Assembly (NCBI RefSeq): GCF_030064675.1
Contig: NZ_CP116413.1
Coordinates: 839,001 to 903,000 of the forward strand
Direction of reading: 5' to 3'
Source: Crossiella sp. CA-258035
GTDB lineage: Bacteria > Actinomycetota > Actinomycetes > Mycobacteriales > Pseudonocardiaceae
Length of the DNA stretch: 64,000 nucleotides
In this document: one piece after another, positions 1 through 64,000 of the stretch
Layout: every line of letters starts with the position of its first letter
Numbering within the stretch: position 1 is the first letter of the stretch
The notes under the pieces: model-generated
Told to the model about the DNA's origin: nothing
The model's database searches: none
Seen by the model: the letters and a program-made list of their open reading frames with translations, nothing else
Position numbers and translations under genes: made by a program

Positions 1-229
1 GCACCTGGTACCCGCGTTCGACGATGAGACCGGCGGCCAGGTCGTTGGCGCTGCCCCGGCCGTAGGGGCTGCGGATGAGCACCAGCGGCGCGTCGGGACG
101 ATCGCGCGGGTGGTAACGGTCGGCCAGCAGCACCACGCCGTCGGCCATGGGCACCTCCACCGCCCGCTGGATGACCATGCGGCAGGGATGGGCGGGACGC
201 AGGCCGAGCACACGGCTGAGAACGGTCAT
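1..229 (-). CDS. CocE/NonD family hydrolase, N-terminal part (cut by window edge)
   Basis: Reading leftward from ATG at 229, 76 codons stay open to the window edge. The segment 'VPMADGVVLLADRYHP' (about residues 26-41) followed by 'APLVLIRSPYGRGSA' is the typical opening of the X-Pro dipeptidyl-peptidase / CocE-NonD alpha/beta hydrolase family, which cleaves acyl-ester or peptide substrates. The catalytic Ser, Asp and His would lie beyond the edge, so activity cannot be judged. A GAAGGA stretch about 14 nt upstream could be the ribosome binding site. No signal peptide is evident, so a cytoplasmic enzyme is likely. Confidence 0.72.
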   Translation of the reverse strand, partial: MTVLSRVLGLRPAHPCRMVIQRAVEVPMADGVVLLADRYHPRDRPDAPLVLIRSPYGRGSANDLAAGLIVERGYQV

Positions 230-763
230 GGTGTGCGAGATGTCCTTCCAGGACAAGGGTCAGGGCAACGCCGACCAGACTTCCCGGCACACCGGAAGTC
301 ACCGTAGTGGAAGTTCGGAAGTTTCTGAAGAGTGCGGAAGCTTCGGCTGGTCCGGGCACCCGGTTCGCCGGGACGATCGATGTGCACTCCGTCCTCGACG
401 GCGCCCGACTGGGTGCGCCAGCTGAACCTCAACAGCGCCGGTCCCATCCCGCGCGTCGGTGATCCGATCACGGTCTTCGTCGATCCCGGTGACCGAGAGC
501 GGATCGCCGCGCCGGAGATCCCAACGATCCCGGGGTGGGCTGTCGACACGAGCAGGCCAACGGCATCCAGGCCGAGACCGGAAAGCGAACGTTCCCAGCT
601 GTGCTCGTGATCGGGAGAGCAGTACCGGCACCGACGAGCGTTCCGCCAAGCATCTGATTGGCTGCGAACTGCTTGTTCATCACCGCAGGTGGACTAACCG
701 CTGGTCACAGCGGTATCGTGGATTGCATGAACACCTGCCTTGTGCAGGCATGCGACATTTTTG
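230..763. other. Intergenic stretch, possible decayed gene
   Basis: About 530 bp separate the hydrolase start from the tRNA. No open frame has convincing codon structure. On the plus strand around 430-520 the frame reading 'RVGDPITVFVDPGDRERIA' resembles the end of small actinobacterial membrane-associated proteins of the 'G-V-V-VDP-DP' type. An upstream piece in a different frame (about 372-410, 'GTIDVHSVLDGARLG') could be its front half. This would fit a frameshifted relic, but the similarity is short and from memory. Nothing else was recognised. Confidence 0.25.
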
Positions 764-846
764 TGTCCGAGGGGGGACTTGAACCCCCACCCCCTTTCGG
801 GGACTAGCACCTCAAGCTAGCGCGTCTGCCATTCCGCCACCCGGAC
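764..846 (-). tRNA. tRNA-Leu (anticodon GAG)
   Basis: On the minus strand the acceptor arm GTCCGGG pairs with CTCGGAC (one G-U pair) with discriminator A. The anticodon stem CTAGC/GCTAG encloses the loop TTGAGGT, giving anticodon GAG, which reads CUC/CUU leucine codons. A long variable arm (CCCC-GAAA-GGGG) and the T arm with GTTCAAGTC mark a class II tRNA, as expected for Leu. The 3' CCA is not encoded and must be added after transcription. The gene lies alone between the hydrolase and xthA. Confidence 0.96.
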
Positions 847-979
847 CGGTGGTGACCCCCTGACCTGCGTCAGCGGGCTCATCCCGCTCAGCGTAGCGCA
901 CACTGCCCGCCCCCTGGCCCGCGGGTCGTTCAGACCGGCCGTGACGGCGTTGTCGGGGGTGGTGGTTACCCTCGCGGCC

Positions 980-1777
980 GTGCTGACCGTGTCGACCGTG
1001 AACGTCAACGGCCTGCGGGCCGCCGCCAAGAAGGGCTTTCTGCCCTGGCTTGCCGCCACCAAGGCCCAGGTGGTGTGTCTGCAGGAGGTGCGGGCTGAGC
1101 CGGGGCAGTTGAGCGATGAGGTGCGTGAGCCCGCGGGGTGGCATGTGGTGCACGCGCACAGTGAGCTCAAGGGGCGGGCTGGGGTGTCGCTGTTGACCAG
1201 GGAGCAGCCCAGTGCGGTGCGGATCGGGTTCGGGGTGGCTGAGTTCGATCGCAGTGGGCGGTACGCCGAGGTTGATCTTCCTGGGTTGACCGTGGCCAGT
1301 CTTTACCTGCCCAGTGGGGATGTGGGGACCGAGCGGCAGGACGAGAAGGAGCGGTTCATGGCCGCCTTCCTGCCCTACCTCATCGAGCGCCGGGAGAAGG
1401 CGGCGGCCGAGGGGCGGGAGGTGCTGGTGTGCGGGGACTGGAACATCGCGCACCGGGAGATCGATCTCAAGAACTGGAAGAGCAACCAGAAGGAGTCCGG
1501 GTTCCTGCCCGAGGAGCGGGCGTGGCTGGGGCGGGTGCTGGACGAGGGGGGCTACGTCGACGTGCACCGCGGGCTGCGGCCGGAGGGGCCGGGGCCGTAC
1601 ACCTGGTGGTCCTACCGCGGCAAGGCCTATGACAACGACTCGGGCTGGCGGATCGACTACCACATGGCCACGCCGGGACTGGCCGAGCGGGCCCGGACCG
1701 CGGTGGTGGAGCGGGCCGCGACCTACGCCGAGCGCTGGTCGGACCACTCACCGGTCACAGTGGAGTACGCCGCCTGA
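980..1777 (+). CDS. xthA: Exodeoxyribonuclease III (AP endonuclease, XthA family)
   Basis: A 265-residue EEP-superfamily nuclease that cuts at abasic sites and trims 3' ends in base-excision repair. The family residues are visible in order: 'NVNG' near the N-terminus, 'CLQEVRA' (metal-binding Glu), 'YLPSG', 'CGDWNIAHREID' (Asp and Asn), 'WRIDY' (Asp) and the terminal 'SDHSPV' (Asp-His). The frame opens at GTG 941, but the conserved start 'LTVSTVNVNG' favours GTG 980 (GTG 989 is also possible). No Shine-Dalgarno precedes 980, and TTACCCT at 966-972 could be a -10 box of a nearly leaderless transcript. The length is normal for the family. Confidence 0.9.
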   Translation: MLTVSTVNVNGLRAAAKKGFLPWLAATKAQVVCLQEVRAEPGQLSDEVREPAGWHVVHAHSELKGRAGVSLLTREQPSAVRIGFGVAEFDRSGRYAEVDLPGLTVASLYLPSGDVGTERQDEKERFMAAFLPYLIERREKAAAEGREVLVCGDWNIAHREIDLKNWKSNQKESGFLPEERAWLGRVLDEGGYVDVHRGLRPEGPGPYTWWSYRGKAYDNDSGWRIDYHMATPGLAERARTAVVERAATYAERWSDHSPVTVEYAA

Positions 1778-1886
1778 TCCCGGGGCCGCTGGGTGTCTTA
1801 TTCCCGAACTCTCGGTGATGTTCGGTACGACCCGAGCGGTCCGCGCGTCGTTCCCTCCGCTCACCGCGGATGCCTAGGCTGCGGGA

Positions 1887-4385
1887 GTGACCGCGGATGA
1901 TCAGCGACCCAGCCCATCGGCGATCCGGCGTGCGCTTCGGCGGGCGCGGGACGGTGTCAGCCTGGACGCGGCGGAGGCGGCCGTGTTGCTGGCCGCGCGG
2001 GATGAGGAGTTCGAGCAGCTGCTGGCCGCGGCCGCCACGGTGCGGGACGCGCACCTGCGGGCCGAGGGCCGGGAGGGCCTGGTCACCTACAGCCGCAAGG
2101 TGTTCATCCCGCTGACCCGGTTGTGCCGGGACCGCTGCCACTACTGCACCTTCGTCACCGTGCCGCACCGCGTGCCCGGCGCCTACCTGGAACGCGACGA
2201 GGTGCTGGAGATCGCCCGCCAGGGCGCGGCCATGGGCTGCAAGGAAGCGCTGTTCACCCTCGGGGACCGGCCCGAGGAGCGCTGGCCGCAGGCCAAGGAG
2301 TGGCTGGACGAGCGGGGCTACTCCTCCACCGTGGACTACCTGCGGGCCTGCGCGATCGCGGTGCTGGAGGAGACCGGGCTGCTGCCGCACCTCAACCCCG
2401 GCGTGCTCAGCTGGGAGGAGCTGCAGCGGCTCAAGCCGGTGGCGCCGAGCATGGGCATGATGCTGGAGACCACCGCGACCCGGCTGTGGAGCGAGCCGGG
2501 CGGCCCGCACTACGGCTCGCCGGACAAGGAACCCGCGGTCCGGCTGCGCTCGATCACCGACGCCGGCCGGGTCGGCGTGCCGTTCACCACCGGCATCCTG
2601 ATCGGCATCGGCGAGAACCTCACCGAGCGCGCCGAGTCGCTGCTCGCGATCCGCCAGATCGCCCGGCAGTACGGGCACATCCAGGAAGTCATCGTGCAGA
2701 ACTTCCTGGCCAAGCCGGGCACCGCGATGATGCACGCGCCCGACGCCGACCTGCGCGAACTGGCCGCCACGGTCGCGGTCGCCCGGCTGCTGATGCCCTC
2801 GGGCGTGAGCGTGCAGGCGCCGCCGAACCTGGTCGGCAACGAGCACCTGCTGATGCTGCGCGCCGGGATCGACGACTGGGGCGGGGTGTCGCCGCTGACC
2901 GCCGACCACGTCAACCCGGAGAAGCCCTGGCCGCAGATCGACTCGCTCGCCGCGACCACGGCCGAAGCCGGGTTCACGCTGGTGGAGCGGCTGACCGCGT
3001 ACCCGAAGTTCGTCCGCCAGGGCCAGCCCTGGTTCGACGTCCGGGTGCTGCCGCACCTGAGCGCGCTGGCCCAGCCGGACGGCCTGGCCGACATGGCCGC
3101 GCCCGTGGTCGGCCGGGAGTGGCAGGAGCCGGACGGCGGGCTGGCCGGCACCGGCCGGGTCGACCTGCACACCAGCATCGACACCGAGGGCCGCACCGGG
3201 GACCGCCGCAGCGACTTCGACAGCGTCTACGGCGACTGGGACGAGCTGCGCGCCCAGGCCGGGGGAGCGGCCTCGCCGGAGCGGCTGGACGAGGACGTGC
3301 GGGCCGGGTTGCGGCTGGCCGAGTCCGACCCGGCCGCGCTGCTGGAGGAGCGCAACGCGGCCGCCGCGCTGGCCCTGTTCACCGCGGACGGTGCCGCGCT
3401 GGAAGCGATGACCAAGCTGGCCGACCAGCTGCGCGCGGACGTGGTCGGCGCGGACGTCACCTACGTGGTCAACCGCAACATCAACTTCTCCAACGTCTGC
3501 TACGTCGGCTGCCGGTTCTGCGCCTTCGCCCAGCGGGAGCGGGACGCCGACGCCTACCGGCTGTCCCCGGAGCAGGTCGCCGACCGGGCCGAGGAAGCCT
3601 GGAACGAGGGCGCCACCGAGGTCTGCATGCAGGGTGGCATCGACCCGGAGATCCCGGTCACCGGCTACGCCGACCTGGTGCGGGCGATCAAGGCGCGGGT
3701 GCCGGGCATGCACGTGCACGCGTTCAGCCCGATGGAGATCGTCAGCGGCGCGACCAAGGCCGGGGTCAGCATCGCCGAGTGGCTGACCGAACTGCGGGAC
3801 GCCGGGCTGGACACCATTCCGGGCACCGCGGCGGAGATCCTGGACGACGAGGTCCGCTGGGTGCTGACCAAGGGCAAGCTGCCCACCGCCACCTGGCTGG
3901 AGGTGGTCGGCACCGCGCACCGGCTGGGCATCCGCTCCAGCTCCACGATGATGTACGGCCACGTCGATCACCCCGGCCACTGGCTGGGCCACCTGCGCAC
4001 GCTGGCCAGGCTGCAGGACGAGACCGGCGGCTTCACCGAGTTCGTGCCGCTGCCCTTCGTGCACCGCAACGCGCCGATCTACCTCGCCGGGGTGGCCAGG
4101 CCCGGCCCGACCCGGCGGGACAACCGGGCGGTGCACGCGATGGCCCGGCTGGCCCTGCACGGCCGGATCCGCAACATCCAGTGCTCCTGGGTCAAGCTCG
4201 GCGACGAGGGCACCGCGGACGTGCTCACCGGTGGCGCGAACGACCTCGGCGGCACGCTGATGGAGGAGACGATCAGCCGTATGGCCGGGTCAGAGCACGG
4301 TTCGGCACGCACTGTGCAGCAGCTTCACTCGATCGCGGCGGCGGTGCACCGGCCCGCGCGACAGCGCACTACCACGTATGCCTAG
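1887..4385 (+). CDS. fbiC: FbiC, bifunctional FO synthase (F420 biosynthesis)
   Basis: An 832-residue fusion of the two radical-SAM halves that are separate CofG and CofH proteins in archaea. It condenses tyrosine with 5-amino-6-ribitylamino-uracil to give 7,8-didemethyl-8-hydroxy-5-deazariboflavin (FO), the chromophore of cofactor F420. Two CX3CX2C iron-sulfur motifs are present: C80/C84/C87 ('CRDRCHYC') and C538/C542/C545 ('CYVGCRFC'). The CofH half retains the tail 'IQCSWVKLG' and '[15 protein letters not shown]'. The start is GTG, which lies just 9 nt after a TAGGCT element and may be leaderless. Fusion and length are normal for actinobacteria. Confidence 0.97.
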
Positions 4386-4561
4386 GAGTTGATCAAGTAG
4401 CCGGGTGAAAGCGCGTTGTCACCGGCCCGCTACTCTCCCTCACGTACGAAGGTGCAACCGGCGGCAAAAATGCGCGGGTTGACACGTTCGGTAGCTTTTC
4501 CCCGCAGAACCACAGGTACCCTCACTCGAACGGGTTAAACCGTGCTTTGGGAGGAACGCTC

Positions 4562-4816
4562 GTGAGCAGCCGCACCGCTCGTGCCGGTCAGCGCGTGGTC
4601 ACCACGCTCGTGGCCGTCCCGGCAACCGGTCTTCTCGCCTCCGGGGTCGCCAGCGCGGGCGAGACCGCCCAGGCGGCCGTCGCCACCGTCGGCACCACCG
4701 GCCTGGTGCCGATCGTCGCGGTGGCCCTCGGCGTCGGCGGCATGGTCGCCGGCGTGGTGCGCGGCCTGCGCGGGCAGACCAAGGTCGACCCGGCGAACGA
4801 GCGAATCAACCCGTAG
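4562..4816 (+). CDS. Small exported or membrane protein, unknown function
   Basis: An 84-residue protein with a basic N-terminus, a hydrophobic segment ending 'GLLASGVASAG' (a possible signal peptide), a short 'ETAQAAVATV' stretch, then one strong transmembrane helix ('LVPIVAVALGVGGMVAGVV') and a polar tail. GTG 4562 is chosen because GGGAGGA lies 6-12 nt upstream; a GTG 15 nt earlier is in frame but has no such site. No family was recognised. It sits between fbiC and trpS, 37 nt before trpS, so it may share that transcript. Confidence 0.65.
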   Translation: MSSRTARAGQRVVTTLVAVPATGLLASGVASAGETAQAAVATVGTTGLVPIVAVALGVGGMVAGVVRGLRGQTKVDPANERINP

Positions 4817-4841
4817 CGCGAACGCCGGCCGCGGCACCTGA

Positions 4842-5885
<1,044 letters not shown>

Positions 5886-5944
5886 CTCCGCCGCCAGGGT
5901 GAGTTGATCAAGCGACGGAGGCTCGCCCCGGTTAGCGTTCCGGG

Positions 5945-6973
5945 GTGAGCACCACCGAGCAGCCGTCCTGGTTCGCCAGGCAGCGCAAGCGCTTCCCCTG
6001 GCTGGACCACCTCGTCCGGGCCGGCGGGCGCTACCAGGACAGCTACGGCGACCACTACGCGGCCGCGATCACCTACTTCAGCGTGCTCTCGCTGGTGCCG
6101 GTGCTGATGGTCGCCTTCGCGGTGGCCGGTCTGGTGCTCTCCGGCAACCTGGAGCTGCTCAACCAGGTCAAGAACGAGCTGGCCGCGGCGGTGCCGGACC
6201 CAGCGCTCAGCCAGACGCTGACCAAGGCCGTGCAGCAGGCCATCGACCAGCGCTACGCGGTCGGCATCACCGGTTTGGCGATCGCGCTGTACTCCGGCAT
6301 CGGCTGGATGACCAACCTGCGGGACTCGATCACCGCGCAGTGGGGGCAGGCCCGCGAGGAGCTGCCGCTGGTGCGCACCTACGTGGTCGACTTCCTGTCC
6401 CTGATCGGCCTCGGCCTGGCCCTGGTGCTCAGCTTCGGCCTGACCACGCTGGTGCAGGCCTTCGCCGAGGACCTGCTGGAGCTGGTCGGCCTGCACAACC
6501 AGGGCCTGCCCAAGGTGCTGTTCATCGGCCTCGGCCTGCTGCTGTCCGTGGCGGCCAACTGGGGCGTGTTCCTGTGGGTGCTGGCCTGGCTGCCGCGCAA
6601 GCGGGTCACCGCGCGCAGCGCGATCAAGGGCGCGCTGGCCGCGGCCATCGGCTTCGAGCTGCTCAAGCAGGTCGGCGGCATCTACCTGCGCAGCATCAGC
6701 GCCTCACCGGCAGGCGCGGCCTTCGGCTCGCTGCTGGGCCTGCTGGTCTTCATCTACCTGGTCTCGCGCTTCCTGCTCTTCGTCACCGCCTGGACCGCCA
6801 CCGCGCGGGAGAACCGGCAGCCGGAGGTGGTCCAGCCGCCACCGCCCGCGGTGATCCGGCCGGTGGTGGAGGTGCGCAGCGGACCGGCGCCCCGGCAGAC
6901 CGCCACCCTGCTGGGCATCGGCGCGGCTGCCGGACTGTTGCTGCGCGCCCTGTTCCGCTCCCGCCGAGACTGA
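5945..6973 (+). CDS. YihY/BrkB family inner-membrane protein
   Basis: A 342-residue polytopic protein with about six transmembrane helices. The YihY signature is at the N-terminus ('DHYAAAITYFSVLSLVPVL') and a late segment 'GAAFGSLLGLLVFIYLVS' is typical. It was once mis-annotated as RNase BN; its transport or envelope role is unsettled. A Pro-rich cytoplasmic tail (about 295-320) is followed by a short hydrophobic stretch and a basic end. The GTG start lies about 7 nt after a TAGCGT element, again suggesting a leaderless mRNA. Confidence 0.9.
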   Translation: MSTTEQPSWFARQRKRFPWLDHLVRAGGRYQDSYGDHYAAAITYFSVLSLVPVLMVAFAVAGLVLSGNLELLNQVKNELAAAVPDPALSQTLTKAVQQAIDQRYAVGITGLAIALYSGIGWMTNLRDSITAQWGQAREELPLVRTYVVDFLSLIGLGLALVLSFGLTTLVQAFAEDLLELVGLHNQGLPKVLFIGLGLLLSVAANWGVFLWVLAWLPRKRVTARSAIKGALAAAIGFELLKQVGGIYLRSISASPAGAAFGSLLGLLVFIYLVSRFLLFVTAWTATARENRQPEVVQPPPPAVIRPVVEVRSGPAPRQTATLLGIGAAAGLLLRALFRSRRD

Positions 6974-6992
6974 GCGGAGAGCCCGGAAAAGC

Positions 6993-7030
6993 ACTGTGCC
7001 GCCCTCCCGGCCAGGGGAGGGCGGCACAGT
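6993..7030. terminator. Perfect 16-bp hairpin between convergent genes
   Basis: ACTGTGCCGCCCTCCC and its exact complement flank a 6-nt loop (GGCCAG). The hairpin sits between the convergent YihY-type and carboxypeptidase genes, so it probably ends both transcripts. No U-tract follows, as is usual in actinomycetes. Confidence 0.85.
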
Positions 7031-7054
7031 CAGGTTGACGGGCCAGCGGGCCGC

Positions 7055-8386
7055 TCAGACCGCCGCGGCGGCGGCTCTGGCCCTCGCCGCGGCCTTCGCG
7101 CGCTTCTTCCGCACGTACAGGAAGGCGAAGATGAGCACGAACACGCCCGCCGCGATGGTCAGCGGCAGGCCGACCGTGCCGAACGGGGTGACCGGCGCGG
7201 CCGAGGGGTTCTCCGGCACGTTGATGCCGTTGTTGCCGTCCTGCTTGGCCTGGGCCGCGCCGCCGTCGCCGCTGGGCGCGGTCTCCGCGGGCGCCCGCTC
7301 CACCAGCTGGCCGATCGGCTCGGTCGAGGCCTTCAGGCTGAAGCCGTACTCCAGCAGCTTGGCCGCCTGCTGGAAGGGCGCCAGGTTCGGCGCCTTCTCC
7401 GCCCTGATCAGCACCGCGACCAGGCGGCGGCCGCTCTTCTCCGCGGCGCCGATGAAGGTGTGCCTGGCGTCGTCGGTGAAGCCGGTCTTGCCGCCGATCG
7501 CGCCGGCGTAGGCGGTCAGCAGCTGGTTGTCGTTGTTCACCCGGAACGCCGGCTTGCCCGCGTAGCCGGGGAAGTTCATCGACTTGGTGGCGACCGCCTT
7601 GGCGAACTCGGGGTTCTTCAGCGCGGCCTTGAAGATGACCGCCTGGTCGTAGGCCGAGGTGGACATGCCGGGGCCGTCCAGACCGGACGGGGTGGCCGCG
7701 CGGGTGTCCAGCGCGCCCAGCTGGCGGGCCAGCTGGTTCATCTTGCGCACCGTCTCGTCAACGCCGCCGAGCTTGCGGGAGAGCGCGTGCGCGGCGTCGT
7801 TGCCGGAGTCCAGCATCATGCCGGTGATCAGGTCCTTGACGGTGTACTTGCCGCCGACCCCGATGCCGACCTTGCTGCCCTCCTGCTCGGTGTCGGACTT
7901 CTCGCCGGTGACCACCGTCGAGGGGTCCAGCTCCTTCAGGGCGACCAGCGCGGTCAGCACCTTGATGATGGAGGCCGGGCGGTGCCGGGCGTGCGGGTCC
8001 TTGGCCGCGATGACCGCGCCGGAGTTCAGGTCGGCGATCACCCAGGACTGGGCGTTGACGAGGTTCAGCCCTGGCGGGGCGGCCACGCCGTTCGGCGGGA
8101 TCACACCGCACTCGTACAGGCGGGGACCGCCGACCGGCTTGGCGGGCACCGGCAGCGGGCCGGGCGCGGTCTTGCCGGGTTTGGGCTGCTCGGACATGTC
8201 CACCGCGGGCGGTGGGACACTGCGGTCCTGGCAGGAGGCAGCCTGGCTGGACGAGGTCGGCGGCGTGTTGCCCGTGGTCTTCGACGGCTGGGCCAGCACG
8301 ACCGGAGCGCTCAGCACCGCGGCAGCCAGCAGCGCGCAGACAGAGGCGACCAGCGCCGTTGCGGGGCGGTGGGCGGTAGAAGGCAC
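7055..8386 (-). CDS. Serine-type D-Ala-D-Ala carboxypeptidase (penicillin-binding protein, S11)
   Basis: A 443-residue exported enzyme that trims the terminal D-Ala from peptidoglycan stem peptides. It has an N-terminal signal peptide (about 1-32), a Pro-rich spacer, then the S11 catalytic triad of motifs: SIIK at S139-K142, SGN at 194-196 and KTG at 300-302. A C-terminal transmembrane helix (about 400-420, 'LTIAAGVFVLIFAFLYVRKK') and a Lys/Arg/Ala-rich tail anchor it with the catalytic domain outside. It converges on the YihY-type gene and is divergent from the SCO4848-like gene. Confidence 0.94.
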   Translation of the reverse strand: MPSTAHRPATALVASVCALLAAAVLSAPVVLAQPSKTTGNTPPTSSSQAASCQDRSVPPPAVDMSEQPKPGKTAPGPLPVPAKPVGGPRLYECGVIPPNGVAAPPGLNLVNAQSWVIADLNSGAVIAAKDPHARHRPASIIKVLTALVALKELDPSTVVTGEKSDTEQEGSKVGIGVGGKYTVKDLITGMMLDSGNDAAHALSRKLGGVDETVRKMNQLARQLGALDTRAATPSGLDGPGMSTSAYDQAVIFKAALKNPEFAKAVATKSMNFPGYAGKPAFRVNNDNQLLTAYAGAIGGKTGFTDDARHTFIGAAEKSGRRLVAVLIRAEKAPNLAPFQQAAKLLEYGFSLKASTEPIGQLVERAPAETAPSGDGGAAQAKQDGNNGINVPENPSAAPVTPFGTVGLPLTIAAGVFVLIFAFLYVRKKRAKAAARARAAAAAV

Positions 8387-8445
8387 AAGGGCAGGCTAGC
8401 CACCCCAGCCCGGGAACGGTATTCGGCCCACCGGATACTGCGGTG

Positions 8446-8691
8446 GTGACGCTGTCCCGCCGTGCCTCGCTGTTCCTGTTGGCCTTCGCCGTCTGGACCT
8501 GGTGGATCTGGCCGACGTTCCTGGTGAACATCTCCCGGGACGCCCGTTCCTGGGCGCAGGACGGCTCACCGACCGGCTTCTTCACCGTGCACCTGGTGCT
8601 GGTCGTCACGTCCCTGGTGCTCGGAACTGTGATCGGTGTCATGGGCTGGCGCGGGTTCCGTGCCATACGTAGGCAGACTACGGCATCCTGA
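8446..8691 (+). CDS. SCO4848-like small membrane protein
   Basis: An 81-residue protein with two transmembrane helices (about 8-25 and 46-66) and a basic C-terminus. The 'WTWWIWPTFLVNI' turn and its position beside a D-Ala-D-Ala carboxypeptidase match the small conserved membrane protein SCO4848 of Streptomyces as I remember it. GTG 8446 is preferred over GTG 8443 because a GATACT -10-like box ends 6 nt before it, which suits a leaderless message. Its function is unknown. Confidence 0.78.
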   Translation: MTLSRRASLFLLAFAVWTWWIWPTFLVNISRDARSWAQDGSPTGFFTVHLVLVVTSLVLGTVIGVMGWRGFRAIRRQTTAS

Positions 8692-8734
8692 TCTGAAGAA
8701 CTGCTGAATTCTTCCCACCACGAAGGAGACCGCC

Positions 8735-9082
8735 GTGGAGTTCGTGCGGCTTGTCCTGGTTTTCCTGCACCTGCTCGGCATGGCCATGCTGGTCGGGATG
8801 ATCCTGCTCCAGCTCAAGACCGCCAAGGACGGCCCGCTGAACAAGGGCTGGCTGCACGGCGTGCTGCTGCAGCTGGTCACCGGCGTCGCCCTGGTCGGCA
8901 TCCAGTACCCGCTCGGCCGGGACGTGGACAACATCAAGATCGGCGTGAAGCTGCTGGTGCTGATCGTGATCGGCGCGCTGGTCGCGGCGAACCTGAGCAA
9001 GCAGAAGATCGCCAGTTGGATGGTGCCCACGCTGGCGGCACTGACGGTGCTGAACGTGGGTGTCGCGGTCTTCTGGCGGTGA
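8735..9082 (+). CDS. Conserved integral membrane protein, unknown function
   Basis: A 115-residue protein with four predicted helices (about 4-24, 44-60, 69-88 and 92-112) and little else. AAGGAG lies 7 nt before GTG 8735. It is 43 nt downstream of the SCO4848-like gene and probably co-transcribed with it. Small four-helix proteins of this kind are common in actinomycetes, but I cannot assign a role. Repetitive DNA begins 8 nt after its stop codon. Confidence 0.8.
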   Translation: MEFVRLVLVFLHLLGMAMLVGMILLQLKTAKDGPLNKGWLHGVLLQLVTGVALVGIQYPLGRDVDNIKIGVKLLVLIVIGALVAANLSKQKIASWMVPTLAALTVLNVGVAVFWR

Positions 9083-9089
9083 CTGTGAC

Positions 9090-9260
9090 ATTGGCGCGCT
9101 CCGCGCGCGGGATTTTTCGCTCCTGAGTCGCCTCGTCGTGTACCCGCCGCACGCGAAGCAAGCTTCGGATGCGTCGGGCACACGACAAGGCGACGCGAAA
9201 AATCAACCCCACCGCTGGTCAAGAGCCCGGCGTGTCGCTGGCGCGCCACGCCTCTTTCGC
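9090..9260. repeat. Dispersed palindromic element, copy 1
   Basis: This shares conserved ends with 32281-32420 and folds into a long hairpin. Outer arms are TGGCGCGC (9092) and GCGCGCCA (9241). Middle arms GATTTTTCGC (9111-9120) and GCGAAAAATC (9195-9204) are exact complements. A one-sided TCCTGA bulge follows, then the inner arms GTCGCC/GGCGAC and GTCGTGT/ACACGAC and a further CGAAG/CTTCG tip. Conserved text after the hairpin includes AAGAGCCCG and CGTGTCGCT. No open frame fits it. It lies between the four-helix membrane gene and the 22-bp repeat cluster. Confidence 0.8.
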
Positions 9261-9279
9261 AACAGGTCAGCGGCTGGTT

Positions 9280-9434
9280 CGGCCAACACACCGTCCCAGA
9301 TCGGCCAACACGGCGTACGAGAACGGCCAACACGGCGTACGAGAACGGCCAACACTCGCGGGGGTTTCAAGCTTCCCGGAGTGTTGGCCGAAGTCGTACG
9401 CCGTGTTGGCCGTTGTAGTACCTGGTGTTGGCCG
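9280..9434. repeat. 22-bp-phased CGGCCAACAC repeat cluster A (4 forward, 3 inverted)
   Basis: The 10-mer CGGCCAACAC starts at 9280, 9302, 9324 and 9346, exactly 22 bp apart. Its complement GTGTTGGCCG starts at 9381, 9403 and 9425, again 22 bp apart. Two successive units are identical over all 22 bp (spacer GGCGTACGAGAA). The two arms face each other around a 25-nt centre containing AAGCTT, so the whole block can form a hairpin. It ends 4 nt before the sdhB stop codon, so it may terminate transcription, bind a protein, or both. Confidence 0.9.
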
Positions 9435-9438
9435 TTGG

Positions 9439-10220
9439 TCAGCGGCGGAAGAGGAGCGCGCGCTTCACTTCCTGGATCGCCTTGGTGACCTGGATGCCGC
9501 GCGGGCAGGCGTCGGTGCAGTTGAACGTGGTGCGGCAGCGCCAGACGCCGTCGACGTCGTTGAGGATGTCCAGGCGCTCCTCGGCGGCCTCGTCCCGGCT
9601 GTCGAAGATGAACCGGTGCGCGTTCACGATCGCGGCCGGGCCGAAGTAGGAGCCCTCCACCCAGTACACCGGGCAGCTGGTGGTGCAGCAGGCGCACAGG
9701 ATGCACTTGGTGGTGTCGTCGAAGCGCTCGCGGTCGGCCGCGGACTGGATGCGCTCCTTGGTCGGGTCCTGGCCGTAGTTGATCAGGTACGGCTTGACCG
9801 CGCGGAAGGCCTCGAAGAAGGGCTCCATGTCCACCAGGAGGTCCTTGTGGACGGGCAGGCCCTTGATCGGCTCCAGGGTGATCGTGGTCGGCTTGCCCTT
9901 CTTCGCCATCAGGTCCTTGACCAGGACCTTGCAGGCCAGCCGGTTCACGCCGTTGATCCGCATCGCGTCCGAGCCGCACACGCCGTGCGCGCAGGAGCGG
10001 CGGAAGGTCAGCGACCCGTCCACGTACCACTTGATGTAGTGCATCAGGTTGAGCACTCGATCGGTGGGCAACGCGGGCACCGAGAAGGACTCCCAGCGCG
10101 GCTCCGCGTCGGTCTCCGGGGTGAACCGGCGGATCCGGACGGTGACGAGCGTGGACCCCTCGGGGGCGGGGGGAAGGGCGCCGCGGGAACCAGCCGCGGG
10201 GGCCTCAGCAGTCGCGGTCA

Positions 10221-10221
<1 letters not shown>
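9439..10221 (-). CDS. sdhB: Succinate dehydrogenase iron-sulfur subunit
   Basis: A 260-residue electron-transfer subunit of complex II that passes electrons from FAD through [2Fe-2S], [4Fe-4S] and [3Fe-4S] clusters to the membrane quinone site. Cluster cysteines are visible: 'CAHGVCGSDAM' with a later 'LAC' for 2Fe-2S, 'CILCACCTTSCP' for 4Fe-4S, and 'CRTTFNCTDACPRG' shared with 3Fe-4S. The N-terminus is about 20 residues longer than the enteric protein, as in other actinobacteria. Its ATG shares one base with the sdhA stop codon. It is the last gene of the sdhCDAB operon. Confidence 0.97.
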
Positions 10222-11972
<1,751 letters not shown>

Positions 11973-11986
11973 GGTGGGAGCCTCGC

Positions 11987-12412
11987 TCAGCCGAAGTTCG
12001 GGGTGAAGGTGAAGATCACGAACGTGCCGAGCGCGACTGTCAGGATCACGGACACGTACAGCAGCATGGTCAGCCAGAAGCGGGTGCTGTCCTTGCGCGA
12101 GTAGTCGTTGATGATCGTGCGCATGCCATTGCCGCCGTGCAGCATGGCCAGCCACAGCATGGACAGGTCCCAGAACTGCCAGAACGGCGAGGCCCAGCGG
12201 CCGGCCACGAAGGCGAAGTTGACCTTGTGCACGCCGCCGTCCAGGAACAGCATGATCAGCAGGTGGCCGAGCACCAGGAACACCAGCACCAGGCCGGACA
12301 GGCGCATGAACAGCCAGCTGGCCAGCTCGAAGTTGCTCCGGCGGGCCTGCTTGCGGCGCGGGTGCCGCGGCGGGGCCAGGTCGGGGGCGGACAGGCTCAC
12401 GTCAGCGCTCAT
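11987..12412 (-). CDS. sdhD: Succinate dehydrogenase membrane anchor subunit D
   Basis: A 141-residue hydrophobic subunit with a basic N-terminal leader and three helices (about 31-52, 70-92 and 112-135). The conserved 'GHLLIMLFL' and 'WLAMLHGGNGMRTII' segments contain the His residues expected to contact heme b and the quinone site. It begins one base after the sdhC stop codon, implying tight translational coupling. Its identity follows from the helix pattern and its place between sdhC and sdhA. Confidence 0.93.
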   Translation of the reverse strand: MSADVSLSAPDLAPPRHPRRKQARRSNFELASWLFMRLSGLVLVFLVLGHLLIMLFLDGGVHKVNFAFVAGRWASPFWQFWDLSMLWLAMLHGGNGMRTIINDYSRKDSTRFWLTMLLYVSVILTVALGTFVIFTFTPNFG

Positions 12413-12413
12413 C

Positions 12414-12839
12414 TCACATCCCGCCCATCAGCATGCTGTAGGCCTTGGCCAGCAGGTGGTAGGAGCCAGGGATCATCAGCGCGGCCCAAATGACCAGCAC
12501 GGTCCACATCATCGGGCGCTGGTAGCGCGGGCCCTTGCCCCAGAAGTCCACCAGCATGACCCGGATGCCGTTGAGCGCGTGGAACAGCACCGCGGCGACC
12601 AGGCCCAGCTCGAACAGGACGAAGAACGGTTCCTTGTAGGTCGCGATGACCTTGTCGTACGCCTCCGGCGACACCCGCACCAGCGCGGTGTCCAGGACGT
12701 GCACGAACAGGAAGAAGAACGTGAGCACCCCGGTGATCCGGTGGGCGACCCACGACCACATCCCCAGGTCTCCCCGGTACAGCTTCCCACCGCCGCGGGA
12801 ACCCCGCTGCTGGGTCGCCGCGGCCTCAGTGCTGGCCAT
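12414..12839 (-). CDS. sdhC: Succinate dehydrogenase cytochrome b556 subunit C
   Basis: A 141-residue membrane subunit with three helices. The signature 'MWSWVAHRITGVLTFFFLFVHVLD' covers the first helix, with the Ser/Arg residues that line the quinone pocket and a heme-ligand His. 'HALNGIRVMLVDFW' follows in the second helix. It opens the sdhCDAB operon, reading away from the BMP lipoprotein gene. The start ATG 12839 follows a GGAGG about 10 nt upstream on the minus strand. Confidence 0.94.
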   Translation of the reverse strand: MASTEAAATQQRGSRGGGKLYRGDLGMWSWVAHRITGVLTFFFLFVHVLDTALVRVSPEAYDKVIATYKEPFFVLFELGLVAAVLFHALNGIRVMLVDFWGKGPRYQRPMMWTVLVIWAALMIPGSYHLLAKAYSMLMGGM

Positions 12840-13225
12840 GGTGGACGGCCTCCAACGTCATTGCTGGATCTCTGGCTACCGGTGTTCGGGTACCGGGGGC
12901 CTTGACCCACGGGATGCTAGCCGTGTAGGCGCTGAGCGACCCACTTGGCGTAGCCCGCTGTGATCGACGAGACAGCCTGATGGGGGGAGTCGCGCGCGGG
13001 ACGCGGCGCGCGCACAACCCGCGCGCGCGAGCTCCAGGCGCGAACGGGGGCGGCCTGTGGATGGAGCGCCCAACAATTCGGTCACGTCGGGCAGACTGCC
13101 TGCGGAGGGCGCCATACCGGCGGGTACGGTTCGGCGTTTGTAAGACGCCCCTGTCGATGGAGCCGGGGGTTGTGTCGGGCAGTCGCGAGGCTGTTCGGCG
13201 AGGCCATGTGAAGGAGACGAGAGCC
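12840..13225. promoter_or_regulatory. Divergent control region between sdhC and the BMP lipoprotein gene
   Basis: This 386-bp gap must hold the promoters for both operons. No consensus -35/-10 pair stood out. The visible structure is an alternating CG tract: CGCGCGCGGG (12991-13000) pairs with CCCGCGCGCG (13018-13027) across a 17-nt loop. An in-frame extension of the lipoprotein frame reaches 12980 but has no coding character. AAGGAGA at 13211-13217 is the ribosome binding site of the downstream gene. Confidence 0.5.
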
Positions 13226-14371
13226 GTGCGTCGGATGCGAAACGCCGCGGTGGCCGCGGTCGCGATCACCAGCGTCCTGTCGCTGGTCGCGTGCGCGAAG
13301 GACAGCGGACCGGGCGGCGCCCCTGGGGGCAACGCCACGGGCAACGGGTGCGAGAAGGCGGCCCCGCCCGCCGCCCCGGCCGGGTCCACCAGCAGCAGCA
13401 CGACCGGGACCAAGCCCGACGCCAAGGCGCTCAAGGTCGGCCTGACCTTCGACATCGGCGGCCGGGGCGACGCGTCGTTCAACGACGCCGCCGCCGCGGG
13501 TGTCGACCGCGCGGTCGCCGAGCTGGGCCTGCAGAAGAGCAACGTCAAGGAGGCCTCGGCCGCCGCCGGCGACACCGAGGACGTCAAGGCCAGCCGCCTG
13601 CGCCAGCTGGCCAGCGAGGGCTACAACCCGGTCATCGCGATCGGCTTCGCCTACGCCGACGCGCTCAAGGTGGTCGCCGCGCAGTTCCCGAACACCCGCT
13701 TCGCCATCGTGGACGCGGGCGTGGAGGGCGCGAAGAACGTCACCCCGCTGCTCTTCGCCGAGGAGCAGGGCTCCTTCCTGGCCGGCGTGATCGCCGCCTA
13801 CAAGAGCAAGAAGTGCTCGGTCGGCTTCGTCGGCGGCGTGAACGTGCCGCTGATCCAGAAGTTCGAGGCCGGCTTCTACCAGGGCGCCAAGGCCGCCGCG
13901 CCGAACATCAAGATCGAGAAGAAGTACCTCACCCCGGCGGGTGACCTCTCCGGCTTCAACGACCCGAACAAGGGCAAGGTCGCCTCGGACGGTCTGATCG
14001 ACGGTGGCGCGGACGTGCTGTACCAGGCCGCGGGCGGCTCCGGCAAGGGCGTGTTCAGCGCGGCCATGTCCCGGGGCGCGCAGGCCATCGGGGTGGACTC
14101 CGACCAGTACAAGCAGACCACCGTCGCGGACTCCAAGGACATCATCATCTCCTCGGTGCTCAAGCGGGTCGACGTGGCCGTCTACGACTACATCGCCGCC
14201 TCCGCCAAGAACGACCTGACCACCCTGCCGAAGGTCTTCGACCTGAGCGTGGACGGCGTCGGCTACTCCACCAGCGGCGGCAAGATCGACGACATCAAGG
14301 GCACGCTGGACGCCTACAAGGCCGCGATCGTGTCCGGTCAGATCAAGGTCTCGGACAAGCCGAGCAGCTGA
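13226..14371 (+). CDS. BMP family lipoprotein, nucleoside-binding component of ABC transporter
   Basis: A 381-residue extracytoplasmic binding protein of the basic membrane protein (PnrA-like) family, whose members bind purine or other nucleosides. The lipobox 'LSLVAC' is at about 17-22, followed by a low-complexity linker and the PBP1-like core: 'VGLTFDIGGRGDASFNDAA', 'NPVIAIGFAYADAL', 'VGFVGGVNVPLIQKFEAGF' and 'LYQAAGGSGKGVF'. The start GTG 13226 is fixed by AAGGAGA and by a normal signal-peptide length. It heads a block with one ATPase, two permeases, cdd and deoA, which supports nucleoside uptake. Confidence 0.93.
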   Translation: MRRMRNAAVAAVAITSVLSLVACAKDSGPGGAPGGNATGNGCEKAAPPAAPAGSTSSSTTGTKPDAKALKVGLTFDIGGRGDASFNDAAAAGVDRAVAELGLQKSNVKEASAAAGDTEDVKASRLRQLASEGYNPVIAIGFAYADALKVVAAQFPNTRFAIVDAGVEGAKNVTPLLFAEEQGSFLAGVIAAYKSKKCSVGFVGGVNVPLIQKFEAGFYQGAKAAAPNIKIEKKYLTPAGDLSGFNDPNKGKVASDGLIDGGADVLYQAAGGSGKGVFSAAMSRGAQAIGVDSDQYKQTTVADSKDIIISSVLKRVDVAVYDYIAASAKNDLTTLPKVFDLSVDGVGYSTSGGKIDDIKGTLDAYKAAIVSGQIKVSDKPSS

Positions 14372-14384
14372 GCAAGCAACAACA

Positions 14385-14422
14385 CGCGATGGGCCTGGGC
14401 CACCGATCCCAGGCCCATCGCG
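14385..14422 (+). terminator. 15-bp hairpin between lipoprotein and ATPase genes
   Basis: CGCGATGGGCCTGGG pairs exactly with CCCAGGCCCATCGCG across an 8-nt loop. Inside an operon, such a hairpin usually stabilises or partly terminates the transcript, so that the binding protein is made in excess of the membrane components. Confidence 0.75.
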
Positions 14423-14453
14423 CGTTGGCCGCCACCACTGGGAGACCTCGAAG

Positions 14454-16012
<1,559 letters not shown>

Positions 16013-16016
<4 letters not shown>

Positions 16017-17092
16017 AGCTGAACGCCCGCGCTGTCCTGCTGCCCCCGCTGCTGGCGATCGCCGCGGCCCTGCTGCTGTGCTCGATCGCGCTGATGATCT
16101 CCGGCGGCAACCCGCTGGAAGCCTTCGCCGCGATGATCGCCCAGGTCGGCCGGGGCACCACCGCGGTGGACATCGTCAACACCGGCAGCACCTACTACCT
16201 GGCCGCGCTCGCGGTGGCCATCGGCTTCCAGATGAAGCTGTTCAACATCGGCGTCGAGGGCCAGTACAAGATCGCCGCGATCATCGCGATGGTGGCCGGT
16301 GGCTCGGTCGTGCTGCCGCCGGTGCTGCACACGCTGTTCGTCCTGGTGGTGGCCGTGCTGGTGGGTGCCCTGTGGGCGGCCATCCCGGCCATCCTCAAGA
16401 TCACCCGCGGGGTGAACGAGGTCATCTCCACGATCATGCTCAACGCGGTGGCCACCGGCATCGCCGCGTACCTGATCCAGGACTCGGTCTTCGGCGAGCT
16501 GCGCGGCAACAACCTGGGCACGCCGCTGGTGGCCGAGTCCGGCCGGGTGCCCGGCCTGTCCCTCGGCGAGGCGGGCACGGTCTTCGGCCTCGTGGTGCTC
16601 GCGGTGCTGGCCGGGGTCGGCTACTGGGTGCTGATGAACCGCACCCGGTTCGGCTTCGAGCTGCGCGCCTCCGGCGAGTCGGCCACCGCGGCCACCGCGG
16701 GCGGGGTCAACGCGAAGAAGATGATCCTGGTCGCGATGCTGCTCTCCGGCGGTATCGCCGGCCTGGTCGCCATGCCGGAGTTGCTCGGCCGCGACTACAC
16801 CTACACGCTGAACTTCCCGGCCGCCTACGGCTTCACCGGTATCGCGGTGGCGCTGCTGGGCCGCAACCACCCGGTCGGCATCGCCTTCGGCGCGCTGCTG
16901 TGGGCCTTCCTGGACAAGTCCTCGGTCGCGCTGGAGAACGTGGGCGTGCCCAAGGAGATCGTGACCATCATGCAGGGCTCGATCGTGCTGTCGGTGGTGG
17001 TGGCCTACGAGGTGGTCCGGCGGATCACCCTGGCGGCCGAACAACGCAAGGTCGGGCAGCAGCTCGGCACGACGGACGAGGTGGCCGCATGA
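16013..17092 (+). CDS. ABC transporter permease (nucleoside importer, first subunit)
   Basis: A 359-residue BPD_transp_2-type permease with eight to ten helices. 'FNIGVEGQYKIAAIIAMVAG' and 'RGVNEVISTIMLNAVA' are the conserved loops of the nucleoside/ribose branch. GTG 16013 sits inside the ATPase stop (GTGA). It forms a heterodimer with the product of the next gene. Confidence 0.93.
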
Positions 17093-18357
17093 GCGCCGTA
17101 GTCGACACCCCTCAGCACCCCGGGAGCTCGGCTTTCCTGTCCGGGCCGCAGCAGCGCAAGCTGCCCAGCTGGGGCACCGGCCTGCTGCTGGTGGCCGCGG
17201 CGATCGTCGCGCTGTCCACCGCCTCCTACCTGACCGGTGTGCCGCAGCTGACCTCCTCCGGCACCTTCCAGACCGCGGTGCTGCTGGCCATGCCGATCCT
17301 GCTGGCCGGGCTCGGCGGGCTCTGGTCCGAGCGCGCTGGCGTGGTCAACATCGGCCTCGAGGGCATGATGATCCTCGGCACCTGGGGCGGCGCCTGGGCC
17401 GGTTACCAGTGGGGCCCGTGGGCCGGGCTGGTCGCGGCCGCGGTCTTCGGCGCGCTGGGCGGCCTGCTGCACGCCATCGCCACGGTGACCTTCGGGGTCA
17501 ACCACATCGTCTCCGGTGTGGCGATCAACCTGCTGGGCGCGGGCGTGACCAAGTACCTGTCCACGCTGCTGTTCCTGCCGGTGTCGAACAACCCGCGCGA
17601 GTCGCCGCCGGTGCCCAAGTTCGACACCTTCTCCCTCCAGCCGATCGGCGACTGGCTGGCCGCGCTGGAGAACGAGCAGCGGGTCGGCATCTCCGACGTG
17701 GCGGGCATCCTGCGCGGGCTGGTCACGCACGTGTCCCCGCTGACCATGCTGGCCCTGGTGCTGGTGCCGGTCACCTACCTGGTGCTGTGGCGCAGCCGGT
17801 TCGGCCTGCGGCTGCGTTCCTGCGGGGAGAACCCGGTGGCCGCCGAGTCGCTGGGCGTCAACGTCTACCTGCACAAGTACGCCGCGGTGATCATCTCCGG
17901 CGCGCTGGCCGGGCTGGGCGGGGCGGCGCTGCTGCTCAACCCCGGCCAGGCCGGTTACCTGGAGAACCAGACGAACGGCCGCGGTTACATCGGCCTGGCC
18001 GCGCTGATCTTCGGCAACTGGCGGCCCACCGGCCTGCTCGGCGGCGCCGCGCTGTTCGGCTACGCGGACGGGTTGCAGCTGCGCAGCGGCGGCGGCGCGG
18101 TGCTCGCGCTGCTGTACGCGGCGGTGCTGGCGCTGGGTGTGGTGGTCGTGGTGCAGCTGTGGCGGCGACGCTGGGTGGCCACCGCGGTGACCGTCTCCGG
18201 CGCGCTCATCCTGTACTGGGTGTACTGGTCCTTCGACGAGCTGCCCAGCCAGCTGACCACCTACCTGCCGCACCTGGTGACGCTGGTGGTGCTCGCGGTG
18301 TCCGCGCAGCGACTGCGGCCACCGGCGGCGAACGGCGTCGAGTACCGGCGCGGCTGA
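17089..18357 (+). CDS. ABC transporter permease (nucleoside importer, second subunit)
   Basis: A 422-residue permease of the same family ('RAGVVNIGLEGMMILG', 'TVTFGVNHIVSGVAINLLGAGV', 'GRGYIGLAALIFGNWRP'). It is longer than its partner because of an extra loop after helix five and two or three additional C-terminal helices. ATG 17089 overlaps the previous stop (ATGA), and cdd follows 2 nt after its own stop. Confidence 0.93.
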   Translation: MSAVVDTPQHPGSSAFLSGPQQRKLPSWGTGLLLVAAAIVALSTASYLTGVPQLTSSGTFQTAVLLAMPILLAGLGGLWSERAGVVNIGLEGMMILGTWGGAWAGYQWGPWAGLVAAAVFGALGGLLHAIATVTFGVNHIVSGVAINLLGAGVTKYLSTLLFLPVSNNPRESPPVPKFDTFSLQPIGDWLAALENEQRVGISDVAGILRGLVTHVSPLTMLALVLVPVTYLVLWRSRFGLRLRSCGENPVAAESLGVNVYLHKYAAVIISGALAGLGGAALLLNPGQAGYLENQTNGRGYIGLAALIFGNWRPTGLLGGAALFGYADGLQLRSGGGAVLALLYAAVLALGVVVVVQLWRRRWVATAVTVSGALILYWVYWSFDELPSQLTTYLPHLVTLVVLAVSAQRLRPPAANGVEYRRG

Positions 18358-18359
18358 CA

Positions 18360-18761
18360 ATGTCCACTGTGGACTGGGAACTGCTGCGCGAGACCGCGGT
18401 CAAGGCCGCCGGGCACGCCTACTGCCCCTACTCGGGGCTCCAGGTGGGCTCGGCGGCCGTCTGCGACGACGGCCGGATCATCACCGGCTGCAACGTGGAG
18501 AACGCCTCCTACGGCCTCGGCCTGTGCGCCGAGTGCACGATGGCCGGACAGCTCCGCCTGACCGGCGGCGGCCGCTTCGTAGCGGTGACTTGCCGCTCCG
18601 GCACCGGTGAGCTGCTGATGCCCTGCGGCCGCTGCCGCCAGGTGCTCTACGAGCTGGGCGGCCCGGACTGCCTGCTCGACACCCCGCGCGGGATCCTGCC
18701 GATGAGCGAGGTCCTGCCGGATGCCTTCGGACCCGACCAGCTGCCGGAGCCGCCAGCATGA
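18360..18761 (+). CDS. cdd: Cytidine deaminase
   Basis: A 133-residue homotetrameric-type enzyme converting (deoxy)cytidine to (deoxy)uridine. The zinc site is clear: C56-A57-E58 in 'LGLCAECTMAG' and C89/C92 in 'MPCGRCRQ'; Glu58 is the proton shuttle. 'NVENASYGL' binds the nucleoside. It starts 2 nt after the permease stop and overlaps deoA by ATGA, so uptake and first catabolic steps are coupled. Confidence 0.97.
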   Translation: MSTVDWELLRETAVKAAGHAYCPYSGLQVGSAAVCDDGRIITGCNVENASYGLGLCAECTMAGQLRLTGGGRFVAVTCRSGTGELLMPCGRCRQVLYELGGPDCLLDTPRGILPMSEVLPDAFGPDQLPEPPA

Positions 18762-20035
18762 GTCACAACGCCATTGACGTCATCCGCGCCAAGCGGGACG
18801 GAAATCGACTGACCGACGCCCAGATCGACTGGGTGATCGACGCCTACACCCGGGGCGCGGTGGCCGACGAGCAGATGTCCGCCCTGGCCATGGCGATCTT
18901 CCTGAACGGCATGACCGCCGAGGAGACCGCCCGCTGGACCGCCGCCATGGTGGCCTCCGGCGAGCACCTGGACCTGTCCGCGGTCACCAGGCCCACGGTG
19001 GACAAGCACTCCACCGGCGGCGTCGGCGACAAGATCACCCTGCCGCTGGCCCCGCTGGTCGCGGCCTGCGGCGCGGCCGTGCCACAGCTCTCCGGCCGGG
19101 GCCTCGGCCACACCGGCGGCACCCTGGACAAGCTGGAGTCCATCCCCGGCTGGCGGGCGAACCTGTCCACCGCGGAGATCACCGCCCAGCTGAACTCGGT
19201 CGGCGCGGTGGTCTGCGCGGCCACCGAGGGCCTGGCTCCGGCCGACCGCAAGCTGTACGCGCTGCGCGATGTCACCGGCACGGTCGAGGCCATCCCGCTG
19301 ATCGCCAGCTCGATCATGAGCAAGAAGATCGCCGAGGGTGCCCAGTCGCTGGTGCTCGACGTCAAGTCCGGCACCGGCGCGTTCATGAAGACCGAGGCCG
19401 ACGCCCGCCGCCTGGCCGAGGCCCTGGTCGCCATCGGCAAGGCCAACGGCCTCAACATCAGCGCCCTGCTCACCGACATGTCCGTCCCGCTGGGCCGCGC
19501 GGTCGGCAACGCGGTGGAGGTGGCCGAGTCCGTCGAGGTGCTCAAGGGCGACGGCCCCGCCGACGTCACCGAGCTGACCATCGCCCTGGCCCGCGAGATG
19601 CTCGCACTGGCCGGCGTCGACACCGACCCGGCCCCGGTCCTCGCCTCCGGCCAGGCCTACGAGACCTGGTCCCGCATGATCAGCGCCCAGGGCGGCGATC
19701 CCGAGGCGCCCCTGCCCACTCCCGCACACGTGCACCTGGTCGAGGCCCAGGAGGACGGGGTCCTGGCCGAACTGGACGCCTACGCCGTCGGCGTCGCCGC
19801 CTGGCGCCTGGGCGCGGGCCGGGCCCGCAAGGAAGACCCGGTCCAGCACGCCGCCGGCATCCTCTGCCACGCCAAACCCGGCGACCGGGTCACCAAGGGC
19901 CAGCCCCTGCTGGAACTGCACACCAACACCGAGGACGCCATCCCCGCCGCACTGGCCGCCCTGGACGGCGGCTACCGGATCGCCGAATCGGCCCCCGAGA
20001 CCAAGCTCCTGCTCCTGGACACCCTGCGCGGCTGA
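18758..20035 (+). CDS. deoA: Thymidine phosphorylase
   Basis: A 425-residue pyrimidine-nucleoside phosphorylase that splits thymidine or deoxyuridine with phosphate into base and deoxyribose-1-phosphate. The family signature 'SGRGLGHTGGTLDKLES' and the phosphate loop 'KHSTGGVGDKITLPLAP' are intact, as is 'SKKIAEGAQSLVLDVKSG'. Coupled to cdd through ATGA, it ends the transporter-salvage block. Its product could feed deoC at 31-32 kb after isomerisation. Confidence 0.97.
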   Translation: MSHNAIDVIRAKRDGNRLTDAQIDWVIDAYTRGAVADEQMSALAMAIFLNGMTAEETARWTAAMVASGEHLDLSAVTRPTVDKHSTGGVGDKITLPLAPLVAACGAAVPQLSGRGLGHTGGTLDKLESIPGWRANLSTAEITAQLNSVGAVVCAATEGLAPADRKLYALRDVTGTVEAIPLIASSIMSKKIAEGAQSLVLDVKSGTGAFMKTEADARRLAEALVAIGKANGLNISALLTDMSVPLGRAVGNAVEVAESVEVLKGDGPADVTELTIALAREMLALAGVDTDPAPVLASGQAYETWSRMISAQGGDPEAPLPTPAHVHLVEAQEDGVLAELDAYAVGVAAWRLGAGRARKEDPVQHAAGILCHAKPGDRVTKGQPLLELHTNTEDAIPAALAALDGGYRIAESAPETKLLLLDTLRG

Positions 20036-20117
20036 ACCAAGGCGGCCGCGAGTGGCGGAAAGCGGACTCCCCGGACGAAATGCGCAACCGGCCCGAGCGG
20101 CACACGTCTACCGGATC

Positions 20118-20564
20118 ATGCGCATTCTCCTCGGCGTCCTCGCCCTCGCGGCCCTGTCCGCCTGCGCCCCCGCACCGCCGTCAGCGCCGCCCGCCACCAG
20201 CGCGAACAGCGCGCCGACCACCTCAGGCCAGCAGCAAAAACCATTCCAGCCCGGCAAACACTTCGTGCAGATCGACAAGGGCACCACCCGCGACGGCACC
20301 ACCTACCTGGACATCCGCCCAGCGAAAAAAGAACACCTCGGCGAAAGCTTCGAGACCATCACCCTGGGCGGTCCCCATAGCGAGGTGCCGCTGGCCCGGA
20401 ATTCCCGGATCGTGAGCGTCAAGGGCAAGGCGAGCACGGTGCCGGAATTCCTCACCGACCTCCACCGAATCCCGCCCAAACAGCGCGACGAGGGCTTCGA
20501 CGTCACCGTCGACGACCAGGGCACGATCACTCAGGTGGCCTGGCTGTACGTCCCGTCCTGGTAG
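20118..20564 (+). CDS. Small lipoprotein, unknown function
   Basis: A 148-residue protein with a short signal peptide and lipobox 'LSAC' (about 14-17), a Pro/Ser/Thr-rich linker, and a small mixed domain ('HFVQIDKGTTRDGTTYLDIRP', 'FDVTVDDQGTITQVAWLYVP'). The in-frame start at 20052 would bury the signal peptide behind 22 polar residues, so ATG 20118 is chosen. It lies 82 nt after deoA. No family was recognised; it probably sits on the outer face of the membrane. Confidence 0.72.
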   Translation: MRILLGVLALAALSACAPAPPSAPPATSANSAPTTSGQQQKPFQPGKHFVQIDKGTTRDGTTYLDIRPAKKEHLGESFETITLGGPHSEVPLARNSRIVSVKGKASTVPEFLTDLHRIPPKQRDEGFDVTVDDQGTITQVAWLYVPSW

Positions 20565-20783
20565 CCCCCGCGACGGTGGGGCCGCCCCGTCGGCACCGCA
20601 GGGCAGCCCGGCCAAGCCGATCGCCCGCGCCCAGCGCCGCCCGACGGCTCGCGGCCCGGTGCTCGGCGGTCGCGGTCCGGCGCTGCCGCAGCCCTCTCCT
20701 CGCCCTGGCCCGGCTTTCGATCCCCGGCGGCCCAGCCGTCCCGCGGTGGCGGGACCGGCGTGGTCCTTGCCGGCGCTCGACAG

Positions 20784-20822
20784 CACAGCGCCCCGGGGGC
20801 TTGGGGCTCCCGGGGCGCTGTG
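20784..20822. terminator. 14-bp hairpin downstream of the coiled-coil gene
   Basis: CACAGCGCCCCGGG and its exact complement flank an 11-nt loop. It serves the minus-strand coiled-coil gene that stops at 20835, and possibly the lipoprotein gene on the other strand. The 220 bp between it and the lipoprotein stop hold nothing recognisable. Confidence 0.75.
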
Positions 20823-20834
20823 GTTGGTACTGGG

Positions 20835-22172
20835 TCAGCTGTCGATGTCTACGTCCACGCCGTCCGGGTCGACGGACTTCTCCGCGTCGCGGGACTTGCC
20901 GGAGCTCTTGGCGCGGCTGCGGCGCTGCTGCCGCGGCATCACCGCCGGCGGCGGGGGCGGGGTGGGCGCGCCGCCGCCGAGGATCAGCTCGGCGAAGGTG
21001 GCCATGGCCTCGTCCAGCTGGCCGGCGTGGCGCTGGTCGGACTCCTGGTTCGCCTGGCGGACCAGGCCGAGCAGGGCGTCGTTGTCCGGGCGCTCGGTGA
21101 CCGCGCCGGTGACCCGGTTCAGGCCCTGCTTGACGTTGCCGTCCAGGTCGCCCAGGCGACCGGAGACGTTGTCCTCGACCTCGTCGATGCGGCCGCCGAC
21201 CTGCTCGAGGCGGGCGTTGAGGGCGTCCAGGCGCTCGGCCAGGCTCTGCAGGCGCTCGGTCGGGTCGACCGCGGGCCGGGAGAGCAGGTCGTCCAGCTTC
21301 TCGTTCTGCTCGTCGCGGGCCGAGGACAGCGCGTTGTGCAGGCTGTTGTTGCCGTCGTTGATGCTGTTGCGCAGGCCGGTGTTGCCCTCGGTGATGCTGG
21401 TCCGCAGGGTGTTGGTGCCCTCGCTGATCGCGCCGTGCAGCGAGTTGTTGCCGTCGGTGATCGCGCCGCGCAGGGAGTTGTTGCCGTCGTTGATCGAGCT
21501 GCGCAGGGTGTCGGTGCCCTCGGAGATCAGGCCGCGCAGGCTGTCGGTGCTCTCGGTCAGCGAGCGCTGCAGCGCCTCGCGGGTGCCGTCGAGGTGCTCG
21601 TGCACGCCCTCGTCCACCTCGTCGATCCGGCCGCGCAACACGGTCTCCAGCGCCTCGACGCGCTCGCGCACCGGGTTGGTGATCGCGCTGGGCAGCGCCT
21701 CCAGGCGGGCGTCCTGCTTGTCCAGGTGCCGCTCGACGTTGCCGCCGAGGTCGTCAAGTCGCTTGTGGATGTTGGACAGCTTGTCCTCGAGGCCGTCCAT
21801 CTTGCCCTGGACACCCTCGAAGCGGCCGGCCACGCCGTCCAGGCGGCCGTCCAGCTGGGCGAAGGGCTTGGCCAGCTTGTCGACCAGGCTCTCCACCGCG
21901 CGGCCGAGACCGGCGATGGCGCCGTCCTGGGCCTCCAGCCGGGCGAGGGTCTCGTCCAGCCGCTCGGCCAGCACGCTGACCTCGGTGCGATCGGGCAGCT
22001 CGGAGAGGCGCTTGCGCACCGAGCCGAGCGACTCCAGCGGCGAGAGTCGAGCGTGGATCTCGTCCAGCGCGTCGAAGATCTGCTGCTGTTCGCTCTCACG
22101 GATCTCGGCTGCGCGAATCAGTGTGTTGCGCATCCGATCGAAAGACATTGTGGAGTGGTTGTTCTCGCTCAC
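20835..22172 (-). CDS. Coiled-coil protein with seven tandem 11-residue repeats
   Basis: A 445-residue, very hydrophilic protein with no signal peptide or membrane helix. Residues 30-200 and 300-350 are heptad-like coiled coil rich in L, E, D and R. Residues 204-280 are seven contiguous 11-residue repeats of the form [S/A]I-[T/N/S][E/D]G-[T/N][N/D]-[S/T]LR-x, for example 'SINDGNNSLRG' and 'AITDGNNSLHG'. The C-terminal 60 residues are Pro/Ala/Lys-rich and end in acidic 'VDVDIDS'. GTG 22172 has GAAGG 8 nt upstream. Hendecad repeats usually make right-handed or straight coils that lie on membranes or form rods; a scaffolding role is inference. Confidence 0.82.
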   Translation of the reverse strand: MSENNHSTMSFDRMRNTLIRAAEIRESEQQQIFDALDEIHARLSPLESLGSVRKRLSELPDRTEVSVLAERLDETLARLEAQDGAIAGLGRAVESLVDKLAKPFAQLDGRLDGVAGRFEGVQGKMDGLEDKLSNIHKRLDDLGGNVERHLDKQDARLEALPSAITNPVRERVEALETVLRGRIDEVDEGVHEHLDGTREALQRSLTESTDSLRGLISEGTDTLRSSINDGNNSLRGAITDGNNSLHGAISEGTNTLRTSITEGNTGLRNSINDGNNSLHNALSSARDEQNEKLDDLLSRPAVDPTERLQSLAERLDALNARLEQVGGRIDEVEDNVSGRLGDLDGNVKQGLNRVTGAVTERPDNDALLGLVRQANQESDQRHAGQLDEAMATFAELILGGGAPTPPPPPAVMPRQQRRSRAKSSGKSRDAEKSVDPDGVDVDIDS

Positions 22173-22572
22173 GGCAGGGACCTTCGTCGAAGGGAGGGGA
22201 CCGACGGACGCGACTCTAGCCAGTCGCCCGAGTTGTTGTTCACCGCCCCCCGGCCGAACTTCGGCGGAAGTTGGCTAGGAGTACGCCATTCGGGTGACTG
22301 GCTGCAGGAAACGCCAGTGGTTCGATCTTCAGTGGTTGCTCAGCGCAGAACCGCGTTCCCCATTCGAGCTACATGCATCCCCGACCATGATCGACGTTGC
22401 GTGGCAATGCAGCCACAACGACGCCTCAGAACCATCCGACAGAGTGGACTTGCCACTAGTCGCACAAGTCAGATGATCATAGCGCTCGCTCTCTGGAACG
22501 GCCCGGCAACACGCCGGTCGGCCTACCGACCGAGCGCCGGTTCACGTGTGTGGGTGCGGGTACCGTGTCGCC
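22173..22572. other. Intergenic region between divergent coiled-coil and add genes
   Basis: This 400-bp gap holds the promoters of both divergent genes. The only structure I see is a 7-bp hairpin, CGGTCGG/CCGACCG (22515-22532), about 40 nt before add. Short open frames here have no coding character. Base composition between 22300 and 22500 is visibly lower in GC than the flanking genes. Confidence 0.4.
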
Positions 22573-23661
22573 ATGTCAACCCCGGTGACTCTGGAAACCA
22601 TCCGCACCGCACCCAAGGTGCTTCTGCACGACCACCTCGATGGCGGCTTGCGACCGCAGACCGTCATCGACCTGGCCGACGCCGGCGGCTACGCCAACCT
22701 GCCCACCACGGACGCCGCCGAGCTCGGCGACTGGTTCGCCGAGGCCGCCGACTCCGGCTCCCTGGTCCGCTACCTCGAGACCTTCGCGCACACCGTCGGC
22801 GTCATGCAGAACACCGACGCGATCGTCCGGGTGGCCGCCGAGGCCGCCGAGGACCTCGCCGACGACGGTGTGGTCTACGCCGAGGTCCGCTACGCCCCCG
22901 AGCTGTTCACCGAGGGCGGCCTGGTCCTCGAGCAGATCGTCGAGGCGGTCCAGGAGGGCTTCCGGCAGGGCGAGGCCACCGCCGCCGCCCGCGGCAAGAA
23001 GGTCCGGATCGGCACCCTGCTGTGCGCGATGCGGCAGAACGCCCGCTCGCTGGAGATCGCCGAGCTGGCCGTCCGCTACCGCGACGCCGGTGTGGTCGGC
23101 TTCGACATCGCCGGGCCCGAGGCGGGCTTCCCGCCCACCCGCAACCTGGACGCCTTCGAGTACCTGCGCCAGCAGAACGCGCACTTCACCATCCACGCCG
23201 GTGAGGCATTCGGCCTGCCGTCGATCTGGGAGGCCCTCCAGCACTGCGGCGCCGAGCGGCTCGGCCACGGCGTGCGGATCGTGGACGACATCAAGGTGGA
23301 GGAGGACGGCACCGTGCACCTGGGCCGCCTCGCCGCCTACGTCCGCGACCGGCGCATCCCGCTGGAGATGTGCCCCAGCTCCAACCTGCAGACCGGCGCC
23401 GCGGCCTCCATCGCCGAGCACCCGATCGGCCTGCTGCACCGGCTGCGCTTCCGGGTCACGGTCAACACCGACAACCGGCTGATGAGCCACTGCTCGATGT
23501 CGAGTGAGATGGCCGCGCTGGTGGAGGCATTCGGCTACAGCTGGGCGGACCTGCAGTGGTTCACCGTCAACGCGATGAAGTCCGCCTTCATCGGCTTCGA
23601 CGAGCGCCTGGCGATCATCAACGACGTGATCAAGCCGGGTTACGCCGCGCTCCAGGCCTGA
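22573..23661 (+). CDS. add: Adenosine deaminase
   Basis: A 362-residue zinc TIM-barrel hydrolase converting (deoxy)adenosine to (deoxy)inosine. Zinc ligands are H19 and H21 ('LHDHLDG'), the His of 'HAGE' with its catalytic Glu, and the Asp in 'RVTVNTDN'. 'RLGHGVR' supplies another active-site His. The 'TVNTDN' form replaces the animal 'SLNTDDP' and is common in actinobacterial enzymes. ATG 22573 gives the usual length; the frame extends 27 nt upstream. Confidence 0.95.
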
Positions 23662-23670
23662 GCCGGAACG

Positions 23671-23710
23671 ACAGCGGGGCCGCACCGGCGATCCGGTGCG
23701 GCCCCGCTGT
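23671..23710. terminator. 18-bp perfect hairpin between convergent genes
   Basis: ACAGCGGGGCCGCACCGG pairs over all 18 positions with its complement across a CGAT tetraloop. It separates add from the Rv3311-like gene and is the strongest simple hairpin in the window, probably a bidirectional terminator. Confidence 0.88.
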
Positions 23711-23721
23711 GCACAGGGGGT

Positions 23722-24945
23722 TCAGTGCGCGCGCAGGCGTTCCTCGAAGCCGGCCACCAGCTTCTCCCAGGACTCCACCTCGGCGGTGAACGGCGCGCTC
23801 GGCGCCAGCCGGTTCGGGTCCGGCCGGACCACGAAGGAGACCAGCCAGCCCAGGCTCTCCGACTTGGCCAGCGCCTTCTCCGCCGAATCGTCGCCAGCCC
23901 ACTGCGCCGCGTCGGTGATCAGCTCGACGGCCAGCTCCAGCTGGTACGGGTCGACCTGCTCGACCCCGCCCGCCAGGTCCTCGGCCAGGCCGGTCAGCAC
24001 GTAGGTGTTGTCCTGCTCGACCTCGATCTCCAGGTCGCCGTTGGTGGCCGCGGCCACCACGTCCTCCCAGGTGACCACGGCGGCCAGGTCGTTGTCGTGG
24101 TCCTCGGCCGAGTCGCCCTCGCCGGTGGCCAGGAAGCGGGCCAGCGCGCGCGGCGAGCCGAAGACGTCGATCTGGCCGTCCGAGCCGAGGAACACCGGCT
24201 TGTCGTCGAGGTAGCAGCGCAGCGTGTAGTGCTCGCCGACGGAAGTGATGATCTTGATCGGGTCGATGCCGACCTCGGCCCAGAAGCCGGTCGGCTCCTC
24301 CTCGACCTCGGTCTCCTCGCCCTCGGGGGCGTCCTCTTCCTCGGTCTCCAGCTCGTCCAGCTCGGCCTGGGCCACGGTCAGCGCGGCCCCGTCCACCTCG
24401 GGCTGGGTGACCACGGCGTCGATCGCGTCCAGGACCTTGTCCCACTCGTCGATGACAACCCTGGCCAGGTCGTTCCAGCGGGCCTCGCCGTCGCGGCCCT
24501 GGAACGGGTAGGTGCCCTGGTTGAGCAGCGCGAACCCGTCCGCGGAGTCCAGCACCTCGTGCACGGCCTCCAGCTCGCACACCTCGGCCAGCGAGCGCAC
24601 GATGGCCACCGTCTCGGCCAGCTCGCCGATGGTCCAGGTGTCCGGCTCCTCGGCGACCAGCTCGGGCACGCCGACCAGGTCGTAGCGGCGCTCGTCGTCC
24701 GGGATCAGCTCACCGGCGTGCAGGCCGGGCACCTGCGCCCAGGCCGGGTGGTCGGTGAGGTCGTGCTCGGTGGCCGTGCGCAGGTAGGCGGCCAGGTGCG
24801 CGGCATCGGCGAAGCCGTAGAGGTCCTCCCCGTGGCCGAGGAAGGCCTCCCACTCCTCGCCGTCCTCACGCCATTTCGGCGCCCACAGTGTGACCAGGTC
24901 ACCCTGCGGAAGACCAAGCTCGATGGGGACGATGTCCTGAGCCAT
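23722..24945 (-). CDS. Conserved actinobacterial protein (Rv3311-like)
   Basis: A 407-residue acidic cytoplasmic protein with two similar halves: 'YGFADAAHLAAYLRTATEHDLTDHPAW' near the N-terminus and 'DVFGSPRALARFLATGEGDSAEDHD' in the second half, separated by a Glu-rich linker (about 195-218). It is often labelled a 'primosomal protein' in actinobacteria without experimental basis. Its place beside add matches Rv3311 in M. tuberculosis as remembered. No catalytic motif is visible, and the function is unknown. Confidence 0.8.
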   Translation of the reverse strand: MAQDIVPIELGLPQGDLVTLWAPKWREDGEEWEAFLGHGEDLYGFADAAHLAAYLRTATEHDLTDHPAWAQVPGLHAGELIPDDERRYDLVGVPELVAEEPDTWTIGELAETVAIVRSLAEVCELEAVHEVLDSADGFALLNQGTYPFQGRDGEARWNDLARVVIDEWDKVLDAIDAVVTQPEVDGAALTVAQAELDELETEEEDAPEGEETEVEEEPTGFWAEVGIDPIKIITSVGEHYTLRCYLDDKPVFLGSDGQIDVFGSPRALARFLATGEGDSAEDHDNDLAAVVTWEDVVAAATNGDLEIEVEQDNTYVLTGLAEDLAGGVEQVDPYQLELAVELITDAAQWAGDDSAEKALAKSESLGWLVSFVVRPDPNRLAPSAPFTAEVESWEKLVAGFEERLRAH

Positions 24946-25007
24946 TCCCTGCCTCCGGGTCGCCGACGGATTCGGCCGCAGCCTACGGGTTCACCACCGG
25001 TGCTGGA

Positions 25008-25472
25008 TCACCGGTCCGAGCGAAGGCTCGACAGGTCGAAGGAGAACACGTCCTCGTCCTCCGCCGGCTGCGCCGCCTGCCTGCCGGGCGTGGCCGCCGG
25101 GCCGGTCACCGTGGCGCTGTCCCAGCCGGCCGCGCGGGCCGGCACGGTGCCGCCGACGGCTTCCACCACCGCGGTGAACTCATCGCCCAGCGCGCGGGCG
25201 AGCACGTTGTAGGAGCGCTGCACGGCGAACTCGGCGGCCTGCCGCGCGGTCTCGGTGATCGCCTGGCCGAGCCGGTCCGCGCCCAGGTTCACCGCGGCCG
25301 GGTCCAGCCACAGCTGCACCAGCTCGCCGCTGGCGTTCACCGTGGCCGCCACCAGGCCGTCCTGGCTGCGCGCCTGGCCGATGACCCTGGCCATGTCCGC
25401 CTCCAGCCGCTGACTGGCTTCCAGCCGGTCCTCGGCCTCGCGGGTCTCATCTGGCTGGTACGGCTCGCTCAT
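25008..25472 (-). CDS. YbaB/EbfC-like protein, second of pair
   Basis: A 154-residue protein. 'DGLVAATVNASGELVQLWLDPAAV' is the beta-hairpin core of the YbaB nucleoid-associated fold, preceded by a helical, charged N-terminus. In actinobacteria, paralogues of this fold often sit next to type VII secretion genes rather than beside recR. The acidic Phe-containing tail 'EDVFSFDLSSLRSDR' is unusual for YbaB. Its ATG overlaps the stop of the preceding gene by four bases. Confidence 0.72.
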   Translation of the reverse strand: MSEPYQPDETREAEDRLEASQRLEADMARVIGQARSQDGLVAATVNASGELVQLWLDPAAVNLGADRLGQAITETARQAAEFAVQRSYNVLARALGDEFTAVVEAVGGTVPARAAGWDSATVTGPAATPGRQAAQPAEDEDVFSFDLSSLRSDR

Positions 25473-25870
25473 CGCGCCCTCCGCAGGAAAGACCCGCCGT
25501 CCTCGTCATCATCGTCGGCCACCGGCTGCGGCGCCATGCCCAGCGCGCTCAGCCCGTCGGCGGCGCGCGCGTCCAGCACCCCGTGCAGGGACCGGTGCAG
25601 CCGCCCGGCCGCGTCCCTGGTGGCCCGCTGGGCCTGTTTGAGCACCTCGGCGGCCAGCTGCGCGGAGCCCATGTGCAGTGCCCTCGGGTCGATCCGGACC
25701 TGCTGGACCTCCCCGCCGGGCGCCACGGTCACGCTGACCGCGCCGTCGCCGGAGGATGCCTTGCCCAGCACCGGCCCGGTGCGGGCCAGCCGCTCCACCA
25801 CCCGCTGCTCGGTCTCGGCGATCTTCGCCGCCGCCCGCGCGTTGTCCGCCTCGACGTAGTCCTCGTGCAT
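25469..25870 (-). CDS. YbaB/EbfC-like protein, first of pair
   Basis: A 133-residue protein with an N-terminal helix ('ARAAAKIAETEQRVVERLA'), a YbaB-like core ('GAVSVTVAPGGEVQQVRIDPRAL') and a following helix. It ends in an acidic run 'DDDDED' and 'SFLRRAR'. It lies 14 nt after the NlpC/P60 gene and overlaps the second YbaB-like gene, so the two may form a heterodimer. The link to secretion is inferred from the neighbours only. Confidence 0.72.
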   Translation of the reverse strand: MHEDYVEADNARAAAKIAETEQRVVERLARTGPVLGKASSGDGAVSVTVAPGGEVQQVRIDPRALHMGSAQLAAEVLKQAQRATRDAAGRLHRSLHGVLDARAADGLSALGMAPQPVADDDDEDGGSFLRRAR

Positions 25871-25884
25871 CGACCTACCCCCGC

Positions 25885-27048
25885 TCAGCCGGTCGGCCGG
25901 AAGAAGCCCATGAACGGCATGCCGCTGTTGGTGGTGCGCAGCTTGCCGATCTGCACCGGGTCACCGGCCTCGATGATCTGCCCGTCGCCGATGAACATCG
26001 CCACGTGACCCTTCCACACCACCAGGTCGCCGGGCAGCAGCTCGCCCGGCGGCACCTGCGCGCCCATGGCCTGGGCCGCGGAGTGCCGGGGCAGCTCGAA
26101 CCCGGCGGCCGCGTAGGACCACTTGGTCAGGCCGGAGCAGTCGGTGCCCTGCGGCGGGTTGGAGGCCGCCCAGACATACGGCGTGCCCAGCGCGGTGAGC
26201 GCCTTGCGCACCGCGGCCGCGGCGATCTCGTTGGGCGCCTGCACGGTCTTGCCGCCGGGCAGGTTCACGTCCACGCCGGAGCCGGGCTGCGGCGGGATGG
26301 CCACCGGCAGGTTCGACGCGGGCGCGCCACCCCCGCCACCGCCGCCGCCCCCACCGCCGCCGGAGCCGGAGCCGGACCCAGAGCCGGAACCGGAACCCGA
26401 GCCGCTGCCGTGGCTGCCGGAACCGTTGCGGCCGTTGGCCCCCGCGGTGTTCGTGCCGTCCACGCCGCCGCCGAGCGCGCCGCCCATGCCGCCGAGGGAG
26501 CCCACGTCCACCCCGGGGATGCCGCGCAGCTTGCCCGCGGCCTCGCTCAGGGCCTGCTTGGCCTTGGTGATCTCCTGGTTGCCCTTGAGGTGGAAGTTGG
26601 CCGCGGTGCACCAGCACTGCTGGATCGCCTGCGGCACGCTGGCCTTGTTGCCGCCGTGCTTGCCCGCCAGCGCGGCCTCGACCTGCGGGGTGACCGTGCC
26701 GCGCAGCTCGTTGACCAGCTTCTCGATGTTGCCCTTGGCCGTGGTGACCGCGTTGTGGGCGTTGTTCACCGCGTCCTGGGCGGTCTTGCAGTTGGCGGCC
26801 AGCTTGTCCAGCGAGCCCTCCAGGGTGGCGACCCGGCCCTGGAAGACGTTCGCGCGGTCGCCGTACCAGCCGTTCATCGCGCCCTTGAACGCGCCGTTGT
26901 GCTTGCCCTTGAGGTCGGCCAGCGCGGTGTTGGCCTGGCCGAAGGCGGTGGCCGCGCGCTGGGCCGCGCCGTGGTCGCCCTCCAGGTCCCTGAGGTTGTT
27001 GCGCAGTGGCTCGGTCAGCCCGTTGAGCACGGCTTCGACGTCGGACAT
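25885..27048 (-). CDS. NlpC/P60 cell-wall hydrolase with WXG100-like N-terminal domain
   Basis: A 387-residue protein. Residues 1-175 are all-helical and contain 'GWYGDRANVF', a WXG-like turn. Residues 195-245 are a Gly/Ser linker with an SG-repeat and a run of glycines. Residues 270-387 are an NlpC/P60 endopeptidase with C304 ('GTDCSGLTKWSY'), H348 ('WKGHVAMFIGDG') and the third-residue region near E360. There is no signal peptide, so type VII-like export is the likely route. It follows the WXG100-like gene by 19 nt and precedes two YbaB-like genes. Confidence 0.88.
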   Translation of the reverse strand: MSDVEAVLNGLTEPLRNNLRDLEGDHGAAQRAATAFGQANTALADLKGKHNGAFKGAMNGWYGDRANVFQGRVATLEGSLDKLAANCKTAQDAVNNAHNAVTTAKGNIEKLVNELRGTVTPQVEAALAGKHGGNKASVPQAIQQCWCTAANFHLKGNQEITKAKQALSEAAGKLRGIPGVDVGSLGGMGGALGGGVDGTNTAGANGRNGSGSHGSGSGSGSGSGSGSGSGGGGGGGGGGGGAPASNLPVAIPPQPGSGVDVNLPGGKTVQAPNEIAAAAVRKALTALGTPYVWAASNPPQGTDCSGLTKWSYAAAGFELPRHSAAQAMGAQVPPGELLPGDLVVWKGHVAMFIGDGQIIEAGDPVQIGKLRTTNSGMPFMGFFRPTG

Positions 27049-27067
27049 GGCGTGGATCCCCCTGTGC

Positions 27068-27388
27068 TCAGCGCTGCGCGGAGCGCTTGACGTTGGCCGC
27101 GTGCTCGGCGTCCTGCTGGTGGTAGTCGGTCACCGTGCCGCTGACCGCCGCGCCCAACTCGCCGAGGGCCTTGGCCGCGGCGCTGATGCCGTCCAGGATG
27201 CCCTGCGCCGCTGGCGTCAGCGCGCCCGAGACCTCCGCGCCGATCTTGCCGAAGGCGTTGCCCGGCACCGAGTTGGCCCCGGCGAGCGTGCCGGTGCCGA
27301 CCTTGCCCAGGTCGCCGGACATGCCCTTGACCGCGTTGGCGTAGCTCGTCAACGCGGCCGGGTCGACCTTGAAACCCTTCTCGGCCAT
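27068..27388 (-). CDS. WXG100/ESX-associated small protein
   Basis: A 106-residue helical protein ('VDPAALTSYANAVKGMSGDLGKV', later 'YHQQDAEHAANVKRSAQR') with the size and helix-turn-helix layout of ESX substrates or DUF2580-type partners, though a clear W-x-G is missing. ATG 27388 is chosen over the upstream in-frame ATG because GGGGAG precedes it and the extension is Arg/Pro-rich noise. It heads the minus-strand cluster with NlpC/P60 and two YbaB-like genes and is probably their secretion partner. Confidence 0.75.
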   Translation of the reverse strand: MAEKGFKVDPAALTSYANAVKGMSGDLGKVGTGTLAGANSVPGNAFGKIGAEVSGALTPAAQGILDGISAAAKALGELGAAVSGTVTDYHQQDAEHAANVKRSAQR

Positions 27389-27530
27389 CGCTCCCCGTCT
27401 GCCTCTCCCCATGAGTCCCTGTGGCCGGTTCGACGCGGGGAGACCTCCCGCGGTTCCGGCCGATGCTCCAGCTTGCCGCACGTCAGCCCGCCTGTGGGCG
27501 CGGATGGCCGGATTCACGCGACCGACTAGG

Positions 27531-27563
27531 TTGCACAGCCAGCTAGATGGCGATACCTTCTAG
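27531..27563 (+). promoter_or_regulatory. padR promoter with overlapping palindrome
   Basis: TTGCAC (27531-27536) and TACCTT (27554-27559) are separated by 17 bp, and the GTG start follows 6 nt later, implying a leaderless mRNA. CTAGA-N11-TCTAG (27543-27563) covers the -10 box and is a natural candidate for autoregulation by the PadR product. Confidence 0.7.
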
Positions 27564-27565
27564 TC

Positions 27566-27931
27566 GTGAGTCCGGTCGAGGTGCGGCAGGCGCAGTGGCT
27601 GCGCGGCGTGCTCGACCTGGCTGTGCTCGCCCTGCTCGCCGAGCACGGGGAGAGCTACGGCTACCTGATCTCCCAGCAGCTGGCCGAGTCCGGTCTTGGC
27701 GAGGTCAAGGGCGGCACGCTCTACCCGCTGCTCAACCGGCTGGAAGAGGGCGGGCTGCTCAACAGCTCCTGGCGGGCCGGCGACGGCGGGCCGGGGCGCA
27801 AGTTCTACGAGATCAGCCGGAGCGGCAGGCGGTTGCTGGCCGAGCACGCTCCACAGTGGACGGCCTTCGCGGGCGCGGCGACCACGGTCGTGCAGCGCGG
27901 CATGCGCGAGGCGGCGCTGAGTCCCGGCTGA
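27566..27931 (+). CDS. PadR family transcriptional regulator
   Basis: A 121-residue winged-helix regulator. The hallmark 'SYGYLISQQL' helix, 'GEVKGGTLYPLLNRLEEGGLL' recognition segment and 'GRKFYEISRSGRRLL' wing are complete. The C-terminal dimerisation helix is short, placing it in the PadR-s2 group. It is divergent from the WXG100-like cluster, so it may control that cluster as well as itself. The start codon is GTG. Confidence 0.9.
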   Translation: MSPVEVRQAQWLRGVLDLAVLALLAEHGESYGYLISQQLAESGLGEVKGGTLYPLLNRLEEGGLLNSSWRAGDGGPGRKFYEISRSGRRLLAEHAPQWTAFAGAATTVVQRGMREAALSPG

Positions 27932-27945
27932 CTCGCGGGAAGAGT

Positions 27946-27980
27946 TCGGCGGGGCCGGCGTCGGGGGCCGGCTCCGCCGA
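27946..27980 (+). terminator. 14-bp hairpin after padR
   Basis: TCGGCGGGGCCGGC pairs with GCCGGCTCCGCCGA (one G-U) across a 7-nt loop, 14 nt after the padR stop codon. Confidence 0.7.
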
Positions 27981-28067
27981 GTTCGTTAGGACACTTGCTC
28001 CGGTCGGACCAACGATGATCACGGGTTGGCGGCACCGAACAGGCCCGTGAGCTGCGATCATGGCCTC

Positions 28068-28649
28068 ATGGACGTTGCCGAGGGCTGGGGCCGGCTGTGG
28101 ACCTGGCTGGCCGCGAGCGCGCCCACCACACACGAACTCCTCCGGCCGGGCGCGGCGCCCGCCGAGGTCGAGGAGCTGGAGCGCCGCCTGGGACTGAGCT
28201 TCCCGGCTGAGCTGCGCCGGTGGTGGACGCTGTGCGACGGCACCGTGCGCACCGACTTCGCGGAGATCTTCCCGCCGTTCTACACCCCGCACAGCACCCG
28301 CAGCGCCTTCGACGCCAGGGAGTGGCGCAGGCTGCGCTGGCGGGCCCAGTGGGCCGAGCCGGACGCCGAACCCGAGGCGGGCACCGCCGCCCGCAGCTTC
28401 CACCCGGCCTGGGTGCCGATCGCCTTCGACGGCTGCGGCGACGCGCTGGTGGTCGACCTGCGTCCCGGCCCGCTGCACGGCTGCGTGCTGGAGTGGGACC
28501 AGGACCGCTCCGAGGTGCACAAACCGGAGTGGACCAGCCTGGGCGAGATGGTCTTCGAGGTGGCCGAGGCCCTGGAGACCGGCACGCCGGTCGGGCACAG
28601 CCACCCCACGGTGACGCCGGACGGCAGACTGGACTGGCGGATCCGCTGA
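28068..28649 (+). CDS. SMI1/KNR4 family protein
   Basis: A 193-residue protein with the SMI1/KNR4 fold: 'EVEELERRLGLSFPAELRRWW' at about 32-52, then 'WVPIAFDGCGDALVVDL' and a C-terminal 'SLGEMVFEVAEALETG'. In bacteria this fold often serves as an immunity protein against polymorphic toxins, but stand-alone copies are also common and no toxin gene is adjacent. ATG 28068 gives the conserved start; the frame extends 42 nt upstream without support. Confidence 0.85.
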   Translation: MDVAEGWGRLWTWLAASAPTTHELLRPGAAPAEVEELERRLGLSFPAELRRWWTLCDGTVRTDFAEIFPPFYTPHSTRSAFDAREWRRLRWRAQWAEPDAEPEAGTAARSFHPAWVPIAFDGCGDALVVDLRPGPLHGCVLEWDQDRSEVHKPEWTSLGEMVFEVAEALETGTPVGHSHPTVTPDGRLDWRIR

Positions 28650-28687
28650 CGGTTCTCGCTTTTCCACGCAGGAGCGCTGGGGAACAG

Positions 28688-28886
28688 ATGTACAACGTTG
28701 AAAACGAGCCGGGGTTCGTGGTCTGGCAGGTGCTGGCCGGAGTGCTGGCGGTGGTGCTCGTGCAGATCCTGTCGGCACGGCGGGCCGGGCAGGTGCGGGC
28801 CAGGTGGCGGCGCGGGTGGGTGCTGGCCGCGATGGCGGGCGGCGAACACGGTCGTGGACCAGCGCTGGCTCGTCCTGCCGCGCTGA
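28688..28886 (+). pseudogene. Small membrane protein gene with an apparent +1 frameshift
   Basis: From ATG 28688 the product reads 'MYNVENEPGFVVWQVLAG', a membrane helix and 'SARRAGQVRARWRRGWVLAAMA'. In that frame it would run on through the terminator to 28981. Shifting by one base in the G-rich GCGGGCGGCGAAC stretch (about 28838-28850) gives 'NTVVDQRWLVLPR' and a stop at 28884-28886, exactly where the terminator hairpin begins. The shifted ending is therefore the more credible one. It may be a mutation, a sequencing error in the G run, or programmed frameshifting. Confidence 0.55.
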
Positions 28887-28919
28887 GTGGTGGGGGCGGC
28901 CGGAGCCGCCCCCACCACT
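28886..28919. terminator. 15-bp perfect hairpin between convergent genes
   Basis: AGTGGTGGGGGCGGC pairs exactly with its complement across a CGGA loop. It separates the small membrane gene from the minus-strand aldehyde dehydrogenase homologue, whose stop codon is 3 nt away. Confidence 0.85.
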
Positions 28920-28922
28920 GGC

Positions 28923-29781
28923 TCAGACGCCGGTCGGGTGCCAGACCGTCTTGTGCTCCAGGAACGCGCGCAGCCTGCTGATGTCCGGCTCGGCGGTCCA
29001 GTCCGGCTCCTTGGCCGGGGCGCGCAGCACCCGCTTGACCGTGCCCGCGGCGGCGCGCTCCAGCTCGGTGCGCGCCTCCAGCGGCACGCCGGTGGGGTCG
29101 ATCGCGTTCACGTCGGCGTGCGCGGCCAGCCACGGCGAGAGCTCCGCGGTGCCGCCGGTGAGCAGGTTGACCACGCCGCCCGGCAGGTCGGAGGTGGCCA
29201 GCACCTCGGACAGGGTGATCGCGGGCAACGGGCGCTGCTCGCTGGTGACCACCACGCAGGTGTTGCCCGCGGCGATCACCGGGGCGACCACGCTGACCAG
29301 GCCCAGCAGTGAGGAGGACTGCGGGGCGAACACCGCGACCACGCCGGTGGGCTCAGGGGTGGTGAAGGAGAAGTACGGGCCCGCCACCGGGTTGGCCGCG
29401 CCGAACACGGTGGCCAGCTTGTCCGTCCAGCCCGCGTACCAGACCCAGCGGTCCACCGCGGCGTCCACCAGGGTCTCCGCCTTCTTGGCCGCGATCCCCT
29501 CGGCGGCGGCCACCTCGGCGGTGAACTGCTCCCGGCGGCCCTCCAGCATCTCGGCCACCCGGTAGAGCACCTGGCCGCGGTTGTAGGCGGTGGCGCCGGA
29601 CCACTTGGCGAAGGCCGACCTGGCCGCGCCCACGGCGTCCCGCGCGTCCTTGCGCGAGGCCAGGGACGCGTTGGCGAGGAACTTCCCGCGTGCGTCGTTC
29701 ACCGGGTACACCCGTCCGGACTCCGAGCGGGGGAACTTCCCGCCCACGTACAGCTTGTAGGTCTTGGCCACGCTGATCCGC

Positions 29782-29789
<8 letters not shown>
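28923..29789 (-). CDS. Short aldehyde dehydrogenase homologue lacking the catalytic half
   Basis: A 288-residue protein aligning with the N-terminal NAD-binding part of aldehyde dehydrogenases ('YVGGKFPRSESGRVYPV', 'FAKWSGATAYNRGQVLYRVAEML', 'PTGVVAVFAPQSSSLLGLVSVVAPVIAAGN'). No Gly-Gln-x-Cys catalytic loop or Leu-Glu-Leu-Gly-Gly motif is present, so it cannot act as a normal dehydrogenase. It starts inside the end of the full-length gene (8-nt overlap) and the frame is intact, so it looks retained. A regulatory or structural partner role is inference. Confidence 0.85.
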
Positions 29790-31221
<1,432 letters not shown>

Positions 31222-31222
31222 C

Positions 31223-32227
31223 TCAGTCCACCGTCACGTAGTCGGGGCCGCTGTAGTGGCCCTCAAGCTGGGTCCGCCGCTGCATCAGCAGGTCGTTGAG
31301 CAGGCTGGAGGCGCCGAACCGGAACAGCGTGTTGGTCAGCCACTCCGGGCCAGCCACCTCGTGCACCGCGACCAGGTACCGGACCGCGTCCTTGGTGGTG
31401 CGGATGCCGCCGGCCGGCTTGACCCCGCGCAGCTCGCCGGTCTGGTCCCGCCAGTCCCGCACCGCTTGCAGCATCAGGTGCGTGGTGGGCAGGGTGGCCG
31501 CGGGGGAGACCTTGCCGGTGGAGGTCTTGATGAAGTCGCCACCGGCCAGCAGCGCCAGCCAGGAGGCCCGGCGGATGTTGTCGTAGGTGGCCAGCTCGCC
31601 GGTCTCCAGGATGACCTTCAGGTGCGCCTCGCCGCAGGCCGCCTTGACCGCCTTGATCTCCTCGAAGACCTGGCCGTAGCGCCCGGACAGGAACGCGCCC
31701 CGGTCGATCACCATGTCGATCTCGGTCGCGCCCGCCTCCACCGCCAGCTGCGTGTCGGCCAGCTTCACCGTGCGGTTGGACCGCCCGGAGGGGAACGCGG
31801 TGGCCACACTGGCGATGCCGACCCCGCTGCCGGCCAGCGCCTCGACCGCGGTGGCCACCAGGTCGGGGTACACGCAGACCGCGCCGACCCTGGGCACCTC
31901 CGGGTAGTCCGGATCGGGCCTGCGCGCCTTCGCGCACAGCGTGCGCACCTTGCCCTGGGTGTCGGCGCCCTCCAGCGTGGTCAGGTCGACCATGCTGATG
32001 GCGGTGTCGATGGCCCAGAGCTTCGATGCCTTCTTGATGCTCCGGGTGGCCAGGGTGGCGGCGCGCTGCTCGAGCCCGACCGCGTCCACGCCGGGCAGGC
32101 CGTGCAGGAACCGGCGCAGCGCGGTGTCGTCCCTGGTCGCGTCGGCCAGTTCAGGGGGGAGCGCCGGTCCACCGGAGGGGGCGGGTACGCCCGGTCCGGC
32201 AGCCGTCGCCGATGACGGTGCAGCCAT
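31223..32227 (-). CDS. deoC: Deoxyribose-phosphate aldolase
   Basis: A 334-residue class I aldolase splitting deoxyribose-5-phosphate into acetaldehyde and glyceraldehyde-3-phosphate. The Schiff-base Lys is in 'DFIKTSTGK', the second Lys in '[11 protein letters not shown]', and '[11 protein letters not shown]' supplies another conserved Lys. The N-terminus is about 100 residues longer than the E. coli enzyme, as in related actinobacterial versions. It is the first gene of a three-gene minus-strand operon with two aldehyde dehydrogenase homologues. Confidence 0.93.
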
Positions 32228-32280
32228 GGACCTGAGTCTAGGGTCGTGACCGCCCTCACCCTGTCAACCGGCAGTGTTGG

Positions 32281-32420
32281 ATTGGCGCGCTCCGCGCGCG
32301 GGATTCTTTCGCTCTTGAGTCGCACGTTCGTGACCCCGGCACGAACGTGCGACGCGAAAAAATCAAACCCGTCGCCTGGCCAAGAGCCCGCCGTGTCGCT
32401 GCGCGCCACCCTCTTTTGCG
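32281..32420. repeat. Dispersed palindromic element, copy 2
   Basis: This matches 9090-9260 at both ends. The inner stem is different in sequence but perfectly paired: GTCGCACGTTCGTG (32319-32332) with its exact complement (32340-32353) around ACCCCGG. The flanking GATTCTTTCGC/GCGAAAAAATC arms pair with one mismatch, and the TCTTGA bulge corresponds to TCCTGA in copy 1. It occupies most of the deoC-upp divergent gap and ends about 30 bp before the probable upp promoter. Confidence 0.8.
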
Positions 32421-32461
32421 GAAAGTGGGGGTGCGCGGGGGTGCCTCCTAGACTCCGGCGT

Positions 32462-33085
32462 ATGGACGTTCTCGTCGTCGACCACCCGCTGACCCGCGCC
32501 CGGCTCACCACCATGCGCGACGCGAGGACCGACAGCGCCGCCTTCCGCGCCGCGCTCCAGGAACTCACCCAGATGCTGATCTACGAGGCCATGCGGGACG
32601 CGCCGGAGGCGGTGGAGCGCATCCACACGCCGGTGGCCCGCACCGACGGTTTCCGGCTGGCCAACCCGCCGCTGCTGGTGCCGGTGCTGCGCGCCGGGCT
32701 GGGCATGGCCGACCAGGCGCACGACCTGATCCCGGACGCGCAGATGGGCTTCGTCGGGCTGGCCCGCGACGAGGAGACCCTGCAGCCGACCCCGTACCTG
32801 GAGTCGCTGCCCGCGAGCCTGGCCGGGCGCCCGGTGCTGGTGCTGGACCCGATGCTGGCCACCGGCGGGTCGATGATCTACACCATCCGGCTGCTGGTGG
32901 ACCGGGGCGCCACCGACATCACCGCGGTGTGCGTGCTGGCCGCGCCCGAAGGAGTGGAAAAGCTGGCCTCCTCTGGTCTTCCGGTGCGCGTGGTCACCGC
33001 CAGCGTGGACGAACGGCTCAATGACTCCGGGTTCATCGTGCCCGGCCTCGGCGATGCCGGGGACCGCCTCTACGGCGCGGTGTAA
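32462..33085 (+). CDS. upp: Uracil phosphoribosyltransferase
   Basis: A 207-residue pyrimidine salvage enzyme making UMP from uracil and PRPP. '[21 protein letters not shown]' and the PRPP loop '[16 protein letters not shown]' are canonical, as is the C-terminal '[12 protein letters not shown]'-type segment ('[15 protein letters not shown]'). ATG 32462 follows a TAGACT box by 7 nt, suggesting a leaderless message. The frame extends to 32246 but crosses the repeat element, so the longer start is rejected. Confidence 0.96.
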
Positions 33086-33109
33086 CCGCAGCTCGGCACC
33101 GGTCGACCC

Positions 33110-33152
33110 GACGAAGGGCCTGTCCACGACACCCGTGGGCGGGCCCTTCGTC
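33110..33152 (+). terminator. Hairpin after upp
   Basis: GACGAAGGGCC pairs with GGCCCTTCGTC around a loop that can itself form CCACG/CGTGG. It ends the upp transcript, 25 nt after the stop codon. Confidence 0.72.
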
Positions 33153-33166
33153 TTGGGCCGATCGTG

Positions 33167-33295
33167 GGTCCATATGGACCAGTGAACACCTCGCCGCATG
33201 GCCCAATCGCTTGTGGCGGAACGACATTCACGTTTCGCTAGGCCGAACGAGTGACTGATTGGTCTAGACCTTGACGTTCTGTGGTCTGAACCACA
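33167..33295 (+). promoter_or_regulatory. Chitinase control region: two DasR-like sites and a further palindrome
   Basis: ATTGGTCTAGACCTTG (33258-33273) contains the TGGTCTAGACC core of the Streptomyces dre consensus, and TGTGGTCTGAACCACA (33280-33295) matches 10 of its 12 core bases. DasR is the GntR-family GlcNAc sensor that represses chitinase genes. A perfect palindrome GGTCCATATGGACC lies at 33167-33180. TTGACG (33271) between the two dre-like sites could be a -35 box. About 300 bp of leader separate these sites from the first chitinase. Confidence 0.7.
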
Positions 33296-33589
33296 TGGTG
33301 TTTGCAAGCGCGCTGACACCGTGCCCGCACCACCTGAGTTCCGCCGCCGCCGCCTCGCACGTGCTCCACCCACGCCATGGGTCCGCCAACCCTGGGAGCC
33401 CTGAAGAGATGAGGTCGCGATGGCTGCCGCAGATCGCCACACCCGCGTCATGACTCCCTGTCCGCGGCGGATCGAGGTGACCGGCTTCCGGCCGGGACCT
33501 GGGTGCCACTGACCCCAGCCCGGCCGGTTTCACCCACCTCCACGCTCCACCCCCCTGCTGCGCCTTTCGCTCCTGACGCGAGGAGAGAC

Positions 33590-35530
33590 ATGCCCATCCG
33601 CCGATGGCGTGCCACCGCGATGCTGACCGCCCTGCTGCTCGCCCTGTTCGGCCTCGCCGCCCTGCCGGCGAACGCGGCCACCGGGGTGACCGCGAAGTTC
33701 ACCAAGACCTCCGGCTGGGACACCGGCTACGAGGGCAAGTACACGATCACCAACAACGGACCGGCGGCGATCACCAGCTGGACGGTGGAGTTCGACCTGC
33801 CGGCCGGGCACCGGCTGGGCTCGCTGTGGGAGGCCACGCACACCGTCAGCGGCCAGCGGGTGAGCGCGAAGAGCCAGTCCTGGAACGGATCCCTGGCCAC
33901 CGGCCAGTCCGCCAGCTTCGGCTTCGGCGTGCAGTTCACCGGCGCCTACCGCGACCCGGGCGGCTGCAAGGTCAACGGCGCCTCCTGTGACGGCGGCAGC
34001 GGCGAACCGGACACCCAGGCGCCCAGCGCGCCCGGCCAGCCCTCGGTCACCGGGGTCAGCAGCTCCAGCCTCTCGCTGAGCTGGCCCGCCAGCACCGACA
34101 ACGTCGCGGTCACCGGCTACGAGATCGTCGGTGACGGCGTGGTGGTGGCCACCGCGACCAGTGCCTCGGCCACCGTGACCGGACTTGCCGCGGACACCTC
34201 CTACACCTTCACCGTGCGGGCCAAGGACGCCGCCGGGAACACCTCGGCGGCCAGCCCCTCGGTCACCGGCAAGACCGCCAAGGGCGGCGACCCCGGCCCC
34301 TCGGGCAACCGCAAGGTCGGCTACTTCACCCAGTGGAGCGTCTACGACCGCAACTTCCACGTGAAGAACCTGGACACCTCCGGCACCGCGGCCCGGCTGA
34401 CCCACCTGAACTACGCCTTCGGCAACGTCAACGCCGAGGGCAAGTGCTTCCAGGTCAACCAGGCTGGCCAGGGCGACTCCTGGGCCGACTACCAGCGCCG
34501 CCTGCCCGCCGAGCAGGCCGTGGACGGGGTCGCCGACGTCTACAACCAGCCGCTGGCCGGCAACCTCAACCAGCTCAAGAAGCTCAAGGCCAAGTACCCG
34601 AACCTGCGGGTGCTGATCAGCCTCGGCGGCTGGACCTGGTCGAAGTACTTCTCCAACGCCGCGCTCACCGACGCCTCGCGCAAGGCGCACGTCAGCTCCT
34701 GCATCGACATGTGGATCAAGGGCAACCTGCCGGTCATGGGCGGCGACCCGCAGGGCGGGCCGGGCTCCGGCGCGGGCATCTTCGACGGCGTGGACCTGGA
34801 CTGGGAGTGGCCCGGTTCCGAGGGCAACACCGGCAACATCGTCCGGCCCGAGGACAAGCGCAACTTCAGCCTGCTGGCCGCCGAGTACCGCGCCCAGCTG
34901 GACGCCCTCGGCGCGACCACCGGCAAGAAGTACGACCTGACCGCCTTCCTGCCCGCCGACCCGCGCAAGGTCGACGCCGGGTTCGAGGTTGGCGAGGTGG
35001 TCAAGAACCTGACCTTCGGCAACGTGCAGGGCTACGACTTCCACGGTGGCTGGGAGAAGGTGGCCAACCAGCAGTCCTCGGTCAAGCACCCCGCCGGTGA
35101 CCCGAGCCCGTTCGCCTACTCCGACGAGATCGCGGTGGACGCCTGGACCAGCCGGGGCGCGCCGGCCAACTGGGTCGTGCTCGGCGTGCCCTTCTACAGC
35201 AGGGGCTGGACCGGCGTGACCAATGCCAACAACGGCCTCTTCCAGGCCGCCACCGGTCCCGCGCCCGGCACCTACGAGGCGGGCATCGAGGACTACAAGA
35301 AGATCAAGAACCTGGTGAGCAGCGGCTACACCGTGCACCGGGATGCCGTGGCCGGGCACGCCTGGCTGTTCAACGGCAGCACCTTCTGGACCTTCGACGA
35401 TCCCACCGAGATCACCAGGAAGGTCAACTGGGCCAAGAGCAAGGGCCTGGGCGGCGCGATGATCTGGTCCCTCGACGGCGACACCGCGGACGGTGAGCTG
35501 ATCAAGGCCCTGGCCACCGCGCTCGGTTAG
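33590..35530 (+). CDS. Secreted GH18 chitinase with CBM2 and fibronectin III domains
   Basis: A 646-residue exochitinase-type enzyme. Order: signal peptide (1-29, 'LPANA'), CBM2-type cellulose/chitin-binding domain (30-135), linker, fibronectin III (about 145-232, 'APGQPSVTGVSSSSLSLSWPA'), linker, GH18 barrel (about 245-646). The catalytic DxxDxDxE motif is D399-E406 ('DGVDLDWE'), with E406 the acid. ATG 33590 follows GAGGAGAG. It precedes a second chitinase by 76 nt, and both probably answer to the DasR-like sites upstream. It hydrolyses beta-1,4 GlcNAc polymers outside the cell. Confidence 0.95.
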   Translation: MPIRRWRATAMLTALLLALFGLAALPANAATGVTAKFTKTSGWDTGYEGKYTITNNGPAAITSWTVEFDLPAGHRLGSLWEATHTVSGQRVSAKSQSWNGSLATGQSASFGFGVQFTGAYRDPGGCKVNGASCDGGSGEPDTQAPSAPGQPSVTGVSSSSLSLSWPASTDNVAVTGYEIVGDGVVVATATSASATVTGLAADTSYTFTVRAKDAAGNTSAASPSVTGKTAKGGDPGPSGNRKVGYFTQWSVYDRNFHVKNLDTSGTAARLTHLNYAFGNVNAEGKCFQVNQAGQGDSWADYQRRLPAEQAVDGVADVYNQPLAGNLNQLKKLKAKYPNLRVLISLGGWTWSKYFSNAALTDASRKAHVSSCIDMWIKGNLPVMGGDPQGGPGSGAGIFDGVDLDWEWPGSEGNTGNIVRPEDKRNFSLLAAEYRAQLDALGATTGKKYDLTAFLPADPRKVDAGFEVGEVVKNLTFGNVQGYDFHGGWEKVANQQSSVKHPAGDPSPFAYSDEIAVDAWTSRGAPANWVVLGVPFYSRGWTGVTNANNGLFQAATGPAPGTYEAGIEDYKKIKNLVSSGYTVHRDAVAGHAWLFNGSTFWTFDDPTEITRKVNWAKSKGLGGAMIWSLDGDTADGELIKALATALG

Positions 35531-35606
35531 GAACCACGGTCGCGGCCCGGGACTCCTGCCCCCGGGCCGCGACCACCCCACTGGAACCAAGGAGAAGTGC
35601 TCGCAG

Positions 35607-36950
35607 ATGAGGACCACTCAGCGCCGTGGCCGGATCGCCGCGGTCGTTGTCACCACCTTGGCCGGTCTCCTGGCGTCACTGGGACCGGCAGCCGTGGCGG
35701 AGGAAGCCGCGGCCGAGCACTGGGGACAGTCCCAGCGCAGGGTCGGCTACTACACGCAGTGGAGCGCGAAGCAGTTCGGCTACACGGTGAACAAGCTCGT
35801 CAGCTCCGGCACCGCGGGCAAGCTCACCCACCTCAACTACGCCTTCGGCAACGTCAGCGAGGAGGGGAAGTGCTTCGCCAGCAGCACCACCGGCCTCGGT
35901 GACGCCAAGGCCGACTACCAGCGGCTGCACACCGCGGCCGAGTCGGTGGACGGGGTGGCGGACCAGCCGGGGCAGGCGCTGGCTGGCAACTTCAACCAGC
36001 TGCGCAAGCTGAAGAAGAAGTACCCGCACCTCAAGGTCAACATCAGCCTGGGTGGCTGGACCTGGTCGAAGTACTTCTCCAACGCGGTGCTCACCGACGC
36101 CTCCCGCAAGGCCTTCGTCAAGAGCTGCGTGGACCTCTACCTCAAGGGCAACCTGCCCAAGCTGGACGGCCTGGCCCAGGGCGGCGACGGCGCTGCCGCG
36201 GGGCTCTTCGACGGCATCGACCTGGACTGGGAGTGGCCCGGCGCGCCGGGTGCGCCCGGCAACGTGGTGCGGCCGGAGGACAAGCAGAACTTCACCCTCG
36301 CGCTGGCGGAGTTCCGGCGGCAGTTCGCCGAGCTGTCCTGGCGCACCGGCAAGCGCTACGAGCTGACCGCCTTCCTGCCCGCGGGCGCGGCCACCGTGGA
36401 CGCCGGCATCGAGGTGCTGAAGGTGTTCCGGCTGCTGGACTTCGCCACCATCCAGGGCTACGACATCCACGGCGCCTGGGACTCGCTGACCAACCACCAG
36501 TCCGCCATCCACGCCCCGGACAACGACCCCACGCCCGGCAAGCTGGACCTGGACCAGGTGATCAAGGACTACCTGGACCGCGGCGCGCCCCGGCGCTCGC
36601 TGGTGCTCGGCGTGCCGTTCTACGGCCGCGGCTGGACCGGCGTCACCGGCGGCGGCAATGGCCTGTTCCAGCCCGCCACCGGCTGCGCGCCCAGCAGCCA
36701 CGAGTGCGGCTACCTGAACTACAACAAGATCAAGGAACTGACCGGGTTCACCCAGTACCGGGACCCGAAGGCGGCCACCGGCTGGCTGTTCGACGGGAAC
36801 ACGTTCTGGAACTTCGAGGACCCGGTCTCGATCAAGGAGAAGACGCGCTACATCCGGCAGCAGCGGCTGGGTGGCGCCATGGTCTGGTCGCTCGACGGTG
36901 ACACCGGCAACGGTGAGCTGTTCGCGGCGATCCATAGAGGACTGTCCTAA
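35607..36950 (+). CDS. Secreted GH18 chitinase, catalytic domain only
   Basis: A 447-residue enzyme with a signal peptide (about 1-31, 'GPAAVAEEA') and a GH18 barrel starting near residue 45 ('RRVGYYTQWSAKQFGY'). The catalytic motif is D202-E209 ('DGIDLDWE'). It is clearly a paralogue of the preceding enzyme ('LGGWTWSKYFSNAVLTDASRKAF' is nearly shared) without binding modules, so the pair combines a substrate-anchored and a free enzyme. AAGGAG lies 14 nt before ATG 35607. Confidence 0.94.
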   Translation: MRTTQRRGRIAAVVVTTLAGLLASLGPAAVAEEAAAEHWGQSQRRVGYYTQWSAKQFGYTVNKLVSSGTAGKLTHLNYAFGNVSEEGKCFASSTTGLGDAKADYQRLHTAAESVDGVADQPGQALAGNFNQLRKLKKKYPHLKVNISLGGWTWSKYFSNAVLTDASRKAFVKSCVDLYLKGNLPKLDGLAQGGDGAAAGLFDGIDLDWEWPGAPGAPGNVVRPEDKQNFTLALAEFRRQFAELSWRTGKRYELTAFLPAGAATVDAGIEVLKVFRLLDFATIQGYDIHGAWDSLTNHQSAIHAPDNDPTPGKLDLDQVIKDYLDRGAPRRSLVLGVPFYGRGWTGVTGGGNGLFQPATGCAPSSHECGYLNYNKIKELTGFTQYRDPKAATGWLFDGNTFWNFEDPVSIKEKTRYIRQQRLGGAMVWSLDGDTGNGELFAAIHRGLS

Positions 36951-36962
36951 ACGGACAGTTCA

Positions 36963-37007
36963 GCGAGGCCCGGGGAACCGTTGGCGGCGGGGTGTCCCGG
37001 GCCTCGC
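36963..37007. terminator. 12-bp hairpin between convergent chitinase and tetR genes
   Basis: GCGAGGCCCGGG pairs exactly with CCCGGGCCTCGC across 21 nt. A smaller ACTGTCC/GGACAGT hairpin overlaps the chitinase stop codon at 36941-36959. Confidence 0.7.
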
Positions 37008-37019
37008 GCCCCTCTGTCA

Positions 37020-37607
37020 TCAGGACAGGGGCGCGAGCCAGCCCCGCGTGTGCGCTTCGAGCGCGCGCGGGTAGCTCTGCGCCGGATCCGGTCCCGGCAG
37101 CAGCCGTCCGCCCAGCTCCAGGCTGACCAGGCCGTGCGCCAGGCTCCACACCGAGTTGGCCAGCTCCTCGGCCGACCCCGCCGCGAACACGCCCTGCTCG
37201 ACGCCCCGGCGCGCCGCCGCCAGCAGCGGCGCCAGCGCGGCGGCGGCCGCCTCGGCGGTCTGCTCGTCCGGCTCCGGCGCGCCGAACAGCGCCGGGTACA
37301 GGTGCGGATCGGCCAGCGCGGCCGCCCGGTAGGCCAGGCCCAGCTGGACCAGGTCGTGCGCGGGGTCCCCGGTCACCGGCACCTCGGCCAGCCGCGCGCC
37401 GAAGCGCCGGAACGCGTCCAGGAACAGTTCGCGGAGCAGTCCTGGCTTGCCGCCGAAGAGCGCGTAGACCGCGGTGGTGGAGGTGCCCACGTCCTGGGCC
37501 AGGCCGCGCAGCCCGAGTGCGCCGGGGCCGCCGGAGGCGAGCAGCCGGGCCGCCCGGTCGAGCAGCTTCTCCCGGAGCGTTTCGTCGTGCGTCTTCGGCC
37601 GAGGCAC
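37020..37607 (-). CDS. TetR family transcriptional regulator
   Basis: A 195-residue repressor with an N-terminal HTH ('LRGLAQDVGTSTTAVYALFGGKPGLLRELF') and a helical ligand-binding part of the TetR_C_13 type ('YPALFGAPEPDE'). GTG 37607 is preferred to the frame opening at 37628: a TACGAT box ends about 7 nt before it, and the product then begins 'VPRPKTHDETLREKLL'. It is divergent from the RHH/Doc-like pair across 90 bp, but a target cannot be named. Confidence 0.88.
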   Translation of the reverse strand: MPRPKTHDETLREKLLDRAARLLASGGPGALGLRGLAQDVGTSTTAVYALFGGKPGLLRELFLDAFRRFGARLAEVPVTGDPAHDLVQLGLAYRAAALADPHLYPALFGAPEPDEQTAEAAAAALAPLLAAARRGVEQGVFAAGSAEELANSVWSLAHGLVSLELGGRLLPGPDPAQSYPRALEAHTRGWLAPLS

Positions 37608-37668
37608 CGCGCGATCGTACCGGAACACTGTTATGTAACCCGAATGGACGTACCTGACCTCTGGTTAC

Positions 37669-37691
37669 GGTGATACCAGATCGGTACCATC
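37669..37691 (+). promoter_or_regulatory. Candidate operator for the RHH regulator
   Basis: GGTGATACC and GGTACCATC form an imperfect inverted repeat (7 of 9) around a 5-nt centre, ending 6 nt before the RHH start codon. Self-repression through such a site is standard for RHH antitoxins. Confidence 0.45.
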
Positions 37692-37697
37692 CCCCGC

Positions 37698-37904
37698 ATG
37701 GCCATGACGCTGAGGCTGACCGAAGAGGAGAATCGGCAACTCGACGAGCTAGCCAACGTCGAGGGCCGCTCCAAGCAGGAGATCGTGCGACTCGCGCTGG
37801 CCGACCGGTGGTCGCGGTTGCACAAGGAGCAACAGCTCTCCGACGCGCTGGAACGTGTTCTTCCCCGCTATCGGGGATTGCTGGAACGGCTCGGCTCGAC
37901 CTGA
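37698..37904 (+). CDS. Ribbon-helix-helix antitoxin-like protein
   Basis: A 68-residue protein. 'MTLRLTEEENRQLDELANVEGRSKQEIVRLALADRW' is a complete RHH (CopG/Arc) DNA-binding domain, followed by a short helix that would bind the partner. It lies 21 nt before the Doc-like gene on the same strand, the usual antitoxin-first order. ATG 37704 (two codons in) is an alternative start. Confidence 0.85.
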   Translation: MAMTLRLTEEENRQLDELANVEGRSKQEIVRLALADRWSRLHKEQQLSDALERVLPRYRGLLERLGST

Positions 37905-37925
37905 TTTTCTGGTATCTCCTGGCTA

Positions 37926-38312
37926 GTGATCACTTATCTGGATGCCAGCGACCTGCTCGTGCTGGCCACCGCGGTCACTGGCGGTGACCTCGTGGTGCGC
38001 GATGTCGGGCTGCTGGACTCCGCCGCGCACCGACCCCGCGCCGCGGTGCTCGGCGTCGAGGCGTACGCGACGCTCTGGTTGAAGGCCGCCGCCCTGCTGG
38101 ACTCCATTGTTCGGACCCGCCCGCTGCTGGAGGGGAACTGGCGCCTGGGCTGGGTCGCCGCGGTGACTCTGTGTGACATCAACGGTTGGTGGATCGACGC
38201 CGACGAGGACGAGGCGCTGGACATCGTCCGCGATCTGGGCCGTGGCCTGATCGAGGTTTCTGAAGTGGCCGACCGCCTCGAGGAGTGGGCCACGCCCAAG
38301 GACGAGAACTGA
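37926..38312 (+). CDS. Doc/Fic-like toxin homologue with altered active-site motif
   Basis: A 128-residue protein starting with GTG (37926). 'GVEAYATLWLKAAALLDSIVR' and 'LLEGNWRLGWVAAVTLCDINGW' follow the Doc fold, where the catalytic loop is normally H-x-F-x-[D/A]-[A/G]-N-K-R. Here the segment reads 'RTRPLLEGNWRLGW': the Gly-Asn-x-Arg part is kept but the first His is Arg. Actinobacterial homologues often diverge at this point, so activity is uncertain. It is paired with the RHH gene upstream. Confidence 0.75.
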   Translation: MITYLDASDLLVLATAVTGGDLVVRDVGLLDSAAHRPRAAVLGVEAYATLWLKAAALLDSIVRTRPLLEGNWRLGWVAAVTLCDINGWWIDADEDEALDIVRDLGRGLIEVSEVADRLEEWATPKDEN

Positions 38313-38337
38313 TTCGCGACCCGTTCGGGCTTTCGGG

Positions 38338-38368
38338 TTGACCTGGAGTGCACTCCAGCTCCTACGGT
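38338..38368 (+). promoter_or_regulatory. MerR-type promoter with 19-bp spacer
   Basis: TTGACC (38338-38343) and TACGGT (38363-38368) are 19 bp apart. A perfect 16-bp palindrome CTGGAGTGCACTCCAG (38343-38358) fills the spacer. A long spacer with a central dyad is the defining layout of MerR-activated promoters. The GTG start of the merR gene follows 7 nt later, so the transcript is probably leaderless. Confidence 0.85.
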
Positions 38369-38375
38369 CGAAGAC

Positions 38376-38773
38376 GTGAGCTACTCCATCGCCCAGGCGG
38401 CCGAGCGCAGCGGACTCTCGGTCGACACCCTGCGGTACTACGAGCGCATCGGCCTGCTCGACCCGCCTGCCCGGGACTCCGGCGGGCGACGGTCCTACTC
38501 CGAGGACGACCTGGGCTGGCTGGGGTTCCTCACCAAGCTCAGGTTGACCGGCATGCCCATCCGGATGATGCGGGAATATGCCCAGCTCCGGCACCGCGGC
38601 GCGGCCAGCTACGGCAGGCGCAAGGCGATCCTGCTGGAGCAGCGCACCTCGGTGCGCGAGCGCATCGCCGAGCTGCAGGCATGCCTGGACGTCCTGGACT
38701 ACAAGATCGAGCACTACGACCAGATCGAGCGGCAGATGACCGCCGCCGAGCTGATCCACGAGGAGGCGACCGC

Positions 38774-38777
<4 letters not shown>
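38376..38777 (+). CDS. MerR family transcriptional regulator
   Basis: A 133-residue regulator with the MerR HTH ('[26 protein letters not shown]') and a long dimerisation helix ('[33 protein letters not shown]'). Only one Cys is present, in that helix, which resembles aldehyde-responsive AdhR/NmlR-type members rather than metal sensors. Its stop codon overlaps the aldo-keto reductase start (ATGA), so regulator and enzyme are made from one transcript. Confidence 0.9.
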
Positions 38778-39766
<989 letters not shown>

Positions 39767-39772
39767 CCAGAA

Positions 39773-39861
39773 CGGCCAACACCCGGTACAACTTCGGCCA
39801 ACACGCCAGGGCTTGGAAACGCAGCCGGTGTGTTGGCCGAAGTTGGACGGTGTGTTGGCCG
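39773..39861. repeat. 22-bp-phased CGGCCAACAC repeat cluster B (2 forward, 2 inverted)
   Basis: CGGCCAACAC starts at 39773 and 39795, and GTGTTGGCCG at 39830 and 39852, both pairs exactly 22 bp apart. AACTTCGGCCAACAC and GTGTTGGCCGAAGTT are perfect complements around a 25-nt centre. The cluster fills the gap between the convergent aldo-keto reductase and phosphosugar mutase genes and touches the mutase stop codon, so a bidirectional terminator role is plausible. Confidence 0.9.
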
Positions 39862-41526
39862 CTATGGAGCGGTCAGCAGGGTCGTGATGGCCTCGCGGAG
39901 CTTGGCCAGGCGGGCCTTGCCCTCGGTGCGGGCCTGGGGCAGCGCGGCGTGGTCGGCCACCGGCGTGACCACCTCCAGGTAGGCCTTCACCTTGGGCTCG
40001 GTGCCGGAGGGGCGGATGAGCACCCGCACGCCCTCGGCGCGCAGCACCAGCACGTCCGCCTTGGGCAGCAGGTCGGCCTGGGTGACCGGGGTGCCGCCCA
40101 GCTCGGTGATCGGCGTGTCCCGGAAGCGGCGCATGGTGGCGCCGATCAGGGCCAGGTCGGCCACCCGCAGCGAGACCTGGTCGGTCAGGTGCAGGCCGTG
40201 CGCGACCGCCAGGTCGTCCAGCGCGTCCAGCAGGCCGCGGCCGGCCGCCTTGAGCGTGGCGGCCAGGTCGCAGGCGAGCACCGCGGCGCTGATGCCGTCC
40301 TTGTCCCGCACGTAGTCCGGGTCCACGCAGTGGCCCAGCGCCTCCTCGTAGGCGTAGACCAGGCCGGTGCCGTTGCCATCGCCGGCGCGCACCAGCCACT
40401 TGAAGCCGGTGAGCGTCTCGTCGTAGCGCGCGCCGTGCGCCTTGGCCACCGAGCGCAGCAGCTCAGAGGACACGATCGTGGTGGCCACCAACGGATCCGG
40501 GTGCGCCTCTTTGTCCAATGTGGACAGAACATGTGCGCCGAGCAGCACGCCGGTCTCGTCCCCGCGCAGCATCCGCCAGCCGTCCGGGCCGCGCACGCCC
40601 AGCGCGCAGCGGTCCGCGTCCGGGTCCAGCGCGACCGCCAGGTCAGCGTCCACAGTGGACGCCAGCGCGAGCAGCTCGTCGGTGGCGCCAGGCTCCTCCG
40701 GGTTGGGGAAGGTGACCGTCGGGAAGTCCGGGTCCGGGCTGGCCTGCGACTCGACCAGGTGCAGGTCGGTGAAACCGGCCCGCCGCAACACTTCCAGCAG
40801 CGTCTCCGAGCCGACCCCGTGCAGCGCGGTGACCGCCACCCGCAGCTCCCGCGCCTGACCCTTGGGCAGGCCGGCCGCGCGGTCGGCGTAGGTCTCGATC
40901 AGGTCCTCGCCCACCGGTTGCCAGGCCGCGACCCTGGGCACCGACACCGCGGCGGGCACCTTGGTGATGGCGGCCTCGATCTCCCGGTCGGCGGGCGGCA
41001 CGATCTGCGTGCCCGAGTCCAGGTAGACCTTGTAGCCGTTGTCGGCCGACGGGTTGTGCGAGGCGGTCACCTGCACCCCGGCCACCGCGCCGATCGCGCG
41101 CACCGCGAAGGCCAGCACCGGCGTGGGCAGCGGCCTGGGCAGCACCCGCACGTCGAACCCGGCGCCGGTGAGCACCTCGGCCACGTCCGCGCAGAAGTTC
41201 TCCGAGCCGTGCCGCGCGTCCCGCCCGACCACCACCAGCCCGCCGGCGCGACCCTGCGCGCGCAGGTACTCGGCCAGGCCCGCGGTGGTGCGCACCACCA
41301 CCGAGCGGTTCATCCCGTTCGGCCCGGCGCGCAGCGGACCGCGCAGCCCGGCGGTGCCGAACTGCAGCGGCCCGGCCATCCGGTCGGCCAGCTCGGCCAC
41401 CGCGGCCTCGTCCCCGGCCAGCGCCGAGGCGAGCACCTTCTGCAGCTCCAGCCGGGCATCGGGGTCGACGTCGTCGGCGATCCAGCGGAACGCGGCGTCC
41501 CGCAGCTCCGTGCCCAGCTTGGTCAT
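39862..41526 (-). CDS. Phospho-sugar mutase (PmmB-like)
   Basis: A 554-residue alpha-D-phosphohexomutase. The phosphoserine loop 'TASHNPS' (S156), metal loop '[10 protein letters not shown]', sugar loop 'AYEEALGH' and phosphate loop '[15 protein letters not shown]' are all present. The family includes phosphopentomutases, and the overlap with deoD (ATGA) favours isomerising (deoxy)ribose-1-phosphate to the 5-phosphate. Orthologous position: pmmB (Rv3308) of M. tuberculosis as remembered. Confidence 0.92.
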
Positions 41527-42353
41527 GCGCGCTCCACCAGCTTCCGCAGCAGCTCGCCCATCGAGGTCGCGGCGGCCTTGCCCGCCTCCAGGACCTCCTC
41601 GTGGTTGAGCGGCTCGCCGGTGATGCCCGCGGCCAGGTTGGTCACCAGGGACAGCCCGAACACCTCGGCGCCCGCGGCCCTGGCCGCGATGGCCTCCAGC
41701 ACGGTGGACATGCCGACCAGGTCCGCGCCCATCGTGCGCAGCATCCGGATCTCGGCCGGGGTCTCGAAGTGCGGGCCCGGCAGCCCGGCGTAGACGCCCT
41801 CCTCCAGCGAGGGGTCGATCTCCTTGGCCAGCCCGCGCAGCCGCGGCGAGTACAGGTCGGTCAGGTCCACGAACCTGGCGCCCACCAGCGGCGAGGCCGC
41901 GGTCAGGTTCAGGTGGTCGCTGATCAGCACCGGCTGCCCGACCTGCATGCCCTGCCGCAGGCCACCGGCGGCGTTGGTCAGCACCACCGTGGTGCACCCG
42001 GCCGCGGTGGCCACCCGCACGCCGTGCACGGTCTGCGGGATGCCCTTGCCCTCGTAGTAGTGGGTGCGGCCGAGCAGCACCAGCACGTTCTTCCCGCCCA
42101 CCCGGATCGAGCGCGCGGTGCCGCCGTGGCCGACCACGTTGGGCGCCACGAAGCCGGGCAGCTCGCCGATCGGCACCTCGGCGACCAGCTCGCCGAGCAC
42201 GTCGGCGGCGGGCCGCCAGCCGGAGCCCAGCACCAGGGCGAGGTCGTGCGTGGCCACCCCGGTGCGGGCGGCGAGCTCCGCGGCGGCGGCCGCGGCAGCG
42301 GCGTCGGGATCCACCGACGGGCTGACGTTCAGTGAAGTGCTTGTCTCGGTCAC
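41523..42353 (-). CDS. deoD: Purine nucleoside phosphorylase
   Basis: A 276-residue trimeric-type (class II) enzyme splitting inosine and guanosine. 'LVLGSGW', 'GRTHYYEGK', 'TNAAGGL', 'SDHLNLT' and '[25 protein letters not shown]' are all family signatures; the last contains the purine-binding Glu. GTG 42353 is the first codon. Together with add it turns adenosine to hypoxanthine plus ribose-1-phosphate, which the overlapping mutase can use. Confidence 0.95.
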
Positions 42354-42363
42354 ACCCAGGACC

Positions 42364-44127
42364 CTAGCCAGCGGGCACGAAGCTGGCAGCCATCGGCCCG
42401 AACAGCTCCTTCTGCCCGGTGTCCTCGGACTCCGTCGGCACTGTGACCTGCACCACCCACAGGTCCCGGTCCTTGGTCGGCAGCAGCAGCACGTAGCTGG
42501 AGCGGCGGACCAGGTCGCCCTCGCCGCCGCCGCTGGGCTTCGGCGTGGTGACGAACGGGCCGGGGTCGGCGATCCGGTAGAGCAGCTCGCGGGAGGCCTC
42601 CGGCGCGCCCTCGCTCTTCGCGCCGACCTGGTCGCGCTTGGTCTCGAAGGTGCCCTGCGAGCTGACCGCGCTGGTGCGCAGGTTGTTGAGGTAGTTCTCC
42701 AGCCGGGACTGCGGGTAGTAGTTCGGGAACCGCTCGACCACCAGCTCCTGGCGGCCGTCGGCGGAGACGAAGTGCACCGCCATGGAGTCCGGCGAGCTGG
42801 CCCGGAACTCCTTGAACGTGGTCCAGTCCTGCGGCACGTTCACGGTGAACCCGCCGTCGGTGCCGTTGACCGCCAGGCTGGCCCGCTCGGTCCTCGGCTG
42901 TAGCTCGCGCACCGGGGAGAGCAGCTGCTGCCGCGTCCCGGTGGTGGGCTCCGTGGCCGGCACCACCGGCTGGCCGCCGATCACCCTGGCCAGCGCGAAC
43001 CCGCCGCCGGTGGCCGCGGTGAACAGCACCAGGGCCAGCGCGGCCAGCAGCGCCCGCGCCACCGGGCCCCGGCGCTTGGGCTCCGGCGTCGCGGTCAGGA
43101 ACGGCAGCGGGCCGGGGTCGCTGGCCAGCAGCGCGGGCAGCACCCCGGAGGCGGGGTTCGGGGTGCGCGGCTGCGCCAGCAGCTCCCCGGACTCCGGCGT
43201 GATCTCCTTGGGCCGCACGTCGAAGAGCCGCTCGCCCGGCTCGGGCAGCAGCGGGTGCAGCAGCCTGCGCACCTCGGCCAGCGACATCCGGGCGCCGGGT
43301 TCCTTGGTCATCAGCCCGGCGATCACCGGGTGCAGCGGGTGCTCGGCGTCGACCTGCGGGACCTCGCCGTGCACCACCTCGGTGACCGTGTCCAGCGGGT
43401 CGCCGTCGGCGTCGTAGGGCGGACGGGCCTCCAGCCCGGCGAACAGCGTCGCGCCCAGCCCCCACAGGTCGGCCGAGGGGGTGGCCGGGTCGCCGGAGGC
43501 CACCTCGGGCGAGATGAACGCCGGCGTGCCGAGCATGATCCCGGTGCTGGTCAGCGTGTGGTCGCTGACGCTGCGCGCGATGCCGAAGTCGGTGAGCTTG
43601 ATCTGCCCGTCCACGCCGACCAGCACGTTGCCCGGCTTGACGTCCCGGTGCGTCACCCCGGCCCGGTGCGCGGCCTCCAGCGCGGCGGCCACCGCGTCGC
43701 CGATGGCCGCGGCCTGCGCGGTGGACAGCGGGCCCTGGTCGCGGACCAGCTCGGCCAGGCTGAGCGAGGACAGCAGCTCCATCACCACGAACGGCTCGCC
43801 GTCCTGGCGGACCACGTCGTAGAGGGTGATCACGTTGGGGTGGGAGAGCACCGCGATGGCCCGCGCCTCGCGCAGGGTGCGCTCGCGCAGCGCGTCCGCC
43901 TCGGCCACCGGGATGCCCGGCGGCAGCCGGACCTCCTTCACCGCCACCCGGCGGCCCAGCATCTCGTCGTAGGCCGACCACACCGTGCCCATCGCACCCC
44001 GGCCGAGCAGTCCGTCCAGCCGGTAGCGCTCGGCGATCCGGCGGGCGGCGGGCTGTTCGTCCGCGACCGGGTCCGCGCTCGGCCCGGGCTGGTCGGAGGG
44101 GGTGTCAGCGGGTGGCACGAGGTCCAT
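42364..44127 (-). CDS. Membrane-bound Ser/Thr protein kinase with unrecognised extracellular domain
   Basis: A 587-residue Hanks-type kinase. Gly loop 42-50 ('GRGAMGTVW'), K64 ('VAVKEV'), HRDVKPGN from H160 and DFG at 180-182 are intact. A juxtamembrane linker is followed by one helix (about 358-380), and a 200-residue outer domain ('[19 protein letters not shown]') replaces the PASTA repeats of PknB. ATG 44127 is chosen because upstream sequence belongs to xylB on the other strand. It ends 10 nt before deoD but has no evident metabolic link. Confidence 0.92.
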
Positions 44128-44193
44128 TCTGCACATCCGGCCGCACGGTTGGACGCTGGCGCGCGCTCCGGCGGCAGCGCATGATCCCGCGCT

Positions 44194-45594
44194 ATGGCAT
44201 TCACTGTCGGCATCGACTCCTCGACCCAGTCCACCAAGGCCCTCGTCGTCGAGGCGGAAACCGGCCGCGTGGTCGCGGAAGGCAGGGCCGCGCACCCGGA
44301 CGCCACCGAGGTGGACCCCGCGGTGTGGCTGGCCGCCTGCCGGGACGCGCTGGCCGAGGCCACCGCCGGGCTGCCGGGACCGGTCACCGCGCTGTCGGTC
44401 GGCGGCCAGCAGCACGGCCTGGTCACCGTGGACGCCGAGGGCGCCCCCGTGCGGCCCGCGCTGCTGTGGAACGACCTGCGCTCGGCGGGCGAGGCGGCCG
44501 AGCTGGTCCGCGAGCTGGGCGGGCCGGGGGAGTGGGCCCGCCGGACCGGCTCGGTGCCCGGCGCCAGCTTCACCGTGACCAAGCTGGCCTGGCTGGCCAG
44601 GCACGAACCGGCCAACGCGGACCGGGTGGCCGGGGTGCTGCTGCCGCACGACTGGCTCACCCACCAGCTGGCCGAACCCGGCCATGCGCCCGCGACCGAC
44701 CGCGGCGACGCCTCCGGCACCGGCTACTTCGACCCGGCCACCGGCGACTGGCTGCCCGACCTGCTCACCGCCGCCTTCGGCCGGGTCCCCGAGCTGCCCA
44801 CGGTGCTCGGTCCGGCCGGGTCCGCGGGCCGGACGCCGGCGGGCTGGCTGCTCGGGGCGGGCACCGGGGACAACATGGCGGCCGCGCTCGGCCTGGGCAC
44901 GGGGCCGGGCGACGTGATCGTCTCGCTGGGCACCTCGGGCACCGTGTTCGCCGTCGCCGAGCACCCGACCGCCGACCCCACCGGCGCGGTGGCCGGGTTC
45001 TGCGACGCCACCGGGCGCTACCTGCCGCTGGTCTGCACGCTCAACGCGGCCAGGGTGCTCACCGCCACCGCCCAGCTGCTCGGCGTCGAGCTGGCCGAGC
45101 TGGACCGGCTCGCGCTGGCCGCCGCGCCCGGCGCGGGCGGGCTGGTGCTGCTGCCCTACCTGGACGGCGAGCGCACGCCCGACCTGCCAGCGGCCAGCGG
45201 CACGCTCACCGGGATGCGCCGGGCCAACATGACCCCGGAGAACCTGGCCAGGGCCGCGGTCGAGGGCATGCTGTGCGGCCTGGCCGACGGGTTGTCCGCG
45301 CTGCGCGCGCAGGGGGTCGAGGTGCGCAGGGTGCTGCTGGTCGGCGGCGCGGCCCGCTCGGCCGCGGTGCGCGCGGTCGCGCCCGGCCTGTTCGCCGCGC
45401 CGGTGGAGGCGCCGGAGCCGGCCGAGTACGTGGCGCTGGGCGCGGCCCGGCAGGCCGCCTGGGCGGTGAGCGGGTCCGCTGAGCCGCCGTCCTGGACGGT
45501 GCGCGCGGAGCCTTGTCCGTCAGCGAACCTTGACGCGTATGCCGAGGTCCGAGCGGCTTACTCAGCCGCCCGGGGTCAGGTACACGATTACTGA
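44194..45594 (+). CDS. xylB: Xylulokinase
   Basis: A 466-residue FGGY-family kinase phosphorylating D-xylulose. The N-terminal phosphate-1 motif 'VGIDSSTQSTKALVVE', 'SVGGQQHGLV', 'LLWNDLRS' and the adenosine motif 'RVLLVGGAARSAAVRAVAP' are present. It reads in the same direction as the ROK gene and xylA but ends 137 bp before them and so may have its own promoter in the 66-bp gap shared with the kinase gene. Confidence 0.93.
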   Translation: MAFTVGIDSSTQSTKALVVEAETGRVVAEGRAAHPDATEVDPAVWLAACRDALAEATAGLPGPVTALSVGGQQHGLVTVDAEGAPVRPALLWNDLRSAGEAAELVRELGGPGEWARRTGSVPGASFTVTKLAWLARHEPANADRVAGVLLPHDWLTHQLAEPGHAPATDRGDASGTGYFDPATGDWLPDLLTAAFGRVPELPTVLGPAGSAGRTPAGWLLGAGTGDNMAAALGLGTGPGDVIVSLGTSGTVFAVAEHPTADPTGAVAGFCDATGRYLPLVCTLNAARVLTATAQLLGVELAELDRLALAAAPGAGGLVLLPYLDGERTPDLPAASGTLTGMRRANMTPENLARAAVEGMLCGLADGLSALRAQGVEVRRVLLVGGAARSAAVRAVAPGLFAAPVEAPEPAEYVALGAARQAAWAVSGSAEPPSWTVRAEPCPSANLDAYAEVRAAYSAARGQVHDY

Positions 45595-45672
45595 TGCGCT
45601 GAACGGGTGATCCACTCTTCGGTGGGATGACGTGCGGCCGTTCAGCCGATAGGCACTCAGGGCGGGGTCAGG

Positions 45673-45719
45673 TTGACCCGAAGTCGTCGAGGTCTTAGTT
45701 TGGCTGAGCAACAAACGAA
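45673..45719 (+). promoter_or_regulatory. Promoter and operator of the ROK-xylA transcript
   Basis: TTGACC (45673-45678) and TAGTTT (45696-45701) are 17 bp apart. An inverted repeat TTAGTTTG-N9-CAAACGAA (45695-45719, 7 of 8 matched) overlaps the -10 box, matching the AT-rich TTAGTTTG-type sites of ROK-family XylR repressors. The ROK start codon follows 12 nt later. Blocking of the -10 box predicts repression relieved by xylose. Confidence 0.78.
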
Positions 45720-45731
45720 TCGAGGTGCAGG

Positions 45732-47018
45732 GTGCAGGGTCCGGACCGTCCCGCTGACCATGCCGGGTTGCGCAAGGCGAACCTGGCCCTGGTGCTCCGG
45801 GCGCTGCGTGCGGACGGGCCGCAGTCCCGCGCCCGGCTGGCCCGGATGACCGGCCTCAACAAGGCGACCATGTCCAGCCTGGTGGCCGAGCTGGAACAGC
45901 GCAGGCTGGTCCGGCTCGGCGCGGTGGTCGGCGGCGCGATCGGGCGGCCCGGCCAGCTGGTCGAGCTGCGCCCGCGCACCGTGTGCGGCATCGGCCTGGA
46001 AGCCAACGTGGACTACGCCGCGGTCGCCGTGCTCGACCTGGCCGGCGAGCTGGTGCTGCACCGCAGGCTGCCCACCGATGTCACCGCGCTCGGCGCCGAG
46101 GAGGCGGTGGACCTGCTCGCCGGGCTGGCCGCCGAGGCCCGCCGCACCGTGGAGGCCATGGGCGGCTGGGTCGCCGGGGTCACCGCCGCGGTGCCCGGCC
46201 TGGTCGACGTGGACAGCGGCGTGGTCCGGCTGGCGCCCAACCTGCGCTGGCGGGACGCGGCCGTGGTGGCGCGGCTCAGCGCCCGGCTGGACCTGCCGGC
46301 CGGCCGGATCGCGGTGGACAACGACGCCAACCTCTCCGCGGTCGCCGAGCACGTGGCCGGGGTGGCCGCGGGCGCGACCGACCTGCTCTACCTGACCGGT
46401 GAGGTCGGCGTCGGCGGCGGCGTGATCGCCGACGGGCGGCTGCTGCGCGGCGCCACCGGGTTCACCGGCGAGGTCGGCCACATGCCGATGGACCCCGGCG
46501 GCGCGGCCTGCGGCTGCGGGCGCACCGGCTGCTGGGAGACCCAGGTCGGCCTGGCCGCGCTGCTGCGCTCGGTGGCCGAGGAGGGCGACCCGGTCCGCGA
46601 TCCCTCGCTGGACCTGGAGAAGCGGCTGGCCACCATCGCCGGCCGGGCCAGGGACGGCGAGGCGCGCACGCTGGCCGCGCTGGAGCGCATCGGCGCCGCG
46701 CTCGGCGTCGGCGCGTCCATCCTGGTCAACATCCTCAACCCGGCCGCGGTGGTGCTCGGCGGTTACTTCGCGGTGCTCGCCGACTGGCTGATCGCCCCCG
46801 CCGAGCGCGAGCTGGCCGGCCGGGTGGTCGCCATCGGCGCGGAGCAGCCCGTCTGCTCCCTGCTGCCCTCGGACCTGGGCTTCACCGCGGCCGTGCGTGG
46901 CGGCGCGTACGCGGCCATGGAGCACGTGCTGACCGACCCGACGCTGGCCCCAGTGCCCGCGCCGGGCAACCGATGGGAACTCGTCCCCGCTCAGTCCACT
47001 GTGGACAGCCGGAGGTAG
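45732..47018 (+). CDS. ROK family xylose-type repressor
   Basis: A 428-residue protein with an N-terminal winged helix ('[31 protein letters not shown]') fused to a ROK sugar-kinase-like domain. '[28 protein letters not shown]' and the zinc-binding '[10 protein letters not shown]' are conserved. The dual GTG starts are separated by repeated GGTGCAG; 45732 gives the product '[18 protein letters not shown]'. It lies 2 nt before xylA and downstream of xylB, so a XylR role is well supported by context. Confidence 0.9.
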
Positions 47019-47020
47019 TC

Positions 47021-48184
47021 GTGAGTCTTGACCCTTACCAGCCGCGGCCGGAACACCGCTTCAGCTTCGGGCTGTGGACGGTGGGCTGGCGGGGCAACGA
47101 CCCCTTCGGCGAGCCCACGCGTCCCGCGCTGGAGCCCGAGCACGCGCTGGGCAAGCTGGCCGAGCTGGGCGCCTGGGGCGTGACCCTGCACGACGACGAC
47201 CTGATCCCCTTCGGCGCCGACGACACCAGCAGGGGCCTGCTGCTGGACCGCTTCCGCAAGGCGCTGGCCGACACCGGCCTCACCGTGCCGATGCTGACCA
47301 CCAACCTGTTCACCCACCCGGTGTTCAAGGACGGCGCGTTCACCGCCAACGACCGCGACGTGCGCCGGTTCGCGCTGCGCAAGACCCTGCGCAACATCGA
47401 CCTGGCCGCCGAGCTGGGCGCGGGCGTGTACGTGCTGTGGGGCGGCCGCGAGGGCGCGGAGACCCCGGTGGCCAAGGACGCCAGGGTCGCGCTGGACCGC
47501 TACGCCGAGGCGATCGACCTGCTCTGCGCCTACGTGCGCGAGCAGGGCTACAACATCCGCTTCGCGCTGGAGCCCAAGCCCAACGAGCCGCGCGGGGACA
47601 TCCTGCTGCCCACCATCGGGCACGCGCTGGCCTTCATCGAGCGGCTGGCCCATCCCGAGCTGGTCGGGGTGAACCCGGAGGTCGGGCACGAGCAGATGGC
47701 GGGGCTGTCCGTGCCGCACGGGGTGGCCCAGGCGCTGTGGGCGGACAAGCTGTTCCACATCGACCTCAACGGGCAGACCGGGCCGCGCTACGACCAGGAC
47801 CTGCGCTTCGGCAACGGCGACGTCAAGGCCGCCTTCCACCTGGTCGACCTGCTGGAGCGGGCCGGGTACGACGGTCCCCGGCACTTCGACTTCAAGCCGG
47901 CCCGCACCGAGGACGAGGACGGCGTGTGGGCCGCCGCGGCCGCCTGCATGCGCAACTACCTGATCTTCGCCGAACGGGCCAAGGCCTTCCACGCCGATCC
48001 CGAGGTGGCCGCGGCCAAGGAAGCGTCCAGGGTGGCCGCGCTGGCCGTGCCGACCCTGCTGCCGGGGGAGAGCCTGGCCGACCTGCGCGCCGAGTCCTTC
48101 GACCCGGAGGCCGCCGCGACCAGGGGGATGGGCTACGAGCGACTCGATCAGCTGGGTCTTGATCACCTTTTCGGGGTGCGCTGA
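47021..48184 (+). CDS. xylA: Xylose isomerase
   Basis: A 387-residue TIM-barrel enzyme interconverting xylose and xylulose, the Streptomyces-type (class I) length. Signature segments: '[10 protein letters not shown]', '[11 protein letters not shown]', '[13 protein letters not shown]' (metal Glu), 'GHEQMAGL', 'HIDLNGQ' and 'FDFKPART'. GTG 47021 has GGAGG 5 nt upstream. It follows the ROK stop by 2 nt, giving a regulator-enzyme unit. Confidence 0.96.
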
Positions 48185-48204
48185 TCTCACGATGCGCCAC
48201 CAAG

Positions 48205-48233
48205 CCCCCCGGGCGGGGTGACCTTCCGGGGGG
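48205..48233 (+). terminator. 8-bp GC hairpin after xylA
   Basis: CCCCCCGG pairs with CCGGGGGG over a 13-nt loop, 20 nt after the xylA stop codon. Confidence 0.6.
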
Positions 48234-48291
48234 TGACAGGGCATGCTCTGTCTCGACGATGCACAGAGGGTGCATGCTCGAGGAGGAGGCG

Positions 48292-48594
48292 ATGATGCGA
48301 GGTCGGGCCAACGCGGTGGTAGCTGCCCTGCTGGGTGGGCTCACCCTGCTGGCCACGCCGACCGCGGCCGCGGCGATCGAGCCCACCGCCGTGGTCCGGG
48401 TGCTCGCCGAGCAGACCAGCACGCGCAAGCCGACTCCGGCCCCGACGCAGACCACCGCCCCCGCGCCGGTCACCCCGGAGCAGAAGGCGGAGAACGAGCG
48501 CAGGGTGACCATCGCGGTCATCGCGGTGCTGCTGCTGGCGATCGTCTTCTTCGGGCGGAAGTTCCGCAAGAAGTGGAGCAAGAGCGCGGGGTGA
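48292..48594 (+). CDS. Small exported membrane protein, unknown function
   Basis: A 100-residue protein: signal peptide or first helix (about 1-28, 'LTLLATPTAAAA'), a Thr/Pro-rich linker ('TRKPTPAPTQTTAPAPVTP'), one transmembrane helix ('VTIAVIAVLLLAIVFF') and a Lys/Arg tail. AGGAGGAGG precedes ATG 48292; an ATG one codon later is also possible. The layout suggests an external segment held near the membrane. No homologue was recognised. Confidence 0.7.
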   Translation: MMRGRANAVVAALLGGLTLLATPTAAAAIEPTAVVRVLAEQTSTRKPTPAPTQTTAPAPVTPEQKAENERRVTIAVIAVLLLAIVFFGRKFRKKWSKSAG

Positions 48595-48817
48595 CCCGTG
48601 CTGGCCTGCTATTTTGGCCAGCCGGAAGAAAAGTTCTCCGGATAGAAACCCCTTCGATCACATTGACGTGCGCGGGGGTTCACGTTCCGATGGACACGTT
48701 GGGGGTACAGCCAGACCGAAGGGCACGACTCCGCTCGGCGCAGCGAACCAACCGTCAAGCGGTTCGCAGACGATCTTTGGATCTTGGCCGGAACGGGTAG
48801 TGCAGGATTGGATGCAA

Positions 48818-50038
48818 ATGAGTACCGACACCAAAGTTCAGTGCCGCTCCACGGTCGAGCGGTACTCGGACGCGCTGGTCGGGCTCTCCCGGAGCATCCA
48901 CGCCGAACCCGAGCTGGCCTTCGCTGAGCACCGCAGCGCCGAGAAGGTGGCCACCCTGCTGGCCGCGGAGGGTTTCGCGGTCGAACGGGGCACCTCGGGC
49001 CTGGACACCGCGCTCACCGCGACCTACGGCTCCGGTGACCTGGTGGTCGGGCTGTGCGCGGAGTACGACGCGCTGCCCGAGGTCGGGCATGCCTGCGGGC
49101 ACAACGTGATCGCCGCCTCCTCGGTCGGCGCCGCGCTCGCCCTGCGCGAGGTGGCCGACCGGCTCGGCATCACGGTCAAGCTGTTCGGCACCCCCGCCGA
49201 GGAGGCCGGTGGCGGCAAGGTGCTGATGCTGGAGCGCGGCGCCTTCGACGGCGTCTCGCTGGCCATGATGGTGCACCCGGCCCCGCACGAGACCTGCGCC
49301 TGCTCCTCGCTGGCCATCACCGACCTGGAAGTGGCCTACACCGGCCGCGCCTCGCACGCCGCGGCCGCGCCGCACCTCGGGGTGAACGCCGCGGACGCGC
49401 TGACCGTGGCCCAGGTCTCCATCGGCCTGCTGCGCCAGCACCTGGAGCACGGGCAGATGGTGCACGGCATCGTCACACACGGCGGCGCCGCGCCCAACAT
49501 CGTGCCCGCGCGCACCGCCGGGCTGTTCTACCTGCGAGCCGAGAACCTCGACTCGCTGACCCACCTGGACGAGCGGATCCGCCGCTGCTTCGAGGCAGGC
49601 GCGGTGGCCACCGGCTGCGAGTACGAGATCACCCAGGTGTCCCCGAACTACGCCGAGCTGGCCCCAGACCCGTGGCTGGCCATGGCGTACCGCGCTGCCG
49701 TGACGGAGCTCGGCCGGGAGCCGCTGAGCCCGGCCGAAGAGGCGAACCGCCAGACCGGCAGCACTGACATGGGCAACATCACCCACGCGTTGCCCGCCAT
49801 CCACCCCACGATCGCCATCGACTGTGGCAACTCGGTGAACCACCAACCGGAGTTCGCGGCCGCCTGCGCCTCGCCCTCCGCGGACAGGGCGGTGCTGGAC
49901 GGCGCGGTCGCGCTGGCCTGGACCGCGGTGGTCGCCGCCTCGGATGATGCCCAGCGAGCCCGGCTGCTCGCGGACACCGCTGATCGTGTGAACAGCCGCG
50001 TTGCCGTGCCAGCCACGGCAGGAGGTTTTGAGGCGTGA
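48818..50038 (+). CDS. M20 family amidohydrolase (AmiB1-like)
   Basis: A 406-residue zinc peptidase of the amidohydrolase/aminoacylase branch. 'GLCAEYDALPEVGHACGHN' carries the metal Asp/His, 'GTPAEEAGGGK' the catalytic Glu, and 'THGGAAPNIVPARTAG' the dimerisation-lid region. ATG 48818 follows AGGA by 10 nt; the open frame extends much further without coding character. Its stop overlaps the GTG of the next paralogue. Position equals amiB1 (Rv3306c) as remembered. Confidence 0.9.
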   Translation: MSTDTKVQCRSTVERYSDALVGLSRSIHAEPELAFAEHRSAEKVATLLAAEGFAVERGTSGLDTALTATYGSGDLVVGLCAEYDALPEVGHACGHNVIAASSVGAALALREVADRLGITVKLFGTPAEEAGGGKVLMLERGAFDGVSLAMMVHPAPHETCACSSLAITDLEVAYTGRASHAAAAPHLGVNAADALTVAQVSIGLLRQHLEHGQMVHGIVTHGGAAPNIVPARTAGLFYLRAENLDSLTHLDERIRRCFEAGAVATGCEYEITQVSPNYAELAPDPWLAMAYRAAVTELGREPLSPAEEANRQTGSTDMGNITHALPAIHPTIAIDCGNSVNHQPEFAAACASPSADRAVLDGAVALAWTAVVAASDDAQRARLLADTADRVNSRVAVPATAGGFEA

Positions 50039-51321
50039 CTGTCCTGGATTCCCGACCCGGCCCGCCGTTCGGACCGGAGTCCCGCGGACCCATCGACGTG
50101 CTGAGCCCCGGCTCCGGCCGCACCATGTCCACTGTGGCTGATCTTGGTGCCGGGCGGGGACCGTCCTGGCTGGACAAGTGGCTCGGCGAGAACCTCAGCC
50201 GGGTGGTGGCCTGGCGCCGGCACATCCACGCCAACCCCGAGCTGTCCCGCAACGAGCACAACACCACCAAGTTCCTCTTCCGCGAGCTGGCGGCCGCCGG
50301 CCTGCGGCCCAGGGTGCTGCCCGGCGGCACCGGCCTGATCTGCGAGGTGGGCAGCGGGTCCCGCTGCGTCGCGCTGCGCGCCGACATCGACGCGCTGCCG
50401 CTGACCGAGGACACCGGCCTGCCCTTCGCCTCCACCGTGGACGGCGTCTCGCACGCCTGCGGGCACGACGCGCACACCACCGTGCTGCTCGGCACCGCAC
50501 TGGCCCTGGCCTCGGCGGACTCGCTGCCCGGCCGGGTCCGGCTGATCTTCCAGCCGGCCGAGGAGGTCATGCCGGGCGGCGCGCTGGACGTGCTGGCCGC
50601 CGGTGGCCTCGACGGCGTGGAGCGGATCTTCGGCCTGCACTGCGCGCCCCGGCTCCAGGTGGGCAAGCTGGGCACCCGGATCGGCGCGATCACCTCCGCC
50701 AGCGACCTGCTGGAGGTCCGGCTGACCTCGCCGGGCGGCCACACCTCCCGCCCGCACCTGACCGCCGACCTGGTGCACGGCCTCGGCACGCTGATCACCC
50801 GCCTGCCCGAGCTGCTCACCCGCCGGGTCGACCCGCGCTCGGGCACCGTGCTGGTCTGGGGCGCCGTGCACGCGGGCGACGCCGCCAACGCCATCCCGCA
50901 GGACGGCCTGCTCCGCGGCACCCTGCGCACCGGCGACCGGGACACCTGGGCCGAGCTGGAACCGGTGGTCCGCGAGCTGATCGGCGCGCTGCTGGTGCCA
51001 CTGGGCATCGGCTTCGACCTGCTGCACCGCCGCGGCGTCCCGCCGGTGGTCAACGACCGGGAGAGCACCCGCCTGCTGCGCACCGCCACCCAGACCGCGC
51101 TGGGCGAGGACGCCATCACCGGCACCGAGCAGTCCTCCGGCGGCGAGGACTTCGCCTGGTACCTGGAACACGTGCCTGGCTCCTTCGCCCGCCTGGGCGT
51201 CTGGTCCGGCCAGGGACCGCAGAAGGACCTGCACCAACCCACCTTCGATCTGGACGAGCGCGCCCTGCCGGTCGGCATCCGCATCATGACCCAGGCCGCC
51301 CTCGACGCCCTCCAAGCCTGA
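50035..51321 (+). CDS. M20 family amidohydrolase (AmiA1-like)
   Basis: A 428-residue paralogue of the preceding enzyme with complete metal sites: 'LRADIDALPLTEDTGLPFAS', 'HACGHDAHTTVLLGTA' and 'FQPAEEVMPGGALD', then 'QSSGGEDFAWYLEHVPG'. It begins with a 45-residue extension before 'VAWRRHIHANPEL'. An internal ATG at 50126 could give a shorter product. It is translationally coupled (GTGA) to the AmiB1-like gene. The substrate is unknown; relatives release amino acids or indole acetic acid from conjugates. Repeat arm C begins 9 nt after its stop. Confidence 0.9.
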   Translation: MTVLDSRPGPPFGPESRGPIDVLSPGSGRTMSTVADLGAGRGPSWLDKWLGENLSRVVAWRRHIHANPELSRNEHNTTKFLFRELAAAGLRPRVLPGGTGLICEVGSGSRCVALRADIDALPLTEDTGLPFASTVDGVSHACGHDAHTTVLLGTALALASADSLPGRVRLIFQPAEEVMPGGALDVLAAGGLDGVERIFGLHCAPRLQVGKLGTRIGAITSASDLLEVRLTSPGGHTSRPHLTADLVHGLGTLITRLPELLTRRVDPRSGTVLVWGAVHAGDAANAIPQDGLLRGTLRTGDRDTWAELEPVVRELIGALLVPLGIGFDLLHRRGVPPVVNDRESTRLLRTATQTALGEDAITGTEQSSGGEDFAWYLEHVPGSFARLGVWSGQGPQKDLHQPTFDLDERALPVGIRIMTQAALDALQA

Positions 51322-51330
51322 CCCAGCCAC

Positions 51331-51390
51331 GTGTTGGCCGATCTCGTACGGTGAGTTGGCCGATCTCGTACGGGGTCTTGGCCGTTGTGG
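51331..51390. repeat. 22-bp-phased repeat, left arm C of the DUF559 unit
   Basis: Units GTGTTGGCCG, GAGTTGGCCG and GTCTTGGCCG start at 51331, 51353 and 51375. The 60 bp match the reverse complement of 52381-52440 at 58 positions. ATCTCGTACG spacers repeat between units. Confidence 0.9.
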
Positions 51391-51397
51391 CACGGAG

Positions 51398-51424
51398 TTG
51401 TCCACAACTGGACGGTTATCCACA
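51398..51424 (+). promoter_or_regulatory. Two DnaA-box-like 9-mers
   Basis: TTGTCCACA (51398-51406) and TTATCCACA (51416-51424) are exact matches to the actinomycete and E. coli DnaA boxes, in the same orientation and 18 bp apart. They lie between repeat arm C and the DUF559 gene. Binding is unproven. Confidence 0.45.
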
Positions 51425-51477
51425 GCTGGTCGATCGACGCCTGGCCCGCGCCCCGGGGCAGCGTCGATCGTCATGCC

Positions 51478-52377
51478 ATGCCCGCGACCACCCCGCTCCC
51501 CGTCCCCTGCACCCGTGACCAGGCCGTCGCCGCCCTCGGTGAACGCGGCCTGCGCACCGCGCTGAACTCCGGTTGGTTGACCCGGATCTGGCGGAACCTG
51601 TTCGTGCCCGTCAACCGCGCTCACGACCCCAGGACCAGGGCGCGGGCCGCCCTGCTGCTGGCCGGCCCGGAGGCCGCGCTGAGTGGGCCGACCGCCGCCG
51701 AGGTGTACGGGTGGACCCCGCTGGCCAGCTCGGATGTGCACATCACGGTGCCGTACTCGCGTTGGGCCAAGAACAGGCCGGGGCTGGTCGTGCACCACGA
51801 CCGGTTCACCCCGGAGGACGTCGTCGTGCTGGACGACCTGCGGGTGCTCGCCCCGGAGTACGTGCTCGCCGAGCTGCTGTGCGGCCGGGCGCACCGGGCT
51901 GGGTTCGCCTGCACGGACCAGGCGTTCCGGTCGCTACCGCCGGAACTCCAGGAGCAGCTCCGGCAGGAGATGGACACCCGGCTGAGGGCCAGGGACGATC
52001 ACCGCGGGGTAGGGCGGGCCCTCGTGCTGCTCGACCTGGCCACCGGGTTGCCGGAGTCACCGGCGGAGAGTTCGATGCTGCTGACCCTCGTGCTCGACGG
52101 CCGGTTCCCGATTCCGGAGCTCCAGCACGAGATCCTGGACTTGGACGGCCGGGTGGTGTGCAGGCTGGACTTCGCCTGGCCACGGCACCGGGTCGCGCTG
52201 GAGTACGACGGGTTCGAGGCACACGAGAACCGGGCGGAGCAGGACGCCGAGCGGGACGAGCGGATGGCCGGACGTGGCTGGCTCACGGTGCGGGCCGGCG
52301 CGCGGGACCTCCGGTCGCCGGAGGCGCTGTTCGGGCGACTCCGGGCGGCCTTCGAGAGCAGGGAACGACCGACGTGA
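51478..52377 (+). CDS. DUF559/Vsr-like endonuclease-domain protein with AbiEi-like N-terminus
   Basis: A 299-residue protein. The N-terminal 80 residues ('LNSGWLTRIWRNLFVPVNRAHDP', 'GPTAAEVYGW') resemble the winged-helix domain of AbiEi-type antitoxins. The C-terminal part, 'VCRLDFAWPRHRVALEYDGFE' followed by 'ERDERMAGRGWLTVRAGARDL', matches the DUF559 restriction-endonuclease-like fold with its D-x-(D/E)-YDG core. ATG 51478 begins 'MPATTPLPVP'; an inverted repeat CGATCGACGC/GCGTCGATCG lies just before it. The gene is boxed by 60-bp inverted repeats and splits two backbone genes. Such proteins are multicopy in many actinobacteria; their function is unknown. Confidence 0.8.
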   Translation: MPATTPLPVPCTRDQAVAALGERGLRTALNSGWLTRIWRNLFVPVNRAHDPRTRARAALLLAGPEAALSGPTAAEVYGWTPLASSDVHITVPYSRWAKNRPGLVVHHDRFTPEDVVVLDDLRVLAPEYVLAELLCGRAHRAGFACTDQAFRSLPPELQEQLRQEMDTRLRARDDHRGVGRALVLLDLATGLPESPAESSMLLTLVLDGRFPIPELQHEILDLDGRVVCRLDFAWPRHRVALEYDGFEAHENRAEQDAERDERMAGRGWLTVRAGARDLRSPEALFGRLRAAFESRERPT

Positions 52378-52380
52378 TGT

Positions 52381-52440
52381 CCACAACGGCCAAGACCCGG
52401 TACGAGATCGGCCAACTCACCGTACGAGAACGGCCAACAC
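52381..52440. repeat. 22-bp-phased repeat, right arm D of the DUF559 unit
   Basis: CGGCCAAGAC, CGGCCAACTC and CGGCCAACAC start at 52387, 52409 and 52431. It is the inverted partner of 51331-51390 with two mismatches. It begins 3 nt after the DUF559 stop codon and ends 10 nt before the stop of the opposite gene. Confidence 0.9.
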
Positions 52441-52450
52441 TCGGGTGGGG

Positions 52451-52909
52451 TTAGGCGTTGGGGCCTATGCCGTTGCAGGGGCGGGTGCGGAGGTCGTTGA
52501 CGTAGTCGGCTGGGGCGCCCGCGGCTTCGGCGGCGTCGGCGACCACGCCCACGTAGCGGGCCGAGGGGAGGCCGCCCTCGTAGGCGTCCAGGACGTAGAG
52601 CCAGGCCAGGACCGAGCCCTCCAGGGTCTGCACGCGGAGGCGGATCTTCTTGTAGAGGCCCAGCTCGGCGCCTTCCCAGCGGTCGAGGCGGTCCTCGTCC
52701 AAGGAGTTGACGTCGTAGAGGACCACGAAGACCTGGCTGCCGGGGTCTTCGACGATGGTGGAGAGCGCGCCCTCCCAGCCGAGGTCCTCGCCTCCGAAGG
52801 TCATTCGCCAGCCGACGAGCCACCCCGTACCGGCCATCGGCGAGTGCGGAGCACGCTCCGTCATCTGGTCCGGATCCATGTTGGACCCGTAAGCGGCATA
52901 GAGCGGCAC
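52451..52909 (-). CDS. Gamma-glutamylcyclotransferase-like protein (Rv3304-like)
   Basis: A 152-residue protein opening with 'LYAAYGSNMDPDQM', the glycine-rich substrate loop of the GGCT/AIG2 fold, followed by 'VFVVLYDVNSLDEDRLDRWEGAE' with a possible catalytic Glu and 'VLAWLYVLDAYEGG'. Some members act on gamma-glutamyl peptides; the actinobacterial group next to lpdA has no tested substrate. It is divergent from lpdA across 135 bp. Confidence 0.82.
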   Translation of the reverse strand: MPLYAAYGSNMDPDQMTERAPHSPMAGTGWLVGWRMTFGGEDLGWEGALSTIVEDPGSQVFVVLYDVNSLDEDRLDRWEGAELGLYKKIRLRVQTLEGSVLAWLYVLDAYEGGLPSARYVGVVADAAEAAGAPADYVNDLRTRPCNGIGPNA

Positions 52910-53044
52910 GGCCCTAGCCTAGCGACCCGTTCGCGGCATCGGGACGCGCCGTGCGCACAGCCTCCGAACTGACCCCGGACGGGTAGCGCGTACGGTTGGA
53001 CCCGCCGACAAACCTGACCGCACCACCCACCACAGGAGGACCCC

Positions 53045-54448
53045 GTGACCCGCATCGTGATCATGGGAGGCGGGCCGGCCGGATACGAAGCCGCGCTGGT
53101 CGGCGCCCAGCACGGAGCCGACGTCACCCTGGTGGAGAGCGACGGCCTCGGCGGCGCCTGCGTGCTGTACGACTGCGTGCCCTCCAAGACTTTCATCGCC
53201 TCGGCAGGCGCCCGCTCCGCCTTCCGCAACGCGCCCGAGCTGGGCATCAGCACCGGGGACGGGCCGATCGGCGTCGAGCTGCCGGTGGTGCACGGGCGGG
53301 TCAAGGGGCTGGCGCTGGCGCAGTCGGCGGACATCAGGGCGCGGGTGCAGCGCGAGGGTGTGCGGATCATGAACGGGCACGCCAGGCTGTGCGACGACGC
53401 GCCGGGCCTGGCCCAGCACCGGGTGGCGGTGCGCGGCGCGGACGGCTCGGTGGAGAAGCTGGCCGCCGACGTGGTGCTGATCGCCACCGGCGCGAACCCG
53501 CGCATCCTGCCCGGCGCGCAGCCCGACGGCGAGCGCATCCTGACCTGGCGGCAGATCTACGACCTGCCCGAGCTGCCCGAGCACCTGGTGGTGATCGGCT
53601 CCGGCGTCACCGGGGCCGAGTTCGCCTCTGCCTACACCGAGATGGGCGTCAAGGTCACCGTGGTCTCCAGCCGGGACCGCATCCTGCCGCACGAGGACGC
53701 CGACGCGGCCGCGGTGCTGGAGGACGTGTTCACCGAGCGGGGCACCGCGCTGTTCAAGCACGCGCGGGCGGACAAGGTCGAGCGGACCAGTGGCGGGGTC
53801 AAGGTCTTCCTGGCCGACGGGCGGACCGTGGAGGCCAGCCACGCGCTGATGACCGTCGGCTCGATCCCGAACACCGCCGACATCGGCCTGGACCGGGTCG
53901 GCATCGAGCCGGGGCCCGGCGGGTTCGTGCCGGTCGACCGGGTCTCCCGGACCACCGTGCCCGGCATCTACGCCGCCGGTGACTGCACCGGCCTGCTGAT
54001 GCTCGCCTCGGTCGCGGCCATGCAGGGCCGGATCGCGATGTGGCACGCGCTCGGCCAGGGCGTGCAGCCGATCAAGCTCAAGACGGTGGCCGCCAACGTC
54101 TTCACCCACCCGGAGATCGCCACCGTCGGCATCAGCCAGCAGGCCATCGACTCCGGCGAGGTGCCTGCCCGCACGATCATGCTGCCGCTGGCCACCAACG
54201 CGCGGGCCAAGATGGAGGGGCTGCGCCGCGGTTTCGTGAAGCTGTTCTGCCGCCCGGCCACCGGCGTGGTGATCGGCGGCGTGGTGGTCGCCCCGGTGGC
54301 CAGCGAGCTGATCACGCCGATCGCGCTGGCCGTGCAGAACCAGCTGACCGTGGAACACCTGGCCTACACCTTCTCGGTCTACCCCTCGCTGTCCGGTTCG
54401 ATCACCGAGGCCGGGCGCAAGCTGATGCGCCACGACGACCTGGACTAG
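53045..54448 (+). CDS. lpdA: NAD(P)H-quinone reductase of the LpdA type
   Basis: A 467-residue flavoprotein disulfide-reductase homologue. FAD fold 'IVIMGGGPAGYEAALVG', the paired cysteines in 'GGACVLYDCVPSKTF', NAD fold 'LVVIGSGVTGAEFASAY' and 'GIYAAGDCTG' are present. The C-terminal His-Glu dyad of true lipoamide dehydrogenases ('HPTLSE') is replaced by 'VYPSLSGSI'. This is the reported pattern for M. tuberculosis LpdA (Rv3303c), which reduces quinones. GGAGG precedes GTG 53045. Confidence 0.9.
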   Translation: MTRIVIMGGGPAGYEAALVGAQHGADVTLVESDGLGGACVLYDCVPSKTFIASAGARSAFRNAPELGISTGDGPIGVELPVVHGRVKGLALAQSADIRARVQREGVRIMNGHARLCDDAPGLAQHRVAVRGADGSVEKLAADVVLIATGANPRILPGAQPDGERILTWRQIYDLPELPEHLVVIGSGVTGAEFASAYTEMGVKVTVVSSRDRILPHEDADAAAVLEDVFTERGTALFKHARADKVERTSGGVKVFLADGRTVEASHALMTVGSIPNTADIGLDRVGIEPGPGGFVPVDRVSRTTVPGIYAAGDCTGLLMLASVAAMQGRIAMWHALGQGVQPIKLKTVAANVFTHPEIATVGISQQAIDSGEVPARTIMLPLATNARAKMEGLRRGFVKLFCRPATGVVIGGVVVAPVASELITPIALAVQNQLTVEHLAYTFSVYPSLSGSITEAGRKLMRHDDLD

Positions 54449-54548
54449 AGAACCGCTCGACCTCAGGTCTCGACCTGGTCACCGCGGACAACGAAGCCGG
54501 GCGCTCGCGCGTGTTCCCCATGACAGTCGCTGAATGGGGAGGCACGAC

Positions 54549-55250
54549 ATGCGAGCTGTGAGAGTGGTGGGACTCGTTGCCACGGCGGTGGCGCTGACCG
54601 CGGGGATGGCTGTTTCGCCGGCGTCCGCGCAGGCCGAGGAGCGGATCAGCAACACCAACTACGTGGAGCCCGGGGGCGTGGCGGAACTCCAGGGCTCCTG
54701 CTCGAACCCGGAGAAGGGCGCTTCGGTCAGCTCGCCGGCGTTCGCAGCGCCGGCGAAGATGTCCCCGCGGCCGCCGAGCGCCCACCTGATGACCGGCAAG
54801 GCTCAGGTGCGCGAGGACGCGCTGCCCGGCAGCTACGAGTTGGTGCTGACCTGCGACAAGGAGCGCTTCCGCGGGACGATGCGGGTGTACGGGTACGCGA
54901 AGCCCGCGTTGGTGCTCTCGCCGCCCAGCGGCAGCCCGGGGGCCACGGTCAAGCTGCTGGCGCTCTGCACCATCGAGAACAAGATGTCCAACCCCACCTC
55001 GGCCGCCTTGGACGGCAAGATCACCTGGAAGCGGATTGGGCCTTCCCGGTACGAGGCCGTCGCCAAGGTGGCTGATGTGGCGCCCGGCAAGTACCCGGTG
55101 GAGTACAACTGCCACACCACGGTCAAGGTCAGCGCGGTCTTCACCGTGCGGCCCAAGGGCAAGCCGGCCCCGCCGCCGCCCGCACCCGGGCAGGGGCAGG
55201 TCAAGGACAAGCCCAAGGGCGGCGCGGAGACCGGTGGAGGGATGTCATGA
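54549..55250 (+). CDS. Exported protein ending in ETGGG, sortase-linked (first)
   Basis: A 233-residue protein with a signal peptide (about 1-28, 'AVSPASAQAEE') and two Ig-like halves, each with a Cys pair ('LQGSCSNPEKG', 'LVLTC'; 'LLALCTIENK', 'EYNC'). A Pro-rich stretch leads to 'KGGAETGGGMS' and the stop. The ETGGG motif equals that of the third protein in this cluster, but no hydrophobic anchor or basic tail follows. GGGGAGG precedes ATG 54549. Its stop overlaps the next ATG. Confidence 0.78.
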   Translation: MRAVRVVGLVATAVALTAGMAVSPASAQAEERISNTNYVEPGGVAELQGSCSNPEKGASVSSPAFAAPAKMSPRPPSAHLMTGKAQVREDALPGSYELVLTCDKERFRGTMRVYGYAKPALVLSPPSGSPGATVKLLALCTIENKMSNPTSAALDGKITWKRIGPSRYEAVAKVADVAPGKYPVEYNCHTTVKVSAVFTVRPKGKPAPPPPAPGQGQVKDKPKGGAETGGGMS

Positions 55251-55963
55251 GGGCGCGAACGCTGGGGGTGCTCGCGGCCGCCGCGGTGCTCACCGGGCTG
55301 ACCGCGGCACCGGCCGGGGCGGCCACCGAGCCGGAGCTGCACCTGCCGGTCATCCGTTCCGGTGTGGAGCACGCCGGTCTGAACGTGGTGTGCCCTGACC
55401 AGGACTGGCAACTGGTGAAGTCCTCGCTGTTCACCGCGCCGGTCACGCTGAAGTCCTACCCCGGCTCGCCGACCTGGGGCTACGGCACCGGCTACCTGGT
55501 CAAGGACCTCAAGGCCGGGTCCAAGCACACCGTCAGCTACGGCTGCGGCCCGGTCACCCGCACCACCCAGGTGACCGTGCAGCCGCCGGAGACCATCGGC
55601 GAGGTGGGGCTGAAGCTCGACCCCAGCTCGGGCAGGCCGGGGGACGCGGTGAAGCTGGTGCGGCGCTGCGACAAGCGGAACAAGCCCAACACCGAGCCGG
55701 TCTCCGCGGCGCTGGACTCGGTCTGGTACCAGGGCGGCAACCCGCAGGACTCCAACTTCTCGGCCAAGGTCAAGGCGGACGTCAAGCCCGGCCGCTACCC
55801 GGTGACCATCAGGTGCGGCGCGGTGAGCAAGAGCGTGTTCTTCACCGTTCTGGGCTCGCCGGGCCACCAGCAGCCACCGCCGCCGCCACCGGCGACCGGT
55901 GGCGGGCAGGTCAAGGTGAAGCCGGTCGGCGGCGTGGAGACCGGCGGGGGTGACCTGGGGTGA
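55247..55963 (+). CDS. Exported protein ending in ETGGG, sortase-linked (second)
   Basis: A 238-residue paralogue-like protein: signal peptide (about 1-25, 'TAAPAGAATEP'), two Ig-like parts ('LNVVCPDQDWQL', 'VSYGCGPVTR'; 'LVRRCDKRNK', 'VTIRCGAVSK'), poly-Pro and 'VGGVETGGGDLG' followed at once by the stop. It lacks an anchor helix like the first protein. It is coupled to its neighbours by ATGA in front and GTGA behind, so three products are made from one message. Confidence 0.78.
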   Translation: MRARTLGVLAAAAVLTGLTAAPAGAATEPELHLPVIRSGVEHAGLNVVCPDQDWQLVKSSLFTAPVTLKSYPGSPTWGYGTGYLVKDLKAGSKHTVSYGCGPVTRTTQVTVQPPETIGEVGLKLDPSSGRPGDAVKLVRRCDKRNKPNTEPVSAALDSVWYQGGNPQDSNFSAKVKADVKPGRYPVTIRCGAVSKSVFFTVLGSPGHQQPPPPPPATGGGQVKVKPVGGVETGGGDLG

Positions 55964-56562
55964 GCAGGGTCGGTGTGGCCGGTCTGCTGCTGGCCGCGGT
56001 GTTCGCGCTGACCGGTTGTGGCGCCGCCCCGCCTGCCGCGCCACCGGCCGCACCGGCCGGCAGCAGCGCGGAGACCACGTCCGCCGCACCGGCTGAGGTG
56101 GCCGCGCTGGGCAGGTCCACGCCCGCCAAGGTGCGGGTGCCCAAGATCGGCGCGGAGTCCAGCCTGGTGGCGCTGGGGCTGAACAAGGACCAGACCATCC
56201 AGGTCCCGCCGGTCAGCCAGCCGATGCAGGCCGGCTGGTACGACGGCGCGCCCACGCCGGGGGAGAAGGGGCCGGCGATCGTGCTCGGTCATGTGGACGG
56301 GGCCGGGAAACCCGGCATCTTCTACAAGCTGCGCGAGGTCGCCGTCGGCGATGAGGTGCTGGTGGACCGGGAGGACGGGAAAACCGTCCGGTTCGTCGTG
56401 CACGAGACGCAGCAGGTCGCGAAGAAGGATTTTCCGACTGAACGCGTATACGGCGACACGGAACGTCCGGAACTGCGCCTGATCACTTGCGGGGGCATTT
56501 TCGACAAGGGCGCGCGCAGTTATCAGGACAACATCATCGTGTATGCAACCATGGTCGAGTAG
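55960..56562 (+). CDS. Class F sortase with lipobox
   Basis: A 200-residue transpeptidase. Catalytic His H111 ('VLGHVDG') and Cys C177 ('RLITCGG') are clear. The N-terminus 'LLAAVFALTGC' is a lipobox with Cys20, so the enzyme is probably lipid-anchored rather than held by a helix. The candidate Arg is R186 ('GARSYQDN'), whereas the paralogue at 57338 has Arg three positions further on ('SYRDN'). It is translationally coupled to the second ETGGG protein. AG before 'Pro-Pro' rich linker residues 22-50 give reach from the membrane. Confidence 0.88.
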   Translation: MSRVGVAGLLLAAVFALTGCGAAPPAAPPAAPAGSSAETTSAAPAEVAALGRSTPAKVRVPKIGAESSLVALGLNKDQTIQVPPVSQPMQAGWYDGAPTPGEKGPAIVLGHVDGAGKPGIFYKLREVAVGDEVLVDREDGKTVRFVVHETQQVAKKDFPTERVYGDTERPELRLITCGGIFDKGARSYQDNIIVYATMVE

Positions 56563-56739
56563 TCCGCGTAGGACGTTCGATCAACGCCGAGGTTGCCTCG
56601 CTCCGCGAAGTATGGCCGTCTGGCCAAAGGTCTCTGACCAGGGAGGATTCAGGCAACCCAACGGCGCTCCTGGCGTCTTCAGGTGTGAAGGCGGGTGCAG
56701 TGGCCCGCACTGGAGATGTCGGGGAATGAGGTAGGAACA

Positions 56740-57357
56740 ATGGGTATTGGTCGCATTCTCGCCGCTGGGTCCGCACTGGGTGCGACCGGCGTGCTCATCG
56801 CCGCGCCGATCGCGCTGGCGGCGGCTCCCAGCATTACCGTGGCCAAGTCGGAGAGCGCCCCGGGCAGCCGGGTGGAGATCACCACTGAATGCGCGGTCGA
56901 CTCCGGGTTCCGCGAGCCGGGCTCCTCGGCGCTCGACGGGGTGAAGCGGGTCAGCTACGACGAGAAGACCCAGACCGCCAAGTGGGCGGCCGTGGTGAAG
57001 AAGGACGCCAAGCCCGGCGCCTACGAGATCACCTTCACCTGCCAGGACAAGCCGCAGACCGCCAAGTTCGCGGTCGCGGCCGGTGCGGGGGAGACCACCA
57101 AGCCGAGCCCGACCCAGTCCCGGCCGACTGAGTCCACCCGGCCCAAGCCCAGCGCCACCAAGCCCAGCGAGGCCAAGCCGAGCGCCACCACCGCCACCTC
57201 GGCCAAGACGCCCAAGGGTGCGCCGGAGACCGGTGGCGGCGGCACCTCCGACGAGGGCAACGGCCTGGCGCTGGCCGGTGGCGCGGTCGCGCTGGCCGCC
57301 GGTGCGGGCTTCGGCGTGTGGGCGCTGCGGCGGCGTCGTGCCTCCGCGCAGGGCTGA
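56740..57357 (+). CDS. Cell-wall-anchored protein with ETGGG sorting signal
   Basis: A 205-residue protein with a signal peptide (about 1-29, 'IALAAAPSI'), one Ig-like domain with a Cys pair, a Pro/Thr/Lys/Ser-rich wall-spanning stalk, then 'GAPETGGGG', a hydrophobic helix ('LALAGGAVALAAGAGFGVWAL') and 'RRRR'. That is a complete LPXTG-type sorting signal with the motif altered to APETG. ATG 56740 has AGG upstream. The next sortase gene overlaps its end by 20 nt. Confidence 0.85.
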   Translation: MGIGRILAAGSALGATGVLIAAPIALAAAPSITVAKSESAPGSRVEITTECAVDSGFREPGSSALDGVKRVSYDEKTQTAKWAAVVKKDAKPGAYEITFTCQDKPQTAKFAVAAGAGETTKPSPTQSRPTESTRPKPSATKPSEAKPSATTATSAKTPKGAPETGGGGTSDEGNGLALAGGAVALAAGAGFGVWALRRRRASAQG

Positions 57358-57976
57358 CCGGAGGGGCGGCCGTGTCCTCGCCGGGATCCTGTCCGTACTG
57401 CTGCTCGCCACTGGGGCGGTGCTCCTCAGCGGCGGCGCACGGGACCTGTGGGGCCAGGTGTTCGCCGCGGCAGCCCACGACCAGGGCGGCACACCGGTCG
57501 CCGGTGCGCAGGGCAAGCCCATGCGCAAGTCCGACCCGGTCTCGGTGGAGATCCCCAAGATCGGGGCGAGGTCCACGCTGACCAAGCTCGGGCTCAACAA
57601 GGACGGCACCGTGCAGGTGCCGCCGGTGAGCCAGCCGATGCAGGCCGGGTGGTACTCGAAGGGCCCGACGCCGGGCGAGAAGGGCCCCGCGGTGCTCCTC
57701 GGGCACATCGACGGGGCGAAGCAGCCGGGCATCTTCTACCGGCTGCGCGAGCTCAAGCCCGGCGACGAGGTCCTCATCAGACGGGCCGACGGCAGCACCG
57801 CGAAGTTCGTGGTCCAGCGCTCGGCGCAGGTGCCCAAGACGGACTTCCCCACCGAGGAGGTCTACGGCAACACCGACCAGCCGGAGCTGCGGCTGATCAC
57901 CTGCGGCGGCAGCTTCGACCGGGCCGCCGGCAGCTACCGCGACAACACCATCGTCTACGCCACACTCGTGGCCTGA
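57338..57976 (+). CDS. Class F sortase with N-terminal membrane helix
   Basis: A 212-residue enzyme. A basic start ('RRADRRGGR') and helix (about 13-30, 'LAGILSVLLLATGAVLL') give a type II membrane topology. H123 ('LLGHIDG'), C189 ('RLITCGG') and R201 ('SYRDNTIVYA') are the catalytic residues. GTG 57338 is the only in-frame start that keeps the basic leader and lies inside the end of the preceding gene, so the pair is coupled. Its core closely resembles the lipoprotein sortase ('VPPVSQPMQAGWY' is shared). Confidence 0.88.
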   Translation: MPPRRADRRGGRVLAGILSVLLLATGAVLLSGGARDLWGQVFAAAAHDQGGTPVAGAQGKPMRKSDPVSVEIPKIGARSTLTKLGLNKDGTVQVPPVSQPMQAGWYSKGPTPGEKGPAVLLGHIDGAKQPGIFYRLRELKPGDEVLIRRADGSTAKFVVQRSAQVPKTDFPTEEVYGNTDQPELRLITCGGSFDRAAGSYRDNTIVYATLVA

Positions 57977-57984
57977 GCAGCGAA

Positions 57985-58015
57985 AACGGGGCGCGCCGCG
58001 CGGGCACGCCCCGTT
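57985..58015. terminator. 9-bp hairpin between convergent sortase and glpK genes
   Basis: AACGGGGCG pairs with CGCCCCGTT across 13 nt and is followed by CTT on the plus strand. It ends the sortase transcript and probably the glpFK transcript from the other side. Confidence 0.7.
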
Positions 58016-58031
58016 CTTGCCGCTGTGCTGG

Positions 58032-59552
58032 TCAGTCGGCCTCGACCCAGTCGAAGGTCTTGGTGACCGCCTTCTTCCAGTTGCGGTACTGCTTGTCCCG
58101 GTGGGTCTCGTCCATCGCCGGGTCCCACTGCTTGTCCTGCGCCCAGTTGGCCCTGATGTCGTCCTCGCTCGCCCAGAAGCCGACCGCGAGACCGGCCGCG
58201 TAGGCCGCGCCCAGCGCGGTGGTCTCGTTGACCACCGGCCGGATCACCGGCACGCCCAGGATGTCCGCCTGGAACTGCATGAGCAGCTCGTTGACCACCA
58301 TGCCGCCGTCGACCTTCAGCGAGGTCAGCGGCACCCCGGAGTCGGCGTTCATGGCGTCGATGACCTCGCGGGTCTGGAAGGCGGTGGCCTCCAGCGCGGC
58401 GCGGGCCAGGTGGCCCTTGTTCACGAACCTGGTCAGGCCGACGATCGCGCCGCGCGCGTCGCCCCGCCAGTACGGCGCGAACAGGCCGGAGAAGGCGGGC
58501 ACGAAGTACGCGCCGCCGTTGTCCTCCACGCCCTTGGCCAGGGGCTCGATGTCCGCCGCGGAGCGGATCAGGCCCAGGTTGTCCCGCAGCCACTGCACCA
58601 GCGAGCCGGTGACCGCGATCGAGCCCTCCAGGGCGTAGACCGGGGCGTTCTCGCCGATCTTGTAGCAGACCGTGGTGAGCAGCCCGTTCTCGCTCATCAC
58701 CTTCTCGTTGCCGGTGTTGAGCAGCACGAAGTTGCCGGTGCCGTAGGTGTTCTTGGCCTCGCCGGGGGACAGGCAGGCCTGGCCGAAGGTGGCCGCCTGC
58801 TGGTCGCCGAGGATGCCCGCGATCGGCACCCCGGCCAGCACGCCGCGCTCGCGGACCTTGCCGTACTCCTCGGAGGAGGAGCGGATCTCCGGCAGCATGG
58901 ACAGCGGGATCTTCATCTCCGCGCAGATCTCTTCATCCCAGTTCAGGGTGTCGAGGTCCATCAGCAGGGTGCGGGAGGCGTTGGTCGGGTCGGTGTAGTG
59001 CAGACCGCCGTCCGGGCCGCCGGTCATGTTCCACAGCACCCAGGTGTCCATGTTGCCGAACAGCAGGTCCCCTGCCTCGGCCTTCTCCCGCGCGCCCTCG
59101 ACGTTGTCCAGGATCCAGCGGACCTTGGGGCCGGAGAAGTAGGTGGCCAGCGGCAGCCCGGTGCGGGAGCGGTAGCGCTCCTGGCCGCCGCCCAGCGCGG
59201 CCAGCGAGTCGCAGATCGCGTCGGTGCGGGTGTCCTGCCAGACGATCGCGTTGTAGACCGGCTTGCCGGTGTTCCTGTCCCAGACCACCGCGGTCTCGCG
59301 CTGGTTGGTGATGCCGACCGCGGCGATGTCGGAGTTCTGGATGTCGGCCTTGGCCAGGGCCCCGCCGCACACCTTGCGGGTGTTCTGCCAGATCTCCTCG
59401 GCGTTGTGCTCGACCCAGCCGGCCTTGGGGAAGATCTGCTCGTGCTCGGTCTGGTCGACCGAGACCACCCGGCCGGAGTGGTCGAAGACCATGCACCGGG
59501 TGGAGGTCGTGCCCTGGTCGATGGCGGCCACGTAACGCGCTTCAGCGGACAT
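58032..59552 (-). CDS. glpK: Glycerol kinase
   Basis: A 506-residue FGGY kinase producing sn-glycerol-3-phosphate. '[19 protein letters not shown]', '[30 protein letters not shown]', '[11 protein letters not shown]' and '[21 protein letters not shown]' are all canonical. It follows glpF by 33 nt on the minus strand, and the product feeds GlpD encoded divergently. Length is normal. Confidence 0.97.
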
Positions 59553-59585
59553 GTTGCTGCCTCTTTGCCTTTCGTGTCAGCGGGA

Positions 59586-60323
59586 TCAGGCCAGTGCGAG
59601 GGAGAGCAGGCCAGCCAGCGCGCCGCCGATCAGCGGGCCGACCACGGGCACCCAGGAGTAGCCCCAGTTGGCGCCGCCCTTGCCCTTGATCGGCAGCAGC
59701 GCGTAGGCGATGCGCGGGCCGAGGTCGCGGGCCGGGTTGATCGCGTAGCCGGTCGGGCCACCCAGGGAGGCGCCGATGCCGACCACCACGAACATCACCG
59801 CGGCGTAGCCCAGCGCGGCGTTGCCGAACTGCGGCAGGCCGTCGGTGGCCGCCTTCGCGCCCGGGCTGAGCAGGATCCACAGCACCAGCACGAAGGTGCC
59901 GATCACCTCGGTGACGGTGTTCCAGACCTTGTGGTCCACGGTGGGGCCGGTGGAGAAGATGCCCAGCGTGCCGCCGGGGTCGTCGTGGGTGTCGAACTGG
60001 AGCTTGTAGGCCAGCCAGCAGAGCACCGCGCCGAGGAAGGCGCCGAGCAGCTGAGCGAGGAAGTAGATCGGCACCAGCGCCCAGTCCAGCTTGCCCGCGG
60101 TGGCCAGGCCGAGGGTGACCGCAGGGTTGAGGTGCGCGCCGCTGGGGGCGGCGATGCTGGCGCCCGCGAAGACCGCGAAACCCCAGCCGAAGGTGATCAG
60201 CAGCCAGCCACCGTTGTTCCCCAGTGAGTTCTTCAGCACGGTGTTGGCCACCACGCCTGCGCCCAGCAGAATCAGCACCGCGGTGCCGATCAGCTCCCAG
60301 ACGAAGATTGCTCCGCCGGACAT
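59586..60323 (-). CDS. glpF: Glycerol facilitator (MIP/aquaporin family)
   Basis: A 245-residue channel with six helices and two half-helices. Both NPA boxes are present: '[11 protein letters not shown]' and '[13 protein letters not shown]'. Asp after the second NPA-Arg ('NPARD') is the mark of glycerol-conducting members. A loop of about 20 residues after helix three ('[20 protein letters not shown]') also fits glycerol facilitators. First gene of the glpFK unit. Confidence 0.94.
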
Positions 60324-60404
60324 GCGCGTCCTCCCTCAGTCCGCTCCATTGCGTCTGAGCTGGGGAACGTAGTCCCGGGCCGATCAACTGTCTACGGTAG
60401 AATT

Positions 60405-60422
60405 CGAAACGGGACAGTTTCG
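60405..60422. promoter_or_regulatory. Candidate operator in the glpF-glpD divergent region
   Basis: CGAAAC-GGGACA-GTTTCG is a perfect inverted repeat in the middle of the 180-bp gap between the glpF and glpD start codons. It overlaps a second dyad GACAG/CTGTC (60413-60433) and precedes TTATTACT, a possible glpD -10. A glycerol-responsive repressor acting on both promoters is the simplest reading. No such regulator gene is in this window. Confidence 0.6.
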
Positions 60423-60503
60423 TTATTACTGTCAGTGCACGTGGACACGTGTGGAGCGGTAGCGTAAGGGCCGCGTCCGAGCCAAGCAGGGAGGCGACGT
60501 TCA

Positions 60504-62246
60504 GTGGCCAAGGCCAAGGAGAGCAGCGCGGAGATCGTGCAGGGTCGTTTGGGACCGGCTGAGCGGCAGGAAGCCTGGCGCAGACTGGGATCCGAGCACT
60601 TCGACGTGGTGATCATCGGTGGCGGCGTGACCGGCGCGGGCGCGGCTCTGGACGCCGCCACGCGTGGTCTGCGGGTGGCCCTGGTCGAGGCGCGCGACCT
60701 CGCCTCCGGCACCTCCAGCCGCTCCAGCAAGCTCTTCCACGGCGGCCTGCGTTACCTCGAACAGCTGGAATTCGGCCTCGTCCGGGAAGCCCTGCGCGAG
60801 CGGGAGCTGATGATCACCCGGATCGCGCCGCACCTGGTGAAGCCGGTGAGCTTCCTCTACCCGCTGACCAAGCGGATCTGGGAGCGCCCCTACACCGCGG
60901 CCGGCCTGTTCCTCTACGACACCATGGGCGGGGCCAAGTCCGTTCCCGGGCAGAAGCACCTGACCAGGGCGGGCGCGCTGCGGATGGTGCCCGCGCTCAA
61001 GCGCAGCGCGCTGATCGGCGGCATCCGCTACTACGACGCCCAGGCCGACGACGCCAGGCACACCATGACCGTGGCCCGCACCGCGGCCCACTACGGCGCG
61101 GTGGTGCGCACCTCCACCCAGGTCACCGGCATGCTCCGGGAGGCCGACCGGGTGGCCGGGGTGCACGTGCGCGATGTGGAGACCGGCGAGGAGATCGAGG
61201 TCAAGGCGCACGCGGTGATCAACTGCACCGGGGTGTGGACCGACGAGATCCAGCGGCTGGCCGGTACCCGCGGCCGGTTCCGGGTGCGCGCCAGCAAGGG
61301 CGTGCACATCGTGGTGCCCAGGGACCGGATCGTCTCCGAGAGCGGGATGATCCTGCGCACCGAGAAGTCCGTGCTGTTCGTCATCCCGTGGCGCAACCAC
61401 TGGATCGTGGGCACCACCGACACGGACTGGAACCTCGACTTGGCGCACCCGGCGGCCACCAAGAAGGACATCGACTACATCCTCACCCACGTCAACAAGG
61501 TGCTGGCCACGCCGCTGACCAACGAGGACATCGAGGGCGTGTACGCGGGCCTGCGGCCGCTGCTCTCCGGCGAGAGCGAGGACACCTCGAAGCTCTCCAG
61601 GGAGCACGCGGTGGCGCGGGTCGCGCCGGGCCTGGTGGCCATCGCGGGCGGCAAGTACACCACCTACCGGGTGATGGCGGCGGACGCGATCGACGCGGCC
61701 AGCCCGGATCTGCCCGGCCGGATCATGTCCTCGATCACCGACAAGGTGCCGCTGCTGGGCGCGGACGGCTACCACGCGCTGGTCAACCAGGCCGACCAGC
61801 TGGGCGCCAAGCACGGCCTGCACCCCTACCGGGTGCGGCACCTGCTGGACCGCTACGGCTCGCTGGTGCACCAGGTGCTGGCCACCGCCGACGGCAACCC
61901 CGAGCTGCTCCGCCCGCTGGCAGGCGCGCCGGACTACCTGCAGGTCGAGATCGTCTACGCGGCCGCGGCCGAGGGCGCGCTGCACCTGGAGGACGCGCTC
62001 ACCCGGCGCACCCGGATCTCCATCGAGTACCCGCACCGCGGCGTGGAGAGCGCGGAGGCGGCGGCCAGGCTGATGGCCGGGGTGCACGGCTGGGACGACA
62101 AGCGGGTCGCGCACGAGGTCGAGGTCTACACCGCCAGGGTCGAGGCCGAGCGGGACTCGCAGACCCAGCCGGACGACCAGGCCGCCGACGCCCGGCGCTC
62201 GGCCGCGCCGGAGGCCAGGCCAGAGGTCATCGAACCGGTCAGCTGA
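60504..62246 (+). CDS. glpD: Glycerol-3-phosphate dehydrogenase (FAD-dependent, aerobic)
   Basis: A 580-residue membrane-associated enzyme oxidising G3P to dihydroxyacetone phosphate and passing electrons to quinone. The FAD fold 'VVIIGGGVTGAGAALDAATRG' and 'LASGTSSRSSKLFHGGLRYLE' lead, then 'RVRASKGVHIVVPR', 'IVGTTDTDW' and 'AIAGGKYTTYRVMAADAID'. It carries a 30-residue Gln/Ala/Arg-rich tail. Position corresponds to glpD2 (Rv3302c) as remembered. Confidence 0.96.
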   Translation: MAKAKESSAEIVQGRLGPAERQEAWRRLGSEHFDVVIIGGGVTGAGAALDAATRGLRVALVEARDLASGTSSRSSKLFHGGLRYLEQLEFGLVREALRERELMITRIAPHLVKPVSFLYPLTKRIWERPYTAAGLFLYDTMGGAKSVPGQKHLTRAGALRMVPALKRSALIGGIRYYDAQADDARHTMTVARTAAHYGAVVRTSTQVTGMLREADRVAGVHVRDVETGEEIEVKAHAVINCTGVWTDEIQRLAGTRGRFRVRASKGVHIVVPRDRIVSESGMILRTEKSVLFVIPWRNHWIVGTTDTDWNLDLAHPAATKKDIDYILTHVNKVLATPLTNEDIEGVYAGLRPLLSGESEDTSKLSREHAVARVAPGLVAIAGGKYTTYRVMAADAIDAASPDLPGRIMSSITDKVPLLGADGYHALVNQADQLGAKHGLHPYRVRHLLDRYGSLVHQVLATADGNPELLRPLAGAPDYLQVEIVYAAAAEGALHLEDALTRRTRISIEYPHRGVESAEAAARLMAGVHGWDDKRVAHEVEVYTARVEAERDSQTQPDDQAADARRSAAPEARPEVIEPVS

Positions 62247-62262
62247 GCACCCAGCTGACGAC

Positions 62263-63057
62263 TCAGCCTGCGAGGAGGTCCGCGAGGACCTCCTCCAGGT
62301 GCTGGGTGAGGCGGCGGTTGTCCACCGGCGCGATGGTGCTCCAGGCCGCGCCGCCGTCGACGCCGCGGCGGGTCTGCAGGTAGCGGCCCGCCGGGGTGTC
62401 GAAGAAGCCGATCACGCGGTCGGCCCTGCGCCGTCGCTCCCACTGCTCCTTGGCGGCCACGCCGAACTGGCCGAGGTCGCCCGCGTCCTTGATCATCTCG
62501 GTGATGACCTTGGCGTCCTCCGGCCGGATGCCGCGCTCGATGAGCTCGGGGCCGAGGCGCTCCGCGGAGTTGCCCGCGGCGGCCGCGGCGGCGTCCAGCT
62601 CGGCGCTGGGCAGGGTGACCGAGCGGCCGGGACCGGCGGGCTGCGGGCGCAGCACGCCCACGGCCTCGCGGGGCAGGCTCAGCCCGGAGATGGCCTTGAC
62701 GGTGAGCTGGCCGGAGTCGAGCACGGCGAGCGCGCCCTCCTCCTCGCGGGCGGCGGCCAGCACCCGCACGCTGCGGCCCAGCCACAGCCTGCCGTCCACC
62801 TCGCGGGCCGGGTCGGCGAGCAGGCGCAGCAACGCGGCCAGCTCCTCGTCCACCGCGACCGGGCGGCCCAGCCCGCGCGCCTCCAGCGCGTCCCAGGCCT
62901 GCCGTTCCAGCCCGGCGCGCTCGGTGTGCGTGCGGCCGGGCGAGGGCACCTTGATCACCAGGGGCGGCTGGCCGAGGCCGAGGTGCTGCCAGAGCACGTC
63001 GAACTCCAGCGCGGTCAGCGCGATCGGCTCGCGCAGCCCCTGCTCGAACAGGGTCAC
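62263..63057 (-). CDS. EspG family ESX secretion-associated chaperone
   Basis: A 264-residue protein with the EspG layout: 'ALTALEFDVLWQHLGLGQPP' at the start, 'RTHTERAGLERQAWDALEARGL', a central beta sheet ('REEEGALAVLDSGQLTVKAI'), and the C-terminal 'GYFDTPAGRY'-type segment ('GFFDTPAGRYLQTRR'). EspG proteins bind PE-PPE substrates and hold them soluble. GTG 63057 overlaps the PPE-like stop (GTGA), giving a matched chaperone-substrate pair. Confidence 0.88.
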   Translation of the reverse strand: MTLFEQGLREPIALTALEFDVLWQHLGLGQPPLVIKVPSPGRTHTERAGLERQAWDALEARGLGRPVAVDEELAALLRLLADPAREVDGRLWLGRSVRVLAAAREEEGALAVLDSGQLTVKAISGLSLPREAVGVLRPQPAGPGRSVTLPSAELDAAAAAAGNSAERLGPELIERGIRPEDAKVITEMIKDAGDLGQFGVAAKEQWERRRRADRVIGFFDTPAGRYLQTRRGVDGGAAWSTIAPVDNRRLTQHLEEVLADLLAG

Positions 63058-64000
63058 TCGCCGATCACCGGTGGCGCGTACTGGCGGGCGTCGCCGAAGA
63101 CGTCCTCGTCCTCGACCAGGAAGCTCTGGTGCTCACCGTCCTCCTCGCGCCTGCCCCGGCCCATCGGCGCGGCCGCGGCGGGCGGGACCGGCGCCGGGGT
63201 CGAGTCCAGGCCGAGGACGCCCTGCGGCGCGTTGCCGCGGCGGGCCTCGGCGAGGTGGGTGGCCTCGGCAGCGTCCCAGTTCGGGCGGTGCTGCGGGCCG
63301 GGACGGGTGGTCGCGGCGGAGGTGCCGGTGCCCTCGGTGCGCGGCTGCGGCAGCTCGCGGGCCTGGCCGGGGGCGGGCGCGCTGCCGGGACGAGCCGCGG
63401 ACGGTGCGGTCGTGCTGGACGGCGAGCTGCCGCTGGTGGCCGGGACGCCCGAGGCGGTCGCCGGGGAGCCGGTCGCGGCCGGTGGCGTCGCGCCGCTGAG
63501 GCGGGTGCCGGGGGCGGGAGCGCCGGAGGAGGTCGTCGGAGCGCCTGAGCGGGGCGGGGCGGGCACCGGGGCGGAACCGGTGCGGCCGCCGGTGCTGGTC
63601 GGCGCGCTGCGGGCCGGGGGGATCCGGCTCGGGCGGGCGGGCGGCGGTGCGGCAGTGCCGATCGGGCCGCTGCTCTGGTGCGCGCCGTGGCCGGTGTCCA
63701 GGTGCAGCTCCGGCGGCTTGGTGAACTGGCCCAGCGTGGACACGTTGGCCGCGGTGCTGGTCTGGTAGGTCTCCATGACCTCGAAGGCCCGCTGCTCGGC
63801 CGCGCTCTGCGCCGCCTCCTGCAGCTCGTAGTCGGTCTGCCCGCCGAAGAGGTGCACCACGCCGGTGACCAGCATGTTCGGCTTCTCGGCGGTGACCTCC
63901 ATGGGCGCGGGCATGTCCGCGCGGGCCTTGCCCACGTACTCGGCCTGGAGCTCGGCGGACAGGCGCATCAGCTCGGCCCCGGCCTGCGCGTCCCGCGCCC
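63054..64000 (-). CDS. PPE-like protein, C-terminal part (cut by window edge)
   Basis: The last 315 residues of a protein whose start lies beyond the edge. Residues near the edge ('DAQAGAELMRLSAELQAEY') read as the second half of a PPE-type helical domain, then about 170 residues of Pro/Ala/Ser/Thr-rich low complexity and an acidic end. In-frame ATGs at 63968 and nearby are internal. EspG follows with a four-base overlap, which supports type VII export of this product. Confidence 0.82.
   Translation of the reverse strand, partial: ARDAQAGAELMRLSAELQAEYVGKARADMPAPMEVTAEKPNMLVTGVVHLFGGQTDYELQEAAQSAAEQRAFEVMETYQTSTAANVSTLGQFTKPPELHLDTGHGAHQSSGPIGTAAPPPARPSRIPPARSAPTSTGGRTGSAPVPAPPRSGAPTTSSGAPAPGTRLSGATPPAATGSPATASGVPATSGSSPSSTTAPSAARPGSAPAPGQARELPQPRTEGTGTSAATTRPGPQHRPNWDAAEATHLAEARRGNAPQGVLGLDSTPAPVPPAAAAPMGRGRREEDGEHQSFLVEDEDVFGDARQYAPPVIGE

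Follow-up and report, generated by a model that had tools for sequence, protein, structure and literature searches.

Why is one gene of a Crossiella chromosome enclosed by two inverted copies of a repeat that also occurs elsewhere in the same chromosome? The question arises in a stretch of 64,000 nucleotides from Crossiella sp. CA-258035 (contig NZ_CP116413.1, positions 839,001 to 903,000), which is called the window here. Its genome (G000) is a single contig of 9.17 Mb. The features needed for the argument are listed below, with positions counted from the first letter of the window.

9280..9434, no strand: gene-less copy, two back-to-back arrays of the window's 22-bp unit (RNA-fold z -9.7)
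39773..39861, no strand: gene-less copy of the window's 22-bp unit, between convergent genes (RNA-fold z -8.3)
50035..51321, plus strand: upstream neighbour, M20 peptidase; conserved, given as context only
51322..51390, plus strand: arm C, three direct 22-bp units of the form (G)TTGGCCG-N5-GTAC-N5, directly 3' of the M20 peptidase stop codon
51398..51406, plus strand: DnaA-box-like sequence TTGTCCACA, upstream of the nuclease gene
51416..51424, plus strand: DnaA-box-like sequence TTATCCACA, 18 bp after the first
51478..52377, plus strand: nuclease gene (299 aa), with an AbiEi-like N-terminal part and a C-terminal DUF559 / MTES_1575 domain
52381..52449, minus strand: arm D, the three units of arm C inverted, flanked by the stop codons of two convergent genes (DUF559 and GGACT)
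52451..52909, minus strand: downstream neighbour, AIG2/GGACT protein; conserved, given as context only

A nuclease gene boxed by inverted arrays

A sequence-only reading of the window had described two arms that match each other and a single AbiEi-like/DUF559 gene between them. Both descriptions hold. The stretch 51331-51390 is the reverse complement of 52381-52440 except at two of the 60 positions (58 match), and each arm carries three TTGGCCG motifs at a spacing of 22 bp. One gene, with PADLOC and Pfam matches, lies between them. A repeat search extends the arms to 69 nt each (51322-51390 and 52381-52449, 93% complementary). The inverted-repeat score of the locus is 58.0. For comparison, 670 random windows of similar size gave a mean of 12.0, a 99th percentile of 18.0, and a maximum of 21.5; all of them came from named loci of the clade itself, and none from the distant DUF559 set. 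This null distribution rules out a chance origin of the boxing at the window locus.

Both arms follow stop codons, as would be expected of ordinary terminator hairpins that flank the gene by accident. This explanation is contradicted by the random-window distribution, by the 21-22-bp periodicity, and by the genome-wide counts of the private interspersed families described below, and it is extremely improbable. When folded as RNA, arm C alone gave a z of -2.8 and arm D alone 0.1. Terminators with a T run were absent within 51000-53000, and no known RNA family was found within 50900-53100.

The product of the gene is a predicted two-part protein. Its match to Pfam PF04480 (DUF559) scores 20.9 bits at a cut-off of 20.6, and the AbiEi-like N-terminus is recognized by PADLOC with an E value of 6e-13. 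Among 19 aligned homologues, DUF559 is detected in 18 and MTES_1575 likewise in 18. The N-terminal similarity to AbiEi is predicted for all 19 by the PADLOC models and for just one by Pfam AbiEi_1. A profile search of the PDB returned a weak match only, to an 'Endonuclease-Like Protein' (3hrl, E 0.018). The putative active site comprises E197, D231, E242, and D244, which we take to be catalytic from the fold. D231, E242, and D244 are kept in all 87 clade homologues, and E197 in 86 of them. The dN/dS ratio of the gene is 0.13-0.23 in three pairs, which indicates purifying selection. DUF559 is still listed in Pfam as a domain of unknown function, and homologues reach up to 14 matches per genome in the order.

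The neighbours of the gene are M20 peptidases, GGACT, and a pyridine-nucleotide oxidoreductase, and an AbiEii toxin is absent among the five proteins scanned. A profile scan of the boxed gene found no transposase inside the box. Carriage of the gene by a phage or plasmid was also considered and rejected, since the protein has no match at E 1e-5 in 72,556 plasmid and 50,697 phage records.

Upstream of the gene, the motif TT[AG]TCCACA, similar to the DnaA box, lies within 250 nt in 87 of 101 clade loci, and 63 of the 101 have two or more. It occurs at two of 24 distant loci and at none of four truncated homologues. In 3178 background windows, the motif was present once or more in six and twice or more in one. 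The spacing of adjacent boxes is highly regular, at 17-20 bp in 64 of 65 pairs.

The repeat family across the genome

The family of the arms had been read as recurring at 9.3 and 39.8 kb of the window, and copies are indeed found at 9280-9434 and 39773-39861. A genome search for the 22-bp unit, which had been proposed along with that reading, was carried out with the pattern TTGGCCG-N5-GTAC-N6-TTGGCCG. It gave 211 exact two-unit matches in the window's genome and 0 with the reversed control. With these matches and the two window copies, the arms are not limited to the gene locus. BLAST with arm C returned at least 71 hits in the same genome (the best 40 of 127 candidates were scored; such hit counts are lower bounds here wherever 40 of more candidates were scored). 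The hits cluster into at least 40 sites, and both orientations lie within a few hundred bases of each other at 29 of 40. Among the arm C matches listed, the pair reported here is the only one that boxes a gene at short distance, and the next closest pair of sites lies 4.5 kb apart.

The placement of the repeats is far from uniform. According to simple codon-based gene calls of our own making, 25 of 37 repeat sites are between convergent genes, 11 are between tandem genes, one is between divergent genes, and none is inside a gene. The background is 129 convergent among 898 intergenic regions. Sites of gene-less repeat pairs can be occupied in one species and unoccupied in another. No target duplication was seen by eye in six site alignments. 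A blind tandem-lag count at lag 22 gave 8, 17, 5, 6, 0, and 2 for the six positive genomes, compared with 0, 2, and 0 for three others; the same count at lag 21 is uninformative because lags divisible by 3 are swamped.

Two structured segments of about 650-700 bp, 85% identical and with no obvious gene, were observed between arrays in a second Crossiella genome (G002:C1:1930835-1931540 and 1997945-1998580; L138 and L142). A third partial copy in that genome and partly similar stretches in G000 make them look like a separate repeat.

A distribution of this kind could also be that of binding sites. The gene product would then be a chromosome-wide DNA-binding regulator or a termination or nucleoid factor, the arrays would serve the host as its binding sites and as bidirectional terminators, and the arms would be autoregulatory operators. 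The portion of PMC7319586 consulted describes AbiEi proteins whose own promoters contain the 23-bp inverted repeats to which they bind. A spacing of 21-22 bp suits binding on the same face of the helix, the sites avoid genes and favour convergent gene ends, and strong RNA hairpins are predicted at the two gene-less sites of the window. However, one arm lies downstream of the gene, besides the upstream one, and the putative nuclease residues are near-invariant. As detailed below, relocated copies keep their arms, and two genomes that are about 95% identical carry different repeat types at no fewer than five sites, a difference that is hard to reach via point mutation. We regard a regulator as unlikely.

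An old gene in a dynamic box

Homologues were gathered from 60 genomes and 80 named contigs, which yielded 101 clade loci, or 89 after removal of duplicates. Of the distinct loci, 69 have kept both the neighbours and the orientation, six are flipped in place, and 14 lie elsewhere, with an uncertain placement for L069 at a contig edge. The window locus is thus common to 75 of the 89 distinct homologues. Boxing by inverted repeats was found at 81 of the 89, namely 64 of the 69 in place, five of the six flipped, and 12 of the 14 elsewhere, and eight loci are without it. With duplicates included, 91 of 101 clade loci exceed the 99th percentile of the 670 control windows, and the best tandem lag is 21 or 22 bp in 87 of these 91. 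The 14 relocated copies are not 14 independent moves, since three Kibdelosporangium copies sit at one common locus, and so do L091 with L104 and L005 with L007.

The sequence-only reading took the gene and its boundaries for a discrete inserted module. The module part of that proposal is borne out by the relocated and flipped copies, most of which are still boxed, and by a cassette exchange in Crossiella sp. S99.2 described below: arm, gene, and arm are exchanged and relocated as one unit. A recent insertion at the window locus is rejected, since the gene resides there in so many relatives. No empty version of the gene's own site was seen, with the neighbour-gene loci of 18 genomes known by their coordinates only. 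The gene is old at its locus, and the box is dynamic.

Four homologues stop short of the nuclease domain, at 179-198 aa counted from the match start, and none of the four is boxed. They need not be independent cases and possibly belong to one lineage.

Two further loci deserve a mention. In the Crossiella genome G003, a partial DUF559 match (residues 5-175) lies beside GGACT at the ancestral locus, and a full boxed gene is found elsewhere (G003:C1:3943384-3943893 and 7910695-7911573; L004). The flanks of a boxed clade cassette in Amycolatopsis taiwanensis (L073) surround, in four other genomes, regions chosen for their distant DUF559 genes (L177, L184, L186, and L187; the gene of L177 was not re-detected). 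These flanks are a possible hotspot.

Private repeat families that change with the gene

The repeat sequence is particular to a species or genus, differs between genera, and changes with the gene. Four boxing arms were tested, each on 22 genomes. The arm of Prauserella isguenensis (G035) matches its own genome at least 42 times and the 21 others not at all. The Actinophytocola gossypii arm (G033) has at least 68 own-genome hits and four weak hits in one of the 21 others. For the arm of Crossiella sp. S99.2 (G001), at least 79 hits were obtained in its own genome, six weak ones in the sister G002, and none in the 20 others. In three congeners the window arm gives at least 56, 48, and 30 hits, whereas 18 genomes from other genera give none.

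A wider comparison of 15 arms with 200-433 kb samples of nine genomes produced a largely diagonal matrix. The arm of G024 has no copy in 200 kb of its own genome. In a Labedaea genome with two boxed copies, one arm has no copies in 400 kb and the other has two sites. The same 15 arms gave no hits in the samples from three genomes in which the gene is truncated or absent. A further copy of the locus's own arm is present within about 20 kb at 13 of 75 named boxed loci. Arms matched other loci 120 times, mostly in related genera, a count in which some matches are one locus entered twice. These observations and the eight unboxed loci weigh against the pairing of enzyme and private repeats proposed below.

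The sharing of arms declines with the divergence of the proteins. Among 80 boxed loci (L020, L021, and L110 were left out), arm sequence is shared by 13 of 13 pairs with at least 90% protein identity, 32 of 43 at 80-90%, 48 of 197 at 60-80%, 43 of 1759 at 45-60%, and five of 1148 below 45%. This suggests that the enzyme and the repeats evolve as partners.

Boxing extends to distant DUF559 genes with 27-34% identity, a set of 25 loci from which L177 was left out for lack of a match. By the threshold used for the clade, 11 of these 24 are boxed, mostly by palindromic elements that do not have the 21-22-bp tandem period. The arms of two boxed distant genes were searched genome-wide, and both have private families; the two were chosen among the 11 and are no random sample. 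The distant gene in G009 is boxed by a 57-bp hairpin element that occurs in at least 40 places (best 40 of 357 candidates), of which 38 are away from the gene. The copies away from the gene are 95-98% identical, and there are none in 18 other genomes. The distant arm of G005 has at least 51 hits in its own genome and one weak hit in one of 18 others. The G009 hairpin repeat appears young (e.g., L253-L256) and offers good material for the study of insertion boundaries.

Some other enzyme might spread the repeats, with the DUF559 gene as a passenger enclosed by two copies in the manner of a composite element. In favour of this, matches to Y1-type transposases are present in G001, G002, G008, and G026. 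On the other hand, the boxes around this gene family consist of unrelated repeats in many genera, distant DUF559 genes are boxed as well, and relocated copies still have their boxes. A Y1/RAYT-type transposase (PF01797) was matched in none of 18 of the 22 genomes, a group that includes the window's genome, G003, G033, and G035. A passenger role is quite improbable, and mobilisation by a resident Y1/RAYT enzyme is unsupported in the window's genome, which has no Y1 match.

Cassette exchange in Crossiella sp. S99.2

Aligned blocks that add up to 240 kb show about 95% identity between the sister genomes G002 and G001 (S99.2), and G000 stands at about 89% from both. The nuclease gene departs from this order. 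Its DNA identity is 77% between G002 and G001 and 91% between G002 and G000, against 97-98% for the neighbours in the G002-G001 comparison. For the same sister pair, dS is 0.70 in the gene and 0.066 and 0.127 in the neighbours, and identity drops and then recovers near the arms. The dS contrast indicates that the cassette was exchanged in G001, with a change that starts and ends near the arms.

The arms of G001 are of a second type, based on TTGGSCCAA with a 22-bp period. In the compared stretches, with the gene's own arms included, G001 has eight new-type motif clusters and no old ones, G002 has 11 old and no new, and G000 has seven old and no new. Away from the gene, five of the seven new-type clusters of G001 (400 kb) correspond to old-type repeats between the same flanks in G002, and at two of them also in G000. 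At about 921.95 kb of G001:C22 (~921905-921996), an old-type stretch (87% over 46 nt) adjoins a new-type copy. Other weak BLAST matches of the old-type arm in G001 fall on new-type copies, with TTGGCC-N6-GTAC as the common core. Diverged old-type copies are kept elsewhere in G001, with at least 48 hits genome-wide.

These patterns could reflect a homing-like takeover. A variant arm-nuclease-arm cassette would replace the resident one by recombination, its repeats would then overwrite the old family at the same sites with positions kept, and S99.2 would be part-way through the process. We put this forward as a tentative and rather doubtful scenario. Independent insertion at favoured sites may be the alternative to replacement in place.

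The same exchange would fit a gene of a defence or toxin-antitoxin-like kind, with flanking repeats that serve solely as substrates for the recombination by which alleles are exchanged, and the PADLOC AbiEi match points the same way. However, the neighbours are of a housekeeping type, the five proteins scanned include no AbiEii toxin, and the plasmid and phage records hold no match. Dozens of gene-less copies would also be left unexplained. A defence role of this kind is very unlikely.

A proposed mechanism

The evidence probably describes a DUF559 gene that is the partner enzyme of private interspersed repeats. The pair would be REPtron-like and built on a PD-(D/E)XK-type (Vsr/DUF559) nuclease that takes the place of the HUH transposase. 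The co-distribution of gene and repeats suggests that the nuclease may act on its own repeats. The AbiEi-like N-terminal part would read the 22-bp unit, which we infer from the binding of 23-bp inverted repeats by AbiEi proteins in the part of PMC7319586 cited above. The nuclease domain would cut or nick at the arrays, as its near-invariant residues and purifying selection imply. Host repair or replication might then copy an array into another site. We know of no strand-transfer activity for a PD-(D/E)XK nuclease alone, and thus copying would need host functions. The autonomous form would be arm-gene-arm, with the gene-less inverted pairs as its non-autonomous, REPIN-like counterpart. Expression may be tied to replication via the conserved DnaA-box-like pair.

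If this proposal is true, many DUF559 proteins are enzymes of private repeat families, and the interspersed palindromes of actinobacteria gain a partner enzyme. A REP-type lifestyle would have arisen more than once, with unrelated enzymes, and many natural enzyme-site pairs would be at hand for studying changes of DNA specificity. If the takeover scenario also holds, repeat-nuclease pairs that rewrite themselves in this way could be common among the DUF559 genes of actinobacteria. The spread and replacement of repeats can be tested directly in the two sister genomes, whose families were swapped.

Comparison with known systems

No paper that links DUF559 with such repeats was found in the openly licensed PMC literature. 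Several known systems share parts of the arrangement. The Crossiella protein resembles DUF559/Vsr-like nucleases in its profile match and in a conserved acidic core, a likeness predicted from sequence. VsrA of Caulobacter also has a DUF559 domain of the PD-(D/E)XK superfamily, and the portion of PMC12907096 consulted connects it with cytosine methylation and, by prediction, with mismatch repair. The Crossiella protein differs from VsrA in its fused AbiEi-like part and in the private repeats that accompany it.

AbiEi antitoxins of type IV toxin-antitoxin systems are similar in the predicted N-terminal part (PADLOC, 19 of 19), and their binding to 23-bp inverted repeats, as described in part of PMC7319586, has a counterpart in the inverted 22-bp units that box the Crossiella gene. 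However, the Crossiella protein has a nuclease-type C-terminus, no toxin gene adjoins it, and the repeats are dispersed genome-wide. The AbiEii nucleotidyltransferase that neighbours the antitoxin in AbiE systems is likewise missing among the proteins scanned here. CGTC-tagged REPs are a case in which REP-type repeats were reported without a dedicated transposase (PMC3733652, in part). They differ from the Crossiella repeats in phylum and sequence, and that part of the source describes no nuclease partner.

The RAYT/REP systems are the closest in organisation. In the portions of PMC2817692, PMC3116915, and PMC3733652 cited here, the RAYT gene is flanked by two inverted repeats and the box acts as a unit, the repeats are dispersed as inverted doublets at sites that lie downstream of genes or separate convergent ones, and enzyme and repeat change together. 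Such dispersed inverted doublets are called REPINs (PMC3116915, in part), and the TnpA-REP enzymes are HUH proteins that have co-evolved with their REPs (PMC8266576, in part). Here too, the enzyme gene has flanking inverted repeats (81 of 89 distinct loci), and the repeat is dispersed outside genes, often as inverted doublets, with none in the samples for G024 and one Labedaea arm. Enzyme and flanking repeat co-diverge as well. The differences are an actinobacterial host, 21-22-bp tandem arrays as the units of the Crossiella clade, and a GTAG tag that is not evident in the Crossiella unit. The HUH/Y1 transposase (PF01797) is replaced by a gene that matches DUF559 and MTES_1575 only. The comparison with RAYT/REP pairs that the sequence-only reading had drawn is therefore upheld for boxing, dispersal, and co-divergence and has to be given up for the enzyme, which is an AbiEi-like protein with DUF559/MTES_1575 and not an HUH Y1 transposase.
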